IMG/VR virus record: IMGVR_UViG_3300032236_000307
Coordinates: 1 to 51,453 of that record
Reading direction: 5' to 3' (one strand)
From: a virus
DNA: 51,453 nucleotides
Made by a program: the position numbers and the translations under genes. Below, in pieces: positions 1 through 51,453 of the stretch. The notes beneath the pieces are model-generated. The model made no database searches. It saw only the letters and a list, made by a program, of their open reading frames with translations, and was not told the origin of the DNA. Each line of letters opens with the position of its first letter. Within the stretch, counting starts at the first letter, position 1.

Positions 1-1
1 C

Positions 2-2287
2 GTAAGCCAGTACAAGAACCCTGCATTGATGGACAACATCGGCATCAACGAAGCTTTGGACATGAGCCCCAAGCAGTTCGTCAACCCTGATCCAAAGATG
101 GGCCACTCATTGCCTGTAGGCGGCGTGGACAAGGTCGGCGGCTTGCCCATCGGCGGCGTGGATCAAAGCGCGGCTCCCGGCATGCAGTTCGCCCCACAAG
201 ATCAACAGGGCCAACAAGGCCAGCCAGATCAGCAAGGTGGCCTGCCACAAGGTGGACAACCTCCAGCGGCTGGCCCAAGCGCCCCATCCCACCCCACCAA
301 TATCCTGAGCCTGACACCGCAAGGCCGGGCATTGGGAGCCATAGCACCTCAAGGCATGGCAAGGGGTGGAAGCATGACCCCCAAGCAAAGAGCCGCAATG
401 CGCTTCAAGATGGAGCAGAAGAAGCGCATGCCCCACTTGGCTGGTGGCGGTCAACCTCCAAAGAACAAAAAGCCATACGAGGAGATTGGGCACGAGAAGC
501 GCGTGCTGTTCCGTGGCGAAGGCTATGGAGACACCCAAGGCATCATCGTGCCTCGACACATGTGGCATGGCGGTCATGGCTCCAACGGAGAAAAGATGCC
601 GGGCATGCAGGAGTTGAATGAGGCTCGCGCACAGGTTTATGGATCAGAAAACCGCGACCCATTGCAAATCTCTCAGGTGGGGAAATTGCACCAGCAGATC
701 CTTAACGACCACTTTGCCAAACCACTGGACGAACAACTGGCGGCAGAGAAGGCCGCATTGATCAGGCTCAAGCAGGCCAAGCACATCAGCCAAAACGGCG
801 ACACATTGGACAAGAGCGAGAAGCTCGACACCGTGAACCACGAGCACGATGAGAAAGGCCGCACATACAAAGGCTTTGCATCCAAGGGCGTGGCAGGCAG
901 TTCCCTGTACACCTCAGGCCATGGTGAGAACCGCAAGTTCCACATCATCAACACCTGCCCCGGTCAAACGGTTGGCTGTGGCGGTGGACACGACGAGAAC
1001 GGCATCATTGACACTATGAAGGGCACCTGTTTTGCCCCCAATGCTGAGTCCCAGTATGCCGCCGCCGCCGTGCGCAGAGCGGCCCATGAGCAGGCCAAAC
1101 ACGACCCGGCAATGACAGGCGACTGGATCCTTGCACACACAGGTTCACTGCGTGATGCCGCAAGAGTTGCAGACAAGCAAAACAAACGCCTGCTGTTCCG
1201 CCCCAACGTGGTGGACGAGACCGACGTGTCTTCACGCCATGTCCTGCGCCACCTGAACAAGCAACGCAAGGAAAGCAAACTGCCTCCGATCACCGCCAAC
1301 TCATACGGCAAGACCAACGAGTTGCATGATCCAGAAAACGGTTACTTCGTGACCCACTCCAACGTCGGCCCTAAGGTCAAGCAAGGCGCATCGGTTGAAG
1401 GCAACATTGCACGAGACAAGGCTCGCGTGCGCAATACAATCTTGGCAACCGATTCATCCGGTCGTGACTTTGTCAATGAGCAGGGCAACAAGACACCACC
1501 CAAAGGCTCCTACATGGTGACCGATGTCAAGCGCGGCTCACCCTTGAGCAAAGAGATGGAGAGGCACATCACCCATGCCAAATATTGGGCCACTGGCAAA
1601 ACACCAGAGGAGATGAGCCGGGAAGAAAAGGCCGAGCCAGAGGAGGCTCACTACGATGGGAACGGCAACTTAACCACCGAAGACAAAGCTCACTACGGGC
1701 ACATCACCTTCAATGGCAAACGCTTTGACTATCAAAGACAGCACGTCCTTCACCCACGTTTGGTGAATGTGCCTGAGCGCAAGAAGAACAAAAAGACCGG
1801 CGAGATGGAAACAGTGGATCACCTGATCCCCACCGACTCACGGTTCAAAGACGAAGACTTCCTGCCCAAAGAACGCTACATGACCAAGACCGGCAAAAAG
1901 GCTGGTCACATCCTGATGACGACTCCAACTGAGTCCACCAGCACATTGGGCCACCAGACATCATTCACTCACCATGTTGGCCCAGAGCATATTGACTATG
2001 CCAAACGCAACAAAGGCGAGTATGAGATCGACGGCCCACTCCAACAGGAGATGGCGGCAGGTAAAGAATATGCCGAGCCACAACCAATTCAGATCCTGAA
2101 AAAGAAAAAGAACTTTGCTTTGGGCGGCTCTGTTGTGGGTGACAATAGCGACCACTTAGGTGACGACGACTTCCATGCATTCCCCGAAAGAAACTTTGCC
2201 GCACAGCATCACCTTGCAAAACGCATGGGTGTAGAGGACGTAAGCGAATTACATCCTTCTCTGTTACACAACTATGAGGCTCAATAA
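2..2287 (+). CDS. Large phage protein of unknown function, 5' end outside the window
   Basis: The frame is open to the left edge of the window (codons GTA AGC CAG from base 2) and reads as coding there, so the TTG at 26 and ATG at 29 are probably internal. At least 761 residues are present. The N-terminal part is low complexity (Gly, Gln, Pro, ending near MARGGS). The central part has a Cys cluster encoded at about 950-1040 (TCPGQTVGC, then GTCFAP). The rest is hydrophilic and Lys/His-rich, with a FALGGS motif near the end. The Cys pattern faintly recalls mycobacteriophage gp88-family proteins, but this is only an impression. The stop overlaps the portal start by one base, so it belongs to the head operon. 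No function is assigned. Confidence 0.8.
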   Translation, partial: VSQYKNPALMDNIGINEALDMSPKQFVNPDPKMGHSLPVGGVDKVGGLPIGGVDQSAAPGMQFAPQDQQGQQGQPDQQGGLPQGGQPPAAGPSAPSHPTNILSLTPQGRALGAIAPQGMARGGSMTPKQRAAMRFKMEQKKRMPHLAGGGQPPKNKKPYEEIGHEKRVLFRGEGYGDTQGIIVPRHMWHGGHGSNGEKMPGMQELNEARAQVYGSENRDPLQISQVGKLHQQILNDHFAKPLDEQLAAEKAALIRLKQAKHISQNGDTLDKSEKLDTVNHEHDEKGRTYKGFASKGVAGSSLYTSGHGENRKFHIINTCPGQTVGCGGGHDENGIIDTMKGTCFAPNAESQYAAAAVRRAAHEQAKHDPAMTGDWILAHTGSLRDAARVADKQNKRLLFRPNVVDETDVSSRHVLRHLNKQRKESKLPPITANSYGKTNELHDPENGYFVTHSNVGPKVKQGASVEGNIARDKARVRNTILATDSSGRDFVNEQGNKTPPKGSYMVTDVKRGSPLSKEMERHITHAKYWATGKTPEEMSREEKAEPEEAHYDGNGNLTTEDKAHYGHITFNGKRFDYQRQHVLHPRLVNVPERKKNKKTGEMETVDHLIPTDSRFKDEDFLPKERYMTKTGKKAGHILMTTPTESTSTLGHQTSFTHHVGPEHIDYAKRNKGEYEIDGPLQQEMAAGKEYAEPQPIQILKKKKNFALGGSVVGDNSDHLGDDDFHAFPERNFAAQHHLAKRMGVEDVSELHPSLLHNYEAQ

Positions 2288-4731
2288 TGTCAGACGATAT
2301 CAACATTGACGAACAAGAAGACGGCTCGGCAGTCGTCGATATGCCTGAGATGGACACTGAGGAGCAACCCGACGGCTCCGCCATTGTTGAAGTCAATGAC
2401 GGCCCTGAGTTCAACCCAGAGTTCTATGACAACCTTGCCGACGTAGTTGACCCCGGCACGCTGTCAAGCCTGACCTTCCGCTACTTGGATTTGTTGGAGA
2501 GCGACAAGCAGGCCCGGGAACAGCGCGACAAACAATACGAAGAGGGCATCAAGCGCACAGGCATGGGCAACGATGCACCCGGCGGTGCCACCTTCATGGG
2601 TGCCAGCAAGGTGGTGCACCCCGCCATGGCTGAGGGCTGTGTGGACTTCGCATCCCGTGCCATCAAAGAGATGTTCCCACCTGACGGCCCAGTCAAATCA
2701 AAGATTGTCGGCAAGCAAGATGACATCAAGGCCGCCATCGCAGAGCGCAAGGTCAACTACCTGAACTGGCAGATCACCGAGCAGATTGAAGAGTTCCGCG
2801 ACGAGCAAGAACAGTTGCTGACTCAGTTGCCACTGGGCGGCTCACAGTATTTCAAGATTTGGTTTGACGAAGACAAGAAGCGCCCAGTCGTTGAGTTCCT
2901 GCCCATCGACCGTGTGATCCTGCCATTTGCGGCAACCAACTTTTACACCGCCCAACGCGCGGCTGAAGTGCACGAGATCACCACCCATGAACTTGAGCGC
3001 CGCATCAGTTCCGGCATGTACCGCGACATCAGCTACATCAAAGCCTCAGAGTCAATTGAAGAAGGCAAGGTGGCTCAGGCCAACAACAAGGTCGAGGGCA
3101 AAAGCTTTCAAGAAAACAAAGACGGCTTGCGCAAAATCTTCCACATCTACACCTATTTGGAACTGGAAGACGACAAGCACACCAAAGGCAAGATGGCACC
3201 GTACATCTTGATGATCGACGAGTTGGACAACGAGGTGCTGGGCCTATACCGCAACTGGGAAGAGTCCGACAAGACCATGACCAAGCTGGACTGGATTGTG
3301 GAGTTCAAGTTCATTCCATGGCGCGGTGCCTATGCCATTGGCCTGCCCCATCTGATTGGCGGCCTCAGCGCGGCTTTGACCGGCTCCCTGCGTGCTTTGC
3401 TGGACTCGGCACATATCAACAACGCCGCGACCATGCTCAAGCTCAAGGGCGCAAAGATCAGCGGTCAATCCCAGCAGGTCGATGTCACCCAGATCGTGGA
3501 GATCGAAGGCGCACCCGGCGTGCAGGACATCCGCCAGATCGCCATGCCCATGCCGTTCAATCCGCCCAGCCCTGTGCTGTTCGAGTTGCTGGGCTTCTTG
3601 GAAAAGGCCACCAGCAGTGTTTTGACCACGGCTGAGGAGAAGATAGCCGACATCAGCGCACAGGCTCCCGTAGGCACCACACAAGCCCTGATTGAGCAGG
3701 GCTCGCAGGTGTACTCATCCATCCACGCACGCCTGCATGAATCACAGGCTCGCGTGCTGAAGATCCTGTGCCGGTTGAACCGTTGGCACTTCGACGACAT
3801 GCAGAAGTCGGACATCGTCACCGACTTGGAAGTCACCCGCGAAGACTTCGCCAAGAACACCGACGTGGTGCCAGTCAGTGACCCGCACATCTTTTCTGAG
3901 ACCCAGCGCATGGCCCAGAACCAAGCGGTGCTGGCGCTGGCTGAGAAGCACCCCGACCAGTTCAACATGGGCAAGGTGATTGCTCGCCTGCTCAAGCAGA
4001 TGAAGATCCCCAACATCAACGAGATCATGGTGGATCAGCCGTCACCTGAACAGCGCACGTCTGCGGATGAAAATGCCGCCATGTTGATCGGTCAGCCTGC
4101 ATACGCATACATCCAGCAGGATCACATTGCGCACATTCAGGATCACCTGCAATTCGCCATGAACCCATTTATGGGCCAGTCGCCATTTGCTGACCCCAAC
4201 TACCTCAACAACCTGATTGAGCACATCAAGCAACACATGACCTTGTGGTACCTGAACCGCTCAAACGGCTACGTCGAGGAGTCCACCGGCAAGCCCATCA
4301 AAAACTACAACGATCCGAAATACACACCGGTTGTTGACAAGTTATACACAGTGGTTGGTGCGCATGTGATGATGGACACGCAAGAGGTGTTCAAAGACTT
4401 CATGCCGTCGTTTGAAAAGCTGACGCAGATGGCTCAACAGCGTCAGAACCAGCCTCCTCAGTTGCCGCCCGAGGCACAGGTGGTCAAAGACACCAGCATG
4501 GCTGAAACACAGCGCAAAGCGCAAGCTGACAAGGCCAAGCAGGCATACGAGCAGGCCAAGTTGCAGATGGAACAACAAGCCCATGCCATGGACAATCAGA
4601 CCAAGATTGAAATCGAGAATGCCAAGCTGACTCACGAGACGATTCAGCATGCAAACGAGTTGGCGTTTACGCCACCACCCGCCGCACCTGCGGCACAACC
4701 ACAAGGAGGCCAAGATGGCATCGGACAATGA
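2287..4731 (+). CDS. Portal protein (head-tail connector), podovirus type
   Basis: An 814-residue protein of the size and layout of podovirus portals, which form the dodecameric ring at the capsid vertex through which DNA enters and leaves. Family-like segments include the FRYLDLLESDKQAREQRDKQY helix region near residue 65, MGASKVVHPAMAEG near 105, a long helical stretch near residues 160-180, and a charged Gln/Ala-rich coiled-coil C-terminus (about 715-800) before a Pro/Gln tail. The N-terminus is acidic and carries two copies of a DGSA[VI]V motif that recurs in the scaffold-like protein. The start ATG overlaps the upstream TAA. It precedes the chaperonin, scaffold and capsid genes, the usual head-module order. 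Confidence 0.85.
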   Translation: MSDDINIDEQEDGSAVVDMPEMDTEEQPDGSAIVEVNDGPEFNPEFYDNLADVVDPGTLSSLTFRYLDLLESDKQAREQRDKQYEEGIKRTGMGNDAPGGATFMGASKVVHPAMAEGCVDFASRAIKEMFPPDGPVKSKIVGKQDDIKAAIAERKVNYLNWQITEQIEEFRDEQEQLLTQLPLGGSQYFKIWFDEDKKRPVVEFLPIDRVILPFAATNFYTAQRAAEVHEITTHELERRISSGMYRDISYIKASESIEEGKVAQANNKVEGKSFQENKDGLRKIFHIYTYLELEDDKHTKGKMAPYILMIDELDNEVLGLYRNWEESDKTMTKLDWIVEFKFIPWRGAYAIGLPHLIGGLSAALTGSLRALLDSAHINNAATMLKLKGAKISGQSQQVDVTQIVEIEGAPGVQDIRQIAMPMPFNPPSPVLFELLGFLEKATSSVLTTAEEKIADISAQAPVGTTQALIEQGSQVYSSIHARLHESQARVLKILCRLNRWHFDDMQKSDIVTDLEVTREDFAKNTDVVPVSDPHIFSETQRMAQNQAVLALAEKHPDQFNMGKVIARLLKQMKIPNINEIMVDQPSPEQRTSADENAAMLIGQPAYAYIQQDHIAHIQDHLQFAMNPFMGQSPFADPNYLNNLIEHIKQHMTLWYLNRSNGYVEESTGKPIKNYNDPKYTPVVDKLYTVVGAHVMMDTQEVFKDFMPSFEKLTQMAQQRQNQPPQLPPEAQVVKDTSMAETQRKAQADKAKQAYEQAKLQMEQQAHAMDNQTKIEIENAKLTHETIQHANELAFTPPPAAPAAQPQGGQDGIGQ

Positions 4732-4873
4732 GCAAAAAAGCGTGAATGTGCCCCAGCACAAGCGCCTTGCCCAAGGAGAGAAGCTGGACGGAACTAGCCT
4801 GAAACCGAAAGGTGGCAGTACTAATCCGATTAGTAAATCTCATGGCGGCTTGTCGCACGCGAAGAAGAAATGA
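4715..4873 (+). CDS. Small basic protein, 52 aa
   Basis: The ATG at 4715 follows a clear AAGGAGG ribosome site inside the end of the portal gene; the frame is open further upstream, but that part is only an overlap with portal. The product is hydrophilic, rich in Lys, Ser and Gly, with a C-terminus of the type GGLSHAKKK. Residues 36-40 (TNPIS) are encoded by copy 1 of the dispersed palindrome. Function unknown; the position in the head operon suggests a virion or assembly role. Confidence 0.65.
   Translation: MASDNEQKSVNVPQHKRLAQGEKLDGTSLKPKGGSTNPISKSHGGLSHAKKK
4819..4835. repeat. Dispersed palindrome TACTAATC-C-GATTAGTA, copy 1
   Basis: A 17-bp perfect inverted repeat around one central base. 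The same palindrome, differing only at the central base, occurs at 15498, 39666 and 48105. Here it encodes T-N-P-I-S. See the finding on this element. Confidence 0.85.
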
Positions 4874-5049
4874 TCGAAGCTCTGATTCACAGAATCAAGA
4901 TATGCCAGAGTGAGTTGCAAGTATCCCTAGCGATAGGGATGCCGATAACTTGGGAAGCATATCAACGCATGGTTGGCGAATATCAAGGGCTCCAAAAGGC
5001 CATGGATATCATCGACAACATGTTGGAAGAGGAAAACAGTTCCGATTAA
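4870..5049 (+). CDS. Small hypothetical protein, 59 aa
   Basis: An uninterrupted frame from the ATG at 4870, which overlaps the preceding stop by four bases (ATGA), to TAA at 5047-5049. The product starts MIEALIHRIKICQSEL and ends in an acidic EEENSSD. It is mostly helical in character, with no known motif. The translational coupling and the tight fit between neighbours support a real gene. Function unknown. Confidence 0.6.
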   Translation: MIEALIHRIKICQSELQVSLAIGMPITWEAYQRMVGEYQGLQKAMDIIDNMLEEENSSD

Positions 5050-5103
5050 CCAAGCACTGCAAAGTGCGTCAATGCACCTGAAATATGGTGTGGAAGGAAA
5101 GTG

Positions 5104-5556
5104 ATGAGCGAGAAAGACCCAATCCCTACGATTGAGGGCAATGCAGGCGTAGCCGACCCAGTTGAACTGGCGTGGGCATTCCCTGAAGTAAACCCCGGAC
5201 AGCGTCCATTTGGGGGTCGAGTGATAGTGCAACTGCGGCGGATTAAAAAGAAGGCAGGACGCATCATCATCGTTGATGAAACCAAGGAAAACGAGAAGTG
5301 GAACAACATGATCGGCAAGGTCGTGGCTATTGGCCCACTCGCGTTCAAGAACCGAGACACCATGCAACCTTGGGCCGAAGGCTCATGGGCTGAGATTGGC
5401 GACTTTGTTCGCGTTCCTAAGTGGGGCGGAGACCGTTGGGAGCGAGCAGTTCCCGGTGAAGACGGCGAAGACCCAGTGTTATTCATGACGATCAACGACC
5501 ATGAACTGATTTCGGCAGTCACAGATGACCCGTTGTCGTTCAAAGCCTACGTTTAA
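5104..5556 (+). CDS. GroES-like co-chaperonin (Cpn10 fold)
   Basis: A 150-residue protein whose segment from about residue 35 has the GroES pattern: GRVIVQLRR at the first strand, a GRIIIVDET segment like the mobile loop, then GKVVAIGP, EIGDFVRVPKWGG and a C-terminal FMTINDHELISAV strand. GroES caps host GroEL, and phage versions such as T4 gp31 adapt the cage to the capsid protein. The N-terminal 30 residues are an extension beyond a normal GroES. The ATG at 5104 is preferred over the GTG at 5101; both sit behind GGAAGGAAA. Its place between portal and scaffold-like/capsid genes fits a role in capsid folding. Confidence 0.75.
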   Translation: MSEKDPIPTIEGNAGVADPVELAWAFPEVNPGQRPFGGRVIVQLRRIKKKAGRIIIVDETKENEKWNNMIGKVVAIGPLAFKNRDTMQPWAEGSWAEIGDFVRVPKWGGDRWERAVPGEDGEDPVLFMTINDHELISAVTDDPLSFKAYV

Positions 5557-5565
5557 GGGGGAAAT

Positions 5566-6558
5566 ATGGCAACAGCAGAACAAAAAGAGCTTGCACTGGA
5601 AACCATTGAGTCGGATGACGGCTCTGCGGTGGTGGAAGTTGATCCCGCAATGCTCATTCCTGAGGAAAGTGATGAGCAAAACGGGTTTGAAAGAGCAAAA
5701 GAAGGCGGAAGTGTGGATAAATCCACCGATTCCGCTGACGAAGACCATCCAGACGATGATGAAGAGCTTCGTTCCGCCAAAAGGAACCGTCGCCGGGCTA
5801 AAAAAGACCTGATCCGCAAGACAAATCAGGAAAAAGATGCCCAGTTGATGGCCTTGAAGCGCGAAAACGAAGAGTTCAAGCGTCGTTTGAGCCTAGTTGA
5901 GCGCAGTGCCAAGACTGAAGGCTTGATGCGCATCGACAAAAACCTTGAGGATGCCAACTACCGGGTGGAATACGCCAAGTTGAAGCTGGCTGAGGCGACT
6001 CAAAACGCTGATGGTCAGGCAATGGTGGAGGCACAGACCCTCTGGAACGCCGCGCAACGCGAAGTTGACCAACTGACGCAGGTTCGCAAGCAGGCCGACC
6101 AAGAGTTGAGACAGCCTCAGCAACAGCAGGGTGCCGACCCCATGGTTCAGCGCCTCGCACAACGGTGGATGTCCCGCAATTCTTGGTACAACCCATCGGC
6201 AACAGACCCCGACAGCCGAGTCGCCAAAAAGATCGACGAACTGATGGGCGCACAGGGCTGGGATCCGACCGATCCCGACTACTGGGATGAGCTTGATAGC
6301 CGTTTGCAAAAAGAGTTGCCCCACCGCTACAATGACAGCAATGACGACGATTCCCGTAATGTCAGAAGACCAAGGAATGTTGTGGGTAGCTCAGGACGTG
6401 AAGCATCTGCCGCTTATGGTGGTTCTAACCGAACCCAATTTGTACTATCACCTGATAGGGTGAAAGCTATGAAGGAAGCTGGTGCTTGGGACAATCCTGA
6501 ACGCAAAGCAAAAATGATTAAGCAATTCATGGCTTATGACCGCGCCAACCGCAACTAA
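5566..6558 (+). CDS. Scaffold-like capsid assembly protein
   Basis: A 330-residue, very hydrophilic protein. The N-terminus is acidic (about 1-65, including DEDHPDDDEE), followed by a basic KRNRRRAKK patch and long helical coiled-coil segments (about 85-185), a Gln-rich linker and a basic C-terminus. Acidic, helical proteins of this size encoded just before the capsid gene are typical scaffolds, which direct procapsid assembly and then leave. Residues near 17 repeat the DGSAVVEV motif of the portal N-terminus. Ribosome site: AAGGGGGAA. The assignment rests on composition and position, not on a diagnostic motif. Confidence 0.65.
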   Translation: MATAEQKELALETIESDDGSAVVEVDPAMLIPEESDEQNGFERAKEGGSVDKSTDSADEDHPDDDEELRSAKRNRRRAKKDLIRKTNQEKDAQLMALKRENEEFKRRLSLVERSAKTEGLMRIDKNLEDANYRVEYAKLKLAEATQNADGQAMVEAQTLWNAAQREVDQLTQVRKQADQELRQPQQQQGADPMVQRLAQRWMSRNSWYNPSATDPDSRVAKKIDELMGAQGWDPTDPDYWDELDSRLQKELPHRYNDSNDDDSRNVRRPRNVVGSSGREASAAYGGSNRTQFVLSPDRVKAMKEAGAWDNPERKAKMIKQFMAYDRANRN

Positions 6559-6575
6559 TCTAAGGGGAAAACATA

Positions 6576-7121
6576 ATGGAATCACGTCTCAAAAAATCTC
6601 TCAACGCTGGTGGTCGCCAAGACCGCACGAACGGGGAAGCATCCCACCAAGCGCCTGAAGATAAGTTCATTTCTACGCAGGAACTAGGAAACATGTGGAG
6701 CGAGGAATGGACGCAATCAGCATTGCCCAAACTGCCCGTCTTGGATGGGTGGCACCTTTGCTGGCTTTCAACAACCAACAGTTACGACTCCATCGATAAA
6801 AGGATTCGCCTCGGATACGTTCCAGTTAAATCTGAAGAGTTCCCGGGCTTTGAGAATTACCGAGTGAAGTCAGGCGAACATGTTGGCTACATCTCCTGTA
6901 ACGAGATGTTACTGTTCAAGATCCCAATGGAAATCTACCAGAAGGTCATGACCTTGATGCACCACGACAAACCTCGTGAGGAAGCTGAAAAGGTTCGTGT
7001 ACAGCAGGAAAATCTTCAAGGGGCACGCGACAGCAACGGTCGTCGGTTGGTGCAAGTTGAGGGCGAAGGTATGGGTTCTATTGATCAGCAACCAACCAAA
7101 ACGCCCGTATTTGCGGGTTAA
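6576..7121 (+). CDS. Conserved-looking head-module protein, 181 aa
   Basis: A soluble protein encoded between scaffold-like and capsid genes, behind AAGGGGAAAACATA. The middle part reads like a compact folded domain (WHLCWLSTTNSYDSID, IRLGYVPVKSEEFPGF, SGEHVGYISCNEMLLFKIP). The C-terminal part is helical and charged, then Gln/Gly-rich. No known catalytic motif is seen. Position suggests head morphogenesis; function unknown. Confidence 0.6.
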   Translation: MESRLKKSLNAGGRQDRTNGEASHQAPEDKFISTQELGNMWSEEWTQSALPKLPVLDGWHLCWLSTTNSYDSIDKRIRLGYVPVKSEEFPGFENYRVKSGEHVGYISCNEMLLFKIPMEIYQKVMTLMHHDKPREEAEKVRVQQENLQGARDSNGRRLVQVEGEGMGSIDQQPTKTPVFAG

Positions 7122-7135
7122 CCAAGGAGTTAAAC

Positions 7136-7735
7136 ATGTCTAGTACATCCGCTCCGTTTGGCTTGCGTCCTGCGTTCCATCCCTCCGGTCTGGATCGCGC
7201 ACAGGCGCTGGCTAACGGCATCACATCGGGTTATTCAACCCAAATCTTGAAGGGCCAGCCTGTCGCATACTCTGCGTCAGCAGGCGTGATTGTTCCCCTC
7301 ACTACGGCTCCTGCCGCTGGCTCCGCTGTTGCGTGGTCTGGTGCATTTGCCGGCGTTGAGTGGACTGACACCACTGGTCGTCGTCGTGTGTCCAACTATT
7401 GGCCTGCAAGCACTGCCTACACCACTGGCTCTTGCGTAGCTTATTTCTATAACGACAACAACATCGTTTATGAAATCCAAGCTGACGGTTCAATGGCTCA
7501 AACCACCATCGGCAACGAATACAACTTCACCAACACAACCGCTGGTTCATCCACCACTGGTCTGTCACAAGCCACCTTAGGTGCTTCGACAGCCGCTGGT
7601 AACGGTGTCCAAGGTCAAATGCGTGTCGTTGATTTGGCCCCCTATGTGGACAATGCGTGGGGTGATTCCTACACCATCGTCCGTGTCGTTAACGCTCAGT
7701 CTCAGTTCTTCGGTGCTGTGACTGCCATTGCATAA
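7136..7735 (+). CDS. Candidate head decoration or cement protein
   Basis: A 199-residue protein rich in Ser, Thr, Ala and Gly, starting SSTSAPFGLRPAFHPSG. This is an opening seen in small beta-rich phage head proteins encoded next to the capsid gene. Strand-like segments such as IVYEIQADGS and YTIVRVVNAQSQFFG alternate with flexible Gly/Thr stretches. It lies 11 bases upstream of the major capsid gene, with a good AAGGAG site. The role is inferred from context and composition. Confidence 0.55.
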   Translation: MSSTSAPFGLRPAFHPSGLDRAQALANGITSGYSTQILKGQPVAYSASAGVIVPLTTAPAAGSAVAWSGAFAGVEWTDTTGRRRVSNYWPASTAYTTGSCVAYFYNDNNIVYEIQADGSMAQTTIGNEYNFTNTTAGSSTTGLSQATLGASTAAGNGVQGQMRVVDLAPYVDNAWGDSYTIVRVVNAQSQFFGAVTAIA

Positions 7736-7746
7736 GGAGCTAAAAA

Positions 7747-8661
7747 ATGGCCGCACCAATGCGAAGTACGGACTTCCGTTCCATCGTTGAACCTATTCTC
7801 AACGAGTGTTTTGACGGAGTCTATGACCAACGTGCCGACGAGTGGAGCCGTGTGTTCCGCGAAGAAGATGGCATCCCCCGTAACTACCACGAAGAGCCCG
7901 TCCTGTACGGTTTCGGCGCGGCACCTCAGTTGCCTGACGGCACACCGGTGACGTACCAACAAGGTGGTGTCCTGTTCCTGAAACGCTATGTGTACAAGGT
8001 GTATGGCTTGGCCTTCGCTTTGACCAAAGTGTTGGTGGAAGACGGCGACCACATCCGTTTGGGTCAAGTTTATGCACGCCACTTGGCACAGTCTTTGGTG
8101 GAAACCAAAGAATTGTTGTCAGCCAACGTGTTAAACACTGCCTTCAACAGCGCCTACCCCGGTGGCGACGGTGTGTCTTTGATCAACACCGCTCACCCCA
8201 TCGTGAATGGCTCCTTCAGCAACCAGTTGGCTACCGCCGCTGTTCTGTCTCAGACATCTCTCGAACAGATGCTGATCCAGATCCGCCAAGCAGTGGACAA
8301 CAACGGCAAGAAGATTCGTTTGGTTCCCCGCCAGTTGGTGGTGGCCCCGGGCAACATCTTCCAAGCCGAAGTGTTGTTGAAGTCTGTTTTGCGTACTGGT
8401 AACGCAAACAACGACATCAACCCCATCAAGTCAATCGGCTTGCTGGACGAAGGTGCCGCAGTTCTGTCTCGTTTGACTTCATCTACCGCTTGGTGGGTTC
8501 AGACCGATGCTCCAGAGGGCTTCAAGCTCCTGATGCGTCGTCGTTTGGAGAAAACCATGGAAGGTGACTTCGAGACTGACACCATGCGCTACAAAGCGAC
8601 AGAGCGTTACGACGTTGGCTTCACTGATCCACGTTGCGCTTACGGTACCCCCGGTATCTAA
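7747..8661 (+). CDS. Major capsid protein
   Basis: A 304-residue protein of the size and composition of HK97-fold major capsid proteins (of the kind often matched to Mu gpT-like heads). It opens with RSTDFRSIVEPILNECFDGVYDQ, followed by a spine-helix-like stretch GQVYARHLAQSLVETKELLSANV and an INTAHPIVNG segment. A P-domain-like region follows (QLVVAPGNIFQAEVLLKSVLR), and the C-terminus has the MRYKATERYDVGFTDPR signature of this group. It is followed at once by a strong intrinsic terminator, which fits a highly expressed capsid gene at an operon end. Confidence 0.8.
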   Translation: MAAPMRSTDFRSIVEPILNECFDGVYDQRADEWSRVFREEDGIPRNYHEEPVLYGFGAAPQLPDGTPVTYQQGGVLFLKRYVYKVYGLAFALTKVLVEDGDHIRLGQVYARHLAQSLVETKELLSANVLNTAFNSAYPGGDGVSLINTAHPIVNGSFSNQLATAAVLSQTSLEQMLIQIRQAVDNNGKKIRLVPRQLVVAPGNIFQAEVLLKSVLRTGNANNDINPIKSIGLLDEGAAVLSRLTSSTAWWVQTDAPEGFKLLMRRRLEKTMEGDFETDTMRYKATERYDVGFTDPRCAYGTPGI

Positions 8662-8666
8662 AAAGC

Positions 8667-8695
8667 AGGGCTGGTGTAAAAGCCAGCCCTTTTTT
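8667..8695 (+). terminator. Intrinsic terminator after the capsid gene
   Basis: A perfect 8-bp stem, AGGGCTGG (8667-8674) with CCAGCCCT (8683-8690), an 8-nt loop and then a T-run. It lies five bases after the capsid stop codon. Confidence 0.9.
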
Positions 8696-8730
8696 AAACC
8701 CTGAGTGGTTCAAGCCACAAGGAGAAAAAA

Positions 8731-9705
8731 ATGCCTCAATTTAGCGATGACTTATTTTTGGGCCCAGCACAAACCTACATGGGTACTGGCCTGAATCAAA
8801 CCGAAGCCGTCATGACTGGTTCCATTTCTGGCACCACCATGACAATCACATCAGTCTTGTCTGGTGAGCCCATTGTGTTGGGTCAATTTGTTGGTGGCAC
8901 AGGTGGTGGCGGTGTTTCCGCTGGCACATACGTCACTGCATTTGGATCTGGCTCTGGCGGTGTTGGAACCTACACGGTCAACAACTCACAGACAGTGACA
9001 AGCACAACCTTGACATTCTCTGGCGACGGTACTCTGAATGACCCGTCACCCATGGATCTGGGTGTTGGCCCATTGGGTCGCGTGTATGTGTGGGATTGCG
9101 TGCCACAAACACTGCAAACCGCAAACATTGCCGCCTCACAAACAGCCTCAGGCTCAGGCGCAGTGACACTGACCGCAGGTACTTCTGCCAAGTCTGTTGT
9201 TCGCGCAGACGGCACCACCGTGGTTCAGTTGAACACACCTCGTGCATTGCAGATCAACACGTCAACAACCGCACGAACCATCACCATCAGCGGCTACGAC
9301 TACTTTGGTCAACCCATGACTGAGGCAATCACAGTTGCAACTGCTGGTACCGCAAAGTCCGGCAAAAAAGCCTTCTACCAAATTGCCAGCGCAACCATCA
9401 ACGGTTCTGCTACCGCAGTGACCATTGGCACAACCGACATTCTTGGTTTGCCAGTTCGTTGCATCGACGCAGGCTATGTGGTCAAAGTGGGCTGGAACAA
9501 CACATTGGCTCAAGATGCAGGCACTTTTGTGGTTGCAGACATGACCAACCCAGCATCGAGCACAACTGGTGATGTGCGTGGCACATACACACCATCTTCA
9601 GCTTCTGACGGTGCGAAGCGTCTGGTCATGACCATTGCGCTCCCTGCAATCGCAGTTGGCCCCAATGCAAACCGCACTGGTGCTCTTGGCGTTACCCAAG
9701 CCTAA
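8731..9705 (+). CDS. Structural protein with an inserted beta-sandwich-like repeat domain
   Basis: A 324-residue Thr/Ser/Gly-rich protein, strand-like throughout. Residues about 28-97 form a recognisable phage virion module with the order [46 protein letters not shown] and a final TLTF. Without that module the ends ([28 protein letters not shown]) frame a normal-sized head protein. A diverged form of the module sits in the tail-hub protein at 26802-28571. The gene has its own AAGGAGAAAAAA ribosome site after the capsid terminator. Likely a virion surface or minor head protein. Confidence 0.6.
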
Positions 9706-9717
9706 TAGGAGGACGAC

Positions 9718-11226
9718 ATGTCTAGCTTCAAACCAATGGTGAAAATGTTCACCGACGAGCCCAAGGTCAGCCTGAAGCTCAAAAAAGGTGGCAAGGTTCA
9801 CGCCAAGCACCACAAGGAGCACGAGGAGCATGGTCACAAGTCCATGCACCACGCCGCTGGTGGAATGATGCATGGTGCCCACCACGCATTCGAGTCTGAG
9901 CACGGCAAGGCACCCAAGAAGCCTTCTCATGCGGCTCGCCACAAGGCCATGAACCCCAACATGTACGCCAAGGGCGGCAAGGTGGCTCACAAGGTCATGG
10001 GCGGCGGTATGCCAATGGCTGGTGGCACTGCGCCCATCGCCAACCCTCAGTCAACTCCTATGCCTGCTATGGGTGGCGCTCCTGCTCCTACCCGCCCCAT
10101 GGGCTTGGCGGCATTGCAAGGCATGACACCTGCCAAGCGTGCCTCACGCGCCATGATGGTTCGCAAGGCTTTGAGCGGCATGAAAAAAGGCGGCTCTGCT
10201 CACGCTGAGTGCGCCAAGTTGGAAAAAGAACTCCATCACCACGAGAAGCTTGATGCCAAGCACGCACACCCCCAGAAGAAAGCTTCTGGTGGTGCGATTG
10301 ACAGGGATGAGACCCGCACAACCATTGAAAAGGGCGCGAAGAAATTCGAGAAGACCAAAATGGTTGACGGTCAACATCATGACAAGCACCATGGCACTGG
10401 CGAGATCCACGAGGGCAAGCCCGGTGGCTACAAGCACGGCGGTCATGCGCATCACGGGCACCACACCCACAAGATGCACCACAAGGCAACTGGTGGCGCG
10501 ATCCCTGCTGACACTCATGAGTCCAAGAACAAGGCCAAAACCAAAATGGGTGGCACTTACGAGGGCAATGAGCACGACTATGTCAACACTGAAATGCACT
10601 CTGCCAAAAAAGACAAAGCGCATGGCACTGGCGGCATCAAGGTGCAGAACGCTGGCGGCTTCAAGCACGGCGGCAAGATCCACCACAAGGCCCACGGCGG
10701 TAAAGCCCCGGGCGTTGGTCGTGCGATTGAGCATGATGGCAATTGGGAAAACCGTGCCGCTGATACAGCCAAGCCCGGCGTGACCAACACCAAGACTGGC
10801 GAAGTCAAGGAAGCCAATGCAGGCGGTTACAAGCATGGAGGCCATGCTTCAAAAAAGCACTACGCCACGGGCGGTAATGTCGTTGACGATGGCAAGGCAG
10901 TAAAAATGCCAAAGCACTTCGTCAGCCGACCCGTGGCTAACAGCTTGCAATCTGGCACCTTCAAGAAGGGTGGTAAGGTAAAAAAGTTTGATGATGGCGG
11001 CCCTACAAGCGATGACCAGTACACAGTCAAGAATCCAAAGGCTGTGTCTGACAAAGCAAGCAGGGAGCTTGAAGATGCTTTGAACCCGATTGGAATGGCG
11101 AAGGGGCTCTACAACAAAGCGAAGAGCTACTTCACACCATCCACCCCGGCTGGTAGCGTCACCAAGACTGAGAAATCAGTCACAGTGACTCCCGGCAAAC
11201 GCCACGGCGGTCGCGCAGGAAAGTAA
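9718..11226 (+). CDS. His/Lys/Gly-rich repeat protein
   Basis: A 502-residue protein dominated by His, Lys, Gly and Ala, with many short repeats of the types KKGGKV, YKHGGHA, FKHGGKI and ATGGA[IV] placed about every 30-60 residues. About one residue in eight is His over long stretches (for example KHHKEHEEHGHKSMHH near residue 35). Such composition suggests metal or nucleic-acid binding, but no fold is recognised. The C-terminus has a TVTPGKRHGGRAGK tail. Codon use is normal for the window, so this is not a low-quality shadow. An intrinsic terminator follows. Probably a virion-associated protein. Confidence 0.7.
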   Translation: MSSFKPMVKMFTDEPKVSLKLKKGGKVHAKHHKEHEEHGHKSMHHAAGGMMHGAHHAFESEHGKAPKKPSHAARHKAMNPNMYAKGGKVAHKVMGGGMPMAGGTAPIANPQSTPMPAMGGAPAPTRPMGLAALQGMTPAKRASRAMMVRKALSGMKKGGSAHAECAKLEKELHHHEKLDAKHAHPQKKASGGAIDRDETRTTIEKGAKKFEKTKMVDGQHHDKHHGTGEIHEGKPGGYKHGGHAHHGHHTHKMHHKATGGAIPADTHESKNKAKTKMGGTYEGNEHDYVNTEMHSAKKDKAHGTGGIKVQNAGGFKHGGKIHHKAHGGKAPGVGRAIEHDGNWENRAADTAKPGVTNTKTGEVKEANAGGYKHGGHASKKHYATGGNVVDDGKAVKMPKHFVSRPVANSLQSGTFKKGGKVKKFDDGGPTSDDQYTVKNPKAVSDKASRELEDALNPIGMAKGLYNKAKSYFTPSTPAGSVTKTEKSVTVTPGKRHGGRAGK

Positions 11227-11228
11227 AC

Positions 11229-11255
11229 GGTGGGGGCTACGGCCCCTACCTTTTT
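11229..11255 (+). terminator. Intrinsic terminator with a UACG tetraloop
   Basis: A 9-bp stem, GGTGGGGGC with GCCCCTACC (one G-T pair), closed by a C(TACG)G tetraloop and followed by TTTTT. It lies directly after the repeat-protein stop. Confidence 0.9.
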
Positions 11256-11266
11256 AAGGAATTGAC

Positions 11267-12019
11267 ATGGGAACTTATTCTTCCGCGACCCGGCAGGGCG
11301 CATTTGAGCCGTTTGAACTGCAAGTATCTCGCGGTCAAGTAGACGGTCACACACCAATCAACATTTTCGGATACAGCGCCGCAGTTGGATCCTCTGCACT
11401 TGGCCCATTGTGGGAAGGCTTGACTTTGTCTGGTGGCGCATATGCGTATCCCGGTTCAGCCGCACCATTGGTATTGGTCAGCGACTCCGCATCCGATACC
11501 TCTGCATTGAGCGTTCGCATTGAAGGCTTGGATGCCAACTATGCACCATTGATCGAAACAATTGCGATGAATGGCACAACCAACGTGACCACAACTGGTT
11601 CGTTCTTGCGCATCAACTTGATGTCTACCACCAATGGCCTGAACGTCGGCAACATCACCGCAAAGATTAGCTCGACGACCTATGCCAAGATCAGTGCCGG
11701 CATTGGTCAGACTCAAATGTCTTTGTACACCGTGCCAAAGGGCTACACCTTCTATTTGTCTTACATCCAATCAGATGCAAGCATTGGATTCACCTCAAGC
11801 AACTACATGAAGTATGTTGAGTACAACAAGGACAACACGACTGGTGAAATCAATGTGCTGAACCAAACAACCTTTGTTCAGTCACTCAACATTCCATATT
11901 CCTGCCCAATTCCGCATACTGAAAAAACTGACATTCAGTTTCAAGTCGTTGCAAATACAGGAAGCCCGTTCCTTGCCAACATTTATGCTGGCGGCATCTT
12001 GATCAAAAACCCAGATTAA
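11267..12019 (+). CDS. Putative virion structural protein, 250 aa
   Basis: A beta-rich protein (Ser, Thr, Gly, Asn) starting GTYSSATRQGAFEPFELQVSRG. The segments SVRIEGLDANYAPLIETIAM and YTVPKGYTFYLSYIQSD are typical of small phage head or tail surface proteins. It has an AAGGAATTGAC leader after the upstream terminator, so transcription probably reads through or restarts nearby. It heads the run of small basic genes. Exact role unknown. Confidence 0.55.
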   Translation: MGTYSSATRQGAFEPFELQVSRGQVDGHTPINIFGYSAAVGSSALGPLWEGLTLSGGAYAYPGSAAPLVLVSDSASDTSALSVRIEGLDANYAPLIETIAMNGTTNVTTTGSFLRINLMSTTNGLNVGNITAKISSTTYAKISAGIGQTQMSLYTVPKGYTFYLSYIQSDASIGFTSSNYMKYVEYNKDNTTGEINVLNQTTFVQSLNIPYSCPIPHTEKTDIQFQVVANTGSPFLANIYAGGILIKNPD

Positions 12020-12028
12020 GGAAGCATC

Positions 12029-12187
12029 ATGCCTCTGATCAAAAGCAAATCTGAAAAGGCATTCAAGAAGAACATTGCCACTGAAGTCAAGGCAGGTAAA
12101 CCTGTCAAGCAGGCCGTGGCAATCGCCTACAGCACCAAGCGTGCCGCCCCGCAGAAAAAATGCGGCGGTGGTAAGACTGGCTGGTAA
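12029..12187 (+). CDS. Small basic phage protein, 52 aa, C-terminal CGGGKTGW
   Basis: ATG at 12029 behind AAGGAAGCATC, stop TAA at 12185-12187. The product starts [16 protein letters not shown] and contains [15 protein letters not shown]. This small Lys-rich arrangement is common in environmental phage genomes and usually lies near head or tail genes. It ends [10 protein letters not shown], the first of four successive genes ending in Trp with a nearby Cys. Function unknown. Confidence 0.65.
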
Positions 12188-12189
12188 TC

Positions 12190-12585
12190 ATGACCAAAAG
12201 GGGGCTATATGCCAATATCAATGCAAAGCGCGAAAGAATCGCTGAAGGCTCTGGTGAACGCATGCGTAAGCCGGGTGCAAAAAATGCTCCAACTGCTCAA
12301 GCTTTCAAAGAGTCAGCCAAAACAGCCAAATTGAAGGATGGAGGCGTGTCTCTTGCCGTCGGCAGGGGTGAGAAGCTTCCCGCTTCCAAAGGCGCTGGAT
12401 TGACCCAAAAAGGCCGCGAGAAATACAACCGCGAGACTGGGTCGCACTTGAAGGCTCCACAGCCTCAAGGTGGCTCGCGCAAGGACTCGTTTTGCGCCAG
12501 AATGAGCGGTGTAGTTGAACATTCAAAGGGTGACGCAGAGCGAGCGAAAGCATCATTAAAACGCTGGAAATGTCCCGGCTGGTAA
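12190..12585 (+). CDS. Basic phage protein, DUF6321-like
   Basis: A 131-residue basic protein. The C-terminal half has the recurring phage pattern LTQKGREKYNRETG, followed by LKAPQPQGGSRKDSFCARMSG and a KASLKRWKCPGW ending. I associate this pattern with the DUF6321 family, but could not check it. The gene starts two bases after its neighbour's stop, at ATGACC. Likely DNA- or head-associated because of charge and location. Confidence 0.65.
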   Translation: MTKRGLYANINAKRERIAEGSGERMRKPGAKNAPTAQAFKESAKTAKLKDGGVSLAVGRGEKLPASKGAGLTQKGREKYNRETGSHLKAPQPQGGSRKDSFCARMSGVVEHSKGDAERAKASLKRWKCPGW

Positions 12586-12595
12586 AGGAAACATC

Positions 12596-13093
12596 ATGAG
12601 CATGTACGGCAGTAGCAAAAGTAGCCCAGAGACAAAAAGAAAGATTGAGGAAGCCGCCAAGAAGGCTGAAGATTTTTTCAGTGGCAAAACGCCAAGAAAG
12701 ACTCCTGCTGAGGCAAAGGCAGAGCATGAGGCATGGAAGCAAAAGTCCATGGCTGATGTCAAGGCTCGCAATGAGAAGGCCAAGGCCGAAGCTTTGGAGC
12801 ACGAAAAAGAAACAGCCAAAAGAGATGCCGCTGATTTACCCAACTTGCAAAAGCAACATGCTGAGATGGAGGCAACCTACAACAAGGGCAAAAATTGGGA
12901 ATATGCCGACCGCGAGCAAAACCTGAGCCCCGAAGAGCGTACTGCTCGTGACATGCGCGGAAGCATGAGTCAACTGGCTCAACGCATCCACAACGTCAAA
13001 AAGCACGGCTTTAAGCAGGGCGGCAAGATCAACTTGAAGGATTGCTCGGTGTCAACGCACGAGAAAAATTCCAAACACAAAAATTCTTGGTAA
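12596..13093 (+). CDS. Charged helical protein with GGKI-LKDC-VSTH C-terminal tail
   Basis: A 165-residue, mostly helical Lys/Glu/Ala-rich protein (coiled-coil-like about residues 10-85). Its last 24 residues, from GGKINLKDCSVSTH to KNSW, match those of the next gene product although the preceding parts are unrelated. Ribosome site AAGGAAACATC. Function unknown; see the finding on the shared tail. Confidence 0.6.
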   Translation: MSMYGSSKSSPETKRKIEEAAKKAEDFFSGKTPRKTPAEAKAEHEAWKQKSMADVKARNEKAKAEALEHEKETAKRDAADLPNLQKQHAEMEATYNKGKNWEYADREQNLSPEERTARDMRGSMSQLAQRIHNVKKHGFKQGGKINLKDCSVSTHEKNSKHKNSW

Positions 13094-13102
13094 GGAGCAA
13101 TC

Positions 13103-13573
13103 ATGCCTAATTGGAGATCACGTTCAGACACAGAGGCTTGGTGGTCAAGCCAGCCCGGCAATCGCGGCAAGGTATATCCCGGCGACGACATTGCAGAGAA
13201 GCAATATGAGCGCAACAAGGCCGCTGGTGAGAACAACTCCAGCTTTTTCCGCAACTTCTTTTTTGGCAAAAGCGATGCACGCAAGCGCCCGGTCGAAGAT
13301 GCGGTGAACAATGCCGACGTGGTGGATACCCCCTACGGCAAGCAAAGAATGACCAAGGACGCTCAAAGAGAAGCTTCTGAGGCCAGAGTCAAGCCTGCTC
13401 CCAGACAAAAGCCTATGGCTCAGTTGGGCGGCCTAGACATGGGTGAAACTGGCGACTATCCCGAAGATAGTAGCGGTCAGGTTTCGCTGAATGAGGCCAA
13501 AGGTGGGAAAATACGGTTGAAAGATTGCAAGGTATCAACTCATACCAAAAACAAAAAACAGCCAAACTGGTGA
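13103..13573 (+). CDS. Hydrophilic protein with the same C-terminal tail
   Basis: A 156-residue protein opening with an aromatic segment (MPNWRSRSDTEAWWSSQPGN), then an FFRNFFFGKS patch and a charged middle. It ends GGKIRLKDCKVSTH followed by TKNKKQPNW, which aligns with the tail of the upstream protein. Ribosome site AAGGAGCAATC. Function unknown. Confidence 0.6.
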   Translation: MPNWRSRSDTEAWWSSQPGNRGKVYPGDDIAEKQYERNKAAGENNSSFFRNFFFGKSDARKRPVEDAVNNADVVDTPYGKQRMTKDAQREASEARVKPAPRQKPMAQLGGLDMGETGDYPEDSSGQVSLNEAKGGKIRLKDCKVSTHTKNKKQPNW

Positions 13574-13581
13574 GGTAAACA

Positions 13582-14652
13582 ATGGCTTACAGCGGTACTG
13601 TCGGACAAACTGTAGTCAGTGTACAGAGCTTCATTGATCAAGGCGCACGCCTGTCTGGAAAGCTTGCAGAAGAGCTTACCGTCGAACAAGTACAAGCTTC
13701 AAAGCAAGCGCTCTTTTTTGTCTTGAGCAATTTGATCAATCAGGGCATCAACTACTGGTGCATCGACAAGAAGGTGTATGGCCTCAACGCCGACCAATTC
13801 GAGTACCTGCTCCCCTTGGGTGGCAATGACGTTTTGAACGCGCTGTATCGCCGTTTGAACCGCCCTACGCCTGCCCCGGGTGGCTCATACTTTGCGTCGT
13901 CCGGCGTGACCGGTCTAGCCTTTGACAACAACATCCTGACATCAGATGCGCAGACATCGCCCAACGGCTACATCGGCATCGACTACGGCCCCAACAACCC
14001 AATCTATGCTGGTTCAATCGGCATCCTGCCTGCCACGTCTGGCTCATTCCACATCCTGCTGGAGTGGTCAAACGACGGGGTGACATGGAACCTGCTTGAA
14101 GATACTGGCGTGACCACATGGGTGTCGGGAACATGGCTGTGGTACGACATCGACCCGGGCGTGACAGCCCAGCTTTACCGCATGCGCGAGACTGGCGGCG
14201 GCACGCTGAACGTGGCTGAGTTCTTTGTTGGCAACAACAGCACCGAAGTCACCATGGCTCGCCTGAACAGGGACGATTACACCAACCTGCCCAACAAGAA
14301 TTTCACCGCCAATCAGCCGTTTCAATTCTGGTTCAACCGCACATTGCCGCAGTCAAAGATTGTGCTGTGGCCTACGCCGTCAGACCCGTTTGTTCAGATG
14401 GTAGTTTGGTATTCGCGCCAGATCATGGATGTGGGCGACTTGAGTGGTCAGTTGGAAATCCCTCAACGCTGGAACCAAGCAATCCAATATTTGCTGGCTC
14501 ACCAGATGAGCTTGATCCTGCCTGATGTGCAACTTGTCCGTTCGCAATATCTGGAAGGCCAAGCAGAGAAATACTTCATCATGGCTGAGAACGAAGAGCG
14601 CGACAAGTCGCCGATCTATTTCGCCCCAAACATTTCCGTCTACACGAGGTAA
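13582..14652 (+). CDS. Head-tail adaptor-like protein with an inserted jelly-roll-like domain
   Basis: A 356-residue protein. Residues 1-90 (helical, with VQSFIDQGARLSGKLAEEL) and about 225-356 (PNKNFTANQPFQFWFNR, ...LEIPQRWNQAIQYLLAHQMSL) look like the two halves of a podovirus adaptor of the T7 gp11/P22 gp4 type, which joins portal to tail. Between them, about 95-220, is a discoidin-like beta domain (GLAFDNNILTSDAQTSPNGY, FHILLEWSNDGVTWNLL, LYRMRETGGGTLNVAEFFVG). The domain call is by pattern only. It precedes the fibre genes. Confidence 0.6.
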   Translation: MAYSGTVGQTVVSVQSFIDQGARLSGKLAEELTVEQVQASKQALFFVLSNLINQGINYWCIDKKVYGLNADQFEYLLPLGGNDVLNALYRRLNRPTPAPGGSYFASSGVTGLAFDNNILTSDAQTSPNGYIGIDYGPNNPIYAGSIGILPATSGSFHILLEWSNDGVTWNLLEDTGVTTWVSGTWLWYDIDPGVTAQLYRMRETGGGTLNVAEFFVGNNSTEVTMARLNRDDYTNLPNKNFTANQPFQFWFNRTLPQSKIVLWPTPSDPFVQMVVWYSRQIMDVGDLSGQLEIPQRWNQAIQYLLAHQMSLILPDVQLVRSQYLEGQAEKYFIMAENEERDKSPIYFAPNISVYTR

Positions 14653-14655
14653 TCA

Positions 14656-15003
14656 ATGCCTCGTTTTCTCAATACCACTGGCAATGCTTCGATAGCCATC
14701 TTCATTTGCGACAGATGCAAGATGAAGCGTGCCATCATTGAGGCCATGCCAGACCCCAACTTTCCCGGGTTGAAGGTTTGCCAACAGGGTTGCGCCGATC
14801 AAAAAGACCCATATCGCCTGCCCGCACGCAAGACTGAGCGGATTAACCTGCAATACCCTCGCCCCGATGTCAGCGTGGCTGTGGAGCCTTATGACATCGT
14901 GACGCAACCGTATGGTGGTGAAATCCTGAGTACCGAGCAGTCAACGAATACCCCAGCCGACACAGGCAACAACGACACGCTGAAAACACAGCCGAGCCCT
15001 TAA
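14656..15003 (+). CDS. Small protein with a probable four-Cys zinc site
   Basis: A 115-residue protein with CDRC near residue 19 and VCQQGC about 25 residues later, a CxxC...CxxxC arrangement compatible with zinc binding. The C-terminal third is Thr/Pro/Asn-rich and flexible. The start is three bases after the adaptor stop. The fibre gene starts on the base after its stop. Probably a virion assembly factor; function unknown. Confidence 0.6.
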   Translation: MPRFLNTTGNASIAIFICDRCKMKRAIIEAMPDPNFPGLKVCQQGCADQKDPYRLPARKTERINLQYPRPDVSVAVEPYDIVTQPYGGEILSTEQSTNTPADTGNNDTLKTQPSP

Positions 15004-17412
15004 ATGTCATCACAAGTCACGATCACCGAACTGCCACAAGCATTGCCCCTGACGGGCAGTGAGGTGGTGCCTGTCGTCCAAAACGGTGTCACCGTCAAGA
15101 CCACCACGGGCTCAATTGCTGGTGCAGGTGCGCTGAATTACCCATTCCTGACAGTTGGATCCACCGCCGGGTTAACGCAAGCACGCTACCTGACGACCGG
15201 AAACGGCATGTCGCTGACAGACAGCGGCGCAGGCAACACCTTGCGGATCAATATGACTGGGCCGGCATCAAGTCTGAACGCCGCAAGCAACGGACTCATC
15301 GTCAAAAACGGCCCCAGCACGGTCATAAACCGCCAGTTGACAGTTGGTTCAGGCATGACCATAGCCAATGCAGATGGGGTCGATGACAACCCGCTGATTG
15401 GCCTGAATACCAACCTGCAAAACGTAGCCAGCCTGTCCGGCACCGGACTGGTGACGGTCAAGGGATCAATCTTTTCCCAAACTGCAATCGTTGGTGTTAC
15501 TAATCAGATTAGTATTTCCAACGGAGATGCAGGTAGTGGATCGCCCACAATTGGCCTTGCTGACAACCCAATACTGCCCGGCGCATCCGGGGTTACGTTG
15601 CCTCAGGGCACCACAGTACAGCGTGCCGGAGCAAACGGCACCATACGCTACAACAGCCAAACACAGCAGTTTGAGGGTTATGCCAACAACACATGGAACC
15701 CGTTTTCACTGTCGGGCGGTGTAACGTCCTTCAGCGCAGGCACAACGGGCTTTACGCCGTCCACAGACACCACTGGTGCCGTTACCCTTGATGGCATCCT
15801 GAACGTGTCCAATGGCGGCACAGGAACGTCTACGCTGACCGGCTACGTCAAAGGCAACGGCTCAATCCCCATGACGGCCTCGGCGACCATACCGACGACC
15901 GATTTGTCGGGCACTGTGACCAATGCCCAGCTTACCAACAGCAGTGTGACCATCAACGGCACCTCAGTGAGCCTTGGCGGCTCCATTACGGTGACCGCAA
16001 CAGCCACCAATGCGTTGACCATTGGCACCGGGTTGAGCGGCGCAAGCTACAACGGCTCATCCCCAGTCACCATTGCGATTGATTCGACTGTGGCGACATT
16101 GACTGGCTCGCAGACATTGACCAACAAGTCAATCAGCGGCTCGACCAACACGCTAACCAATATTGGCAACTCCAGCCTGACCAACTCGTCGTTGACCATC
16201 GGCACGACATCGGTTGCGCTGGGGGCCACTTCGTTGACTTTGGCTGGCCTGACCTCAGTCACGCTGACTCAAAATCCGACCTCGGCCCTGCAAGCCGCCA
16301 CCAAGCAATACGTTGATGCGGCGGTGTCCAACGTCAACTATCACGCCGCTTGTAACTACGCCACAACGGTTGATTTGGGGTCTGTGACCTACAACAACGG
16401 CACATCTGGCGTTGGGGCTACGTTGACCAATGCGGGAACGCAAGCGGCCTTGGTGATCGATGGTCACACCTTCACGGCGACCGATGTCACCAACAGCGTG
16501 CGGATCCTGATCAAGAACGAAAGTTCGGGCCAGTACAACGGCGTTTATGTGCTGACCAATCAAGGATCGGTGTCAACAAACTGGTCGATGGTCAGGGCAA
16601 CCGATTACGACCAAACAGGCACTGGACAGAACGAAATCGCTCCCGGCGACACGATGTATGTCATCAGCGGCACGGTCAATAACGGAACTCAGTGGGTTCA
16701 GACAACCGACTTCCCCATCACCATCGGCACAACACCGCTGAGTTTTTCGCAGATTGCTGGCCCGGGCGCGTACACCGCAGGCACTGGCCTGACGCTGACT
16801 GGAACCCAGTTCAGCATTACCAACACCACGGTGTCTGCTGGCTCCTATGGATCAGCAACGCAGGTGGGAACCTTCACGGTCAACGCTCAAGGTCAACTGA
16901 CCGCCGCCGGAAACACCACCGTGACCCCGGCTGTGGGGTCTATCACCGGCTTAGGAACCAACGTAGCAACCGCCTTAGCAATTGCCGTTGGCACCTCCGG
17001 GTCTATCGTGACCAATGGCGGCGTTCTGGGCACCCCAAGCAGTGGCACGGTGACCAATCTGACAGGCACAGCCTCCATCAACATCAATGGCACTGTGGGG
17101 GCTACAACAGCCAATACAGGGGCGTTCACCACCATCTCAGCGACCGGTGTCATCACATCCACCGTTGCAACAGGAACAGCCCCGTTTACCGTGTCATCGA
17201 CGACGCAGGTGGCTAACCTGAATGCGGCGACCGCAGGCACCGCAACCAACGCCACAAACACCGGCATCACTGCCGTCACAACAGGCGCAACAAACTACTT
17301 GACCTTCGTTACCGCGACTAGCGGCAACTTGCCTCAATTGGTAAACTCATCAATAACTGTAAACGCAGTAAATGGCACCATCACAGGTGGCGTTACGGGC
17401 GGCACGTTCTAA
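15004..17412 (+). CDS. Long tail fibre protein
   Basis: An 802-residue Ser/Thr/Gly/Asn-rich protein with the repetitive beta character of phage fibres. It has an N-terminal anchor-like segment (VTITELPQALPLTGSEVVPV), repeated T-N-x-S-[IVL]-T/G-T-x-S units, an ATKQYVDAAVSN fibre motif near residue 434, and a globular-looking domain at about 445-575 (LVIDGHTFTATDVTNSVRIL, YNGVYVLTNQG, EIAPGDTMYVISG). It ends GVTGGTF, like the protein ending at 26805. The gene contains palindrome copy 2 at residues 166-170. Probably the main host-contact fibre. Confidence 0.75.
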   Translation: MSSQVTITELPQALPLTGSEVVPVVQNGVTVKTTTGSIAGAGALNYPFLTVGSTAGLTQARYLTTGNGMSLTDSGAGNTLRINMTGPASSLNAASNGLIVKNGPSTVINRQLTVGSGMTIANADGVDDNPLIGLNTNLQNVASLSGTGLVTVKGSIFSQTAIVGVTNQISISNGDAGSGSPTIGLADNPILPGASGVTLPQGTTVQRAGANGTIRYNSQTQQFEGYANNTWNPFSLSGGVTSFSAGTTGFTPSTDTTGAVTLDGILNVSNGGTGTSTLTGYVKGNGSIPMTASATIPTTDLSGTVTNAQLTNSSVTINGTSVSLGGSITVTATATNALTIGTGLSGASYNGSSPVTIAIDSTVATLTGSQTLTNKSISGSTNTLTNIGNSSLTNSSLTIGTTSVALGATSLTLAGLTSVTLTQNPTSALQAATKQYVDAAVSNVNYHAACNYATTVDLGSVTYNNGTSGVGATLTNAGTQAALVIDGHTFTATDVTNSVRILIKNESSGQYNGVYVLTNQGSVSTNWSMVRATDYDQTGTGQNEIAPGDTMYVISGTVNNGTQWVQTTDFPITIGTTPLSFSQIAGPGAYTAGTGLTLTGTQFSITNTTVSAGSYGSATQVGTFTVNAQGQLTAAGNTTVTPAVGSITGLGTNVATALAIAVGTSGSIVTNGGVLGTPSSGTVTNLTGTASININGTVGATTANTGAFTTISATGVITSTVATGTAPFTVSSTTQVANLNAATAGTATNATNTGITAVTTGATNYLTFVTATSGNLPQLVNSSITVNAVNGTITGGVTGGTF
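15498..15514. repeat. Dispersed palindrome TACTAATC-A-GATTAGTA, copy 2
   Basis: A 17-bp perfect inverted repeat inside the long fibre gene, encoding T-N-Q-I-S. It shares its central A and the upstream bases GTGT with the copy at 39666. Confidence 0.85.
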
Positions 17413-17421
17413 GGAAACAAC

Positions 17422-18192
17422 ATGGCGGCAACAGGCTATACCCCGATTTCGCTCTACTACTCCAGCACGACCACCAACGTGCCTCTGGCGGCTAACCTCG
17501 TGAACGGCGAGTTGGCGCTCAACATCGCTGACGGCAAGCTGTTTTACAAGGATTCTGGCGGCGTTGTGCAGGTGCTGGCGACAAAGGGTGCAGGCACGAT
17601 TGGCGGCTCCAACACCCAGATTCAGTTCAACAACTCTGGTGCGTTGGGTGGATCAGCAAACCTGACATGGAATGGCACGTCGCTTGCGGTGACAGGCACG
17701 GTTGCAGTGACCGGCGCACTGACTGCCACGCTGGACTCGACATTCAGTTCAACTGGCGCTTTGTTGATCAGCAAAGGCACGACCGCTCAACAGCCCGGCT
17801 CGCCATCAACCGGCATGTTGCGCTACAACACGACAACCAACTCGTTTGAGGGTTACAGCGGCTCATCTCCTGCATGGAACCCTGTTGGCGGCGTATCGCT
17901 GTCCAACGACACCTCAACTTCAAGCAACATCTATCCCTTGTTTGCGGCGGCAACAAGTGGCGCTGTATCGACCATCTACACTGGCAATTCAAGCCTGCTG
18001 TACAAGCCAAGCACTGGTGAGTTGACTGCTGTGTCGCACTTGTCTTCAAGCGGACTGACAGGCAACTCAAACACTGTGGCGGCAAGCTATTCTCTTCCAT
18101 CTGGCTACAACGCAATGAGTGCAGGCCCCATCACAGTCAACACAGGGGTTACAGTCACCGTTCCGACTGGTAGCACTTGGACAGTTGTTTAA
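17422..18192 (+). CDS. Tail fibre-like protein, 256 aa
   Basis: A Ser/Thr-rich beta protein. The N-terminal segment PLAANLVNGELALNIADGKL with FYKDSGGVV is a common phage fibre start that probably attaches the protein to the tail. Later segments (MLRYNTTTNSFEGYSGS, WNPVGG) recur in the neighbouring long fibre (IRYNSQTQQFEGYAN, WNPFSL), which suggests partial duplication. Ribosome site AAGGAAACAAC. Confidence 0.65.
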   Translation: MAATGYTPISLYYSSTTTNVPLAANLVNGELALNIADGKLFYKDSGGVVQVLATKGAGTIGGSNTQIQFNNSGALGGSANLTWNGTSLAVTGTVAVTGALTATLDSTFSSTGALLISKGTTAQQPGSPSTGMLRYNTTTNSFEGYSGSSPAWNPVGGVSLSNDTSTSSNIYPLFAAATSGAVSTIYTGNSSLLYKPSTGELTAVSHLSSSGLTGNSNTVAASYSLPSGYNAMSAGPITVNTGVTVTVPTGSTWTVV

Positions 18193-18201
18193 GGAGAACA
18201 C

Positions 18202-18882
18202 ATGAGTTCAGTACAAGTTCAGGGTAATGCAAGCGGCACAGGTGTGCTGACCATTGCCGCGCCCAACACAAACAGCAACTACACGATTACATTGCCAGCC
18301 GCCACCACCACATTGACAGGCACAGATGCAACTCAGACGCTGACAAACAAGACGTTGACCAGCCCAACAATTACCGGCGCGGTAGTGAGTTCAATGGCAT
18401 CCAGCGTGATTACGTCTGGAACTGCCGTGGCTTCCACCAGTGGAACAAGCATCACGTTTAGCTCAATTCCGTCTTGGGTAAAACGAATAACCATCATACT
18501 TGTCGGAGTTAGTACCAGCGGAACATCGCCCCCTCAAATTCAAATTGGCGCAGGTAGTGTTACTACTACTGGATATTTAGGCTCAAGTAGCGTACTTGGC
18601 ACATCTGGAGCCGCAAGCGCAAACTTTACTACTGGCTTTGGTATTGGCGTAAATACAGCTCAATGGACTGCCGCACAAGTTGGTCATGGCGCATTTACGC
18701 TCACTAACTTTGGTAGTAATACATGGGTTTGTACTGGAAATTTTGGCATGTCAACTACTGCCGCTAACTTTTTTACCGGCGGCTCTTTGGCTCTTGGCGG
18801 CACACTTGACCGCGTGGTAATAACGACGCTCAACGGCACTGACACCTTCGACGCTGGTTCAATCAACATTCTTTACGAGTAA
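18202..18882 (+). CDS. Tail fibre-like protein, 226 aa
   Basis: A Thr/Ser/Gly-rich protein. It has the fibre opening ASGTGVLTIAAPNTNSNYTI followed by TLPAATTTLTGTDATQTLTN, a widespread phage fibre module. The C-terminal half forms a probable beta head domain (ITFSSIPSWVKRITIILVG ... DTFDAGSINILYE). AAGGAGAACAC ribosome site. Probably a receptor-binding or accessory fibre. Confidence 0.65.
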   Translation: MSSVQVQGNASGTGVLTIAAPNTNSNYTITLPAATTTLTGTDATQTLTNKTLTSPTITGAVVSSMASSVITSGTAVASTSGTSITFSSIPSWVKRITIILVGVSTSGTSPPQIQIGAGSVTTTGYLGSSSVLGTSGAASANFTTGFGIGVNTAQWTAAQVGHGAFTLTNFGSNTWVCTGNFGMSTTAANFFTGGSLALGGTLDRVVITTLNGTDTFDAGSINILYE

Positions 18883-18887
18883 ACATC

Positions 18888-19865
18888 ATGACAGCAAAAC
18901 TCGACGGCACAAACGGACTGCTTCAGCAGTACGACTACCAAGTCCTAACGACTGGGTTCTCTTACACATTCGCCGCCGGAACAACTGTTCTGGTGATGAA
19001 CCCTGCTGGTACGCTGGCAACAGGCACAATCACAATGCCTGCGGCTCCTGCTGATGGCATGACCATCTCATTTAGTTCAACTCAAGCGATCACTGCGTTG
19101 ACTGTGAACGGAAACACTGGTCAAAGCATTGTTGGCAAACCAACCACAATGAATGCTGGCGGAGCCGCTACGTTTGTTTATCGTCTGTCGAACACTACTT
19201 GGTATACACAGGTCAACACAACAGTTTCATCTACAGGCGTTCCTGTCCTGAATGTTTACACATCGCCCGGCACATACGATGCCACAACTGCAAAAGCCGC
19301 CGGTTTAAAAGCAATTAAAGTGACTGTTGTTGGCGGTGGCGGCGGTGGTGGTGGCACTACTGGAGCCAATGCATCTGCTACGGGTGCTGGCGGCGGCGGA
19401 GCGTCTATTTTGATTTATCCCGCACCTTCGTTGCCCGGCCCTCAGCCATACACTGTTGGAACAGGGGGGACGGCAGGCCCAACTTCTAGCCCCGGCGCTG
19501 GAGGTGCTGGAAATACATCTTCATTTGGTGTCGCGCCGATTACGGTTATTTCTGCAACTGGTGGCGCTGGCGGTACTACAGGTGGTACTGGTGGCGCTGG
19601 TGGAACTGGGTCTAATGGAACTTTAAATGTTGGCGGTTCTGGAGGAATGACAGGAATTGGTAGTGGTACGACCGGATCAGGCTTTGGTGGTTCTGGAGGA
19701 AGTTCTATGCTTGGCGGCGGAGCGCAAAGCGTCAAGAACACAAACGCTACTGGAATAGCGGGTAATAATTACGGTGGTGGTGGTGGTGGCGGATCAGGAA
19801 CAAGTGTCGCAGAACCGGGCGGCGTTGGTGCATCAGGCGTAGTCATCGTAGAGGAGTTCTACTGA
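18888..19865 (+). CDS. Glycine-rich tail adhesin
   Basis: A 325-residue protein. The N-terminal third (about 1-115) is a fibre-type beta region. From about residue 120 (VLNVYTSPGTYD ... IKVTVVGGGGGGGG) it becomes very Gly-rich. Here it contains a YPAPSLPGP segment and ends GVGASGVVIVEEFY. Poly-Gly receptor-binding domains of this kind occur at phage fibre tips, for example in gp38-type adhesins, where glycine runs pack as polyglycine II helices. The C-terminal domain is paralogous to that of the gene at 20987. The stop overlaps the oxygenase start. Confidence 0.7.
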   Translation: MTAKLDGTNGLLQQYDYQVLTTGFSYTFAAGTTVLVMNPAGTLATGTITMPAAPADGMTISFSSTQAITALTVNGNTGQSIVGKPTTMNAGGAATFVYRLSNTTWYTQVNTTVSSTGVPVLNVYTSPGTYDATTAKAAGLKAIKVTVVGGGGGGGGTTGANASATGAGGGGASILIYPAPSLPGPQPYTVGTGGTAGPTSSPGAGGAGNTSSFGVAPITVISATGGAGGTTGGTGGAGGTGSNGTLNVGGSGGMTGIGSGTTGSGFGGSGGSSMLGGGAQSVKNTNATGIAGNNYGGGGGGGSGTSVAEPGGVGASGVVIVEEFY

Positions 19866-20977
19866 TGTGCGATCAACTCAGCCAATTCGTTGTTGAAAAA
19901 TACGTCCACCTCAAAGACTTCCTTGACAAGGACAACTGCCGTGACCTGACGACCGAACTCAAGCGTTTGGTCGCAGAGCAGAAGACCGTCAAAGACGACC
20001 AATGCCCGACATCTGAAGCGGTGCATGGTGCTATGGCTTTTGACAGCTTGTTGGTTCAACTGTTGCCGCACTTTGAGAAGGCATCCGGCAGACGGTTGTA
20101 CCCAACCTACAGCTACGCTCGCTTATACGCGCCCGGCGAAGAGCTTGTTATCCACACCGACCGCGAGTCATGCGAGATCAGCGCCACTGTGACCCTTGGG
20201 TTTGAAGGCGACGTATGGCCCATTTTCATGGGCGATGAAGGAGGTGCAAATGCCTCTGAAATCAAAATGGCTGTTGGTGATGCCGTCATGTACCGTGGCA
20301 TGGATAAACACCACTGGCGCAACAAGTACACCGAAGGCAAGTGGCAGGCTCAAGTGTTCCTGCATTATGTTGATGCCGACGGCCCAAATAAAGAATGGAA
20401 GTTCGACAAGCGTCCCGGTTTAAACCTGCCGCAGGAAGAGCTTCGCTACCGTGTGTTTCAGGATGTCCTGACACCTGAAGCCTGCGACATGTTGATTAAG
20501 CTGTACACCAGCGACAAAACAGAAAAGCAACCTCCTGTGATCGGTACAGGCACAGGTGCAATCGACACATCCATTCGCAATGTTGAACGTGTGATGTTGC
20601 CGACCTATAAAGACATTGGCGGTCGCTTGGCGGCTGTTGGTCTGTCAGCAAACCATGCCGCATGGCAGTTTGACGTTACCCATGCCAACCAAGCAGAGTT
20701 TTTGATCTACCCCGCAGGTGGGCGGTATCAGGCGCACGTTGACACGTTTCTGAAGCATGGCGAAGATTGCCGCAAGCTGACAGTGTTGGCTTTCCTGAAC
20801 GACGACTTCAAGGGTGGCAAGTTCTTCATCCAAGACGGTCAAAATAAACATTACCCACCGCAGACCAAAGGCACAGTATTGGTCTTCCCGAGCTTCATCA
20901 TGCATGGCGTGGAAGACATCGAAGAAGGCCAGAGATGCTCTGCTGTGTGCTGGATGGTCGGTAAATTCTTCAAATAA
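19865..20977 (+). CDS. Tandem 2-oxoglutarate/Fe(II)-dependent oxygenase (prolyl hydroxylase-like)
   Basis: A 370-residue protein with two double-stranded beta-helix units. In the first, about 80-170, IHTDR gives H97 and D99, with a distal His at 149/150 and Lys159 in the place of the 2OG-binding residue. In the second, about 195-370, AHVDT gives H291 and D293, with H347 (IMHGVED) and R357, as in P4H/PKHD hydroxylases. Each unit hydroxylates its substrate using Fe(II), O2 and 2-oxoglutarate. The second site is canonical; the first less so. The gene sits between two Gly-rich adhesins with start/stop overlap, so it is made with the fibres. The substrate is unknown; adhesin prolines are one option. 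Confidence 0.8.
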   Translation: MCDQLSQFVVEKYVHLKDFLDKDNCRDLTTELKRLVAEQKTVKDDQCPTSEAVHGAMAFDSLLVQLLPHFEKASGRRLYPTYSYARLYAPGEELVIHTDRESCEISATVTLGFEGDVWPIFMGDEGGANASEIKMAVGDAVMYRGMDKHHWRNKYTEGKWQAQVFLHYVDADGPNKEWKFDKRPGLNLPQEELRYRVFQDVLTPEACDMLIKLYTSDKTEKQPPVIGTGTGAIDTSIRNVERVMLPTYKDIGGRLAAVGLSANHAAWQFDVTHANQAEFLIYPAGGRYQAHVDTFLKHGEDCRKLTVLAFLNDDFKGGKFFIQDGQNKHYPPQTKGTVLVFPSFIMHGVEDIEEGQRCSAVCWMVGKFFK

Positions 20978-20986
20978 GGAGTTGAT

Positions 20987-21751
20987 ATGGCAACAACAAT
21001 CAGCGGAGGCCCCGCAGGCGTAAATACCGCATCAACCACGGTAGGCCCAGCAGGTATTACGTTTGGCGACGCATCAGTGCAGACTACTGCGGCAACAAGC
21101 CCAGCGGCTCCTGTAGTGACAATTTATAGTTCGCCTGCCACTTGGACAAAACCAGCAACAGTGAAATTTGTAAAGGTAACAGTTGTTGCTGGCGGCGGCG
21201 GAGGTGCGGCTGTTAGATCGCCTGCCTTGCAAGTAGCTTCGGGCGGAGGCGCTGGCGGTTCTGGATGGGGATACTATCCGGCCCCATCTGTTCCCGGCCC
21301 TATAGCGGTTACCGTTGGATCGGCGGGTGCAGGCGGAACAATGGCCCCAACAGGGCAACAACAAACCGCAGGAACATCCGGCGGCACTTCTAGTTTTGGT
21401 GCGCTTATTTCTGTGACGGGAGGAAGCGCTGCCTCTTCTACAGCGACACCATTTACCGGCATTGCGGCTGGCGGCACTGGCGGGACATTTACCCCCAGCC
21501 CAGTTAATTTTGGCGCAAGCGGCGGCCCGGGAGGAGCAGTGTCAGCACCAAACACCTCAAGCCCAAGCGGCAATGGTGGAAGTTCTTTATTGGGAATTGG
21601 TGGTGTGGGAGTGCTATTTGCAACCGCAGTCGCCGGAAATAATGGCTTGGGGTATGGTTCTGGCGGGAGCGGAAATTTGGCGGCTGGAACGCCCGGATTT
21701 CCCGGCGGCAATGGGGCCGCAGGTGTAATTATTGTTGAGGAGTTTTACTGA
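20987..21751 (+). CDS. Glycine-rich tail adhesin, paralogue of 18888-19865
   Basis: A 254-residue protein. A short N-terminal part (PAGITFGDASVQTTAA, a common fibre motif) is followed by VTIYSSPATWTKP and VKFVKVTVVAGGGGG, then a Gly/Ser/Ala-rich domain holding YPAPSVPGP and ending GAAGVIIVEEFY. The domain aligns with the C-terminal half of the adhesin at 18888, so the two arose by duplication around the oxygenase gene. Ribosome site AAGGAGTTGAT; the stop overlaps the next start. Confidence 0.7.
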   Translation: MATTISGGPAGVNTASTTVGPAGITFGDASVQTTAATSPAAPVVTIYSSPATWTKPATVKFVKVTVVAGGGGGAAVRSPALQVASGGGAGGSGWGYYPAPSVPGPIAVTVGSAGAGGTMAPTGQQQTAGTSGGTSSFGALISVTGGSAASSTATPFTGIAAGGTGGTFTPSPVNFGASGGPGGAVSAPNTSSPSGNGGSSLLGIGGVGVLFATAVAGNNGLGYGSGGSGNLAAGTPGFPGGNGAAGVIIVEEFY

Positions 21752-21948
21752 TGAAAGAAGCATTGATTTCAACCATTGAACCCCGTGAAACGGGTTACCG
21801 TGTGGCTCAGGTTGTCGCAGAGGGCGAAACATTCCCTGTGGCTCCGGCACTGTTTTGGACACCATGCGCAGATGACGTAGTAGCAGATCAATTCTGGTAC
21901 GACCCATCTGACCAGCAGATCAAACCAATCCCGCAACCAACTGAGTAA
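21751..21948 (+). CDS. Small fibre-associated protein, 65 aa
   Basis: A 65-residue protein (EALISTIEPRETGYRVAQVV, then ALFWTPCADDVVADQFWYDP). The W-x-x-C-x-D and FWYDP pattern is common in small phage proteins encoded directly after adhesin genes. The ATG overlaps the adhesin TGA, behind the same GAGGAGTT site used before 19865. Possibly a fibre assembly factor; function unproven. Confidence 0.6.
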   Translation: MKEALISTIEPRETGYRVAQVVAEGETFPVAPALFWTPCADDVVADQFWYDPSDQQIKPIPQPTE

Positions 21949-21952
21949 GAGC

Positions 21953-22117
21953 ATGGATCAAATTACATTTTCAACTGCACTGGTCAACACTGTTTTGCAG
22001 TACTTGGGCAATCGTCCTTATGCAGAAGTCTTTCAACTGGTAGAAGCAATTCAAAAAGAAGCGCAGAACCAGCCGAAGAAGGAATCGGTGGAGGTCAATG
22101 TCGATGGACAGTCTTGA
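21953..22117 (+). CDS. Small hypothetical protein, 54 aa
   Basis: An open frame from ATG 21953 to TGA 22115-22117, starting MDQITFSTALVNTVLQYLGN and ending in a charged tail. It fills the space between two coupled genes and overlaps the next gene by 20 bases. The N-terminal half is moderately hydrophobic, the rest helical. Function unknown; it opens the lysis region. Confidence 0.55.
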   Translation: MDQITFSTALVNTVLQYLGNRPYAEVFQLVEAIQKEAQNQPKKESVEVNVDGQS

Positions 22118-22298
22118 AAAGGAATTTGCCGTGCATGAAGCAGTTTGCGCCCAACGGTATGAGTCCATTCAAAAGGCTTTAAGCGAAGGCGACAAGCGCA
22201 TGACCAAGATCGAATACTTGCTGTATGCGGTCATGTTGTGCGTGTTGTTTGGCCCGGGCGTTGCTGGCGAGTTTGTGAAGAAGTTGTTGGGGCTGTAA
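22098..22298 (+). CDS. Small membrane protein (holin candidate)
   Basis: A 66-residue protein with a charged helical N-terminus (LEKEFAVHEAVCAQRYESIQ) and one probable membrane segment near residues 40-58 (YLLYAVMLCVLFGPGVAG). The ATG at 22098 is set five bases after GGAGG. The location before spanins and endolysin fits a holin or holin-associated protein. The TAA stop is followed in the same frame by the next gene. Confidence 0.55.
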   Translation: MSMDSLEKEFAVHEAVCAQRYESIQKALSEGDKRMTKIEYLLYAVMLCVLFGPGVAGEFVKKLLGL

Positions 22299-22988
22299 AT
22301 TGACCCGATCACAATCCTCCTCGCCGCTAAAGCTTGTGCCGCCGCAATCCGCGAAGGAACCGAGCTTTACAAGCAATGTAAAGAGTCATTCATGGAGGTC
22401 AAGTCCTCTGTTGACCAAGCTGTTGGTGTTGCCAACGAGGTCAGAGGATTTTGGGCCAAGCTCTTTGGGTCAAAGCCAAAAGCCGCAGAGCCTGTGGCGC
22501 AAGCGAAAAGAAAAAAGGAAGCCTATGTGACCGTTGACGAGACCAAGGTGATGTCGGACATCGTTGAACAATTAACGACGTTCTTCCGCCTTCAGGATCA
22601 GTTAGCGGCGCATTTGAGGCAGGAAGAAGAGCGTTCAAGGAACGTCTATGACCCTGATGCCAACCTGATGGAGGCCGCGCTCAAGCGGATCATGGCGCAG
22701 GATCAGATGGCGGCCTTGGAGGTTGAGATTCGGGAATGCATGGTGTATGGCGCTCCCAAAGAGATGGGGGCCTTGTACAGCCGCACGTTTGAGACTCGTG
22801 ACATCATCATGCAGGAGCAGGAGCAGGCAAGATTGAAGGAGGAGGCAAAGGAAAGGGTGCGTCAATGGCAACGGTCAGAGGAAAAAAGAGACCTACGAGC
22901 CAACTCGGCGTATCTCGTCCTAACAGCAATCCTTACGATATACCTCTGGCTCTGGTTCCTGTACGTCGCACAACGGGGGAAGATTTGA
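22299..22988 (+). CDS. Membrane-anchored helical protein, probable AUU start
   Basis: From ATT at 22299 the frame reads I-DPITILLAAKACAAAIREG, which closely resembles phage proteins that begin M-DPI and lie in lysis or tail regions. The first ATG (22392) would remove this well-formed segment. No ATG, GTG or TTG lies between the upstream TAA (22296-22298, same frame) and ATT, so AUU initiation or TAA readthrough is required if the segment is translated. The 229-residue product is helical and charged in the middle. It has a C-terminal membrane segment, AYLVLTAILTIYLWLWFLYV. Its end overlaps the next gene by 124 bases. Confidence 0.55.
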   Translation: MDPITILLAAKACAAAIREGTELYKQCKESFMEVKSSVDQAVGVANEVRGFWAKLFGSKPKAAEPVAQAKRKKEAYVTVDETKVMSDIVEQLTTFFRLQDQLAAHLRQEEERSRNVYDPDANLMEAALKRIMAQDQMAALEVEIRECMVYGAPKEMGALYSRTFETRDIIMQEQEQARLKEEAKERVRQWQRSEEKRDLRANSAYLVLTAILTIYLWLWFLYVAQRGKI

Positions 22989-23212
22989 TGGGCTGGATTG
23001 CGTGCGGTGTGTTGGTTGCGGTGTTGTTGCCCATGGGTGCAATGTTGTACCTTGATATCTTGCAAGCCAAGCATGAGGTAAAAGAACAGGTTGAAAAAGT
23101 TGAAAAGCTGAGGAGAGAAGTTGAACGACAAAAACGCAATGATCGCCCTGAGTCTTTTGGTGATAACCCTGTGTTTGATCGTCCTCGTGACCGTATGAAA
23201 GAACTCAAATGA
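22865..23212 (+). CDS. Membrane protein with coiled coil, 115 aa
   Basis: ATG 22865 follows GGAAAGGG. The N-terminal residues PNSNPYDIPLALVPVRR look like real coding sequence although they overlap the previous gene. An alternative start at ATG 22988, behind GGGGGA and overlapping the upstream stop, would give 74 residues. Both forms have one membrane span (GWIACGVLVAVLLPMGAMLY) followed by a charged coiled coil (HEVKEQVEKVEKLRREVERQ). This layout is spanin- or holin-accessory-like. Function unknown. Confidence 0.55.
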   Translation: MATVRGKKRPTSQLGVSRPNSNPYDIPLALVPVRRTTGEDLMGWIACGVLVAVLLPMGAMLYLDILQAKHEVKEQVEKVEKLRREVERQKRNDRPESFGDNPVFDRPRDRMKELK

Positions 23213-23412
23213 ACATCTTCTGCATATGGGGCTTGTCAATCTTGCTGGTACTGCTTTGCGGTTGCCACGACTCATACCGCTACCCTTGCCAAGACCCGCA
23301 AAACTGGGGCAAGCCTGAGTGCGAGCCACCGCAATGTGAAGCATCTGGCACCTGCACCAAAGACCTCGTTACCAAGGAAATTTACAATGCCTACAAGCAG
23401 AAGAACCCCTGA
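23209..23412 (+). CDS. Small Cys-rich lipoprotein
   Basis: A 67-residue protein with a hydrophobic signal (FCIWGLSILLVLLCGC) and a lipobox-like LLCGC, followed by HDSYRYPCQDPQNW and further Cys residues (CEPPQCEASGTC). This is a recurring small phage lipoprotein type in the lysis region. It would be lipidated at Cys19 and held in the envelope. ATGA overlap with the gene before. Confidence 0.65.
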   Translation: MNIFCIWGLSILLVLLCGCHDSYRYPCQDPQNWGKPECEPPQCEASGTCTKDLVTKEIYNAYKQKNP

Positions 23413-23803
23413 AGAATGGCACGCATTAGGCCAGTTTTTCACACAGATGGCCTTTGCCCTGTGTCTGGTGGGCGCGTGTGCCGGGGTGCTGTATTGCTTG
23501 ATCTTTGTTACTCAGCCCATGGGCAAGCAGGCCCCCAACGACGTGGTGCTGTTTGAGATCCTCAAAACGGTGCTGGTGAGCATGATTTCGATCATCGGCA
23601 CCCTGATGGCTGTCGGACACGGAAGCAACGCCACAGCGGCTCCTATCGTGCCCAAGCCCATCATTCCGCCTGCCCCAACGACCAGTTGGCCTGCCAGACA
23701 GCCTACCCCTCCAACCACCCCGCCAAAGCCCATGGTGCGCCCATTAAGCACGCCCAAGCCCGATGACGACGATGAACCAGTATTCAAAGGAGCCAGAGAA
23801 TGA
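23387..23803 (+). CDS. Holin-like protein with two membrane segments
   Basis: ATG at 23387 follows an AAGGAA site; upstream codons in this frame lie within the lipoprotein gene. The 138-residue product has two membrane segments, near residues 18-42 (MAFALCLVGACAGVLYCLIF) and 55-78 (ILKTVLVSMISIIGTLMAVG). A Pro-rich cytoplasmic-type tail (TPPTTPPKP) follows, with an acidic DDDDE end. Two-span topology next to spanins and endolysin fits a class II holin. Confidence 0.6.
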   Translation: MPTSRRTPEEWHALGQFFTQMAFALCLVGACAGVLYCLIFVTQPMGKQAPNDVVLFEILKTVLVSMISIIGTLMAVGHGSNATAAPIVPKPIIPPAPTTSWPARQPTPPTTPPKPMVRPLSTPKPDDDDEPVFKGARE

Positions 23804-24285
23804 GCTTGCTTAATCCTTACGCCATTCTTGGCATCGTCTTTGCCATCATCGGAGCCTTTGGTAGCGGTTATTACAAGGGCGGCGAAGCAGAGGCTGAAAA
23901 ACAGCAATTGGAAATCGCCCGGCTCAACAATGAAGCTCGTCAAAAAGAACAGGCACTGGTCAGTGCAGTCCACACCACCGCAACTCAACTCGTAAAGGCC
24001 AACAATGATGCAAAAATTCAAATCGCAAAGCGCAATTCTGATATTGACTCTGGCACTCTCAGGTTGCGGATTCCTGTCAAGCCCACGGTGTGCCCCGTAC
24101 ACACCCCCGGCGATCCCCCCGCTCCCAGCGGAACTGACACTGGAACAGCCGAATTACAGCCAGAGACTGCAAAAGATATTCTCGCCGTCGGAGACGACGC
24201 AGACGCAACCATCCGCAAGCTCAACGCCTGCATCACAGCCTACAACCAAATCCGTGAAGCCTTAAACCCGAAAGGAAAACCATGA
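23800..24285 (+). CDS. Rz: i-spanin, Rz-like
   Basis: A 161-residue protein with an N-terminal membrane anchor (ILGIVFAIIGAFGSGYYKGG), then a periplasmic helix (EAEKQQLEIARLNNEARQKE). The end has the Rz-like LRLRIPVKP region and KLNACITAYNQIREAL. i-Spanins bridge inner and outer membrane with Rz1 and fuse them at lysis. The Rz1 gene lies completely inside it in the +1 frame. ATGA overlaps with both neighbours. Confidence 0.85.
   Translation: MSLLNPYAILGIVFAIIGAFGSGYYKGGEAEAEKQQLEIARLNNEARQKEQALVSAVHTTATQLVKANNDAKIQIAKRNSDIDSGTLRLRIPVKPTVCPVHTPGDPPAPSGTDTGTAELQPETAKDILAVGDDADATIRKLNACITAYNQIREALNPKGKP
24005..24265 (+). CDS. Rz1: o-spanin lipoprotein, Rz1-like, nested in Rz
   Basis: Read in a different frame entirely within Rz. 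The 86-residue product has a signal peptide (FKSQSAILILTLALSGC) with a clear lipobox LSGC at residues 18-21. The mature part is Pro/Thr/Ser-rich (PYTPPAIPPLPAELTLE). This is the outer-membrane half of the spanin pair. A nested Rz1 is a known arrangement, as in lambda. ATG 24005 or 24008 are both possible. Confidence 0.8.
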   Translation: MMQKFKSQSAILILTLALSGCGFLSSPRCAPYTPPAIPPLPAELTLEQPNYSQRLQKIFSPSETTQTQPSASSTPASQPTTKSVKP

Positions 24286-24884
24286 CCTCCGAACAACTTG
24301 CCCAAGCCCTGCACATGACCCCCGCCAAGGCGGAGGAATGGATCGAAGCCATCAACCAGACATTCGAGACATTTGGCATCGAAACCCCTGAACAGCAAGC
24401 ATCTTTTTTAGGACAATGCGCCCATGAATCAAATGGGTTTACTGCATTGGTTGAAAATTTGCGTTATTCGGCTGAATCACTTTGCAAAGTTTGGCCTAAA
24501 CGCTTTCCATCACTTGAAGCGGCACAGCCTTACAACCGCAATCCAGAAGCCATTGCTAACCATGTTTATGCTGGTCGTATGGGTAATGGTGACGAAGAGT
24601 CTGGTGATGGCTTCGCGTTCCGGGGTCGTGGTCTTATCCAGTTGACTGGTCGAGCCAACTACCGCGCGTGCGGTGAGGCACTGGGCGTGGACTTGGAGTC
24701 CGATCCTGATCTGGTGGCTACCCCGCAGTTTGCCGCGCTGTCAGCAGGCTGGTTCTGGCACACCCATGGGCTGAACAACATTGCCGAAGACATCACCGCC
24801 GTGACCAAAAAAATCAACGGCGGGACACTGGGTCTGGACGACCGGGTTGCCCGTACTGAGCGAGCCCTGAGCGCCTTGGCATAA
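24282..24884 (+). CDS. Endolysin, glycoside hydrolase family 19 type
   Basis: A 200-residue soluble muralytic enzyme. It has the GH19 features: AHESNGF with a candidate catalytic Glu49, a second acidic residue at Glu58, and the FRGRGLIQLTGRANY signature near residues 113-127. It ends with VTKKINGGTLGLDDRV, which is also typical. There is no signal peptide, so release through a holin is expected. ATGA overlap with Rz. It closes the lysis cassette. Confidence 0.9.
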   Translation: MTSEQLAQALHMTPAKAEEWIEAINQTFETFGIETPEQQASFLGQCAHESNGFTALVENLRYSAESLCKVWPKRFPSLEAAQPYNRNPEAIANHVYAGRMGNGDEESGDGFAFRGRGLIQLTGRANYRACGEALGVDLESDPDLVATPQFAALSAGWFWHTHGLNNIAEDITAVTKKINGGTLGLDDRVARTERALSALA

Positions 24885-24904
24885 ACCCAAAGCTTCCATA
24901 AAAT
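24876..24904 (+). promoter_or_regulatory. Sigma70-type promoter for the tail and ejection-protein module
   Basis: TTGGCA (24876-24881), a 17-bp spacer and TAAAAT (24899-24904), each one base from consensus. It overlaps the end of the endolysin gene, just before a 53-base gap and the adaptor gene at 24941. It would let the downstream virion genes be transcribed independently of the lysis operon. Confidence 0.65.
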
Positions 24905-24940
24905 AAGGCTTTAGGGAACAACAGCCATGAAAGGACGATG

Positions 24941-25582
24941 ATGTCTACCACTCCCAGTTGGGTCATGACTTATGACTCCCTAACCTCTACCGTCCTTCAG
25001 TATTTGGAGCGTCAGGATGCGGCGGTTGTCAACGCCATCCCAACCTTCATCACCCTGTGCGAGTTCGAGATTGCCCAAGAGATCAAAACCTTGGGCCAGT
25101 TGCAAGTTGCCGAGTCAACCATGACGGCAGGTCAACCCACCCTGCAAAAGCCTGCACGTTGGCGCAAAACGGTGTCTATGAACTACACCGATGCCAGCGG
25201 CAACAAGAACCCTGTGCTCCTGCGCAAGTACGAATACCTGATCAACTATTCGCAGAACAGTTCAAACGATGGCCCTCCGCTGTACTACGCTGACACAAGC
25301 TGGGACTGGTGGTACATCTCTCCGACACCTGATCAGGCTTACTCATTCGAGGTGCTGTACTACGAGCGCATTGAGCCTTTGAGTTCAACAAATCAGACCA
25401 ACTGGCTGACACAGAATGCACCGACAGCAATGTTGTTTGGCACGCTGTTGCAGGCCATGCCTTTCCTGAAAAACGACCAACGACAGATCTTCCAACAGAA
25501 ATACCTTGAGGCAATCAAATCGCTCAAGACTGAGGACGTATCCAGAGTTGGAGACCGCCAAGCAGTTGCCGTGGATAGCTAA
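24941..25582 (+). CDS. Tail adaptor protein, P22 gp4-like family
   Basis: A 213-residue protein with the pattern of podovirus adaptors: SLTSTVLQYLERQDAAVVNA, then IPTFITLCEFEIAQEIKTLG, KPARWRKTVSMNYT, LLRKYEYLINYSQNS and ALLYYERIEP-like strands. Adaptors of this type bind under the portal and receive the tail hub. ATG 24941 is preferred over ATG 24938 because the AAAGGA site is then five bases away. It opens the second virion module. Confidence 0.7.
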   Translation: MSTTPSWVMTYDSLTSTVLQYLERQDAAVVNAIPTFITLCEFEIAQEIKTLGQLQVAESTMTAGQPTLQKPARWRKTVSMNYTDASGNKNPVLLRKYEYLINYSQNSSNDGPPLYYADTSWDWWYISPTPDQAYSFEVLYYERIEPLSSTNQTNWLTQNAPTAMLFGTLLQAMPFLKNDQRQIFQQKYLEAIKSLKTEDVSRVGDRQAVAVDS

Positions 25583-25584
25583 TC

Positions 25585-26805
25585 ATGACTACATATACCA
25601 ATCCGTACACAGGCCAGACCATCAACCCATCGCAGGTGGGTTACGAGTCTTTGTCCATCACCGCCGACACCATCCTTCAGTGGCCCGTCAACGGCAACGA
25701 CTCAAGCATCGTCTCCAACATCATGGATGTCACGGCGAGCACAGATGGCTTGTCGTTGATCCTGCCATCAGCACAACAGGTGTCGGTCGGTCAGAACATC
25801 ATCATCCGAAACATTGGCTCGCACACATTCAGCGTGAAGAATGCCGGCCTGAGCGTCATTGCCAATATTTCATCGGGCATCGCCAACTTCATCTACCTGA
25901 CTGACAACACAACGGATGCCGGACTGTGGACGGTGATCACGTTTGGCGCAGGCACTTCATCAGCCAATGCGGCAAGCCTTGCAGGGTACGGCCTGACCGC
26001 TTTGAACACCACACTGAATGCGGCGTACAACGTCAGCATCCAGTACAGCAACTACCAAATCCTGAACACAGACCGCGCGTCGTTCTTGGTGTGGGAGTCT
26101 GGTGCCGGAACATTCACCCTGCCACCTGCCAGCAGTGTCGGCAACAACTGGTTTGTGATCATCCGAAACAATGGCACAGGCATCCTGAACATTGCTCTAC
26201 AGGGCTCTGACACCATTGATGGGAACGCCAATGCTCAGTTGCAAATCAGCGAGTCATTCGTTGTTTGCTCCAACGGGTCAAGCGGGTTTTTCAGCTTTGG
26301 TTACGGTCAAGCAACCAGCTTTTTCTTTACCCAGTTGGTAAAGAATGTGACTGGCGGCACCGTCACTTTGACTTCCGCCGAGGCATCAAACCTGATCCAA
26401 GAGTACACAGGCACACTGACATCGAATTGCACGGTGATCCTGCCGCCCACGGTTCAGCTTTACTCGTTGCAGAACAAGACAACCGGGTCATACACACTGA
26501 CATTCAAGACCACCTCTGTCGGCGCGACAACCGTTGTCCTGCCGCAGAATCAGACCATCATTGCCATCTGTGACGGCACGAACGTCTACAACTCACAGAC
26601 TGCATCAACGTCCACCTTGTCTGCATTGACGCTGGGCAACGGATCCATTGGCGGCCCATCACTGAACTTTGTGGGCGACACTACAACTGGTGTTTTCTTG
26701 GTTGGTAGTGGTCAGCTTGGTTTCACTGCTGGCGGTGCCGGAGGCATGACACTGACTACCACCAGCCTGCGCGTGCCTGTTGGCATTCCCGGGGGCACGT
26801 TTTGA
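25585..26805 (+). CDS. Virion beta-structured protein, 406 aa
   Basis: A Ser/Thr/Asn/Ile-rich protein with repeated jelly-roll-like or needle-like segments (LILPSAQQVSVGQNIIIRN, TFTLPPASSVGNNWFVIIRN, CTVILPPTVQLYSLQNK). These repeats alternate a strand and an I-I-R-N turn and suggest a trimeric fibre or plug. It ends VPVGIPGGTF, sharing GGTF with the long fibre. Located between adaptor and hub, so a tail needle or tail-tip component is plausible but not shown. Confidence 0.6.
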   Translation: MTTYTNPYTGQTINPSQVGYESLSITADTILQWPVNGNDSSIVSNIMDVTASTDGLSLILPSAQQVSVGQNIIIRNIGSHTFSVKNAGLSVIANISSGIANFIYLTDNTTDAGLWTVITFGAGTSSANAASLAGYGLTALNTTLNAAYNVSIQYSNYQILNTDRASFLVWESGAGTFTLPPASSVGNNWFVIIRNNGTGILNIALQGSDTIDGNANAQLQISESFVVCSNGSSGFFSFGYGQATSFFFTQLVKNVTGGTVTLTSAEASNLIQEYTGTLTSNCTVILPPTVQLYSLQNKTTGSYTLTFKTTSVGATTVVLPQNQTIIAICDGTNVYNSQTASTSTLSALTLGNGSIGGPSLNFVGDTTTGVFLVGSGQLGFTAGGAGGMTLTTTSLRVPVGIPGGTF

Positions 26806-28571
26806 CAGCAAAAGTCACCACCCTACTGGTCAAGCCCGGCATCCAGCGGGACGGTACCCAGTTTGCCTCAGACACTTATGTCGATGGCGAGTGGGTGCGC
26901 TTTCAACGTGGCTTGCCTCGCAAAATGGGCGGCTACAACGGCATCTTCCTGAACGCGACAAACATCTCGCGCGGCATGACCATGACCTCAGTCAATGGTC
27001 TGAACTACGTTGTATCCGGCTACAACAACGGGCTGGAACAGTGGGTGACCGACAACGACGACGGCGTGGGCGCTGGCCCGACGCAGTACACCTTCTCGTC
27101 CGGGTTCACTGCCAGTGACAACAACCTGTGGCAGTTTGACATTGGCTACGACTCGACAGGCGGTGCCACAAACAACCTCATTGCTCACCCCGGCCTGAAC
27201 CTTGCCGCGATTGACAACACGACAAACACCCGCCCCTTGGCTGGGCAGTTCCCCGGCACATCGTTGGCTCCTGTAGGTGTTTTCACGGCCTCCGGCACAC
27301 TGACAAGCGGATCAAAGAACGTCACATTCGCCGCAGTCAACGTGGCAATGGGTGCAGGCGTATCGGTCTCAGGATCAGGCATTCAAGCAGGCACGACCAT
27401 TGTGTCCGCCTCTACCGTCGCAGGTGTCTGGACGGTCGTTCTGAGCCTTGCCGCAACCGCATCGGTGACCACGACACTGACCTTCGACAACAACATTTCC
27501 GTATCCGGCGGCGTGGTGATGCTTCACCCGTACCTGTTCGTGTATGGCAACAACGGCCTGATCCAGAATTGCTCTGCTGGCAATTTCAACGACTGGACAT
27601 CGGCTGATGCCAATGCCAACAACGTGTCCACCGGCAAGATCGTCAAGGGCCTGCCAATCCGTGGTGGTACCACATCCCCCTCCGGCTTGTTTTGGTCGCT
27701 GGATTCACTGATTCGCGTGTCCTACGCCCCGTCCACAGTGAATGGTGTGAACTTCTATTGGCGCTATGACCTGCTGACCAGCCAGACATCGATCATGTCT
27801 TCCCAGTGCGTGATCGAGTACGACGGCATCTTCTATTGGTGCGGTGTTGACCGCTTCCTCATGTACAACGGTGTTGTGCAAGAGATCCCCAACACCATGA
27901 ACCAGAACTACTTCTTTGACAACCTGAACTATGTTCAGCGTCAAAAAGTGTGGTGTACCAAGGTGCCTCGCTGGGGCGAAATATGGTGGTTCTATCCCAA
28001 GGGTGACGCAACCGAATGCACCGACGCAATCATCTACAACGTGCGCGAGAAGACTTGGTATGACGCTGGTCAAGCTGAGGGCGCACGCCGATCTGCTGGC
28101 ACGTTCTCCGAGGTGTTTAGAAAGCCCATCTGGGGCGGCGTTGATGCCAACATCACCGGCGGCTACACCTTGTGGCAACACGAGACCGGCACCGACCGGG
28201 TCTATACCAAGAACGTCGATGCCATCAAGTCCTCGTTTGAGACTTGCAACCTTGGCTTGGTGACTGGCGGCCCCGGCAACCCTCAACTGGTGGGCGACAA
28301 CATGTGGGCGCACATTGAGCGCATCGAGCCTGACTTTGTTCAAAGTGGGACAATGAATGTGTTTGTGACGGGTAAGGGCTACGCCGACGATGTTGACATC
28401 ACAACAGGCCCGTATCCGTTTGATCCAGACACACTGAAGATTGACATGCGTGAACAACGTCGTGAGTTGCGATTGAGGTTTGAGTCCAACACCCAGAATG
28501 GCAATTACCAGATGGGTAAGGTATTGATCTCTGTCGATGGCGGCGATGTTCGCGGAACAGGCAACCCATGA
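26802..28571 (+). CDS. Tail hub protein, P22 gp10-like (packaged-DNA stabilisation)
   Basis: A 589-residue protein starting at TTG 26802, overlapping the upstream TGA; the first ATG would delete about 40 good residues (LLVKPGIQRDGTQFASDTYV). Features of the gp10 group are WVRFQRGLPRKMGGYNG, beta-propeller-like repeats (LFVYGNNGLIQNCS, SIMSSQCVIEYDGIFYWCG) and a PRWGEIWWFYP segment. Residues about 165-232 hold an inserted beta module related to that in the 8731 gene (GVSVSGSGIQAGTTI ... TLTF). It would seal the portal-adaptor channel after packaging. Confidence 0.7.
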   Translation: MTAKVTTLLVKPGIQRDGTQFASDTYVDGEWVRFQRGLPRKMGGYNGIFLNATNISRGMTMTSVNGLNYVVSGYNNGLEQWVTDNDDGVGAGPTQYTFSSGFTASDNNLWQFDIGYDSTGGATNNLIAHPGLNLAAIDNTTNTRPLAGQFPGTSLAPVGVFTASGTLTSGSKNVTFAAVNVAMGAGVSVSGSGIQAGTTIVSASTVAGVWTVVLSLAATASVTTTLTFDNNISVSGGVVMLHPYLFVYGNNGLIQNCSAGNFNDWTSADANANNVSTGKIVKGLPIRGGTTSPSGLFWSLDSLIRVSYAPSTVNGVNFYWRYDLLTSQTSIMSSQCVIEYDGIFYWCGVDRFLMYNGVVQEIPNTMNQNYFFDNLNYVQRQKVWCTKVPRWGEIWWFYPKGDATECTDAIIYNVREKTWYDAGQAEGARRSAGTFSEVFRKPIWGGVDANITGGYTLWQHETGTDRVYTKNVDAIKSSFETCNLGLVTGGPGNPQLVGDNMWAHIERIEPDFVQSGTMNVFVTGKGYADDVDITTGPYPFDPDTLKIDMREQRRELRLRFESNTQNGNYQMGKVLISVDGGDVRGTGNP

Positions 28572-28822
28572 CGACCACCTACGACCCGCGCGGCATGACG
28601 TGGGACTACTGGTGCAAGTTGACCGAGGAGCAGTTTGCACCTCAACAGCTTGGGCACCTGCCTGAAGAGCAATGGCGTGAGTGGGTTGACGGCATGGTGG
28701 GCATTGGGTACTTCTTGAATTCAGGTGTGCCAGATTCCCGTGGATTTGAAAATTGGCAAGAATGGGCGCAAACCTTCATGGGCATCATGAGCATTGACCC
28801 CAACCCCGGAGTGATTCTTTAA
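28568..28822 (+). CDS. Small Trp-rich virion-module protein, 84 aa
   Basis: An 84-residue acidic protein with many Trp and Tyr residues (MTWDYWCKLTEEQF, WREWVDGMVGIGYF, ENWQEWAQTFMG). ATGA overlap with the hub gene. No known motif; location suggests tail assembly. Confidence 0.55.
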   Translation: MTTTYDPRGMTWDYWCKLTEEQFAPQQLGHLPEEQWREWVDGMVGIGYFLNSGVPDSRGFENWQEWAQTFMGIMSIDPNPGVIL

Positions 28823-28823
28823 C

Positions 28824-29195
28824 ATGAAGCCATCTGACGTAATTACGATTGACTCACAGAAACGAGGCTTGGATCCCCGGGCCGTGCTTGTTGGTGTCCA
28901 TGCTGTTGTTAAGCGTGGCGGCTTTGTTTTAGGTCAAGGCAACACAGCACTGGTGTTGCAAAGAATTGCTCCCGGAGTGTTTGCGGCTCACCTGTTTACC
29001 CATGATCCACCTCTGGCCTTGTCAAAGGCTTTGGTGACCTTCTTTGGTCAAATGCAAGGTAAGGGCGTGCATCGCCTATATGGCAAAGCCGACAACCAAG
29101 AGATCATTGGCCTGCTCAAGCAGTTGGGCCAAAGAGAGGGTGTCGAAGTCCTGCCATCAGACAAACCTGATTACAACTGGATGATTGAGCTATGA
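28824..29195 (+). CDS. Hypothetical protein, possible GNAT-related fold
   Basis: A 123-residue protein with the order of secondary structures seen in small acetyltransferase-like virion proteins: VHAVVKRGGFVLGQGNTALV, VFAAHLFTHDPP, ALSKALVTFFGQMQGKGVHRL, and EIIGLLKQLGQREGVEV. The acetyl-CoA loop (Q/RxxGxG/A) is not clear, so enzymatic activity is doubtful. ATGA coupling with the next gene. Weak assignment. Confidence 0.5.
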   Translation: MKPSDVITIDSQKRGLDPRAVLVGVHAVVKRGGFVLGQGNTALVLQRIAPGVFAAHLFTHDPPLALSKALVTFFGQMQGKGVHRLYGKADNQEIIGLLKQLGQREGVEVLPSDKPDYNWMIEL

Positions 29196-30811
29196 AACAC
29201 CTTGGCGGCTATCACACTCGCAACCTTGGTGCCCAGCCCAGAAAAGGCTACGACGGCACAGAAAAGATCGTAGACGGCTACATCGTGCGCAACTACGGCG
29301 GAGGTGGCGGCATACTGCTGGGCATTGGTTTGGCGGTTCTGACAGGTGGAGCAAGCCTTGCTTTAGACGCAGGCATGGCGGCGGCTGATACCGCAGTTGC
29401 GCTTGATGCCGTAGATACCGTGGCAACAGTTGCTGACACTGCGGCGGCGGCAGACACGATTGACACAGCCGCCAATGCAATTGATACCGTGAATTCGGTG
29501 ACGGATTTGCCGACCGACGTACCAGCCGATGTGCCTGCTGACGTGCCCACCCCCGATGCACCCACGCCCGACGCTCCTGCCCCAGATGGCGGACTGCCTC
29601 CGGTAAATGAGGGGCCAATGGGGCCACCCACTCCAGAAGGCCCAATGGGCCCACCTGAGCCTATGGGGCCGCCTACGCCCGATTCACCGCCTTACGACCC
29701 CAATGGCCTTGACAATCCGACTAAGCCCCCATACGACCAAAACGGCATGCCTGATGCGAAGCCGCCGGATCCCACAAAAACGCCAGACGGTCTTTCAAAG
29801 ATCACATCAAAGGTCGCAAAATCCTTTGCTAACAACTTGATGTCCAAACCAACCCCAACCCGCGCGTTGGGCACATCTAATGAGACTGCTTTAGGCAGTT
29901 CTTCCTCCAGCGGAGCAAACATGGCTACACCTAAATTTTTATGCAATCAGGCCGACCTTCTGACTGACAGAGGATCCTCCGCAGGCCCCAAGGGCGGCTT
30001 AGAAAAGTTGCAACAGATGCCATCCAATGCAGGCATGCAGTCTTCAGCCGCGCCGGTTTGCATGTACGCAATGCAAGACCAAATGGCAATGATGGGTCAA
30101 TCACCTGTTGGCTCAGGATTAGGCTACGCCATGGGCGGCATGGCTCATCTGGACGACGGCGGTCAGCCTGACAACAAAAACATAGATGCGGCAAAAATCT
30201 GGAAAGATGCCTTCTGTCAAAAAAGCCGCATGCCAAAATTTACATGCGATAAGCCTGAGTTGATGCACTATCAAGGAAGCCAGCAAAGCCATGGCTTATC
30301 TCCCCTGAAGCACATCTACACCTCAATGACTGGCGGTTACGCCAAGGGCGGCTTGCCTGAGAAGTACCATGCGGCGGCACCAGAGGGCCATCACCCTGAG
30401 TTCATCACTGGGGTGACCGGATACTATGCCTGCGGTGGCGGCACAGGCCAATCAGACGACATTCCAGCCATGCTTCACGACGGCGACTATGTCATGGACG
30501 CTGAGACTGTTTCAGCCCTTGGAGACGGCTCCAGCAAGGCTGGCAAGCATGTTCTAGACGGGTTCCGCACACAGGTGCCACATAAAGGCGGTGCTGGTGG
30601 CAACCCTGTGCCGGCAAAGATCGCAGACGGGGAGTATGTCTTTCCTGCGTCATTTGTAACTGCATTAGGTGGCGGCGATAATAAGCGCGGCGCGGAGATT
30701 TTGGACGGATTGCGGACAAAACTGCGTGCTCACAAAAGGGGTGCGCCGTTGGACAAAATCCCACCGAAAGCGAAAGACCCGATTGATTACATCAAAAAGG
30801 CAAAGGCATAA
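29192..30811 (+). CDS. Internal or tail virion protein with Pro-rich region and repeated C-terminal motif
   Basis: A 539-residue protein. Residues about 35-65 are Gly/Ala-rich and hydrophobic (GGGGGILLGIGLAVLTGGAS). Residues about 75-100 repeat D-T-[IAV]. About 105-195 is Pro-rich, with PADVP and GPMGPP repeats. The C-terminal region carries two related units, IPAMLHDGDYVMDAETVSALG and PAKIADGEYVFPASFVTALG, each followed by a conserved LDG helix, a motif common in phage virion proteins. Several Cys residues occur in KF[LT]C contexts. Probably an ejection or tail protein. Confidence 0.6.
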   Translation: MKHLGGYHTRNLGAQPRKGYDGTEKIVDGYIVRNYGGGGGILLGIGLAVLTGGASLALDAGMAAADTAVALDAVDTVATVADTAAAADTIDTAANAIDTVNSVTDLPTDVPADVPADVPTPDAPTPDAPAPDGGLPPVNEGPMGPPTPEGPMGPPEPMGPPTPDSPPYDPNGLDNPTKPPYDQNGMPDAKPPDPTKTPDGLSKITSKVAKSFANNLMSKPTPTRALGTSNETALGSSSSSGANMATPKFLCNQADLLTDRGSSAGPKGGLEKLQQMPSNAGMQSSAAPVCMYAMQDQMAMMGQSPVGSGLGYAMGGMAHLDDGGQPDNKNIDAAKIWKDAFCQKSRMPKFTCDKPELMHYQGSQQSHGLSPLKHIYTSMTGGYAKGGLPEKYHAAAPEGHHPEFITGVTGYYACGGGTGQSDDIPAMLHDGDYVMDAETVSALGDGSSKAGKHVLDGFRTQVPHKGGAGGNPVPAKIADGEYVFPASFVTALGGGDNKRGAEILDGLRTKLRAHKRGAPLDKIPPKAKDPIDYIKKAKA

Positions 30812-30813
30812 AC

Positions 30814-31965
30814 ATGGCAAACCTACTTCAAAGTTCACAACAAAAAACGACGTGCGTACCGTCGTTTTATACAAACTACCTGACCAACCTTGCGACCAAG
30901 GGTACGCAGGCGGCGTGTGCCGCAAAGTACGTTGGTGCACAGCCTTTACAAGTTGAGGCATTTAAAGCCGCAAATACCAACGCAGGAGCGGCACAGCCTG
31001 CATTCAAGACCGGCATGGGGTACCTTGGTTGCGCGGCAAACACCAAGATTGCTGGCGCGGCTTCTCCCTATCTGAATGAAGCGGAACAAACAAACACGGG
31101 TCAATTGGCCCAGTGTTACATGAGCCCCTACATCAACAATGCTGTGCAGAACATGTCAGACATTGGCATGAGGAACATCCGCCAGAATTTGGCACCGTCA
31201 GCCACCGCTGGCGCTGTTGGATCTGGTCAATTTGGCTCACAGCGCGGTGCTCAGGTGCTGGGTCAGGTTGAAGGCAATGCCATGCAGGATCTGAACAGCC
31301 AGATTGCAACCATGGAAAACGCTGGATATTCCAGCGCGTTGAATGCCGCCACCCAGAGACAGGCCCTGTTGAACCAATTGGGCTCCACAGCGGCTACAGC
31401 AAGCGCCGAATGTGCACGCGCGAAGCAGGCGGCAGGTCAAGCCATGGGCACACTGGGAACTGCCCTTACAAACGCCAACATTGCCTGCGAGAACGCAATG
31501 GCAACACTGGGTGGACAACAGCAGACCATTGCTCAGAATGCTCAGTGCTATGACTTGGCAAAGTACACCAAGGCCGCTGGCATTTTGCAAGGCGCACAGA
31601 TCCCGACATCAGTCAAAACAACCATGTGCGAGTCGCCATTCTCTGCGGCAGGTGGACTTGGCGCAGGCGTGCTTGGCGTGCTCTGCAAGTACCCCAACAT
31701 CATGTGCAAGGTTGGAAAAGGCTTGATGGATCTTTTGCCAAGCAGTTCATCATCCACGGGCGGACTTCCAAGTGGCACCGGCGCAGGTGATTCTGGTTAT
31801 CACGACCCAGTTTATAACCCGCCGGTGGATACTGCACCTGCCCCGGATTACGGCGTTGTGTGCCCTAACGATGCATGGGATTTTGCGAGAGGCGGCTCAA
31901 TCAAAGCGCGTGGCGCAATGGGATGTTCATCTACTCGCCACCATGGCGGTTTACCTAGAGGTTAA
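30814..31965 (+). CDS. Internal virion (DNA ejection) protein, Cys-rich
   Basis: A 383-residue Ala/Gln/Gly-rich helical protein. FYTNYLTNLATKGTQAA, VGAQPLQVEAF, and NIRQNLAPSATAGAVGSGQF with GSQRGAQVLGQ are the pattern of podovirus internal proteins that are ejected with the genome. It has 12 Cys, unusually many for this family as I know it, and ends ARGGSIKARGAMGCSS plus a His/Arg/Gly tail. It forms a set with the next two genes. Confidence 0.65.
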   Translation: MANLLQSSQQKTTCVPSFYTNYLTNLATKGTQAACAAKYVGAQPLQVEAFKAANTNAGAAQPAFKTGMGYLGCAANTKIAGAASPYLNEAEQTNTGQLAQCYMSPYINNAVQNMSDIGMRNIRQNLAPSATAGAVGSGQFGSQRGAQVLGQVEGNAMQDLNSQIATMENAGYSSALNAATQRQALLNQLGSTAATASAECARAKQAAGQAMGTLGTALTNANIACENAMATLGGQQQTIAQNAQCYDLAKYTKAAGILQGAQIPTSVKTTMCESPFSAAGGLGAGVLGVLCKYPNIMCKVGKGLMDLLPSSSSSTGGLPSGTGAGDSGYHDPVYNPPVDTAPAPDYGVVCPNDAWDFARGGSIKARGAMGCSSTRHHGGLPRG

Positions 31966-31967
31966 TG

Positions 31968-33569
31968 ATGGCAACTACTACTCAAGATCCCAGCAAAACA
32001 GACTACACCTTTGCCGGAGGCTTGTCTGGTGTTAATCCTGCCGAGCTTGATCCTCAGGACATTCAAAGACTTCGTGACGTGACTGATCAGGGCATTGAAG
32101 CCCTGAAGCACCGTTATGACAACCCCAACTGGTTCAAGGTTGCGGCTGGCTTTGCCAAGCCCACGGGCGGCAACTTCTTGGCATCTTTGGGCAATGCAAT
32201 GGAGCCTCTAGGTGAAAACGTAGAGCAAGAGCGTGCCAACATTCAACCAGTTGTGAATGCGCAAATCCTGCGCGAGCAAAGCAACATGTTGCTTGGACAG
32301 AAAATTAAGCAAAACCAAATTTTCCAAGAGTGGCGTGCATCAGGCATGCCAATGGATGAGCGCACCTATTCACGGATTGCTTCATTGGGCGAGAACACGG
32401 ACGTTGCAAAGTCTGCCAAACAATATTGGGATCAAGCCAAGGCTCGTGTTGAGACAACCACGGGCGCTCAAAGGGCCAGATACGAGTTTCCTGAGCTTGA
32501 TGATGCATTCAAGAAATTTGTTGAAGTGTCAGCAGATCCAACTGCCGATCCAAAAGAAATCCAAAGAAGATCAGAGGCTGTCAGCAAGAACCTTGATGCG
32601 GCGAAGCCACCTCAGACAGAGCAGGCGACATGGGATGGCATGTCGTTGCAGGATAAGCGTAATGAAATCGCAAAATACGCTCATGATCAACAGACAATTG
32701 GCTTGACAGAAGAAGGCAAGTTCAGGTTTAACCACGACCAAGCGGTCAATCGCCTTCCATTGATGGAAACCATTCGCAATCAAGCATTGGGCAAAGGATT
32801 GCATGATGCTCAATTGAAGGACGAGAAAGGTCAAACCGTCACGCTTACAGGCCAACAGCAAATGGCTAAATTGCTGGGCATGTTTGGCGGCAACAACCCG
32901 TTTGAAATCATTGCCAAGGCGGCGAATGAAGGCAAGTTTGGCGACCTGTTTAAAGGCGCTGATCAGTTGGTTCGTCAGGGCATGATGACCTCTGAAGCTC
33001 GCACGGAGTTTGAGGCACTGGTTAAATCGTTGGCGATGCAGGAAGTTCAATTCCGCAATGGCGCGATCAATCCCACAAACGCATACCAATCCTTACAGCA
33101 GAGTGCTACACCGGGTGTCTGGAATTCACAAAGCTCTTTGGTTCATATTCTTGATTTGATGGCTCATGGCGAAAGCAATGAGATCAACAAATATCAACAT
33201 ATTCTTACCAAACCCACTAACCCACAAGAACCTTATGGGGGTCGTCGCATTGGCGCAGATAGCGCCTTCTATGACAAGCAAAGAGAGTGGGCGGCGGAGC
33301 ACGAGCGCATTGCAAAGAACATCTCTCAGATGCCTATGAAGACACCTGACTGGTACAGACCCGGCTACAAGCCTCAGCCAGATACAGAGCAAAAGCCTCA
33401 GGCCAATCCCCCTGCTGTACAGGCACAACCATCTGGCGGAGAACAGCGCAAGACCAACCCTCCCGCCAATGCGCCCCGCAGGAATGATCGGATTGTTGGT
33501 GCCAACGGCAACGTATGGCAAAGAGATCCACAGACTGGCAAATACAATGACACAGGGGAGAAACCGTAA
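31968..33569 (+). CDS. Internal virion protein, 533 aa
   Basis: ATG 31968 is chosen over ATG 31965 because AGAGG then lies six bases upstream. The product is a hydrophilic helical protein: a structured N-terminus (LKHRYDNPNWFKVAAGFAKP), a central alpha-helical body, and a Pro/Gln-rich C-terminus with a small last module (RIVGANGNVWQRDPQTGKYN). Size and place between two other internal-type proteins fit the P22/T7-like ejection set. The stop overlaps the next ATG by one base. Confidence 0.6.
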   Translation: MATTTQDPSKTDYTFAGGLSGVNPAELDPQDIQRLRDVTDQGIEALKHRYDNPNWFKVAAGFAKPTGGNFLASLGNAMEPLGENVEQERANIQPVVNAQILREQSNMLLGQKIKQNQIFQEWRASGMPMDERTYSRIASLGENTDVAKSAKQYWDQAKARVETTTGAQRARYEFPELDDAFKKFVEVSADPTADPKEIQRRSEAVSKNLDAAKPPQTEQATWDGMSLQDKRNEIAKYAHDQQTIGLTEEGKFRFNHDQAVNRLPLMETIRNQALGKGLHDAQLKDEKGQTVTLTGQQQMAKLLGMFGGNNPFEIIAKAANEGKFGDLFKGADQLVRQGMMTSEARTEFEALVKSLAMQEVQFRNGAINPTNAYQSLQQSATPGVWNSQSSLVHILDLMAHGESNEINKYQHILTKPTNPQEPYGGRRIGADSAFYDKQREWAAEHERIAKNISQMPMKTPDWYRPGYKPQPDTEQKPQANPPAVQAQPSGGEQRKTNPPANAPRRNDRIVGANGNVWQRDPQTGKYNDTGEKP

Positions 33570-35053
33570 TGGCGGACAACACCGACATTCCAATTTCGAC
33601 TTGGAACAACAACCCGGGTAACCTGAGGCCGCCCAAGGGTGTGACCTACAAGGGTCAAATTGCAACCGACCCCAACACAGGCTTTGCTATTTTTGAAGAC
33701 CCTGAGTCAGGACGTAACGCGCTAGAGGGCGACATCAACATCAAGCTCAAGCGCGGCATCAACACGCCTCATGATTTTGTCGAAGCATATTTGGGCAAAG
33801 ATCCAAAGAACACAGATCAAAACAAGATCGACTACAAACAGCACATTGCAAACACCCTTGGCTTGAAGGATCCACACGAGCCCTTCCCTGAGAATTCCAC
33901 TTCCAAGATTGCTGATGCAATATCCGGCTTTGAAAGCGGCTCATGGAAAAAGCCAAAGCCTCAGCAGGCCGAGCCAGCCGATTCTGAAGAGGGCAAAACA
34001 ATCACAGGCGGTGACATCAAAAAAGATGAAGCCGCTGATGCGGATCAGGGCAACAAAGGAAATGTTCCAACAGTTGACCCTAGAAGTCTTCCCGGCACAA
34101 GCACTGCATACAAGCAGGACATAGGAACGCTGGGCGCTCTCACTGGAGCCGTGAGTGCTGGCGCGGTGGAGGCGGGGTCTGCAATCATTCCTGCAAAGTC
34201 AAACATTCTTGCCGCGATGCGCATCGGGTCTACTGACCCCAATGCTCCATCTACACGCTGGGGCCTAGATTCGTACACAAGAAAAATGTTTCCGATGGAT
34301 ACCGATATCCATTTGAAAGACTTGGAAAGTGAAGTCACAAAACTTCGTCAAGCGGCGGATCCAAAGGCACCCAAGGTCAAGCTCAGGACAATGTCTGAAG
34401 TGCAGGACGCAATAAAAGAAATTCAAGCCAAAGCACCTTCTGTCGTGCAAAAGCCTGTCATTTCGCCTGTGCCCGGATCTCCCGGTCAATTCAGCGACAC
34501 TGGAAGATTTGTGGTCAGAGATGTTCCCGGAACACCCGGCGCTGACCTGTCTGCCTATGTTCGCAACCCCAACACGCCCGTTAAAAATGCGGTGATGGCT
34601 CCTGTGAAAGCGGCACAAAGAGCGGTGACTGGCGCACTGCCTTCAGCCCTCCGAATTGGTACCGGCGCTTTAGGTGGCCTCAATGCGGCAACCAGTGGAT
34701 ATGACGCATGGGAGATGGCGCACGATCCCAAGTATGGCGGCTCATCTGAGCAAGGTAATTACTACAACCCCTATGTCTTGGGCAAGGGGGCTCAAATGGT
34801 AGGCGGCGCAATGATGATGGTGCCCGGCATGCAATTGCCCGGTGCCGCACTGACTGCTGTTGGTATGGCTCCTGAGGCGTATGACCTTGCAACAGAATAT
34901 GGCCCTAAGGCTTATGAGTATGCCAAGCGAGAGGCTCCGAAAGCTGTTCCAAGGGCTCGTGAATATTTGCACCGTACTCTTGCGCCTGAAACACAGGCCA
35001 ATCTAAAAAGGCAATACCCAGACGACACCGGCAACCTTGGCGCGTTGCCATAA
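33569..35053 (+). CDS. Internal virion protein with a NNPGNLR (muralytic-like) N-terminal domain
   Basis: A 494-residue protein. Residues about 10-110 carry WNNNPGNLRPP, GFAIFEDPESGRNALEGDI and YLGKDPKNTDQNKIDY plus HIANTLGL. This arrangement is found in phage structural proteins of the P5-like group, thought to open the cell wall on entry. A Pro/Asp-rich linker follows, then Ala/Gly-rich, partly hydrophobic segments near 195-210 and 400-440 that could insert into membranes. Last gene of the late plus-strand block. Confidence 0.65.
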   Translation: MADNTDIPISTWNNNPGNLRPPKGVTYKGQIATDPNTGFAIFEDPESGRNALEGDINIKLKRGINTPHDFVEAYLGKDPKNTDQNKIDYKQHIANTLGLKDPHEPFPENSTSKIADAISGFESGSWKKPKPQQAEPADSEEGKTITGGDIKKDEAADADQGNKGNVPTVDPRSLPGTSTAYKQDIGTLGALTGAVSAGAVEAGSAIIPAKSNILAAMRIGSTDPNAPSTRWGLDSYTRKMFPMDTDIHLKDLESEVTKLRQAADPKAPKVKLRTMSEVQDAIKEIQAKAPSVVQKPVISPVPGSPGQFSDTGRFVVRDVPGTPGADLSAYVRNPNTPVKNAVMAPVKAAQRAVTGALPSALRIGTGALGGLNAATSGYDAWEMAHDPKYGGSSEQGNYYNPYVLGKGAQMVGGAMMMVPGMQLPGAALTAVGMAPEAYDLATEYGPKAYEYAKREAPKAVPRAREYLHRTLAPETQANLKRQYPDDTGNLGALP

Positions 35054-35057
35054 ATAA

Positions 35058-35083
35058 CCCCCTCCGTATGTGGAGGGGGATTT
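35058..35083. terminator. Hairpin terminator between convergent operons
   Basis: A perfect 8-bp stem, CCCCCTCC (35058-35065) with GGAGGGGG (35072-35079), and a 6-nt loop. On the plus strand it is followed by ATTTGCTT; on the minus strand the following bases are T-rich (GTTATTTAT). It lies between the ends of the plus-strand and minus-strand gene blocks and probably stops both. Confidence 0.75.
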
Positions 35084-35085
35084 GC

Positions 35086-35307
35086 TTACGCTTGTGATCT
35101 AACCTCAAGAATCTTGTCAGCCACCAAAGTGTTGTATGCGCGTGCAACATCTACGCATGCCTCACGTTCAGCTTTGACAATCTCTGGTGTTGCCTTCTTC
35201 ACAAAGGCATCAGCCAACATGACAAGGTCTTCTTCGAGGAAGTTGTAGTTTTCCTCCAGTTGAATATTCATGAAGGCTTCGATCACCTGTTCCTTGGTCA
35301 AGCTCAT
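35086..35307 (-). CDS. Small acidic protein, 73 aa
   Basis: A helical, acidic protein (TKEQVIEAFMNIQLEENY) with a KAEREACVDVARAYN segment, a motif recurring in small phage early proteins, including those at 45350 and 46913. ATGA overlap with its upstream neighbour. Last gene of the minus operon. Function unknown. Confidence 0.55.
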   Translation of the reverse strand: MSLTKEQVIEAFMNIQLEENYNFLEEDLVMLADAFVKKATPEIVKAEREACVDVARAYNTLVADKILEVRSQA

Positions 35308-35516
35308 TTCTTCTCCTCAAGGTCAAGCTCCAAGTTGATGGGGCGAGCATACTCAACCTTCACCCCCTTACCCAAAAGCTCCACCAGATCGGTTTGTGAG
35401 GCTACAGCGGCGTTGTATTGGCTGTTAGCAACATAGGCGATGGCGGTCTGCCGGGTAGGGGCGCTGACAAGGTGGATACCTGTGGGGCCACCGACTACAT
35501 AGATACGTTCTGACAT
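35304..35516 (-). CDS. Small hypothetical protein, 70 aa
   Basis: A 70-residue protein with a beta-alpha-beta type pattern (RIYVVGGPTGIHLVSAPT, RQTAIAYVANSQYNAAVAS) and an acidic C-terminus (LELDLEEKK). Start behind AGGAAACATC. Short adaptor-like or inhibitor-like proteins of this look are common in phage early operons, but nothing specific is seen. Confidence 0.5.
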   Translation of the reverse strand: MSERIYVVGGPTGIHLVSAPTRQTAIAYVANSQYNAAVASQTDLVELLGKGVKVEYARPINLELDLEEKK

Positions 35517-35525
35517 GATGTTTCC

Positions 35526-36449
35526 TTATTTGACGTTGATGAATGGAACTGCACCGCCGCTGGTGGTGGGCAATTTGCCGTCCCAGCGTTCGATTGCTTT
35601 GAGTTGGACATAGGATGCCCCGCCTTGGCTGTTGATGGCCTGCGTTTCGATCTGGATTGCTTTGGCACGGCCTTCAGCCTTGGCAATCTCTTGTTTTGCT
35701 TCTACTTCGATGCGTTGCAAGTCTTGCTCGGCCTTCAGCTTGGACTGTGTTGCCACAACCTTGGACTCGATGGCACGTTGGTACTCTTCGCTGAACCCAA
35801 AGTTCACCAGACTGATGTCGCCTACCTCCACGCCGTACTTGACCAGCTTGCCTGCAACCTCTTCTTTGACTTGACCAGACACCACATCGCGCTTGGTAAT
35901 CAACTCTTCGCTGGTGTAGTGGGCCGTGACGGCTTTCAATGACTCACTCAGGGCAGGCAGGATGACTCGGTCTTGCAAGTCAAAGCCAAACTCTTTGTAG
36001 ATGTGAGCCGCCTTGGAGCCATCAATGCGGTAGTTCATCACGATGTCAGTGTGAATCTGTTGCAAGTCTTTGGTTCCCGCACTGGCCTTCTCAAGCTTGG
36101 TGGTGACCAAACGAACCTCAACCTCTTTGATGCGAGAGATCGGATTGACCATGTGCATACCCTCAGCCAATGTCTGTTGGTTGACTTCGCCCAGTGTCAC
36201 CTGCACACCAATGTGACCCGCAGGAATTACCGTAAACGATTCAAACGCAAGCGTTGACAGAATCAAACCCAGCGCAACCGCAGTAGGCAAAGATTTTTCA
36301 AATTCAGGCTTCGGCTCTTCGAATGGTCGTTTGTAGCTTTCGTTGTATTCCTTTTTGCGCTCCCATCCATCAAGCTCATTGCGATACCACGCATAGAAAC
36401 CACCAAACGTAACCAATGCCAAAAATAGTGAAAGAAAAATTAAACTCAT
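35526..36449 (-). CDS. Prohibitin/SPFH (band 7) family membrane protein
   Basis: A 307-residue protein. It has an N-terminal membrane segment (LIFLSLFLALVTFGGFYAWY), a second hydrophobic stretch near 55-70 (TAVALGLILSTLAF), then the SPFH domain (VIPAGHIGVQVTLGEV, QIHTDIVMNYRIDGSKAAHI). A long coiled coil rich in Glu/Lys/Ala (EEYQRAIESKVVATQSKLKA) follows. Prohibitins form membrane rings that protect or regulate proteases and other membrane proteins. The ATG at 36449 follows GGAG; an in-frame TTG 12 bases upstream overlaps the previous gene and is less likely. Rare in phages, with no virion role expected. Confidence 0.85.
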   Translation of the reverse strand: MSLIFLSLFLALVTFGGFYAWYRNELDGWERKKEYNESYKRPFEEPKPEFEKSLPTAVALGLILSTLAFESFTVIPAGHIGVQVTLGEVNQQTLAEGMHMVNPISRIKEVEVRLVTTKLEKASAGTKDLQQIHTDIVMNYRIDGSKAAHIYKEFGFDLQDRVILPALSESLKAVTAHYTSEELITKRDVVSGQVKEEVAGKLVKYGVEVGDISLVNFGFSEEYQRAIESKVVATQSKLKAEQDLQRIEVEAKQEIAKAEGRAKAIQIETQAINSQGGASYVQLKAIERWDGKLPTTSGGAVPFINVK

Positions 36450-36450
36450 T

Positions 36451-37239
36451 TCAAACTCCAAAGTTGTTTTTCAATTTCCAAAAGCGCAAGAGACATTGAA
36501 ACATCTCCCAGCCCTTGACCAGTTCTTCCTCAGACCATTCCACAACCTTCACGAGGCCGGGGTGGGTGCGAGAAACAAACACGTTTGCACAGCGTGCATG
36601 AGGCACTCCAAGGCCGTGGCGATAGGCCGCGAGTTGAAGCAGATGTTCGTCATAGGCTTCCACCTTGTCGTCGGGGCCAAAGTCCTTCGACTTAGCATCC
36701 AACACAATGCCCACGGGCGCGTGCTCGTCAGCCGCGCAGTACAAGTCCACCTTGCCACCAAAGCCCAGCGCACTGGCAAACGACCGCTCGACCAACCAAG
36801 GCTGGAATGGGTGTGTTTTGAAGTGGTTGAAGATTGACTCTTCAAAGGCTTTGGCGATGTCCTTGTGCTCGACATCCTTCTTGCCGCCGAACCATGCCTC
36901 AATGGACTCGTGGATGCGCGTGCCACGCTCTGCGGCGGACTTGGCGGTCTCCTTGGAGTCGAACACGATCCGGGCGATGAAGTCCTTCTCAGACTCGCCG
37001 GGGTCGCGCGGCAGGGTCAGGGCGGCGAGAAGCATTTGCTCCTGCTTCCAAGCCTCCAGACCGGGCTTTGCGGCGATTTTGAGGACGGTGGTGACCGAAG
37101 GCACCAGATCCATCTTGCGTGCGTCCCTGAGGGTTGTAGGACGGTCGGAACCGTCCTTGGCCTTCACGGTGTACTGCGGCGCTCCGTCTTGTTGATACCA
37201 ATGAACCGACTCAGCGGCTCGTGCAATGATTGTGGTCAT
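36451..37239 (-). CDS. PD-(D/E)XK (RecB/Cas4-like) exonuclease
   Basis: A 262-residue protein with the nuclease core in order: E151 (WLVERSF), D165 (GGKVDLY), D181-x-K183 (VLDAKSKDF) and a QxxxY motif (Q202-Y206, HLLQLAAYRHG). The N-terminal part holds VPSVTTVLKIAAKPGLEAW, typical of phage exonucleases of this superfamily. Probable role: DNA end processing in recombination or replication with the SSB-like protein of the same operon. ATGA overlap with the upstream gene. Confidence 0.8.
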   Translation of the reverse strand: MTTIIARAAESVHWYQQDGAPQYTVKAKDGSDRPTTLRDARKMDLVPSVTTVLKIAAKPGLEAWKQEQMLLAALTLPRDPGESEKDFIARIVFDSKETAKSAAERGTRIHESIEAWFGGKKDVEHKDIAKAFEESIFNHFKTHPFQPWLVERSFASALGFGGKVDLYCAADEHAPVGIVLDAKSKDFGPDDKVEAYDEHLLQLAAYRHGLGVPHARCANVFVSRTHPGLVKVVEWSEEELVKGWEMFQCLLRFWKLKNNFGV

Positions 37240-37721
37240 TTTTTCTTTCCTCGTGGTTTGCGGTTAGCCAAGATTTTTTTACCTTCTGGTGTTTGAGTCC
37301 AATGCGGCTTTTTGTGAACCTCAACAATAGGAGGGCTTGTTTTCCAGAGTCCAGAACGTCTCATTGCTTCAACTTGAGTTGGATTCAATGTGAATGTTTT
37401 GGGCTTTTTTTCTTCAGCAGGCTCTTTGTATTCCATCCAATCATCAGCCAGCATGTCTGATTGGGACGCTAACCAACCGGGCAAGTAGGCTTGACGACCT
37501 TCCGAGTTGACTGTCCACATATCAATGTGCGGCAAAATTTCCAAATGATCCAAACCACGGCGCTTCAAGAACTCGGCGTTGATAGGGCCGTTGGGTTTTA
37601 CTTTGTCAGCTTCAACAAGGTAGCCGCCAGCACGAATTAAAAACATGCCCTTGCCATTCCACCCTTGACGAGTGACTGGATAACCTGCATTCAATAAAGT
37701 AATTGCTTCTCCAAATTTCAT
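37236..37721 (-). CDS. tad2: DUF2829 protein, Tad2-like anti-Thoeris sponge
   Basis: A 161-residue protein. Residues 1-95 have the DUF2829 pattern throughout: MKFGEAITLLNAGYPVTRQG, WNGKGMFLIRAGG, ILPHIDMWTVNSEGR and PGWLASQSDMLADDWMEY. Members of this family named Tad2 bind the cyclic ADP-ribose signal made by the Thoeris defence system and so block it. Key family positions (WNGKGM, HIDM, WLASQTDML-like) are kept. Unlike short Tad2 proteins it has a basic C-terminal extension of about 60 residues (LNPTQVEAMRRSGLWKTSPP ... KPRGKKK). Start behind GGAG. Anti-defence activity is inferred from the family. Confidence 0.75.
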   Translation of the reverse strand: MKFGEAITLLNAGYPVTRQGWNGKGMFLIRAGGYLVEADKVKPNGPINAEFLKRRGLDHLEILPHIDMWTVNSEGRQAYLPGWLASQSDMLADDWMEYKEPAEEKKPKTFTLNPTQVEAMRRSGLWKTSPPIVEVHKKPHWTQTPEGKKILANRKPRGKKK

Positions 37722-37730
37722 TTTTACTCC

Positions 37731-37880
37731 TCAAGAAAACCAAAGAAAAAAGCCGTGGAATATTCCTATGGGGAAGAATATTGCGCCAGCAAGGAGGAAC
37801 CCCCAAGCGGCATGACCAAAGCAATAGAAGATGTGTGTGAGCCATGCAAAGAAGCAGGCCCATCCAATGACGTATCCCAT
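37731..37880 (-). CDS. Small hydrophobic membrane protein, 49 aa
   Basis: Open frame from ATG 37880 to TGA 37731-37733. The product (MGYVIGWACFFAWLTHIFYC to GIFHGFFLWFS) is almost wholly hydrophobic and aromatic, with two likely membrane segments. Its GGTTGCTCC-side context is unremarkable, but it fills the gap between the lipoprotein and DUF2829 genes and ends just before the latter's GGAG site. Could be a toxin-like or superinfection-exclusion-type peptide; function unknown. Confidence 0.55.
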   Translation of the reverse strand: MGYVIGWACFFAWLTHIFYCFGHAAWGFLLAGAIFFPIGIFHGFFLWFS

Positions 37881-37889
37881 GGTTGCTCC

Positions 37890-38177
37890 TTAGTATGGGA
37901 ATTTGGGCTTAGGTATGCACTGAACATCAATGACGATGTCTGACATCATTCCTGAGACCATGCGTTTAGAAAACACAGGTACAGCCCTCATACCATTGCT
38001 TTCGCAATCAATGGTGGCTTGTATAACCTCATTGCGGCTCATTTGCTGAACGCGAGAGTCCAGCACCAATTGAACTGGTGGAGGCCCTGCGTGCAAATAA
38101 GACGATGGCTGAGGCGGCGGAGGCGGTGCTGAGGCGCAACCCGCCAGCACCAGCGGGATCAAGAGTAGTGTTCTCAT
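37890..38177 (-). CDS. Small lipoprotein, 95 aa
   Basis: Signal peptide MRTLLLIPLVLAGC with lipobox LAGC (Cys14), followed by a Pro-rich linker (SAPPPPPQPSS) and a small domain with two Cys (TIDCESNGMRAVPVF, DIVIDVQCIP). Expected in the envelope. Starts two bases after the SSB-like stop. Possible roles include superinfection exclusion; not demonstrated. Confidence 0.65.
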   Translation of the reverse strand: MRTLLLIPLVLAGCASAPPPPPQPSSYLHAGPPPVQLVLDSRVQQMSRNEVIQATIDCESNGMRAVPVFSKRMVSGMMSDIVIDVQCIPKPKFPY

Positions 38178-38179
38178 GA

Positions 38180-38830
38180 TCAGAAGGGGATATCGTCATC
38201 CATGTCGTCAAAGGCAGGCTTGGCGGCTGGTGCAAACACAGGCGCTGGTGCTTTGCCTTGCAATCGTTGCCATTCAGGCGACTGCATGATCTTTCCCTTG
38301 AGCTTTTCGTGGAAGGTTTCAAACATTGCCATGTCGGGCTTGTCGAGTTGAAAGATTTCATCCGGGTTGACCGCCGCAGGCAGGCCACTCTTTTTCATCA
38401 CCGACGGAACAGGAGTCACGCCTTTGACGTTGATGTAAGTCTTACCGTCGTTGCCTGTGCTCTCAATCAGGTTCAACATGCACCATGCACCCAACACAGT
38501 CTTCAGATCGAAGCGACGCATCTCTTCTTCGGTGAATGGCTTGCCTCGCCATGACTGAAGATCAATACGCAGGTTGGCCTTCGATGACCATGACAGCGTG
38601 TAGTTTTGGAAAGCGCCAAACGGACGACCATCCTTCATGCGAAGCGGATTGCCTTCGTCATCAGAACCGTGGATTTCCCAGTAGATGGCGATCTGGTGCA
38701 ACAGCTTGGCAACGCCTTTGAATTCCTTCTTCTGGGTGCCAAGGTCAATGATTCGGTAGCACCGCGCGAGGTGCATACCGGGTGGGCAACGCTCGAAGTC
38801 TCCACCCTTGTCTTCAACGATAAAACTCAT
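38180..38830 (-). CDS. SSB-like DNA-binding protein of a phage replication/recombination module
   Basis: A 216-residue protein starting at ATG 38830 behind AACAGGAGAAATC (further upstream codons are in the leader). The first part is an OB-type phage family (PPGMHLARCYRIIDLGTQ, AKLLHQIAIYWEIHG). A helical region follows. The C-terminus is FDDMDDDIPF, matching the acidic DDDIPF tip by which SSB proteins bind partner proteins. It opens the minus operon, with the exonuclease downstream. The single-stranded DNA role is inferred. Confidence 0.65.
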   Translation of the reverse strand: MSFIVEDKGGDFERCPPGMHLARCYRIIDLGTQKKEFKGVAKLLHQIAIYWEIHGSDDEGNPLRMKDGRPFGAFQNYTLSWSSKANLRIDLQSWRGKPFTEEEMRRFDLKTVLGAWCMLNLIESTGNDGKTYINVKGVTPVPSVMKKSGLPAAVNPDEIFQLDKPDMAMFETFHEKLKGKIMQSPEWQRLQGKAPAPVFAPAAKPAFDDMDDDIPF

Positions 38831-38867
38831 GATTTCTCCTGTTAAAAAGTCCCGTAGGACACTCACA

Positions 38868-38882
38868 CGATCAACTTGATCG
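38868..38882. promoter_or_regulatory. Operator candidate, perfect 15-bp inverted repeat
   Basis: CGATCAA-C-TTGATCG is perfectly symmetric. It lies just downstream of the minus-strand -10 element (about +2 to +16) and upstream of the divergent plus-strand regulator gene. It is a natural binding site for the YdaS/Cro-like protein encoded at 38944. Confidence 0.6.
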
Positions 38883-38888
38883 CAGGAA

Positions 38889-38908
38889 GACTATAACACG
38901 GAATTAGA
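38889..38908 (-). promoter_or_regulatory. Early promoter of the minus-strand operon
   Basis: Read on the minus strand: TCTAATTCCGTGTTATAGTC. TATAGT (38890-38895) with upstream TG forms an extended -10; the motif matches those at 48182 and 50050. Transcription would start near 38883 and reach the SSB-like gene at 38830. Confidence 0.65.
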
Positions 38909-38923
38909 TAATGTGTTAGACTC
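38903..38923 (+). promoter_or_regulatory. Early promoter of the plus-strand replication operon
   Basis: AATTAGATAATGTGTTAGACT, with TAGACT (38917-38922) in the -10 position after TGTG. It shares GTGTTAGACT with 45007 and 43881. The regulator ATG lies 22 bases downstream behind AAAGGAGGATGC. It overlaps the divergent minus promoter, so the two must compete. Confidence 0.6.
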
Positions 38924-38943
38924 TTTCACAGAAAGGAGGATGC

Positions 38944-39144
38944 ATGAACCTGAAGCAATATTTCAAAGACGAGCCCTACGGGGCGAAGAAGGAAATGGCT
39001 GATCACCTTGGCATCACGCCGACATGGCTTGGTTTGCTAATCAGAAAAGCCAGACGGCCTTCACCTGAATTGGCGAAGAAGATTGAAAAAGCAACCGAAG
39101 GTCTTGTGAGCGCCAGAGAGTTGCGACCAGATTTGTTTGATTGA
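38944..39144 (+). CDS. YdaS/Cro-like helix-turn-helix regulator, 66 aa
   Basis: A small DNA-binding protein. LKQYFKDEPYGAKKEMADHL, then GITPTWLGLLIRKARRPSPE form the helix-turn-helix, and the end LAKKIEKATEGLVSARELRP with DLF is the YdaS-type signature. Such proteins act as Cro-like repressors or antitoxins. Strong AAAGGAGG site. It sits at the divergent control region with a perfect palindrome nearby, so it probably governs both early operons, including its own. Confidence 0.8.
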   Translation: MNLKQYFKDEPYGAKKEMADHLGITPTWLGLLIRKARRPSPELAKKIEKATEGLVSARELRPDLFD

Positions 39145-39162
39145 CCCGATGTTGGGTTTTTT
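39144..39162 (+). terminator. Weak terminator or attenuator after the regulator
   Basis: ACCC-GATGTT-GGGT followed by TTTTTT. Only four base pairs, but with a full T-run, between the regulator and the ParB-like gene; it may reduce read-through into the replication genes. Confidence 0.4.
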
Positions 39163-39174
39163 ACAGGAGAGAAG

Positions 39175-39960
39175 ATGAAAAAAGTAAAGCTAGATGCCAT
39201 CAGACTCGATGGCGGGACTCAGTGCCGAGTAGTGATTGACCAACCCACGGTCTATGCCTACTTGGAGGCCATGAAAGAAGGCGATGAATTCCCACCATTG
39301 GAGACGGTGTTTGATGGCTCAACGCATTGGCTGACAGATGGGTTCCACCGTTGGCATGCGTACAAACTGTTGGGCATCAAAGAGCTTGAGGTGAAGTACA
39401 AGCCCGGCACCTTGCAGGACGCGCAAATCGAAGCATTGAAGGCCAATTCCAAACATGGCAAGACGCTGACCAATGAAGACAAGCGCAACAAGGTCGAGAT
39501 GGCTTTGAGCATTGATGGCTTTGACATGAGGTCGGACTACGAGATTGCCAAGCTGTGCGGGGTGTCACAACCCTTTGTGGCCTCAATCCGCAACCCGGAG
39601 AAGAAGGAAAAGCAAGCCGCCCAGCGAGCTAAGAGCAGTGCCAAGAAGTCTGAGGAGTTAAGTGTTACTAATCAGATTAGTAGTGAAAATACAACAGCTA
39701 ATCCTGATGCCGGGGCTGTTCCTGATGAGGCGGAGATGCAGGCCGCAGAGCGAGCCATGCAAGCCGACATGGATGCCATGTACAAGCTGTTGGAGTCCGA
39801 CGACGCATTGCAAACTGCGCACGAGGAGATCAAGCGGTTGAACTACTTGGTGGCTCAACAAGAAACCCGTATTCATGGGCTCATGAATGAACGTAATACA
39901 GCAGTGACCATGCTGAAGAAACTCCAAAAAGAAAACGATAAATTAAAGGCCAAAAAATGA
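39175..39960 (+). CDS. ParB-like protein with HTH and coiled coil
   Basis: A 261-residue protein. Residues 1-95 are a ParB/Srx-like domain (GGTQCRVVIDQPTVYAYLEA; the key WLTDGFHRWHAYKLLG at 52-67). Residues about 120-140 form a helix-turn-helix (DYEIAKLCGVSQPFVASIRN). A Lys/Ser/Glu linker follows, then a coiled coil at about 205-261. ParB-like phage proteins act as DNA-binding regulators or nucleases. Its linker codons 164-168 are palindrome copy 3. ATGA overlap with the helicase. A partner site of the KorB/ParB type would be an odd-centred palindrome such as that repeat. Confidence 0.75.
   Translation: MKKVKLDAIRLDGGTQCRVVIDQPTVYAYLEAMKEGDEFPPLETVFDGSTHWLTDGFHRWHAYKLLGIKELEVKYKPGTLQDAQIEALKANSKHGKTLTNEDKRNKVEMALSIDGFDMRSDYEIAKLCGVSQPFVASIRNPEKKEKQAAQRAKSSAKKSEELSVTNQISSENTTANPDAGAVPDEAEMQAAERAMQADMDAMYKLLESDDALQTAHEEIKRLNYLVAQQETRIHGLMNERNTAVTMLKKLQKENDKLKAKK
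39666..39682. repeat. Dispersed palindrome TACTAATC-A-GATTAGTA, copy 3
   Basis: Identical to copy 2, including four upstream bases (GTGT), and in the same reading frame (V-T-N-Q-I-S). Located in the linker codons of the ParB-like gene. Confidence 0.85.
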
Positions 39961-41486
39961 CTGATACCCTAGCGCCAAGTGGGCGTAATGATGGAGCAAG
40001 ATTCCCCGATCCAAGACCCTTCCAAGTGACTGCACACAACGAGTTGCGCCAAGGGTTCAGGGACGGGCATAAAAACCAATTGATCATGGCCCCTACGGGG
40101 GCCGGGAAGACCTACCTTGGCCTGCGGATCTGCAACGAAGCAATCCAAAAGGGCAAGCGTGCGGTCTTCCTATGTGATCGCACCACCCTGATCAACCAAA
40201 CCTCTGCTGTGGCTGATAAGTACGGCATGAGGAATCACGGCATCATTCAAGCCAACCACTGGCGGCGCAGGCCAGAGGAGTTGTTGCAGATTGCCAGCGT
40301 GCAGACCATCGCCAAACGCGAGTTCTGGCCTCAGATGGACGTGCTGGTGGTCGATGAGGCCCACACCACCTACAAGGCGTGGACAGAGTTTGCTCAGGCC
40401 ACCGGTGCCACTGTGATTGGCCTGTCAGCCACACCGTTCACCACCGGGCTGGGCAAGATATTCAGCAACCTCGTAAACGCCACCACGATGCACGATTTGA
40501 CCGTGGACGGGGTACTGGTGCCCATGCGCATTTTTTCCTGCCAGAAGCCCGATATGACCGGCGCTGAGACCAAAGGCGGTGAGTGGACAGATAAGGCGGC
40601 GGAGGAGCGCGAACTCAAGATTGTGGGTGACGTAGTCAACGACTGGATCCGGTTCGGCGACAACCGCAAAACGATTGTGTTCGGAGCCACCATCAAACAC
40701 TGTGAAGAATTGTGTCGGCAATTTATTACACAGGGCCACATGGCGGCTGTGTTCACGTCGGAGACCACCGCAAAGGAGCGGGAAGACCTACTGAACGAGT
40801 ACCGCAAGCCTGACAGCCACCTGAAGATTTTGATCAGCGTGGAGGCGCTTGCAAAGGGTTTTGACGTGCCTGATGTAGGTTGTATCTGTGACGCGCGACC
40901 ATTGCGCAAATCGCTGTCCACCGCGATCCAGATGTGGGGCCGGGGCCTGCGGTCGTCACCCGACACCGGCAAGAAGGATTGTCACCTGCTGGATTTCAGC
41001 GGCAACATCATTCGGTTCTTTGAGGACTTCAACGACATCTACTTCAACGGTTTGGCGAAGCTGGATGACGGCGACAAGCTGGACAAGAAAATCCGCACCG
41101 CTGAGGAGTTCGAGGCCAAGGGTTGCCCCAAGTGTGGCTACAAGCCGTTCCACAAGCGGTGCATGGCCTGCGGGTACGAGAAGGTCAGCCGCATGATTGA
41201 CGATGCGGTGCCGGGCCACATGAAGGAGATATTCATTGGCGAAGGCAAGAACAAGAAAAAGCTGGCGGACAACGCCGAGCACCTGTGGCACCAAGTCGTG
41301 ACCTATGCACGCATGCACAGCAAGCCTGAGACTCAGCAGGGCCGTGCCTATCACCTGTTCAAGAAGATCACCGGGCAGGATCCCATGTGGCGCTTCACCA
41401 CTGCGCCCAACGTGGAGATCGGTCGCAACGTGATCAACAAGATCACACAGATGAACATGGCGTGGAAGAAGGGGATGGGCAAATGA
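39957..41486 (+). CDS. SF2 (DEAH-type) DNA helicase with zinc ribbon
   Basis: A 509-residue protein with a complete set of SF2 motifs: Walker A APTGAGKT (45-52), DEAH (133-136), SAT (157-159), motif V-like SVEALAKGFDVPDVG near 295 and motif VI QMWGRGLRS near 325. A four-Cys zinc ribbon follows (CPKCGY ... CMACGY, about 385-405), then a C-terminal helical region. Such phage helicases open DNA at replication or act in recombination. ATGA overlaps with both the ParB-like and primase-like genes indicate one replication operon. Confidence 0.9.
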   Translation: MTDTLAPSGRNDGARFPDPRPFQVTAHNELRQGFRDGHKNQLIMAPTGAGKTYLGLRICNEAIQKGKRAVFLCDRTTLINQTSAVADKYGMRNHGIIQANHWRRRPEELLQIASVQTIAKREFWPQMDVLVVDEAHTTYKAWTEFAQATGATVIGLSATPFTTGLGKIFSNLVNATTMHDLTVDGVLVPMRIFSCQKPDMTGAETKGGEWTDKAAEERELKIVGDVVNDWIRFGDNRKTIVFGATIKHCEELCRQFITQGHMAAVFTSETTAKEREDLLNEYRKPDSHLKILISVEALAKGFDVPDVGCICDARPLRKSLSTAIQMWGRGLRSSPDTGKKDCHLLDFSGNIIRFFEDFNDIYFNGLAKLDDGDKLDKKIRTAEEFEAKGCPKCGYKPFHKRCMACGYEKVSRMIDDAVPGHMKEIFIGEGKNKKKLADNAEHLWHQVVTYARMHSKPETQQGRAYHLFKKITGQDPMWRFTTAPNVEIGRNVINKITQMNMAWKKGMGK

Positions 41487-42349
41487 GTTTCATTGACTTT
41501 GCACGAGCACACGGCGTGGAGATCGACCACGCCAAACTGTATGCATCAGATCGCATCAAGCGCACTGGTACCGTTGCCAAACCCAAGTCGGACAATGGTG
41601 CCTACTTCTGGGACGGTCAGCGTGGCTGGATCATGGATTGGTCGGGAGAGGCAAAAGTGATTTGGTACAACGACCCATCGGCACGACCATGGAGCGACGA
41701 GGAGAAACGTGCATGGGCGGCAAAGCGCCAAGCCCAGCAGACCGATCAACAGCACAGGTACGAGCAGGTGGCCTTGCAGGCCGATATCACTCTGCGGTCA
41801 GCCAAGACCATGACCCACAGCTATTTGCAGATCAAGGGCTTCAAGGATCTTGAAGGGCTGGTGCTGGACGATAAACTGCTGATCCCGATGCGCAACGTGG
41901 TGACCAACAGGTTGCAGGGCTACCAGCAGATCTACTGGGACGCTGAGAGCCGCAAGCATGAGAAGAAGATGCTGACAGGTATGCGTGCCAAGAATGCCGT
42001 CTTCTACCTTGGTCAGAGGGGCTTGGAGGAGGCTTGGCTGGTCGAAGGGTATGCCACTGGCCTGAGCGTCCTCCATGCCCTCAGAAGCTGTGGATTGAAG
42101 GCATCGGTGGTGGTGTGTTTTAGCGCAGGCAACATGGTGGCTGTTGCGGATCAGATACAGGGCAAGAAGTTTGTTTTTGCTGACAACGATGCCAGCCAGA
42201 CAGGAGAAAAATCGGCAATAAGTACGGGCTTGCCTTGGACGATGGCTGAAACTGTGGGCTGGGATGCCAATGATTTGCACATAAAGCAAGGCTTGTTTGC
42301 AGTGGTGAAAAAAATTATGGAGTGCCGAAATTCAGTGATATATTCCTGA
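41483..42349 (+). CDS. TOPRIM primase-like protein
   Basis: A 288-residue protein from ATG 41483, overlapping the helicase stop. The TOPRIM domain is at about 170-245: E178 in WLVEGYATGLSVLHAL, D224-N-D226 in VFADNDASQT, and a closing DANDLH. The N-terminal part (GAYFWDGQRGWIMDWSGEAK) is the phage primase-type front. TOPRIM proteins of this kind make RNA primers in partnership with a helicase. The end of the gene holds the extended -10 of the downstream RNA. Confidence 0.85.
   Translation: MSFIDFARAHGVEIDHAKLYASDRIKRTGTVAKPKSDNGAYFWDGQRGWIMDWSGEAKVIWYNDPSARPWSDEEKRAWAAKRQAQQTDQQHRYEQVALQADITLRSAKTMTHSYLQIKGFKDLEGLVLDDKLLIPMRNVVTNRLQGYQQIYWDAESRKHEKKMLTGMRAKNAVFYLGQRGLEEAWLVEGYATGLSVLHALRSCGLKASVVVCFSAGNMVAVADQIQGKKFVFADNDASQTGEKSAISTGLPWTMAETVGWDANDLHIKQGLFAVVKKIMECRNSVIYS
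42336..42344 (+). promoter_or_regulatory. Extended -10 promoter for the RNA island
   Basis: TG-A-TATATT at 42336-42344, inside the last codons of the primase-like gene. The -35 region is poor. The predicted start near 42351 coincides with the first base pairs of a 14-bp RNA helix beginning at 42352. Confidence 0.5.
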
Positions 42350-42350
42350 T

Positions 42351-43097
42351 CCTGTTTGCGATGTGTGAAGCGGGTTAGCGCCGCTTGTATTGGACTTCTT
42401 ATTCCTTATGTGCACAAACACTGCTTTATGTGAGCACATCGCAAACAGCCAACAAGTGTGTGGATTGGCAGGTACGAAGCCGGTCAAGTGGCCTCTGAAA
42501 GTTCGGTGTCTTGCAAGCCAGCCGACTTTAAGCTATTCATCCCGGTGCTCTGCATGGGTCGCGCCCATAACAGTCCACACTCTTGTTGGTGAAAGCACAG
42601 ACTGATGTGCGACATGTTTGGTTGCTCTTGCATGATTGGACGAGGCGCTGACCGTGGGCGGATATGAACAGACACGGAAGCCGGAGGTGGTCTAGAACGC
42701 CAAAGGATTGCCAAGCTGGAGATCAGTACCAGCCACCAACAGCTAACACGCATGGGGATTGAAGCAAATCTGGGCGGATCGTCAGCCGCACCAATGAGCT
42801 ACAACCTGACGGATCAGTCCCCAGTCGTGTTGGTGAAAGCGGATGCCTTGTACCAGTGTCGAATACGTTCAAGGACGTAGCGAGTAGCCAACAACCTACA
42901 CGCATGGGGATTGCAACGGCAGAGTTTGGTTCTGATGCATCCCGTGGGGTTAAGTGAAGTCCCCGCAGTCCCCAGCCGTGTTGGTGAAAGCTCAGTGACC
43001 CTGAGTAGCGAACGAAAGTGACCGAGGCGATCAGGAAAGGTAAAGAATATCTGCTATCAGAGCCTTGATGCAGACGCACAGACACCAACAACCCTTT
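42351..43097 (+). ncRNA. Large structured noncoding RNA, GOLLD-like
   Basis: About 750 bases without a credible protein gene but full of long perfect helices. The 5' end forms a 14-bp helix, CTGTTTGCGATGTG (42352-42365) with CACATCGCAAACAG (42435-42448), enclosing a 6-bp AAGCGG/CCGCTT hairpin. Three further arms have closing helices of about 16-19 bp, each followed by GGTGAAAGC. The RNA runs directly into tRNA-Met. Size, complexity, phage setting and tRNA adjacency are those of GOLLD RNA, a giant RNA first found in lake metagenomes and phages. The class assignment is unproven by sequence match; structured RNA is well supported. Confidence 0.65.
42449..42991 (+). repeat. Three repeated RNA arms with invariant GGTGAAAGC
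   Basis: Arm 1: CCAACAAG (42449) pairs with CTTGTTGG (to 42589) and continues through GTGTGGATTG/CAGTCCACAC. Arm 2: 42743-42761 pairs with 42815-42833. Arm 3: 42895-42913 pairs with 42966-42984. Every 3' strand starts CAGTCC and is followed by TGAAAGC, and every 5' strand ends GGATTG. Stem bases differ between arms, often in a way that keeps pairing. Confidence 0.75.
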
Positions 43098-43172
43098 AGC
43101 GGGGTGGAGAAGGAGTATCTCGACTGGCTCATAACCAGTAGGTCGTCAGTGCGAATCTGGCCCCCGCTACCA
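43098..43172 (+). tRNA. tRNA with CAT anticodon (elongator Met, or Ile2)
   Basis: A complete 75-nt cloverleaf. Acceptor AGCGGGG/CCCCGCT, D-stem GAGA/TCTC, anticodon stem ACTGG/CCAGT with loop CTCATAA, T-stem GTCAG/CTGGC with one G-T pair and loop TGCGAAT, discriminator A and encoded CCA. It lacks the initiator features. CAT could also be a lysidine-modified Ile tRNA. Confidence 0.9.
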
Positions 43173-43177
43173 AACAT

Positions 43178-43252
43178 TCCGAGATAGCACAGCGGTAGTG
43201 CAGTTGGCTGTTAACCAATTGGTCGGTGGTTCGATCCCACCTCTCGGAGCCA
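43178..43252 (+). tRNA. tRNA-Asn (GTT)
   Basis: A complete 75-nt cloverleaf. Acceptor TCCGAGA/TCTCGGA, D-stem GCAC/GTGC, anticodon stem GTTGG/CCAAT with loop CTGTTAA (anticodon GTT), T-stem GGTGG/CCACC with loop TTCGATC, discriminator G and encoded CCA. It follows the CAT tRNA by five bases and precedes a terminator. Confidence 0.95.
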
Positions 43253-43255
43253 AAT

Positions 43256-43274
43256 GCGACACGGTGTCGCTTTT
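43256..43274 (+). terminator. Intrinsic terminator of the RNA-tRNA transcript
   Basis: GCGACA-CGG-TGTCGC hairpin (43256-43270) followed by TTTT, three bases after the CCA of tRNA-Asn. It closes a transcript of about 920 nt beginning near 42351. Confidence 0.8.
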
Positions 43275-43277
43275 GAG

Positions 43278-43307
43278 TTGACATGTCGTGAGACCTGTTG
43301 ATAGAAT
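43278..43307 (+). promoter_or_regulatory. Strong sigma70-type promoter of a small RNA
   Basis: TTGACA (43278-43283, perfect), 18-bp spacer, TAGAAT (43302-43307, one base from consensus). No ribosome site or protein gene follows within the terminator-bounded unit. Confidence 0.75.
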
Positions 43308-43313
43308 TTGAAT

Positions 43314-43439
43314 CAAGTTGCAAGGTGTGGAAACCGAAGCAAGCAAAGCCGTTAAGTCAGATCCCGACCCCGACTGGGGTAGCGCGTCAGCCAAAAGCTG
43401 AGGTGTTTTTCCACCGGGGTCTGTCTTAACGGCTTTTTT
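43314..43439 (+). ncRNA. Compact phage small RNA, about 126 nt
   Basis: A unit delimited by the promoter at 43278 and an intrinsic terminator. The last part folds as a long hairpin with AAAGCCGTTAAG (43345-43356) paired to CTTAACGGCTTT (43425-43436). Within it are ACCCCG-ACT-GGGGT-type and CAGC-CAAAA-GCTG hairpins. GGTGTGGAAA near the 5' end can pair with TTTTTCCACC near 43410, which would form a pseudoknot across the inner loop. No open frame of note. Function unknown; it could regulate host or phage RNA. Confidence 0.65.
43345..43439 (+). terminator. Terminator hairpin of the small RNA
   Basis: A 12-bp perfect outer stem followed by a run of T (43434-43439), then GTTTT. The stem encloses a structured 68-nt loop, so it serves both as terminator and as the body of the RNA. 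Confidence 0.8.
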
Positions 43440-43880
43440 GTTTTCCACTGCCCTGCCGTACTCCGCACGAAAGCAAGCACCCCAGTCGTGGTGGCGCGGA
43501 AGGAAAGCGTACACGGTATGCAACCGTGGATTTGATGATGGTGATTGCCCGGACTGACGGGTATGACTTGTAGGCTGGATCGTTCTTTGGAATACGCAAG
43601 GTGGGGGCTTTGTTCCCCCTGAAAGTGCCAGCAAACCCAGAGTTCAGTACTGGGCACCATCATCAAGTTCATGGGCTAGGGGGCAGTTCCCGAATAATCC
43701 GTGCGGCTGGTCGAATCATCAAGCCGAGGGGTAGACGGTATCCAATCCGTCACATGATGATCCTGCTTGACAGGGGTGAAGCACCTTCCCTCTCTACTCC
43801 GGTTGGGGTAGGGGGGTCTTTGGGTGAAAGGAAAGGAAGAGGGGGGAGATGGGGGCAGGCCCCGCACCTGCCAGACTCAA
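43440..43880 (+). other. Noncoding, strongly structured stretch
   Basis: About 440 bases with no believable gene. TTGATGATGGTG (43532-43543) and CACCATCATCAA (43655-43666) form a perfect 12-bp helix enclosing 111 bases. That enclosed part holds GGGGG-CTTTGTT-CCCCC (43603-43619), a GCCCG/CGGGT hairpin and CCCAG/CTGGG. Further hairpins include CACGG/CCGTG near 43512 and GACGG/CCGTC near 43740. A purine-rich (GGGGGAGATGGGGG-like) tail ends before the next promoter. Probably part of another structured RNA or a 5' leader; no promoter is clear. Confidence 0.5.
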
Positions 43881-43897
43881 ACCCCGTGTTAGACTTT
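43881..43897 (+). promoter_or_regulatory. Early promoter motif before the 2OG oxygenase gene
   Basis: ACCCCGTGTTAGACTTT, with TAGACT (43890-43895) as -10 after TGT. It shares CGTGTTAGACT with the other early promoters; the upstream CTAA part is absent. The gene starts 24 bases after the -10. Confidence 0.5.
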
Positions 43898-43918
43898 AAC
43901 CAAACAACTGGAGAACCC

Positions 43919-44554
43919 ATGGACAAGCTGGAAGAGTTGCACTACTTCACCACCCCGATTTATTCGATAGTCAAGCCTGAGTTCTTGGAGCCCATCCGGG
44001 CGCTGTCTGCGAAGTATTTGGAGCACTCCAAAGAGGTCATGAAGGCTGACCGACCAATGACGGTGATGACGAACAACTTTTCGTTGGAGCCAGAGGCCGC
44101 AGACTTTGCGCAATACGTTTCACAGACTGCATGGAACATCCTGAACGCTCAAGGGTATGACATGGACAAGCTGGTGACTTACTTCACCGAGATGTGGACG
44201 CAGGAGCACAACTTCCATTCCAGCATGGATACCCATGTGCATGGAGGCGGAACACAAGTCAGCGCGTTTTACTTTTTGGAAGTCCCAGAGAACGCATGCA
44301 AGTTGATTATTCACGATCCACGGCCTGCCAAGGTCATCATTGACTTGCCAGAGAAGGACGACACCAAAGTCAGCCCAGCATCTCGCATGATCGTGTTTAC
44401 GCCGCAGGAGGGCACGTTGTTTTTTGCACCTGCATGGTTACCTCACCAGTTCACTCGCAACATGAATCCTGAGAAGCCTGTGCGCTTTGTACACATGAAC
44501 TTGTCAGTGACATTGGCACCGCATCAGCACGAGCCAGATGTGGAGGTGATATGA
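43919..44554 (+). CDS. 2OG-Fe(II) oxygenase, 2OG-FeII_Oxy_5 type
   Basis: A 211-residue protein from ATG 43919, behind CTGGAGAACCC; the frame is open farther upstream but that part is the structured RNA region. It has the family order THVHGGGTQVSAFYFLEVPE (metal ligands at H106/H108), KLIIHDPRPAK, GTLFFAPAWLPHQF (H176) and R189 near VRFVHMNLSV. Proteins of this group are frequent in environmental phages; substrates are unknown. It is a single-domain enzyme, unlike the tandem one in the fibre cluster. Confidence 0.75.
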   Translation: MDKLEELHYFTTPIYSIVKPEFLEPIRALSAKYLEHSKEVMKADRPMTVMTNNFSLEPEAADFAQYVSQTAWNILNAQGYDMDKLVTYFTEMWTQEHNFHSSMDTHVHGGGTQVSAFYFLEVPENACKLIIHDPRPAKVIIDLPEKDDTKVSPASRMIVFTPQEGTLFFAPAWLPHQFTRNMNPEKPVRFVHMNLSVTLAPHQHEPDVEVI

Positions 44555-44781
44555 AATTCAGAAAGAAGCCTGTGGTCATTGAGGCCACCCAGTGGTTCAA
44601 GATGGGCGACCATCCGAAAGTTGTTATTGAGTTTGAGGGAAAACCAATGCCGCCTTATGTCTGGACTCTTGAGGGTTTGATGCAAGTTAACCCCGGCGAC
44701 TGGATCATTACTGGCGTGAAGGGTGAACACTACCCATGCAAGCCCGACATCTTTGAGATGACCTATGAGGCTGTAGAGTGA
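44551..44781 (+). CDS. Small phage protein with PGDWIITGVKGEHYPCKPDIFE motif, copy 1
   Basis: A 76-residue protein starting MKFRKKPVVIEATQWFKMGD and ending with GDWIITGVKGEHYPCKPDIF. This combination is widespread in phage genomes, with no proven function. A paralogue lies at 46644 with near-identical ends and a different middle. ATGA overlap upstream; the stop overlaps a GTG start downstream. Confidence 0.7.
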   Translation: MKFRKKPVVIEATQWFKMGDHPKVVIEFEGKPMPPYVWTLEGLMQVNPGDWIITGVKGEHYPCKPDIFEMTYEAVE

Positions 44782-45011
44782 AGTTCAGAATCAGATTCAA
44801 CAAGACCGCCGGGCAACCCGGCAGGGGCACCATCGATCACAAGTGGAGAGTGTTCGACGAGACTGGCAAAGAGTTCCTTTGCAAGAATGTTTGGTTGCTG
44901 ACCAAAGCATGGACAGCAGAAGATCCCAACGGGCACGATTGGAATTTTGTTGTTGAAGGTGTGATGCACATCAATCGAGCAGACTCCACAATCACTATTT
45001 CAGAAGTCTAA
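44778..45011 (+). CDS. Small hypothetical protein, GTG start
   Basis: A 77-residue protein. GTG 44778 overlaps the upstream stop (GTGA). KFRIRFNKTAGQPGRG, KWRVFDETGKEFLCKNVWL and DWNFVVEGVMHINRADSTI suggest a small beta-rich fold of the kind often encoded beside the previous family. Function unknown. It ends just before an early promoter. Confidence 0.55.
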   Translation: MKFRIRFNKTAGQPGRGTIDHKWRVFDETGKEFLCKNVWLLTKAWTAEDPNGHDWNFVVEGVMHINRADSTITISEV

Positions 45012-45027
45012 TTTTGTGTTAGACTCC
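45007..45027 (+). promoter_or_regulatory. Early promoter motif
   Basis: TCTAATTTTGTGTTAGACTCC, -10 TAGACT at 45020-45025. A hairpin TACCACA-ACG-TGTGGGTA (one bulge) follows, then the ribosome site AGGAGG before ATG 45060. Confidence 0.6.
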
Positions 45028-45059
45028 TCCTACCACAACGTGTGGGTATAGGAGGTCAA

Positions 45060-45353
45060 ATGAGACTGATGACGGAAGAGGAAACAGAGATTGCAGTTGC
45101 CAAGCACACCCGGCGACGCAGTACGTTTGAAGAGGAAGGGCTGAGTGCTGACGACGCATGGCATTTGGCTGACAGACTGTGGGAGAGGGATGCTGATCCA
45201 TTCGACGACAGACGTGTGTGCTTCGAGTGCAAGAAGTACGACGCAAAGAACAAAACATGCCCTAAGTATGTTGATCGTTGGGACAGACCACAGCGCCCAC
45301 CACGCTTCACCTTGCAACGATGCCCATGGTTTGAATTGAAGGGGAAGAAATGA
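45060..45353 (+). CDS. Small Cys-rich (zinc-binding) protein, 97 aa
   Basis: ATG 45060 after AGGAGGTCAA. The first half is helical and charged (MTEEETEIAVAKHTRRRSTF). The second half has CFECKKYDAKNKTCP and a final RCPWFEL, a CxxC...C...C set that could hold one zinc. Similar Cys-rich stubs are encoded in phage early regions. Function unknown. Confidence 0.6.
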   Translation: MRLMTEEETEIAVAKHTRRRSTFEEEGLSADDAWHLADRLWERDADPFDDRRVCFECKKYDAKNKTCPKYVDRWDRPQRPPRFTLQRCPWFELKGKK

Positions 45354-45586
45354 CACAAGATGAAATTATTGAGATGTGGAACAGCGTTATTAAATACGCA
45401 CCAAGCGAAGTGCGTCTTGAAGCTTTTTCCAAACTGATAGCCGCCAAAGAACGTGAAGCCTGTGCAAAGGTTGCTGATCAAATCAGCAACAAATATGGTT
45501 ATGGATATTACGGCAATGAAGTAGATACAGCAGTAGATACGGCAGATGAAATTGCCACCGCCATCAGAGCCAGAGGTGAAGCATGA
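45350..45586 (+). CDS. Small early protein, 78 aa, IRARGEA end
   Basis: A helical protein of a recurring phage type: MTQDEIIEMWNSV, then KLIAAKEREACAKVADQIS and a C-terminal IRARGEA. The next gene product shares the start and the end, so the two are tandem paralogues. ATGA overlaps on both sides. Confidence 0.6.
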   Translation: MTQDEIIEMWNSVIKYAPSEVRLEAFSKLIAAKEREACAKVADQISNKYGYGYYGNEVDTAVDTADEIATAIRARGEA

Positions 45587-45807
45587 CACAAGATGAAATC
45601 ATTGAGATGGCTAGACAAGCTGGAATTATTGCTATCCACACCGACGGAGATGGTAATTGGCATCAGCAATTTGTTGCTCTTGAAGCCTTTGCCAAACTGG
45701 TAGCCGCCAAAGAACGCGAAAAGTTTTGTGTATTGTTGCGGCAATTCCATGACTCTATTTCATTGGCAAGTGACCCAAGCACAATTAAAGCCAGAGGTGA
45801 AGCATGA
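45583..45807 (+). CDS. Small early protein, 74 aa, paralogue of the previous gene
   Basis: Starts MTQDEIIEMARQAG, has ALEAFAKLVAAKEREKF and ends IKARGEA. Same framework as 45350-45586 with a different middle (IIAIHTDGDGNWHQQFV). Translationally coupled on both sides. Function unknown. Confidence 0.6.
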   Translation: MTQDEIIEMARQAGIIAIHTDGDGNWHQQFVALEAFAKLVAAKEREKFCVLLRQFHDSISLASDPSTIKARGEA

Positions 45808-46253
45808 GAGTCCTTGGTATTGACCCCGGCCTATCTGGCGCATATGTTCTGTTGGACAACGGCACACCAGTCATATGGGAGCGCATGCCGACCTACATGG
45901 TGGGCAAGAACAATCGAATCAACACCGCCGCATTGGCATCGCTGTTTCGATTCCTCGACGCTGACAAAGCGGTGATTGAGCAAGTGGGTGCCATGCCCGG
46001 TCAAGGTGTCACCAGCATGTTCACCTTCGGACACGCCGTGGGAAGCGTCATGGGCGTGCTAGGAGCCCTCGAAATACCTGTGAGCAGTGTTACCCCTCAG
46101 GTGTGGAAAAAGGCCGCTGGAGTCAACGGCAAAGACAAAGACGAAGCAAGATCAAAGGCGTTGCAGTTATGGCCTCAATGGCGTGAACTCGACAAAAAAG
46201 GTGCAGGTCAGGCATTTGCAGATGCCGCGTTAATAGGGAGATATGGACAATGA
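45804..46253 (+). CDS. RuvC-like Holliday junction resolvase
   Basis: A 149-residue RNase H-fold nuclease. Strand 1 GIDPGLSGAYVLL gives D7, then IEQVGAMPGQGVTSMFTFGH gives E59, with a C-terminal AFADAALIGRYG (D140). These acidic residues bind metal in RuvC. The MPGQGVTSMF segment is characteristic of phage RuvC-like proteins. Expected to cut branched DNA before packaging. ATGA overlaps with both neighbours. Confidence 0.85.
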   Translation: MRVLGIDPGLSGAYVLLDNGTPVIWERMPTYMVGKNNRINTAALASLFRFLDADKAVIEQVGAMPGQGVTSMFTFGHAVGSVMGVLGALEIPVSSVTPQVWKKAAGVNGKDKDEARSKALQLWPQWRELDKKGAGQAFADAALIGRYGQ

Positions 46254-46459
46254 GCACATTCAACAAACCAACAAACCCACCAGCATTCCCCCAACCAAAT
46301 ATGCAATATGACGAAGATAGAGGCATAACCTTGCGTGATTACTTTGCGGCAAAGGCTATGCAGGGAATGATGCACGATGTATCGCAACCTGTTGGCGAAG
46401 TAATTGCTGAATGGGCTTATCAAGTTGCAGACGCAATGTTGAAAGCGAAAGAAGCATGA
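46250..46459 (+). CDS. Small early protein with LRDYFAAKAMQGM motif
   Basis: A 69-residue protein with PPAFPQPNMQYD and GITLRDYFAAKAMQGMMHD, a widespread phage pattern, and a helical end (YQVADAMLKAKEA). ATGA overlaps. Function unknown. Confidence 0.65.
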   Translation: MSTFNKPTNPPAFPQPNMQYDEDRGITLRDYFAAKAMQGMMHDVSQPVGEVIAEWAYQVADAMLKAKEA

Positions 46460-46647
46460 GCGAAGAAGACTACATTGAAATGAGAATTCTCCCTGAACTA
46501 TCTGACTGGCAGTGCTACATGTTTGGCAATAGACCGGGCTATTTGGGCATTGTGTACCGCCCAAGAAAAGGCAGGGTTCCAAATTTGTTTGTGCGCTGGA
46601 TGATGCGCATTTGTTTTGATTGTTTGTGGGTAAAGGATAAGAAATGA
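46456..46647 (+). CDS. Small hypothetical protein, 63 aa
   Basis: ATG 46456 overlaps the upstream stop; earlier in-frame codons lie within the neighbour. The product (SEEDYIEMRILPELSDWQCY ... FVRWMMRICFDCLWVKDKK) has an aromatic/Cys C-terminus. Its stop overlaps the next ATG. Function unknown. Confidence 0.55.
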   Translation: MSEEDYIEMRILPELSDWQCYMFGNRPGYLGIVYRPRKGRVPNLFVRWMMRICFDCLWVKDKK

Positions 46648-46916
46648 AATTCAGAAAGAAACCCGTAGTGATCGAAGCTACTCAGTGGTTCAAGATGGGT
46701 GACCATCATGCCGTCATGCCGGGTTGGTCTTTGATGGAAAGCGGCAAGAAGGAATATTTTTTCTTTGTCAATACTTTGGAAGGTCAAATGAAAGTTAATT
46801 ACGGCGACTGGATCATCACTGGCGTGAAGGGTGAACACTACCCATGCAAGCCTGACATTTTTGAGATGACCTACGAACCAGTTGAGATGACGTTTGAGCA
46901 CAGGAGCTACCCATGA
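46644..46916 (+). CDS. Small phage protein with GDWIITGVKGEHYPCKPDIFE motif, copy 2
   Basis: A 90-residue paralogue of 44551-44781. The first 21 and the GDWIITGVKGEHYPCKPDIF residues are the same, while the middle (MPGWSLMESGKKEYFFFVNT) is replaced and the C-terminus is longer. The near-identical ends suggest recent duplication or recombination. ATGA overlaps. Confidence 0.7.
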   Translation: MKFRKKPVVIEATQWFKMGDHHAVMPGWSLMESGKKEYFFFVNTLEGQMKVNYGDWIITGVKGEHYPCKPDIFEMTYEPVEMTFEHRSYP

Positions 46917-47170
46917 CTGAGAAAAAAGAAATGAGCCAACTTGCTCGGCAACTGCTGGGTGGTTCCGGCGCGGTGACATTTTTCACCCAAGCTGAGTTCG
47001 ACGAGGCGCTGGCGCTGGCAAAGGCAGAGATCATGACCGTGGCTATTGAGACCACAAAGCGAGCCATCATGATCGAGCGAGAGGAGTGCGCCAAGCTCGC
47101 CGACGAGTGCGTGGACATTGAAAAGCTAGGCGACGCAATCCGTAACCGCATACCAACACAGAGGCAATGA
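46913..47170 (+). CDS. Small early protein, 85 aa
   Basis: A helical acidic protein (SQLARQLLGGSGAVTFFTQA, ALALAKAEIMTVAIETTKRA) with a MIEREECAKLADE segment related to the KEREAC motif of other small genes here. ATGA overlaps. Function unknown. Confidence 0.55.
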   Translation: MTEKKEMSQLARQLLGGSGAVTFFTQAEFDEALALAKAEIMTVAIETTKRAIMIEREECAKLADECVDIEKLGDAIRNRIPTQRQ

Positions 47171-47391
47171 TGGGATTCAGAGACACATTTGGCAAAGTCA
47201 TGCGGGAAGTCACCCGCACCAAAACCATCCGGGAAATCATCGCGGCGGAACTGCGCGAGGCCCACAAGAAAAAGTTGGAAGCGGAGTCCGGGGTCGAATA
47301 CGCCCGGTCAATCGTCCAGTACAACGAGCAACGCATCCAGCGCCTGCAAAAGCGCCTACTGGAGCACACCGAAGAAGGAGACTACACATGA
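47167..47391 (+). CDS. Small basic helical protein, 74 aa
   Basis: A coiled-coil-like protein (KVMREVTRTKTIREIIAAEL, then REAHKKKLEAESGVEYARS). ATG 47167 or 47170. Tight overlaps with both neighbours. Function unknown. Confidence 0.55.
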   Translation: MMGFRDTFGKVMREVTRTKTIREIIAAELREAHKKKLEAESGVEYARSIVQYNEQRIQRLQKRLLEHTEEGDYT

Positions 47392-47729
47392 ACCAAAAGG
47401 ACATCAACGATGCAGTGGACTACCTGTACACCCATGGTGCCAAGTATGCTGAGGCCAAAGCACAGCGCGTCTACCTCGAAGAGTTCCGCAAAAGCCAGAA
47501 GGCCATGCTGATGATCACCGCCAAGGTCAGTGGCAAGGCCAAATCCGAGGCGGCGGCAGAAACAGAAGCATATGCAGACCCAGCCTATGTCGAGATCCTC
47601 AAGGGCCTACAGGTGGCTGTAGAGCAGGAAGAAGCCTTGCGGTGGGGGTTGGTGTCGGCGCAGGCCAGAATCGACGTGTGGCGCTCGCAGGAGGCCAGCA
47701 ACAGGGCATTCGACAAGGCGGTGACATGA
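47388..47729 (+). CDS. Helical early protein, 113 aa
   Basis: A 113-residue helical protein (VDYLYTHGAKYAEAKAQRVY, LEEFRKSQKAMLMITAK) resembling small phage proteins that are encoded near resolvases and HNH proteins. ATGA overlaps. Function unknown. Confidence 0.55.
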   Translation: MNQKDINDAVDYLYTHGAKYAEAKAQRVYLEEFRKSQKAMLMITAKVSGKAKSEAAAETEAYADPAYVEILKGLQVAVEQEEALRWGLVSAQARIDVWRSQEASNRAFDKAVT

Positions 47730-47854
47730 CAGACACACAAATGGCTTTATTGCTTGCCAACATCTGGCTTGCTCGGCATGCAGGCGAAGGATATTCGGGG
47801 TGCATGGCCCTGTTGTTTTTGTTTTTAGGGCTTTACAAAGGGTGGTTTGCATGA
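47726..47854 (+). CDS. Very small membrane protein, 42 aa
   Basis: ATG 47726 overlaps the upstream TGA, and its own TGA overlaps the HNH start. The product MTDTQMALLLANIWLARHAG ... GLYKGWFA has one hydrophobic segment (CMALLFLFLGLY). Coupling on both sides supports a real gene. Function unknown. Confidence 0.5.
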   Translation: MTDTQMALLLANIWLARHAGEGYSGCMALLFLFLGLYKGWFA

Positions 47855-48126
47855 ACGGCTCCTACAACAAGGATGAGCGAGCATGGGTGCATCTGGTGAA
47901 GGAGCAACCCTGCTCTGTATGCGGCACGCCCGGCCCATCGGACGCACATCACATCAAACAGGGCAAACACTACACCTGCGTGGCCCTGTGCAAGTCCTGC
48001 CACCAAGGCGCAAAGATGGGCTGGCACGGCGAAAAGCGAGCATGGGCAATTGCCAAGATGGACGAGCTTGATGCCCTAAATGAAACTATAAGAAACATAA
48101 GTACTACTAATCGGATTAGTAGTTAA
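47851..48126 (+). CDS. HNH-type nuclease, Ref/DUF968-like
   Basis: A 91-residue protein from ATG 47851. CSVCGTPGPSDAHHIKQGKH with CVALCKSCHQG gives the two zinc Cys pairs and the His-rich HNH core, followed by MGWHGEKRAW. This matches small phage nucleases of the Ref/DUF968 group that act in recombination. Its last six codons (T-N-R-I-S-S) are palindrome copy 4, so the C-terminus looks shaped by that DNA element. Confidence 0.75.
   Translation: MNGSYNKDERAWVHLVKEQPCSVCGTPGPSDAHHIKQGKHYTCVALCKSCHQGAKMGWHGEKRAWAIAKMDELDALNETIRNISTTNRISS
48103..48123. repeat. Dispersed palindrome, copy 4, extended to 21 bp
   Basis: ACTACTAATC-G-GATTAGTAGT, a 21-bp perfect inverted repeat whose core 48105-48121 is the shared 17-bp element. 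It encodes the end of the HNH protein just before its stop. Flanking CCCTAAATG (48073) and CATTAGGG (48136) can pair around it, followed by TTTT, so an RNA terminator-like structure is possible. Confidence 0.85.
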
Positions 48127-48181
48127 GCCAAACAGCATTAGGGTTTTCAGATGAAAATATTTTGCTCCCGCGCTCACAGAC

Positions 48182-48222
48182 TCTAACTTCGTGTTATAGT
48201 TCTCTCACTGCCAACGAGGCAG
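48182..48222 (+). promoter_or_regulatory. Early promoter with 5'-UTR hairpin
   Basis: TCTAACTTCGTGTTATAGTTC with extended -10 TG-T-TATAGT (48195-48200), then a hairpin CTGCC-AACGA-GGCAG (48208-48222) at the expected RNA 5' end. Same design and spacing as at 50050. The gene starts at 48242 behind CAGGAGA. The 115-base gap 48127-48241 otherwise holds only the palindrome-linked hairpin arm. Confidence 0.7.
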
Positions 48223-48241
48223 GTTTAACAGGAGATTCCAA

Positions 48242-48559
48242 ATGACTGAAGTTCAAGCCACCATCCAAGCTCTCGCAACTGTTGAGAGCATCACCAACGA
48301 CATCGACACACTTGCCGTGTTGGATCGTCAACAAAAAGCTTTGACCGCTCAGGTCAAGACCCTCAAAGACAACATTGCCAACACCTACGGTGACGGCAAG
48401 CACCGTGGCGAAAAGTACGGCGTGACTATCAGCATCGCCAACGTCAAGGGCTCCGTCGATTACGACGCACTGTGCGCCCACTTCGGCATCACCGAAGAGC
48501 AACTCAACTCCTTCCGCAAAGAAGGCTCCTCACGCATCACTGTGACACCCACTGTTTAA
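48242..48559 (+). CDS. Early protein, 105 aa, unknown function
   Basis: A 105-residue protein. The N-terminal two-thirds is helical (VQATIQALATVESITNDIDT, LDRQQKALTAQVKTLKDNIA), followed by a small strand region (YGVTISIANVKGSVDYDAL) and RITVTPTV. It has the look of host-nuclease-inhibitor or Gam-like fragments but lacks a diagnostic motif. First gene after a strong early promoter. Confidence 0.6.
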   Translation: MTEVQATIQALATVESITNDIDTLAVLDRQQKALTAQVKTLKDNIANTYGDGKHRGEKYGVTISIANVKGSVDYDALCAHFGITEEQLNSFRKEGSSRITVTPTV

Positions 48560-48571
48560 GGAGAGCCAATC

Positions 48572-48718
48572 ATGCAAACACTCGTCGGATTTTGGATTTT
48601 CAGCCGCCGCTCCAGCTTGATGGGCGGTACATACCAAGTTTTTTATGCGGACGACGGATTTGGCGAATTGACACCAATCGCATTTCCAGTTCACGCCATC
48701 AACACAGCCAACCAATAA
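48572..48718 (+). CDS. Small hypothetical protein, 48 aa
   Basis: ATG 48572 behind AAGGAGAGCC, TAA at 48716-48718. The product (QTLVGFWIFSRRSSLMGGTY, QVFYADDGFGELTPIAF) is aromatic and soluble. It fits exactly between two genes, with its own ribosome site. Function unknown. Confidence 0.55.
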   Translation: MQTLVGFWIFSRRSSLMGGTYQVFYADDGFGELTPIAFPVHAINTANQ

Positions 48719-48724
48719 ACCAAC

Positions 48725-48738
48725 GGGGCTTCGGCCCC
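48725..48738 (+). other. UUCG tetraloop hairpin
   Basis: GGGGC-TTCG-GCCCC, a very stable C(TTCG)G hairpin between two genes. There is no T-run, so it is more likely an RNA stabiliser or processing mark than a terminator. A ribosome site (AAAGGAAC) follows at once. Confidence 0.6.
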
Positions 48739-48755
48739 TCACAAAGGAACCCATC

Positions 48756-49166
48756 ATGGATAAAAACATTGCCGCGATCTTGCGCGAAGACACCAAGACC
48801 ATCAAGATTCAATTCAACAACGAGAACGGCACAGTTAGTCGTGATTACACCTATGTCACACACCTTGATGTGCATATCGGAAATTTTGTCATAGTGCCTG
48901 TTGGCAATTTTGATTTGTGGAAGATTGGAGAAGTTGTTCAAGTAGATGATGAACTCAACATTGAGCCCAACGCAGACATCAAATACAAATGGGTGGTTGA
49001 TGTGGTGGATGTGAAAGCCGCACACGAAAACCAACAACGCAACAAAGAGATTGAAAACATGTTGGCCCAGTCATATCACCGCAACGCACGTCAAGCCTAT
49101 GCACAGCAATTCTTGTCTGGCGCTGATCCCAAGGTACTGGCTTTGGTTAAAGGAGACAAGTCATGA
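48756..49166 (+). CDS. Early protein, 136 aa, beta-rich N-terminus
   Basis: A 136-residue protein with a small beta domain (TIKIQFNNENGTVSRDYTYV, VIVPVGNFDLWKIGEVVQVD) resembling RNA- or DNA-binding barrels in phage early proteins. A charged helical tail follows (NQQRNKEIENMLAQSY). ATGA overlap with the next gene. Function unknown. Confidence 0.55.
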   Translation: MDKNIAAILREDTKTIKIQFNNENGTVSRDYTYVTHLDVHIGNFVIVPVGNFDLWKIGEVVQVDDELNIEPNADIKYKWVVDVVDVKAAHENQQRNKEIENMLAQSYHRNARQAYAQQFLSGADPKVLALVKGDKS

Positions 49167-49447
49167 AAATCAAGCAAACCATTCACGTCCACTTTTCAAA
49201 GTGGGATTTTGAAGAAACAGGTGAGTACGTCATCTACAGCCACAAATTTGAAGACACCGACTTTCGGGCTCACATTTGCGAATGCGAAATTGAAATTGAA
49301 ATACCGGATGACTTTGATCCTCGCCCACAACAAATTGCTGCGCTGGAACAAAAAAAGCAAGAGGCTATGGCTGAATATCAAAACACCCTGACTGAAATCA
49401 ACGAGCGCATCAGCAGGTTGCAAGCCATCACCTACACAAAGGACTAA
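49163..49447 (+). CDS. Early protein, 94 aa
   Basis: A beta-type N-terminal half (KQTIHVHFSKWDFEETGEYV, CECEIEIEIPDDFDPRP) followed by a coiled coil (IAALEQKKQEAMAEYQNTLT). Coupled to the previous gene. Function unknown. Confidence 0.55.
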   Translation: MKIKQTIHVHFSKWDFEETGEYVIYSHKFEDTDFRAHICECEIEIEIPDDFDPRPQQIAALEQKKQEAMAEYQNTLTEINERISRLQAITYTKD

Positions 49448-49450
49448 ACC

Positions 49451-49567
49451 ATGTTTGACATCGAGCACTACAAGAAACCCACAGACTGGGCCCAGATTGC
49501 CATGTATGCGGTGTCAGTCATCGCTATCATCGTCGTGGTATTAGATGTCCTGTACTGGCGGAGGTAA
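49451..49567 (+). CDS. Tiny membrane protein, 38 aa
   Basis: ATG 49451 to TAA 49565-49567. The product MFDIEHYKKPTDWAQIAMYA is followed by one membrane segment (VSVIAIIVVVLDVLY) and a WRR end. Its upstream ATG context is weak, but it fits between coupled genes. Function unknown. Confidence 0.5.
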   Translation: MFDIEHYKKPTDWAQIAMYAVSVIAIIVVVLDVLYWRR

Positions 49568-49569
49568 CC

Positions 49570-49698
49570 ATGGAAAGTCTTATCACCACCATCATCACCT
49601 TGATCATTCTGTTTTTGATGCTTGCCGGCATGGTATTCATTGGGTTGATCATCTTTGTGAACTTCGTTCTGTACGCCCAAGAGGAGGACAAAAAATGA
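49570..49698 (+). CDS. Tiny membrane protein, 42 aa
   Basis: ATG 49570 behind CGGAGGTAACC, TGA overlapping the next ATG. Nearly all of it is a long hydrophobic segment (ITTIITLIILFLMLAGMVFI ...) with an acidic/basic tail QEEDKK. Possibly an envelope modulator; function unknown. Confidence 0.55.
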   Translation: MESLITTIITLIILFLMLAGMVFIGLIIFVNFVLYAQEEDKK

Positions 49699-50024
49699 CC
49701 AGAGAAGAAATGTTGGCCCAAATTGCCGAGATGAAAACCATGCAGGATCGACTCAATCCCCGCATCTCAAGATTCATGGAGCGCCTGCTGGACAACTACG
49801 ATGAGGACATGGTGCTGAACATTGCCACGCATATTGGCATCACCATGCTGGCGTGGTGCCTGCTGGTGGTGGAAGACCGAGGTGTCGATCCAGATGACTA
49901 CATGCATGCGGTGCTGGCTGGGCTGGCGCTCAAACACACCGAGGGCCGCGCCGGGGTGCAGGCGGACGAGGCCATCACCAAAGCCAGCATCACCAGCGGG
50001 TTCACCTGCCGACCAAGACACTAG
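49695..50024 (+). CDS. Early protein, 109 aa
   Basis: ATG 49695 behind GAGGAGGAC. A helical protein (REEMLAQIAEMKTMQDRLNP, MERLLDNYDEDMVLNIATHI, ITMLAWCLLVVEDRGVDPDD). Not recognised; it may be a small regulator. A promoter region follows its stop. Confidence 0.55.
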   Translation: MTREEMLAQIAEMKTMQDRLNPRISRFMERLLDNYDEDMVLNIATHIGITMLAWCLLVVEDRGVDPDDYMHAVLAGLALKHTEGRAGVQADEAITKASITSGFTCRPRH

Positions 50025-50049
50025 GGAAAACACCTAAACATCTAACTAT

Positions 50050-50088
50050 CTAACTTTGTGTTATAGTTCTTTCACTGCAATGAAGCAG
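50050..50088 (+). promoter_or_regulatory. Early promoter with 5'-UTR hairpin
   Basis: CTAACTTTGTGTTATAGTTC with -10 TATAGT (50062-50067), then hairpin CTGC-AATGAA-GCAG (50075-50088) and GGTTTAA before CAGGAGA and ATG 50109. Nearly the same as 48182-48222 from the -10 to the ribosome site. Confidence 0.7.
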
Positions 50089-50108
50089 GTTTAAATCAGG
50101 AGAACGAA

Positions 50109-50306
50109 ATGGAAGACAAGTCAATCATGATCAAAACCCGAGAGGGCAATCGCACCATTTTCATCGACGAGTACACCGACAAAGAGATTTGGATCAGCAT
50201 TCAAGTAGCAGGCGGTGGTGCCAGCACATCAATGACCGTAGAGCAGGCCAAGCAAATGATTGCCGGCCTAACCAAATTCGTAGAAAACATGGAGGTAACA
50301 GCATGA
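50109..50306 (+). CDS. Small early protein, 65 aa
   Basis: A small mixed protein (SIMIKTREGNRTIFIDEYTD, IWISIQVAGGGASTSMTVEQ, AKQMIAGLTKFVENMEVTA) with the beta-beta-alpha look of small phage regulators. First gene after a strong early promoter. Function unknown. Confidence 0.55.
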   Translation: MEDKSIMIKTREGNRTIFIDEYTDKEIWISIQVAGGGASTSMTVEQAKQMIAGLTKFVENMEVTA

Positions 50307-50512
50307 CACGCAAACCAACGGCACCAAAGGCCGCGCCAACTGAAGAGAAGCAGTACCGCATGCCTGCGGAGGTACACGACTGGATAGAGCAGGCCAACAG
50401 CCTGATCAAGTACCAAAAGAACGAGATCGCCGAACTGAAAGCGGAACTGAAGGAACTCAAGTCATACAAGGCATGGGCATCCAAGCGGCTCACACAGGCA
50501 GATTTTGAATAA
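50303..50512 (+). CDS. Small coiled-coil protein, 69 aa
   Basis: ATG 50303 overlaps the previous stop. A basic N-terminus (TRKPTAPKAAPTEEKQY), then VHDWIEQANSLIKYQKNEIA and a Glu/Lys coiled coil. Function unknown. Confidence 0.55.
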   Translation: MTRKPTAPKAAPTEEKQYRMPAEVHDWIEQANSLIKYQKNEIAELKAELKELKSYKAWASKRLTQADFE

Positions 50513-50970
50513 TGATTGAAGTATTGAAACTGGCGCTAAAAGCGTTGAATGCTGGCGAACATGCTCATTTGATTATGAACACAGATGGTATTAAAGACAA
50601 AGTGCGCCAAGCCATCAAAGAGTTGCAAAGCCAAGAGCCTGTGGCGTGGTTGGTAACAGGTATTACGCCCTTATTTAATGGTGAAGTTATGTTTTATACA
50701 TTCAAACCAACACACAAGAATCCAGAATGGTGGCGGATTGAACCCCTCTACACCCACCCACCACAACACACAGAGCAAGAGCCTGCGGCAGATGATTTTT
50801 TTAGGATGATTGCAGATAGCAACCCAAAGCCTTTTCCACCACCACAGCGCACATGGGTAGGACTGACGGATGATGACGAGATTTTGGCAATCAGCAACAC
50901 CATGCCTTATGCGGATCGTTTTGAATTTGCCAGAGCGATTGAAGCCAAACTCAAGGAGAAGAACACATGA
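50512..50970 (+). CDS. Phage early protein with EPVAW and RTWVGLTDDD motifs
   Basis: A 152-residue protein of a common phage layout: a helical front (LKLALKALNAGEHAHLIMNT, AIKELQSQEPVAWLVTG), then PLYTHPP, a flexible region, and RTWVGLTDDDEILAISNTMP. It closes with RAIEAKLKEKNT. These proteins are widespread and of unknown role. ATG overlaps the upstream TAA; ATGA overlap downstream. Confidence 0.65.
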   Translation: MIEVLKLALKALNAGEHAHLIMNTDGIKDKVRQAIKELQSQEPVAWLVTGITPLFNGEVMFYTFKPTHKNPEWWRIEPLYTHPPQHTEQEPAADDFFRMIADSNPKPFPPPQRTWVGLTDDDEILAISNTMPYADRFEFARAIEAKLKEKNT

Positions 50971-51176
50971 TCGACGATAAATACGGCGAACTGGCGGAGC
51001 GCCATGCCAAGGCGTTGGATGAATCAATGAAGAAAATAACTGACGATGCTTGCAACAGAGTTGAAGGGTACAGCGACCTGACACCAGCAGAACAGGAGTT
51101 CGTCAAGCGAGCGGCAATTTTGAATGTAGGTTTGCACTTTGGTGGGTTTAACAAGGAGAAGAACAATGGCAACTAA
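50967..51176 (+). CDS. Small early protein, 69 aa
   Basis: A charged helical protein (LAERHAKALDESMKKITDDA, LTPAEQEFVKRAAILNVGLH). ATGA overlap upstream; it overlaps the next gene by 11 bases. Function unknown. Confidence 0.5.
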   Translation: MIDDKYGELAERHAKALDESMKKITDDACNRVEGYSDLTPAEQEFVKRAAILNVGLHFGGFNKEKNNGN

Positions 51177-51348
51177 TGCAAGAAGCGAAGGCTCGGAATA
51201 CCCTAGCCGTGAAGATGTCCAGCGTATGCAAGACGAGGAAGACCGTGACACACGGGATTGGAATCGCCGCGAAGACAAGATAAGAGATTATTTGCGCAAT
51301 CACCCGTCAGACTCATACGCCGAAGCTGAGTACAGAACAAGACGGTAA
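51166..51348 (+). CDS. Small highly charged protein, 60 aa
   Basis: ATG 51166 behind AAGGAGAAGAAC; upstream codons belong to the previous gene. The product is rich in Arg, Asp and Glu (SREDVQRMQDEEDRDTRDWN, RREDKIRDYLRN). Function unknown. Confidence 0.5.
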   Translation: MATNARSEGSEYPSREDVQRMQDEEDRDTRDWNRREDKIRDYLRNHPSDSYAEAEYRTRR

Positions 51349-51430
51349 CCAAAGCTGTACATCAACACCTGACCAGATGTAAACTCCAGTCCTATGCGCT
51401 GAAAGGATTGCGCCATGAAAGGACTGAAAT

Positions 51431-51453
51431 ATGACCGAGCAAAACAAGTTAGC
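51431..51453 (+). CDS. Start of a gene cut by the right edge
   Basis: ATG 51431 behind GAAAGGACTG begins MTEQNKL and runs off the window. An in-frame-independent alternative is ATG 51415 behind AAGGATTGCG (MKGLKYDRAKQVS). Too short to identify. The leader GCCATGAAAGGAC also precedes the adaptor gene at 24941. Confidence 0.35.

What the first reader, a model, noticed from the sequence alone, without database searches (positions are those of the whole stretch)
42351..43097. Giant structured RNA, GOLLD-like, ahead of two phage tRNAs
A 750-base gap in a gene-dense phage holds a perfect 14-bp closing helix (42352/42448), at least three long arms, and many small hairpins. An extended -10 (42336-42344) places the RNA start at the first base of that helix. 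The transcript would run through two tRNAs to a terminator at 43274, about 920 nt. GOLLD RNAs are known as phage-encoded, tRNA-adjacent, lake-derived giant RNAs of about this size. Either this is a new GOLLD member or a related unnamed class.
Basis: partly seen in the sequence, partly recalled or inferred. Interest (0 to 1): 0.8.

Follow-up and report, generated by a model that had tools for sequence, protein, structure and literature searches.

The report
Modular giant RNA beside phage tRNAs
A freshwater phage carries a ~750-base structured RNA just ahead of two tRNA genes; it is a chain of interchangeable folded blocks (some shaped like tRNAs) that are reshuffled among at least a hundred freshwater phages, it matches no RNA family in Rfam, and its function is unknown.

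Summary
The GOLLD reading fails: the GOLLD model gives nothing at E<=10, and no Rfam family but tRNA matches. The three arms are homologous copies of one module, M (ACACGCAUGGGGAUUG...insert...CAGUCCCCAGCCGUGUUGG), found in 134 loci (127 non-redundant), mostly IMG/VR, plus a Polynucleobacter prophage. M helices covary (12 of 17 pairs with double changes, 0/500 shuffles) with G-U rather than A-C exceptions, so the + strand RNA is the structured molecule. M alternates with 'K' domains closed by GUUGG/CCAAC. Two K types have hairpin pairs with complementary loops; in K3 the key loop pair is A-U in 40 and G-C in 5, never mismatched. Some K domains score 35-45 bits as tRNA. The closest relative, L120, lacks exactly two M/K units. 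Cassettes recur in new combinations. One K type also lies directly upstream of tRNAs in cultured phages (KP591P1, phiEt88). I conclude this is a new class of modular, cassette-shuffling phage RNA, transcribed with tRNAs. Its mechanism (multivalent tRNA-like scaffold or decoy) is inferred, not shown.

The parts
42336..42344 (+). Extended -10 promoter element TGATATATT overlapping the primase stop codon; start expected near 42351
   Evidence: sequence; TATATT/TATACT-type hexamer in the same place in L120, L122, L127, L231, L098 (TACACT in L179), absent in array-less relatives L121, L125, L128-L132. Inferred promoter, no RNA data.
42352..42448 (+). 5' domain of type K3: closing helix 42352-42365/42435-42448; D-like hairpin 42369-42385 (loop GUUAGCG 42374-42380); T-like hairpin 42419-42432 (loop UGCUUUAU 42422-42429); proposed loop-loop pairs A42377-U42425, G42378-C42424, C42379-G42423
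   Evidence: helix; 45 K3 instances, closing helix mean 9.9 bp vs 7.0 with shuffled partners (max 7.7), loop pair A-U 40 / G-C 5 / mismatch 0; stems also paired when instances are chosen by loop letters only
42449..42589 (+). Module M1: outer helix 42452-42456/42582-42586, inner helix 42460-42467/42571-42578, 103-nt insert
   Evidence: repeat family, homologues; GUGUGUGGAUUG/CAGUCCACACU is a compensated variant of GCAUGGGGAUUG/CAGUCCCCAGC
42585..42740 (+). Domain K1: closing helix 42585-42591/42734-42740; hairpin 1 42595-42610 (loop GACUGA); hairpin 2 42715-42733 (loop AGAUCAGUA); proposed loop-loop helix ACUGAU 42601-42606 / AUCAGU 42722-42727
   Evidence: structure-only searches and loop-only search; same domain in L250, HK620, KP591P1, phiEt88
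42746..42833 (+). Module M2: outer helix 42746-42750/42826-42830, inner helix 42754-42761/42815-42822
   Evidence: covariance model R1: 58.3 bits on +, 19.5 on -
42829..42892 (+). Domain K2: closing helix 42829-42833/42888-42892, then a possible bulged-G (loop E) motif GAA 42835-42837 / AGUA 42883-42886
   Evidence: recurs in a cluster of 17 cassettes; loop-E reading is from sequence only
42898..42984 (+). Module M3: outer helix 42898-42902/42977-42981, inner helix 42906-42913/42966-42973
   Evidence: covariance model R1: 56.2 bits on +, 20.5 on -
42980..43089 (+). Domain K4: closing helix 42980-42986/43083-43089, interior shared with the last K of L086
43098..43172 (+). tRNA-Met (CAT), 8 nt after the last K domain; RNase P cleavage here would give the array its 3' end (inferred)
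   Evidence: ARAGORN, Rfam tRNA 56.5 bits
43178..43252 (+). tRNA-Asn (GTT)
   Evidence: ARAGORN, Rfam tRNA 68.1 bits
43256..43274 (+). Intrinsic-terminator-like stem and T run
   Evidence: pattern match only

Best explanation
The interval encodes one long noncoding transcript made of at least seven tandem domains: 5' K3 - M1 - K1 - M2 - K2 - M3 - K4, followed by tRNA-Met and tRNA-Asn. It belongs to a previously unclassified family of modular phage RNAs. M is a rigid two-helix frame with a conserved CA(U)/(A)GC internal loop that accepts inserts of 24-104 nt. K domains are closed by a GUUGG/CCAAC helix; K1, K3 and the tRNA-matching ones share a tRNA-like layout (acceptor-like stem, D-like hairpin, variable filling, T-like hairpin next to the acceptor strand, with complementary loops). 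SHOWN: the modules, their recurrence, covariation, strand, alternation, recombination of cassettes, tRNA adjacency. INFERRED: transcription from the -10 at 42336-42344, release of the ~750-nt RNA by RNase P at the tRNA-Met 5' end, and the function. The mechanism I think most likely is that the folded RNA acts in trans during infection as a multivalent tRNA-like scaffold or decoy for tRNA-handling or translation factors, M being the conserved recognition or assembly element, with new phage variants made by swapping whole domains at the shared junctions. My confidence is about 0.9 in the modular-RNA identity and about 0.25-0.3 in this mechanism.
For: Three copies in the window. M found in 134 loci, 127 non-redundant. 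Covariation over 56 sequences: 12 of 17 pairs with double changes, 41 such cells vs 8.5 shuffled, 0/500. With instances chosen by outer anchors only, 136 of 153 pair over all 8 bp vs shuffled mean 119, maximum 124. Strand: G-U frequent, A-C rare, and 58 vs 20 bits on the two strands. Alternation: 108 of 158 M copies are followed within 300 nt by a closing CCAACA. K3 loop pairing 40 A-U, 5 G-C, 0 mismatches, and closing helix far above shuffled. K1 hairpins found by structure alone carry complementary loops. Some K cassettes are tRNA-like: 44.9, 40.1 and 35.4 bits to Rfam tRNA with the anticodon arm replaced. Whole-domain gain and loss: L120 (97% identical primase) lacks K1-M2 and M3-K4, breakpoints at repeated GTTGGTGAAAGC and CAACAACC. 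The same insert is met with different K, and some cassettes serve both as M insert and as K. All 33 tRNAs within 1.5 kb of modules in 20 loci are on the module strand. Downstream genes differ, against a cis role for one gene. K1 lies 6 and 15 nt upstream of tRNAs in cultured phages.
Against: No transcript, probing or protein data. Most M copies vary little and IMG/VR phages exchange DNA, so part of the conservation may be recent spread. instances were partly selected for pairing. Only about 20 of 134 loci have a detected tRNA nearby, and for the wide K1 set only 5 of 102 viral loci, so tRNA adjacency is not universal. No K domain of the window itself reaches the Rfam tRNA threshold. The decoy/scaffold mechanism has no direct support.
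Confidence: 0.6

Rival explanations
1. It is a divergent GOLLD (or ROOL) RNA: a giant phage RNA that self-assembles into a cage.
For: Phage-encoded, ~750 nt, tRNA-adjacent, lake-type phages: the context that PMC12286853 gives for GOLLD and ROOL.
Against: No GOLLD match at E<=10; no Rfam giant RNA in the window at E<=10 or in 15 related loci at gathering thresholds; repeated M/K modules instead of one universally conserved 3' domain. A similar function (cage or scaffold) is not excluded.
Confidence: 0.04
2. tRNA-like decoy of the trans-translation/tRNA machinery specifically (for example titrating SmpB or EF-Tu, or protecting the phage from tRNA-directed defences).
For: K1, K3 and several other K domains have tRNA-like layout. 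Related K1-containing RNAs of enterobacterial phages carry a tmRNA-like tag frame. A TLD-only phage molecule has been suggested to titrate SmpB (PMC4131195).
Against: The window array has no credible tmRNA tag frame. K domains lack a CCA end and a canonical anticodon arm. Many K types do not look like tRNA.
Confidence: 0.2
3. DNA-level mobile cassettes or recombination/packaging sites (attC-like, stem-loop repeats) with no RNA function.
For: Cassettes shuffle and copy number changes between close relatives; in 11 loci the next gene looks like a terminase small subunit.
Against: G-U pairs on one strand only; strand always that of the tRNAs; loop-loop covariation; loss and gain of the array together with a promoter-like hexamer.
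Confidence: 0.08
4. Cis-acting leader (riboswitch/attenuator-like) regulating the gene or tRNAs downstream.
For: In many loci the last K is followed within tens of nt by a ribosome-binding site and start codon; in HK620 the K1-bearing stretch lies between pR' and the annotated tQ terminator, the late leader.
Against: Downstream genes are unrelated from phage to phage; in the window tRNAs and a terminator follow instead of a gene; architecture far larger and more variable than known riboswitches.
Confidence: 0.1

Closest known systems
GOLLD RNA (Rfam RF02032)
   Same: Large structured phage RNA, near tRNA genes, variable part can contain tRNAs, unknown function
   Different: No covariance-model match; built of tandem M/K modules exchanged between phages; no universally conserved 3' domain
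ROOL RNA (Rfam RF03087)
   Same: Large phage/prophage RNA near tRNA islands
   Different: No match (control silent in 92)
tRNA (RF00005)
   Same: Layout of K1/K3 and of several K cassettes; L237, L184 and L229 cassettes score above the tRNA gathering threshold
   Different: Anticodon arm replaced; acceptor-like stem shared with the neighbouring M; window K domains do not reach the threshold
tmRNA (RF00023, RF04321)
   Same: K1-containing RNAs of P1-, HK620- and Felix O1-type phages are linked to a tmRNA-like tag frame
   Different: The window array has no such frame; scores are below gathering even in those phages
Integron attC sites
   Same: Imperfect stem structures with variable middles and cassette exchange
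   Different: RNA-strand-specific G-U pairs, loop-loop pairing, no attC core (GTTRRRY) at the ends; compared from general knowledge, by eye

Membership tests
GOLLD | Match to the GOLLD covariance model (conserved 3' domain) | tested here: not met
   (E<=10, none)
GOLLD | Phage-encoded, long, tRNA-adjacent | tested here: met
GOLLD | Oligomeric nanocage; induced at lysis | not testable with these tools
   needs biochemistry
ROOL | Match to the ROOL covariance model | tested here: inconclusive
   none at E<=10, but no control genome rang
HEARO/other Rfam families | Match to any Rfam 15 family besides tRNA | tested here: not met
   related loci
tmRNA | Tag reading frame ending in a stop, as GCAAACGA...TAA | tested here: not met
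   only ANESDRGDQER in K4, without the usual hydrophobic end
tRNA-like K domains of the window | Score over the tRNA gathering threshold | tested here: not met
   relatives' K cassettes meet it
tRNA-like K domains of the window | Acceptor-like stem, D-like and T-like hairpins with complementary loops | tested here: met
   (pairing predicted, not probed)
Modular M/K array RNA (proposed) | M module with covarying helices on the + strand | tested here: met
Protein-coding gene | Conserved reading frame | tested here: not met
   inserts vary freely in length (24-104 nt) and whole units come and go; no codon-level test was run

The most novel reading that the evidence does not exclude
Phages carry a combinatorial RNA system: a stock of interchangeable, independently folding, mostly tRNA-like RNA domains is shuffled between phages into giant RNAs co-transcribed with tRNAs, which interfere with or mimic the host's tRNA/ribosome-rescue machinery. 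The enterobacterial versions (P1, HK620, Felix O1 types) carry tmRNA-like tag frames.
Probability: 0.25. Interest if true: 0.93.

Novelty: categorically new. Interest (0 to 1): 0.82.

Why it matters
Large phage RNAs such as GOLLD and ROOL have no known function. A giant RNA made of exchangeable domains offers a handle: domains can be deleted, swapped and tested one at a time, natural relatives already supply the swaps (window vs L120), and a Polynucleobacter prophage and cultured phages with the K1 domain give tractable hosts. It also suggests that RNA, like protein, evolves by domain shuffling in phages, with tRNA-like folds as the building block.

Tried and rejected
GOLLD/ROOL/HEARO membership: no Rfam hit. 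BLAST of the whole region against cultured phages: the listed best hits cover only the tRNA part; a consensus M module and L029's array give no match. The small K3 alignment A3 included a hand-composed sequence and is not used. In one search the loop complementarity (mean 4.8) exceeds the shuffled maximum (4.6) only slightly, and one search is similar (45 with >=4 pairs vs shuffled maximum 41), because the K1 loop core is nearly invariant; the K1 kissing pair is therefore weaker evidence than K3. One search is a global alignment that misplaces the deletion; the unit-level difference was read from the sequences. M in bacterial genomes: 1 of 186 Polynucleobacter genomes; two weak hits among 399 family genomes were not followed. 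Paper searches found no description of these modules; subscription-only papers and preprints are not in that library.

Full report
Observation. The gap 42350-43097 lies between a primase-like ORF (stop at 42349) and tRNA-Met/tRNA-Asn. The 14-bp helix 42352/42448 is exact, the fold is more stable than shuffles (z -3.0, 20 shuffles), and a terminator-like stem follows the tRNAs (43256-43274). Apart from the two tRNAs no Rfam family reaches its threshold anywhere in the window, nothing relevant appears at E<=10, and GOLLD itself gives no match. ROOL gave none either, but its control was silent.

Repeats. The three long arms share left and right sequences. Where context was checked, the two halves occur as a pair around a variable insert. 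A scan with pairing criteria gives 134 loci, 127 non-redundant, of which 33 have two to four copies. I call this module M.

M is an RNA helix. In instances chosen by the outer anchors only, 136 of 153 pair over all eight inner positions (shuffled mean 119, maximum 124 of 1000); examples with both strands changed include GAGTATTG/CAGTACTC and GAAGACTG/CAGTCTTC. Counted on 56 sequences, 12 of 17 pairs show double changes, against 0 of 500 shuffles, and slid partners destroy the signal. Non-Watson-Crick pairs are G-U, rarely A-C, and the covariance model scores 58/56 bits on the + strand against 20 on the - strand; so the structured strand is the one read toward the tRNAs. In the internal loop U and A facing each other are invariant (165/165).

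Linkers. Each M ends in GUUGG, and in 108 of 158 cases a CCAACA follows within 300 nt, closing a domain K. Pairing one and two steps further in exceeds the shuffled maximum (0.96 vs 0.93; 0.81 vs 0.72). There are dozens of K types. K3 has a D-like hairpin (loop NNNRGCN) and a T-like hairpin (loop UGCYNNAU). In 45 instances the R-Y loop pair is A-U 40 times and G-C 5 times, never mismatched, and the closing helix is longer than with shuffled partners (9.9 vs 7.0). Choosing K3 by loop letters alone, the stems are still far more often paired than shuffled (0.60 vs 0.11; 0.84 vs 0.39). K1 has two hairpins with loops GRCUGA and (A)UCAGY, found by structure alone; its loop core varies little, so the loop pairing there is plausible rather than proven. 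Some K cassettes score as tRNA (44.9, 40.1, 35.4 bits) with the anticodon arm replaced.

Modularity. The closest relative, L120 (primase 97% identical), has 5' K3 - M1 - K2 - tRNA-Met. The window has the same plus K1-M2 and M3-K4, with breakpoints in the repeated junction sequences. Relatives L121 and L125 lack array and tRNAs. The -10-like hexamer over the primase stop codon goes with the array. Across loci the same M insert is followed by different K domains, and some cassettes occur both as M insert and as K. This fits growth and loss by recombination of whole domains.

Context and hosts. The 33 tRNAs near modules (20 loci) are all on the module strand. Downstream genes differ widely. One strong M match lies in a prophage of Polynucleobacter sp. 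UK-Kesae-W10 and two copies in a Burkholderiales MAG; it is rare in sequenced hosts (1 of 186 Polynucleobacter genomes). In the Polynucleobacter prophage a noncoding stretch of roughly 1.4 kb ends at tRNA-Gly and includes M and K1. The window phage's host is unknown; its portal-like protein is 80% identical to a Manatee Spring phage and 45% to Caulobacter phages.

Wider reach. The K1 domain, not M, also occurs in cultured phages: 6 nt upstream of tRNA-Ser in Klebsiella KP591P1 and 15 nt upstream of tRNA-Phe in Erwinia phiEt88, and between pR' and tQ in HK620. 351 phage records match part of the HK620 K1 stretch (E<=1, many matches short). Nearby, some of these phages hold a tmRNA-like tag frame; this is a side observation. 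In the larger K1 set only 5 of 102 viral loci have a tRNA within 700 nt, so tRNA adjacency is not a rule for K1.

Mechanism. Shown: structure by covariation, strand, modular exchange. Inferred: promoter use, RNase P release, action in trans. I favour a multivalent tRNA-like scaffold or decoy (about 0.25-0.3). A GOLLD-like architectural role and a cis leader remain possible.

Limits. Instances were partly selected for pairing (one search is the check). No expression or probing data exist here. Novelty rests on Rfam 15 and an open-access library.

Noticed in passing
L262 (phage P1 ~68943), L260 (HK620), L261 (Felix O1), L258 (KP591P1), L266, L275, L282, L307: tmRNA-like tag frames with synonymous codon changes (ANDDLMMVAA, ANEEMYLAVA, ANDNVFLAVA, ANDDVVLMAA, ANDEQFLAVA) in noncoding stretches, in most of these near a K1 domain or tRNAs; Rfam tmRNA_permuted 20-24 bits and tmRNA 11-13 bits, below threshold. 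A 2014 ssrA survey lists only mycobacteriophages and Bacillus phage G (PMC4131195).
   Followed up: partly
window 43278-43440: A second probable RNA with its own promoter (TTGACA-18-TAGAAT, 11/12) and a long terminal stem GCCGUUAAG...CUUAACGGC; kept in relatives that lack the array, such as L131.
   Followed up: partly
window 43534-43664: A further K1-like domain (closing helix GAUGAUGGUG/CACCAUCAUC, hairpin loops GACUGA and AGUUCAGUA) within a ~460-nt noncoding stretch ahead of the next gene; counterpart in L180.
   Followed up: partly
L189 2932-3004 (module strand): ARAGORN calls a tRNA with a 4-base anticodon inside an M insert.
   Followed up: no
L250, L180, L240, L165: Recurring hairpin [stem]CGGAAAGACG[stem] near modules, also in phiEt88.
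   Followed up: no
many M loci, e.g. L241, L151, L166: The gene after the array is often a small protein with the pattern VADF[IV]ST[ML][LF]HS.TV.HFMHL (11 loci) or a terminase-small-subunit-like protein (11 loci).
   Followed up: no
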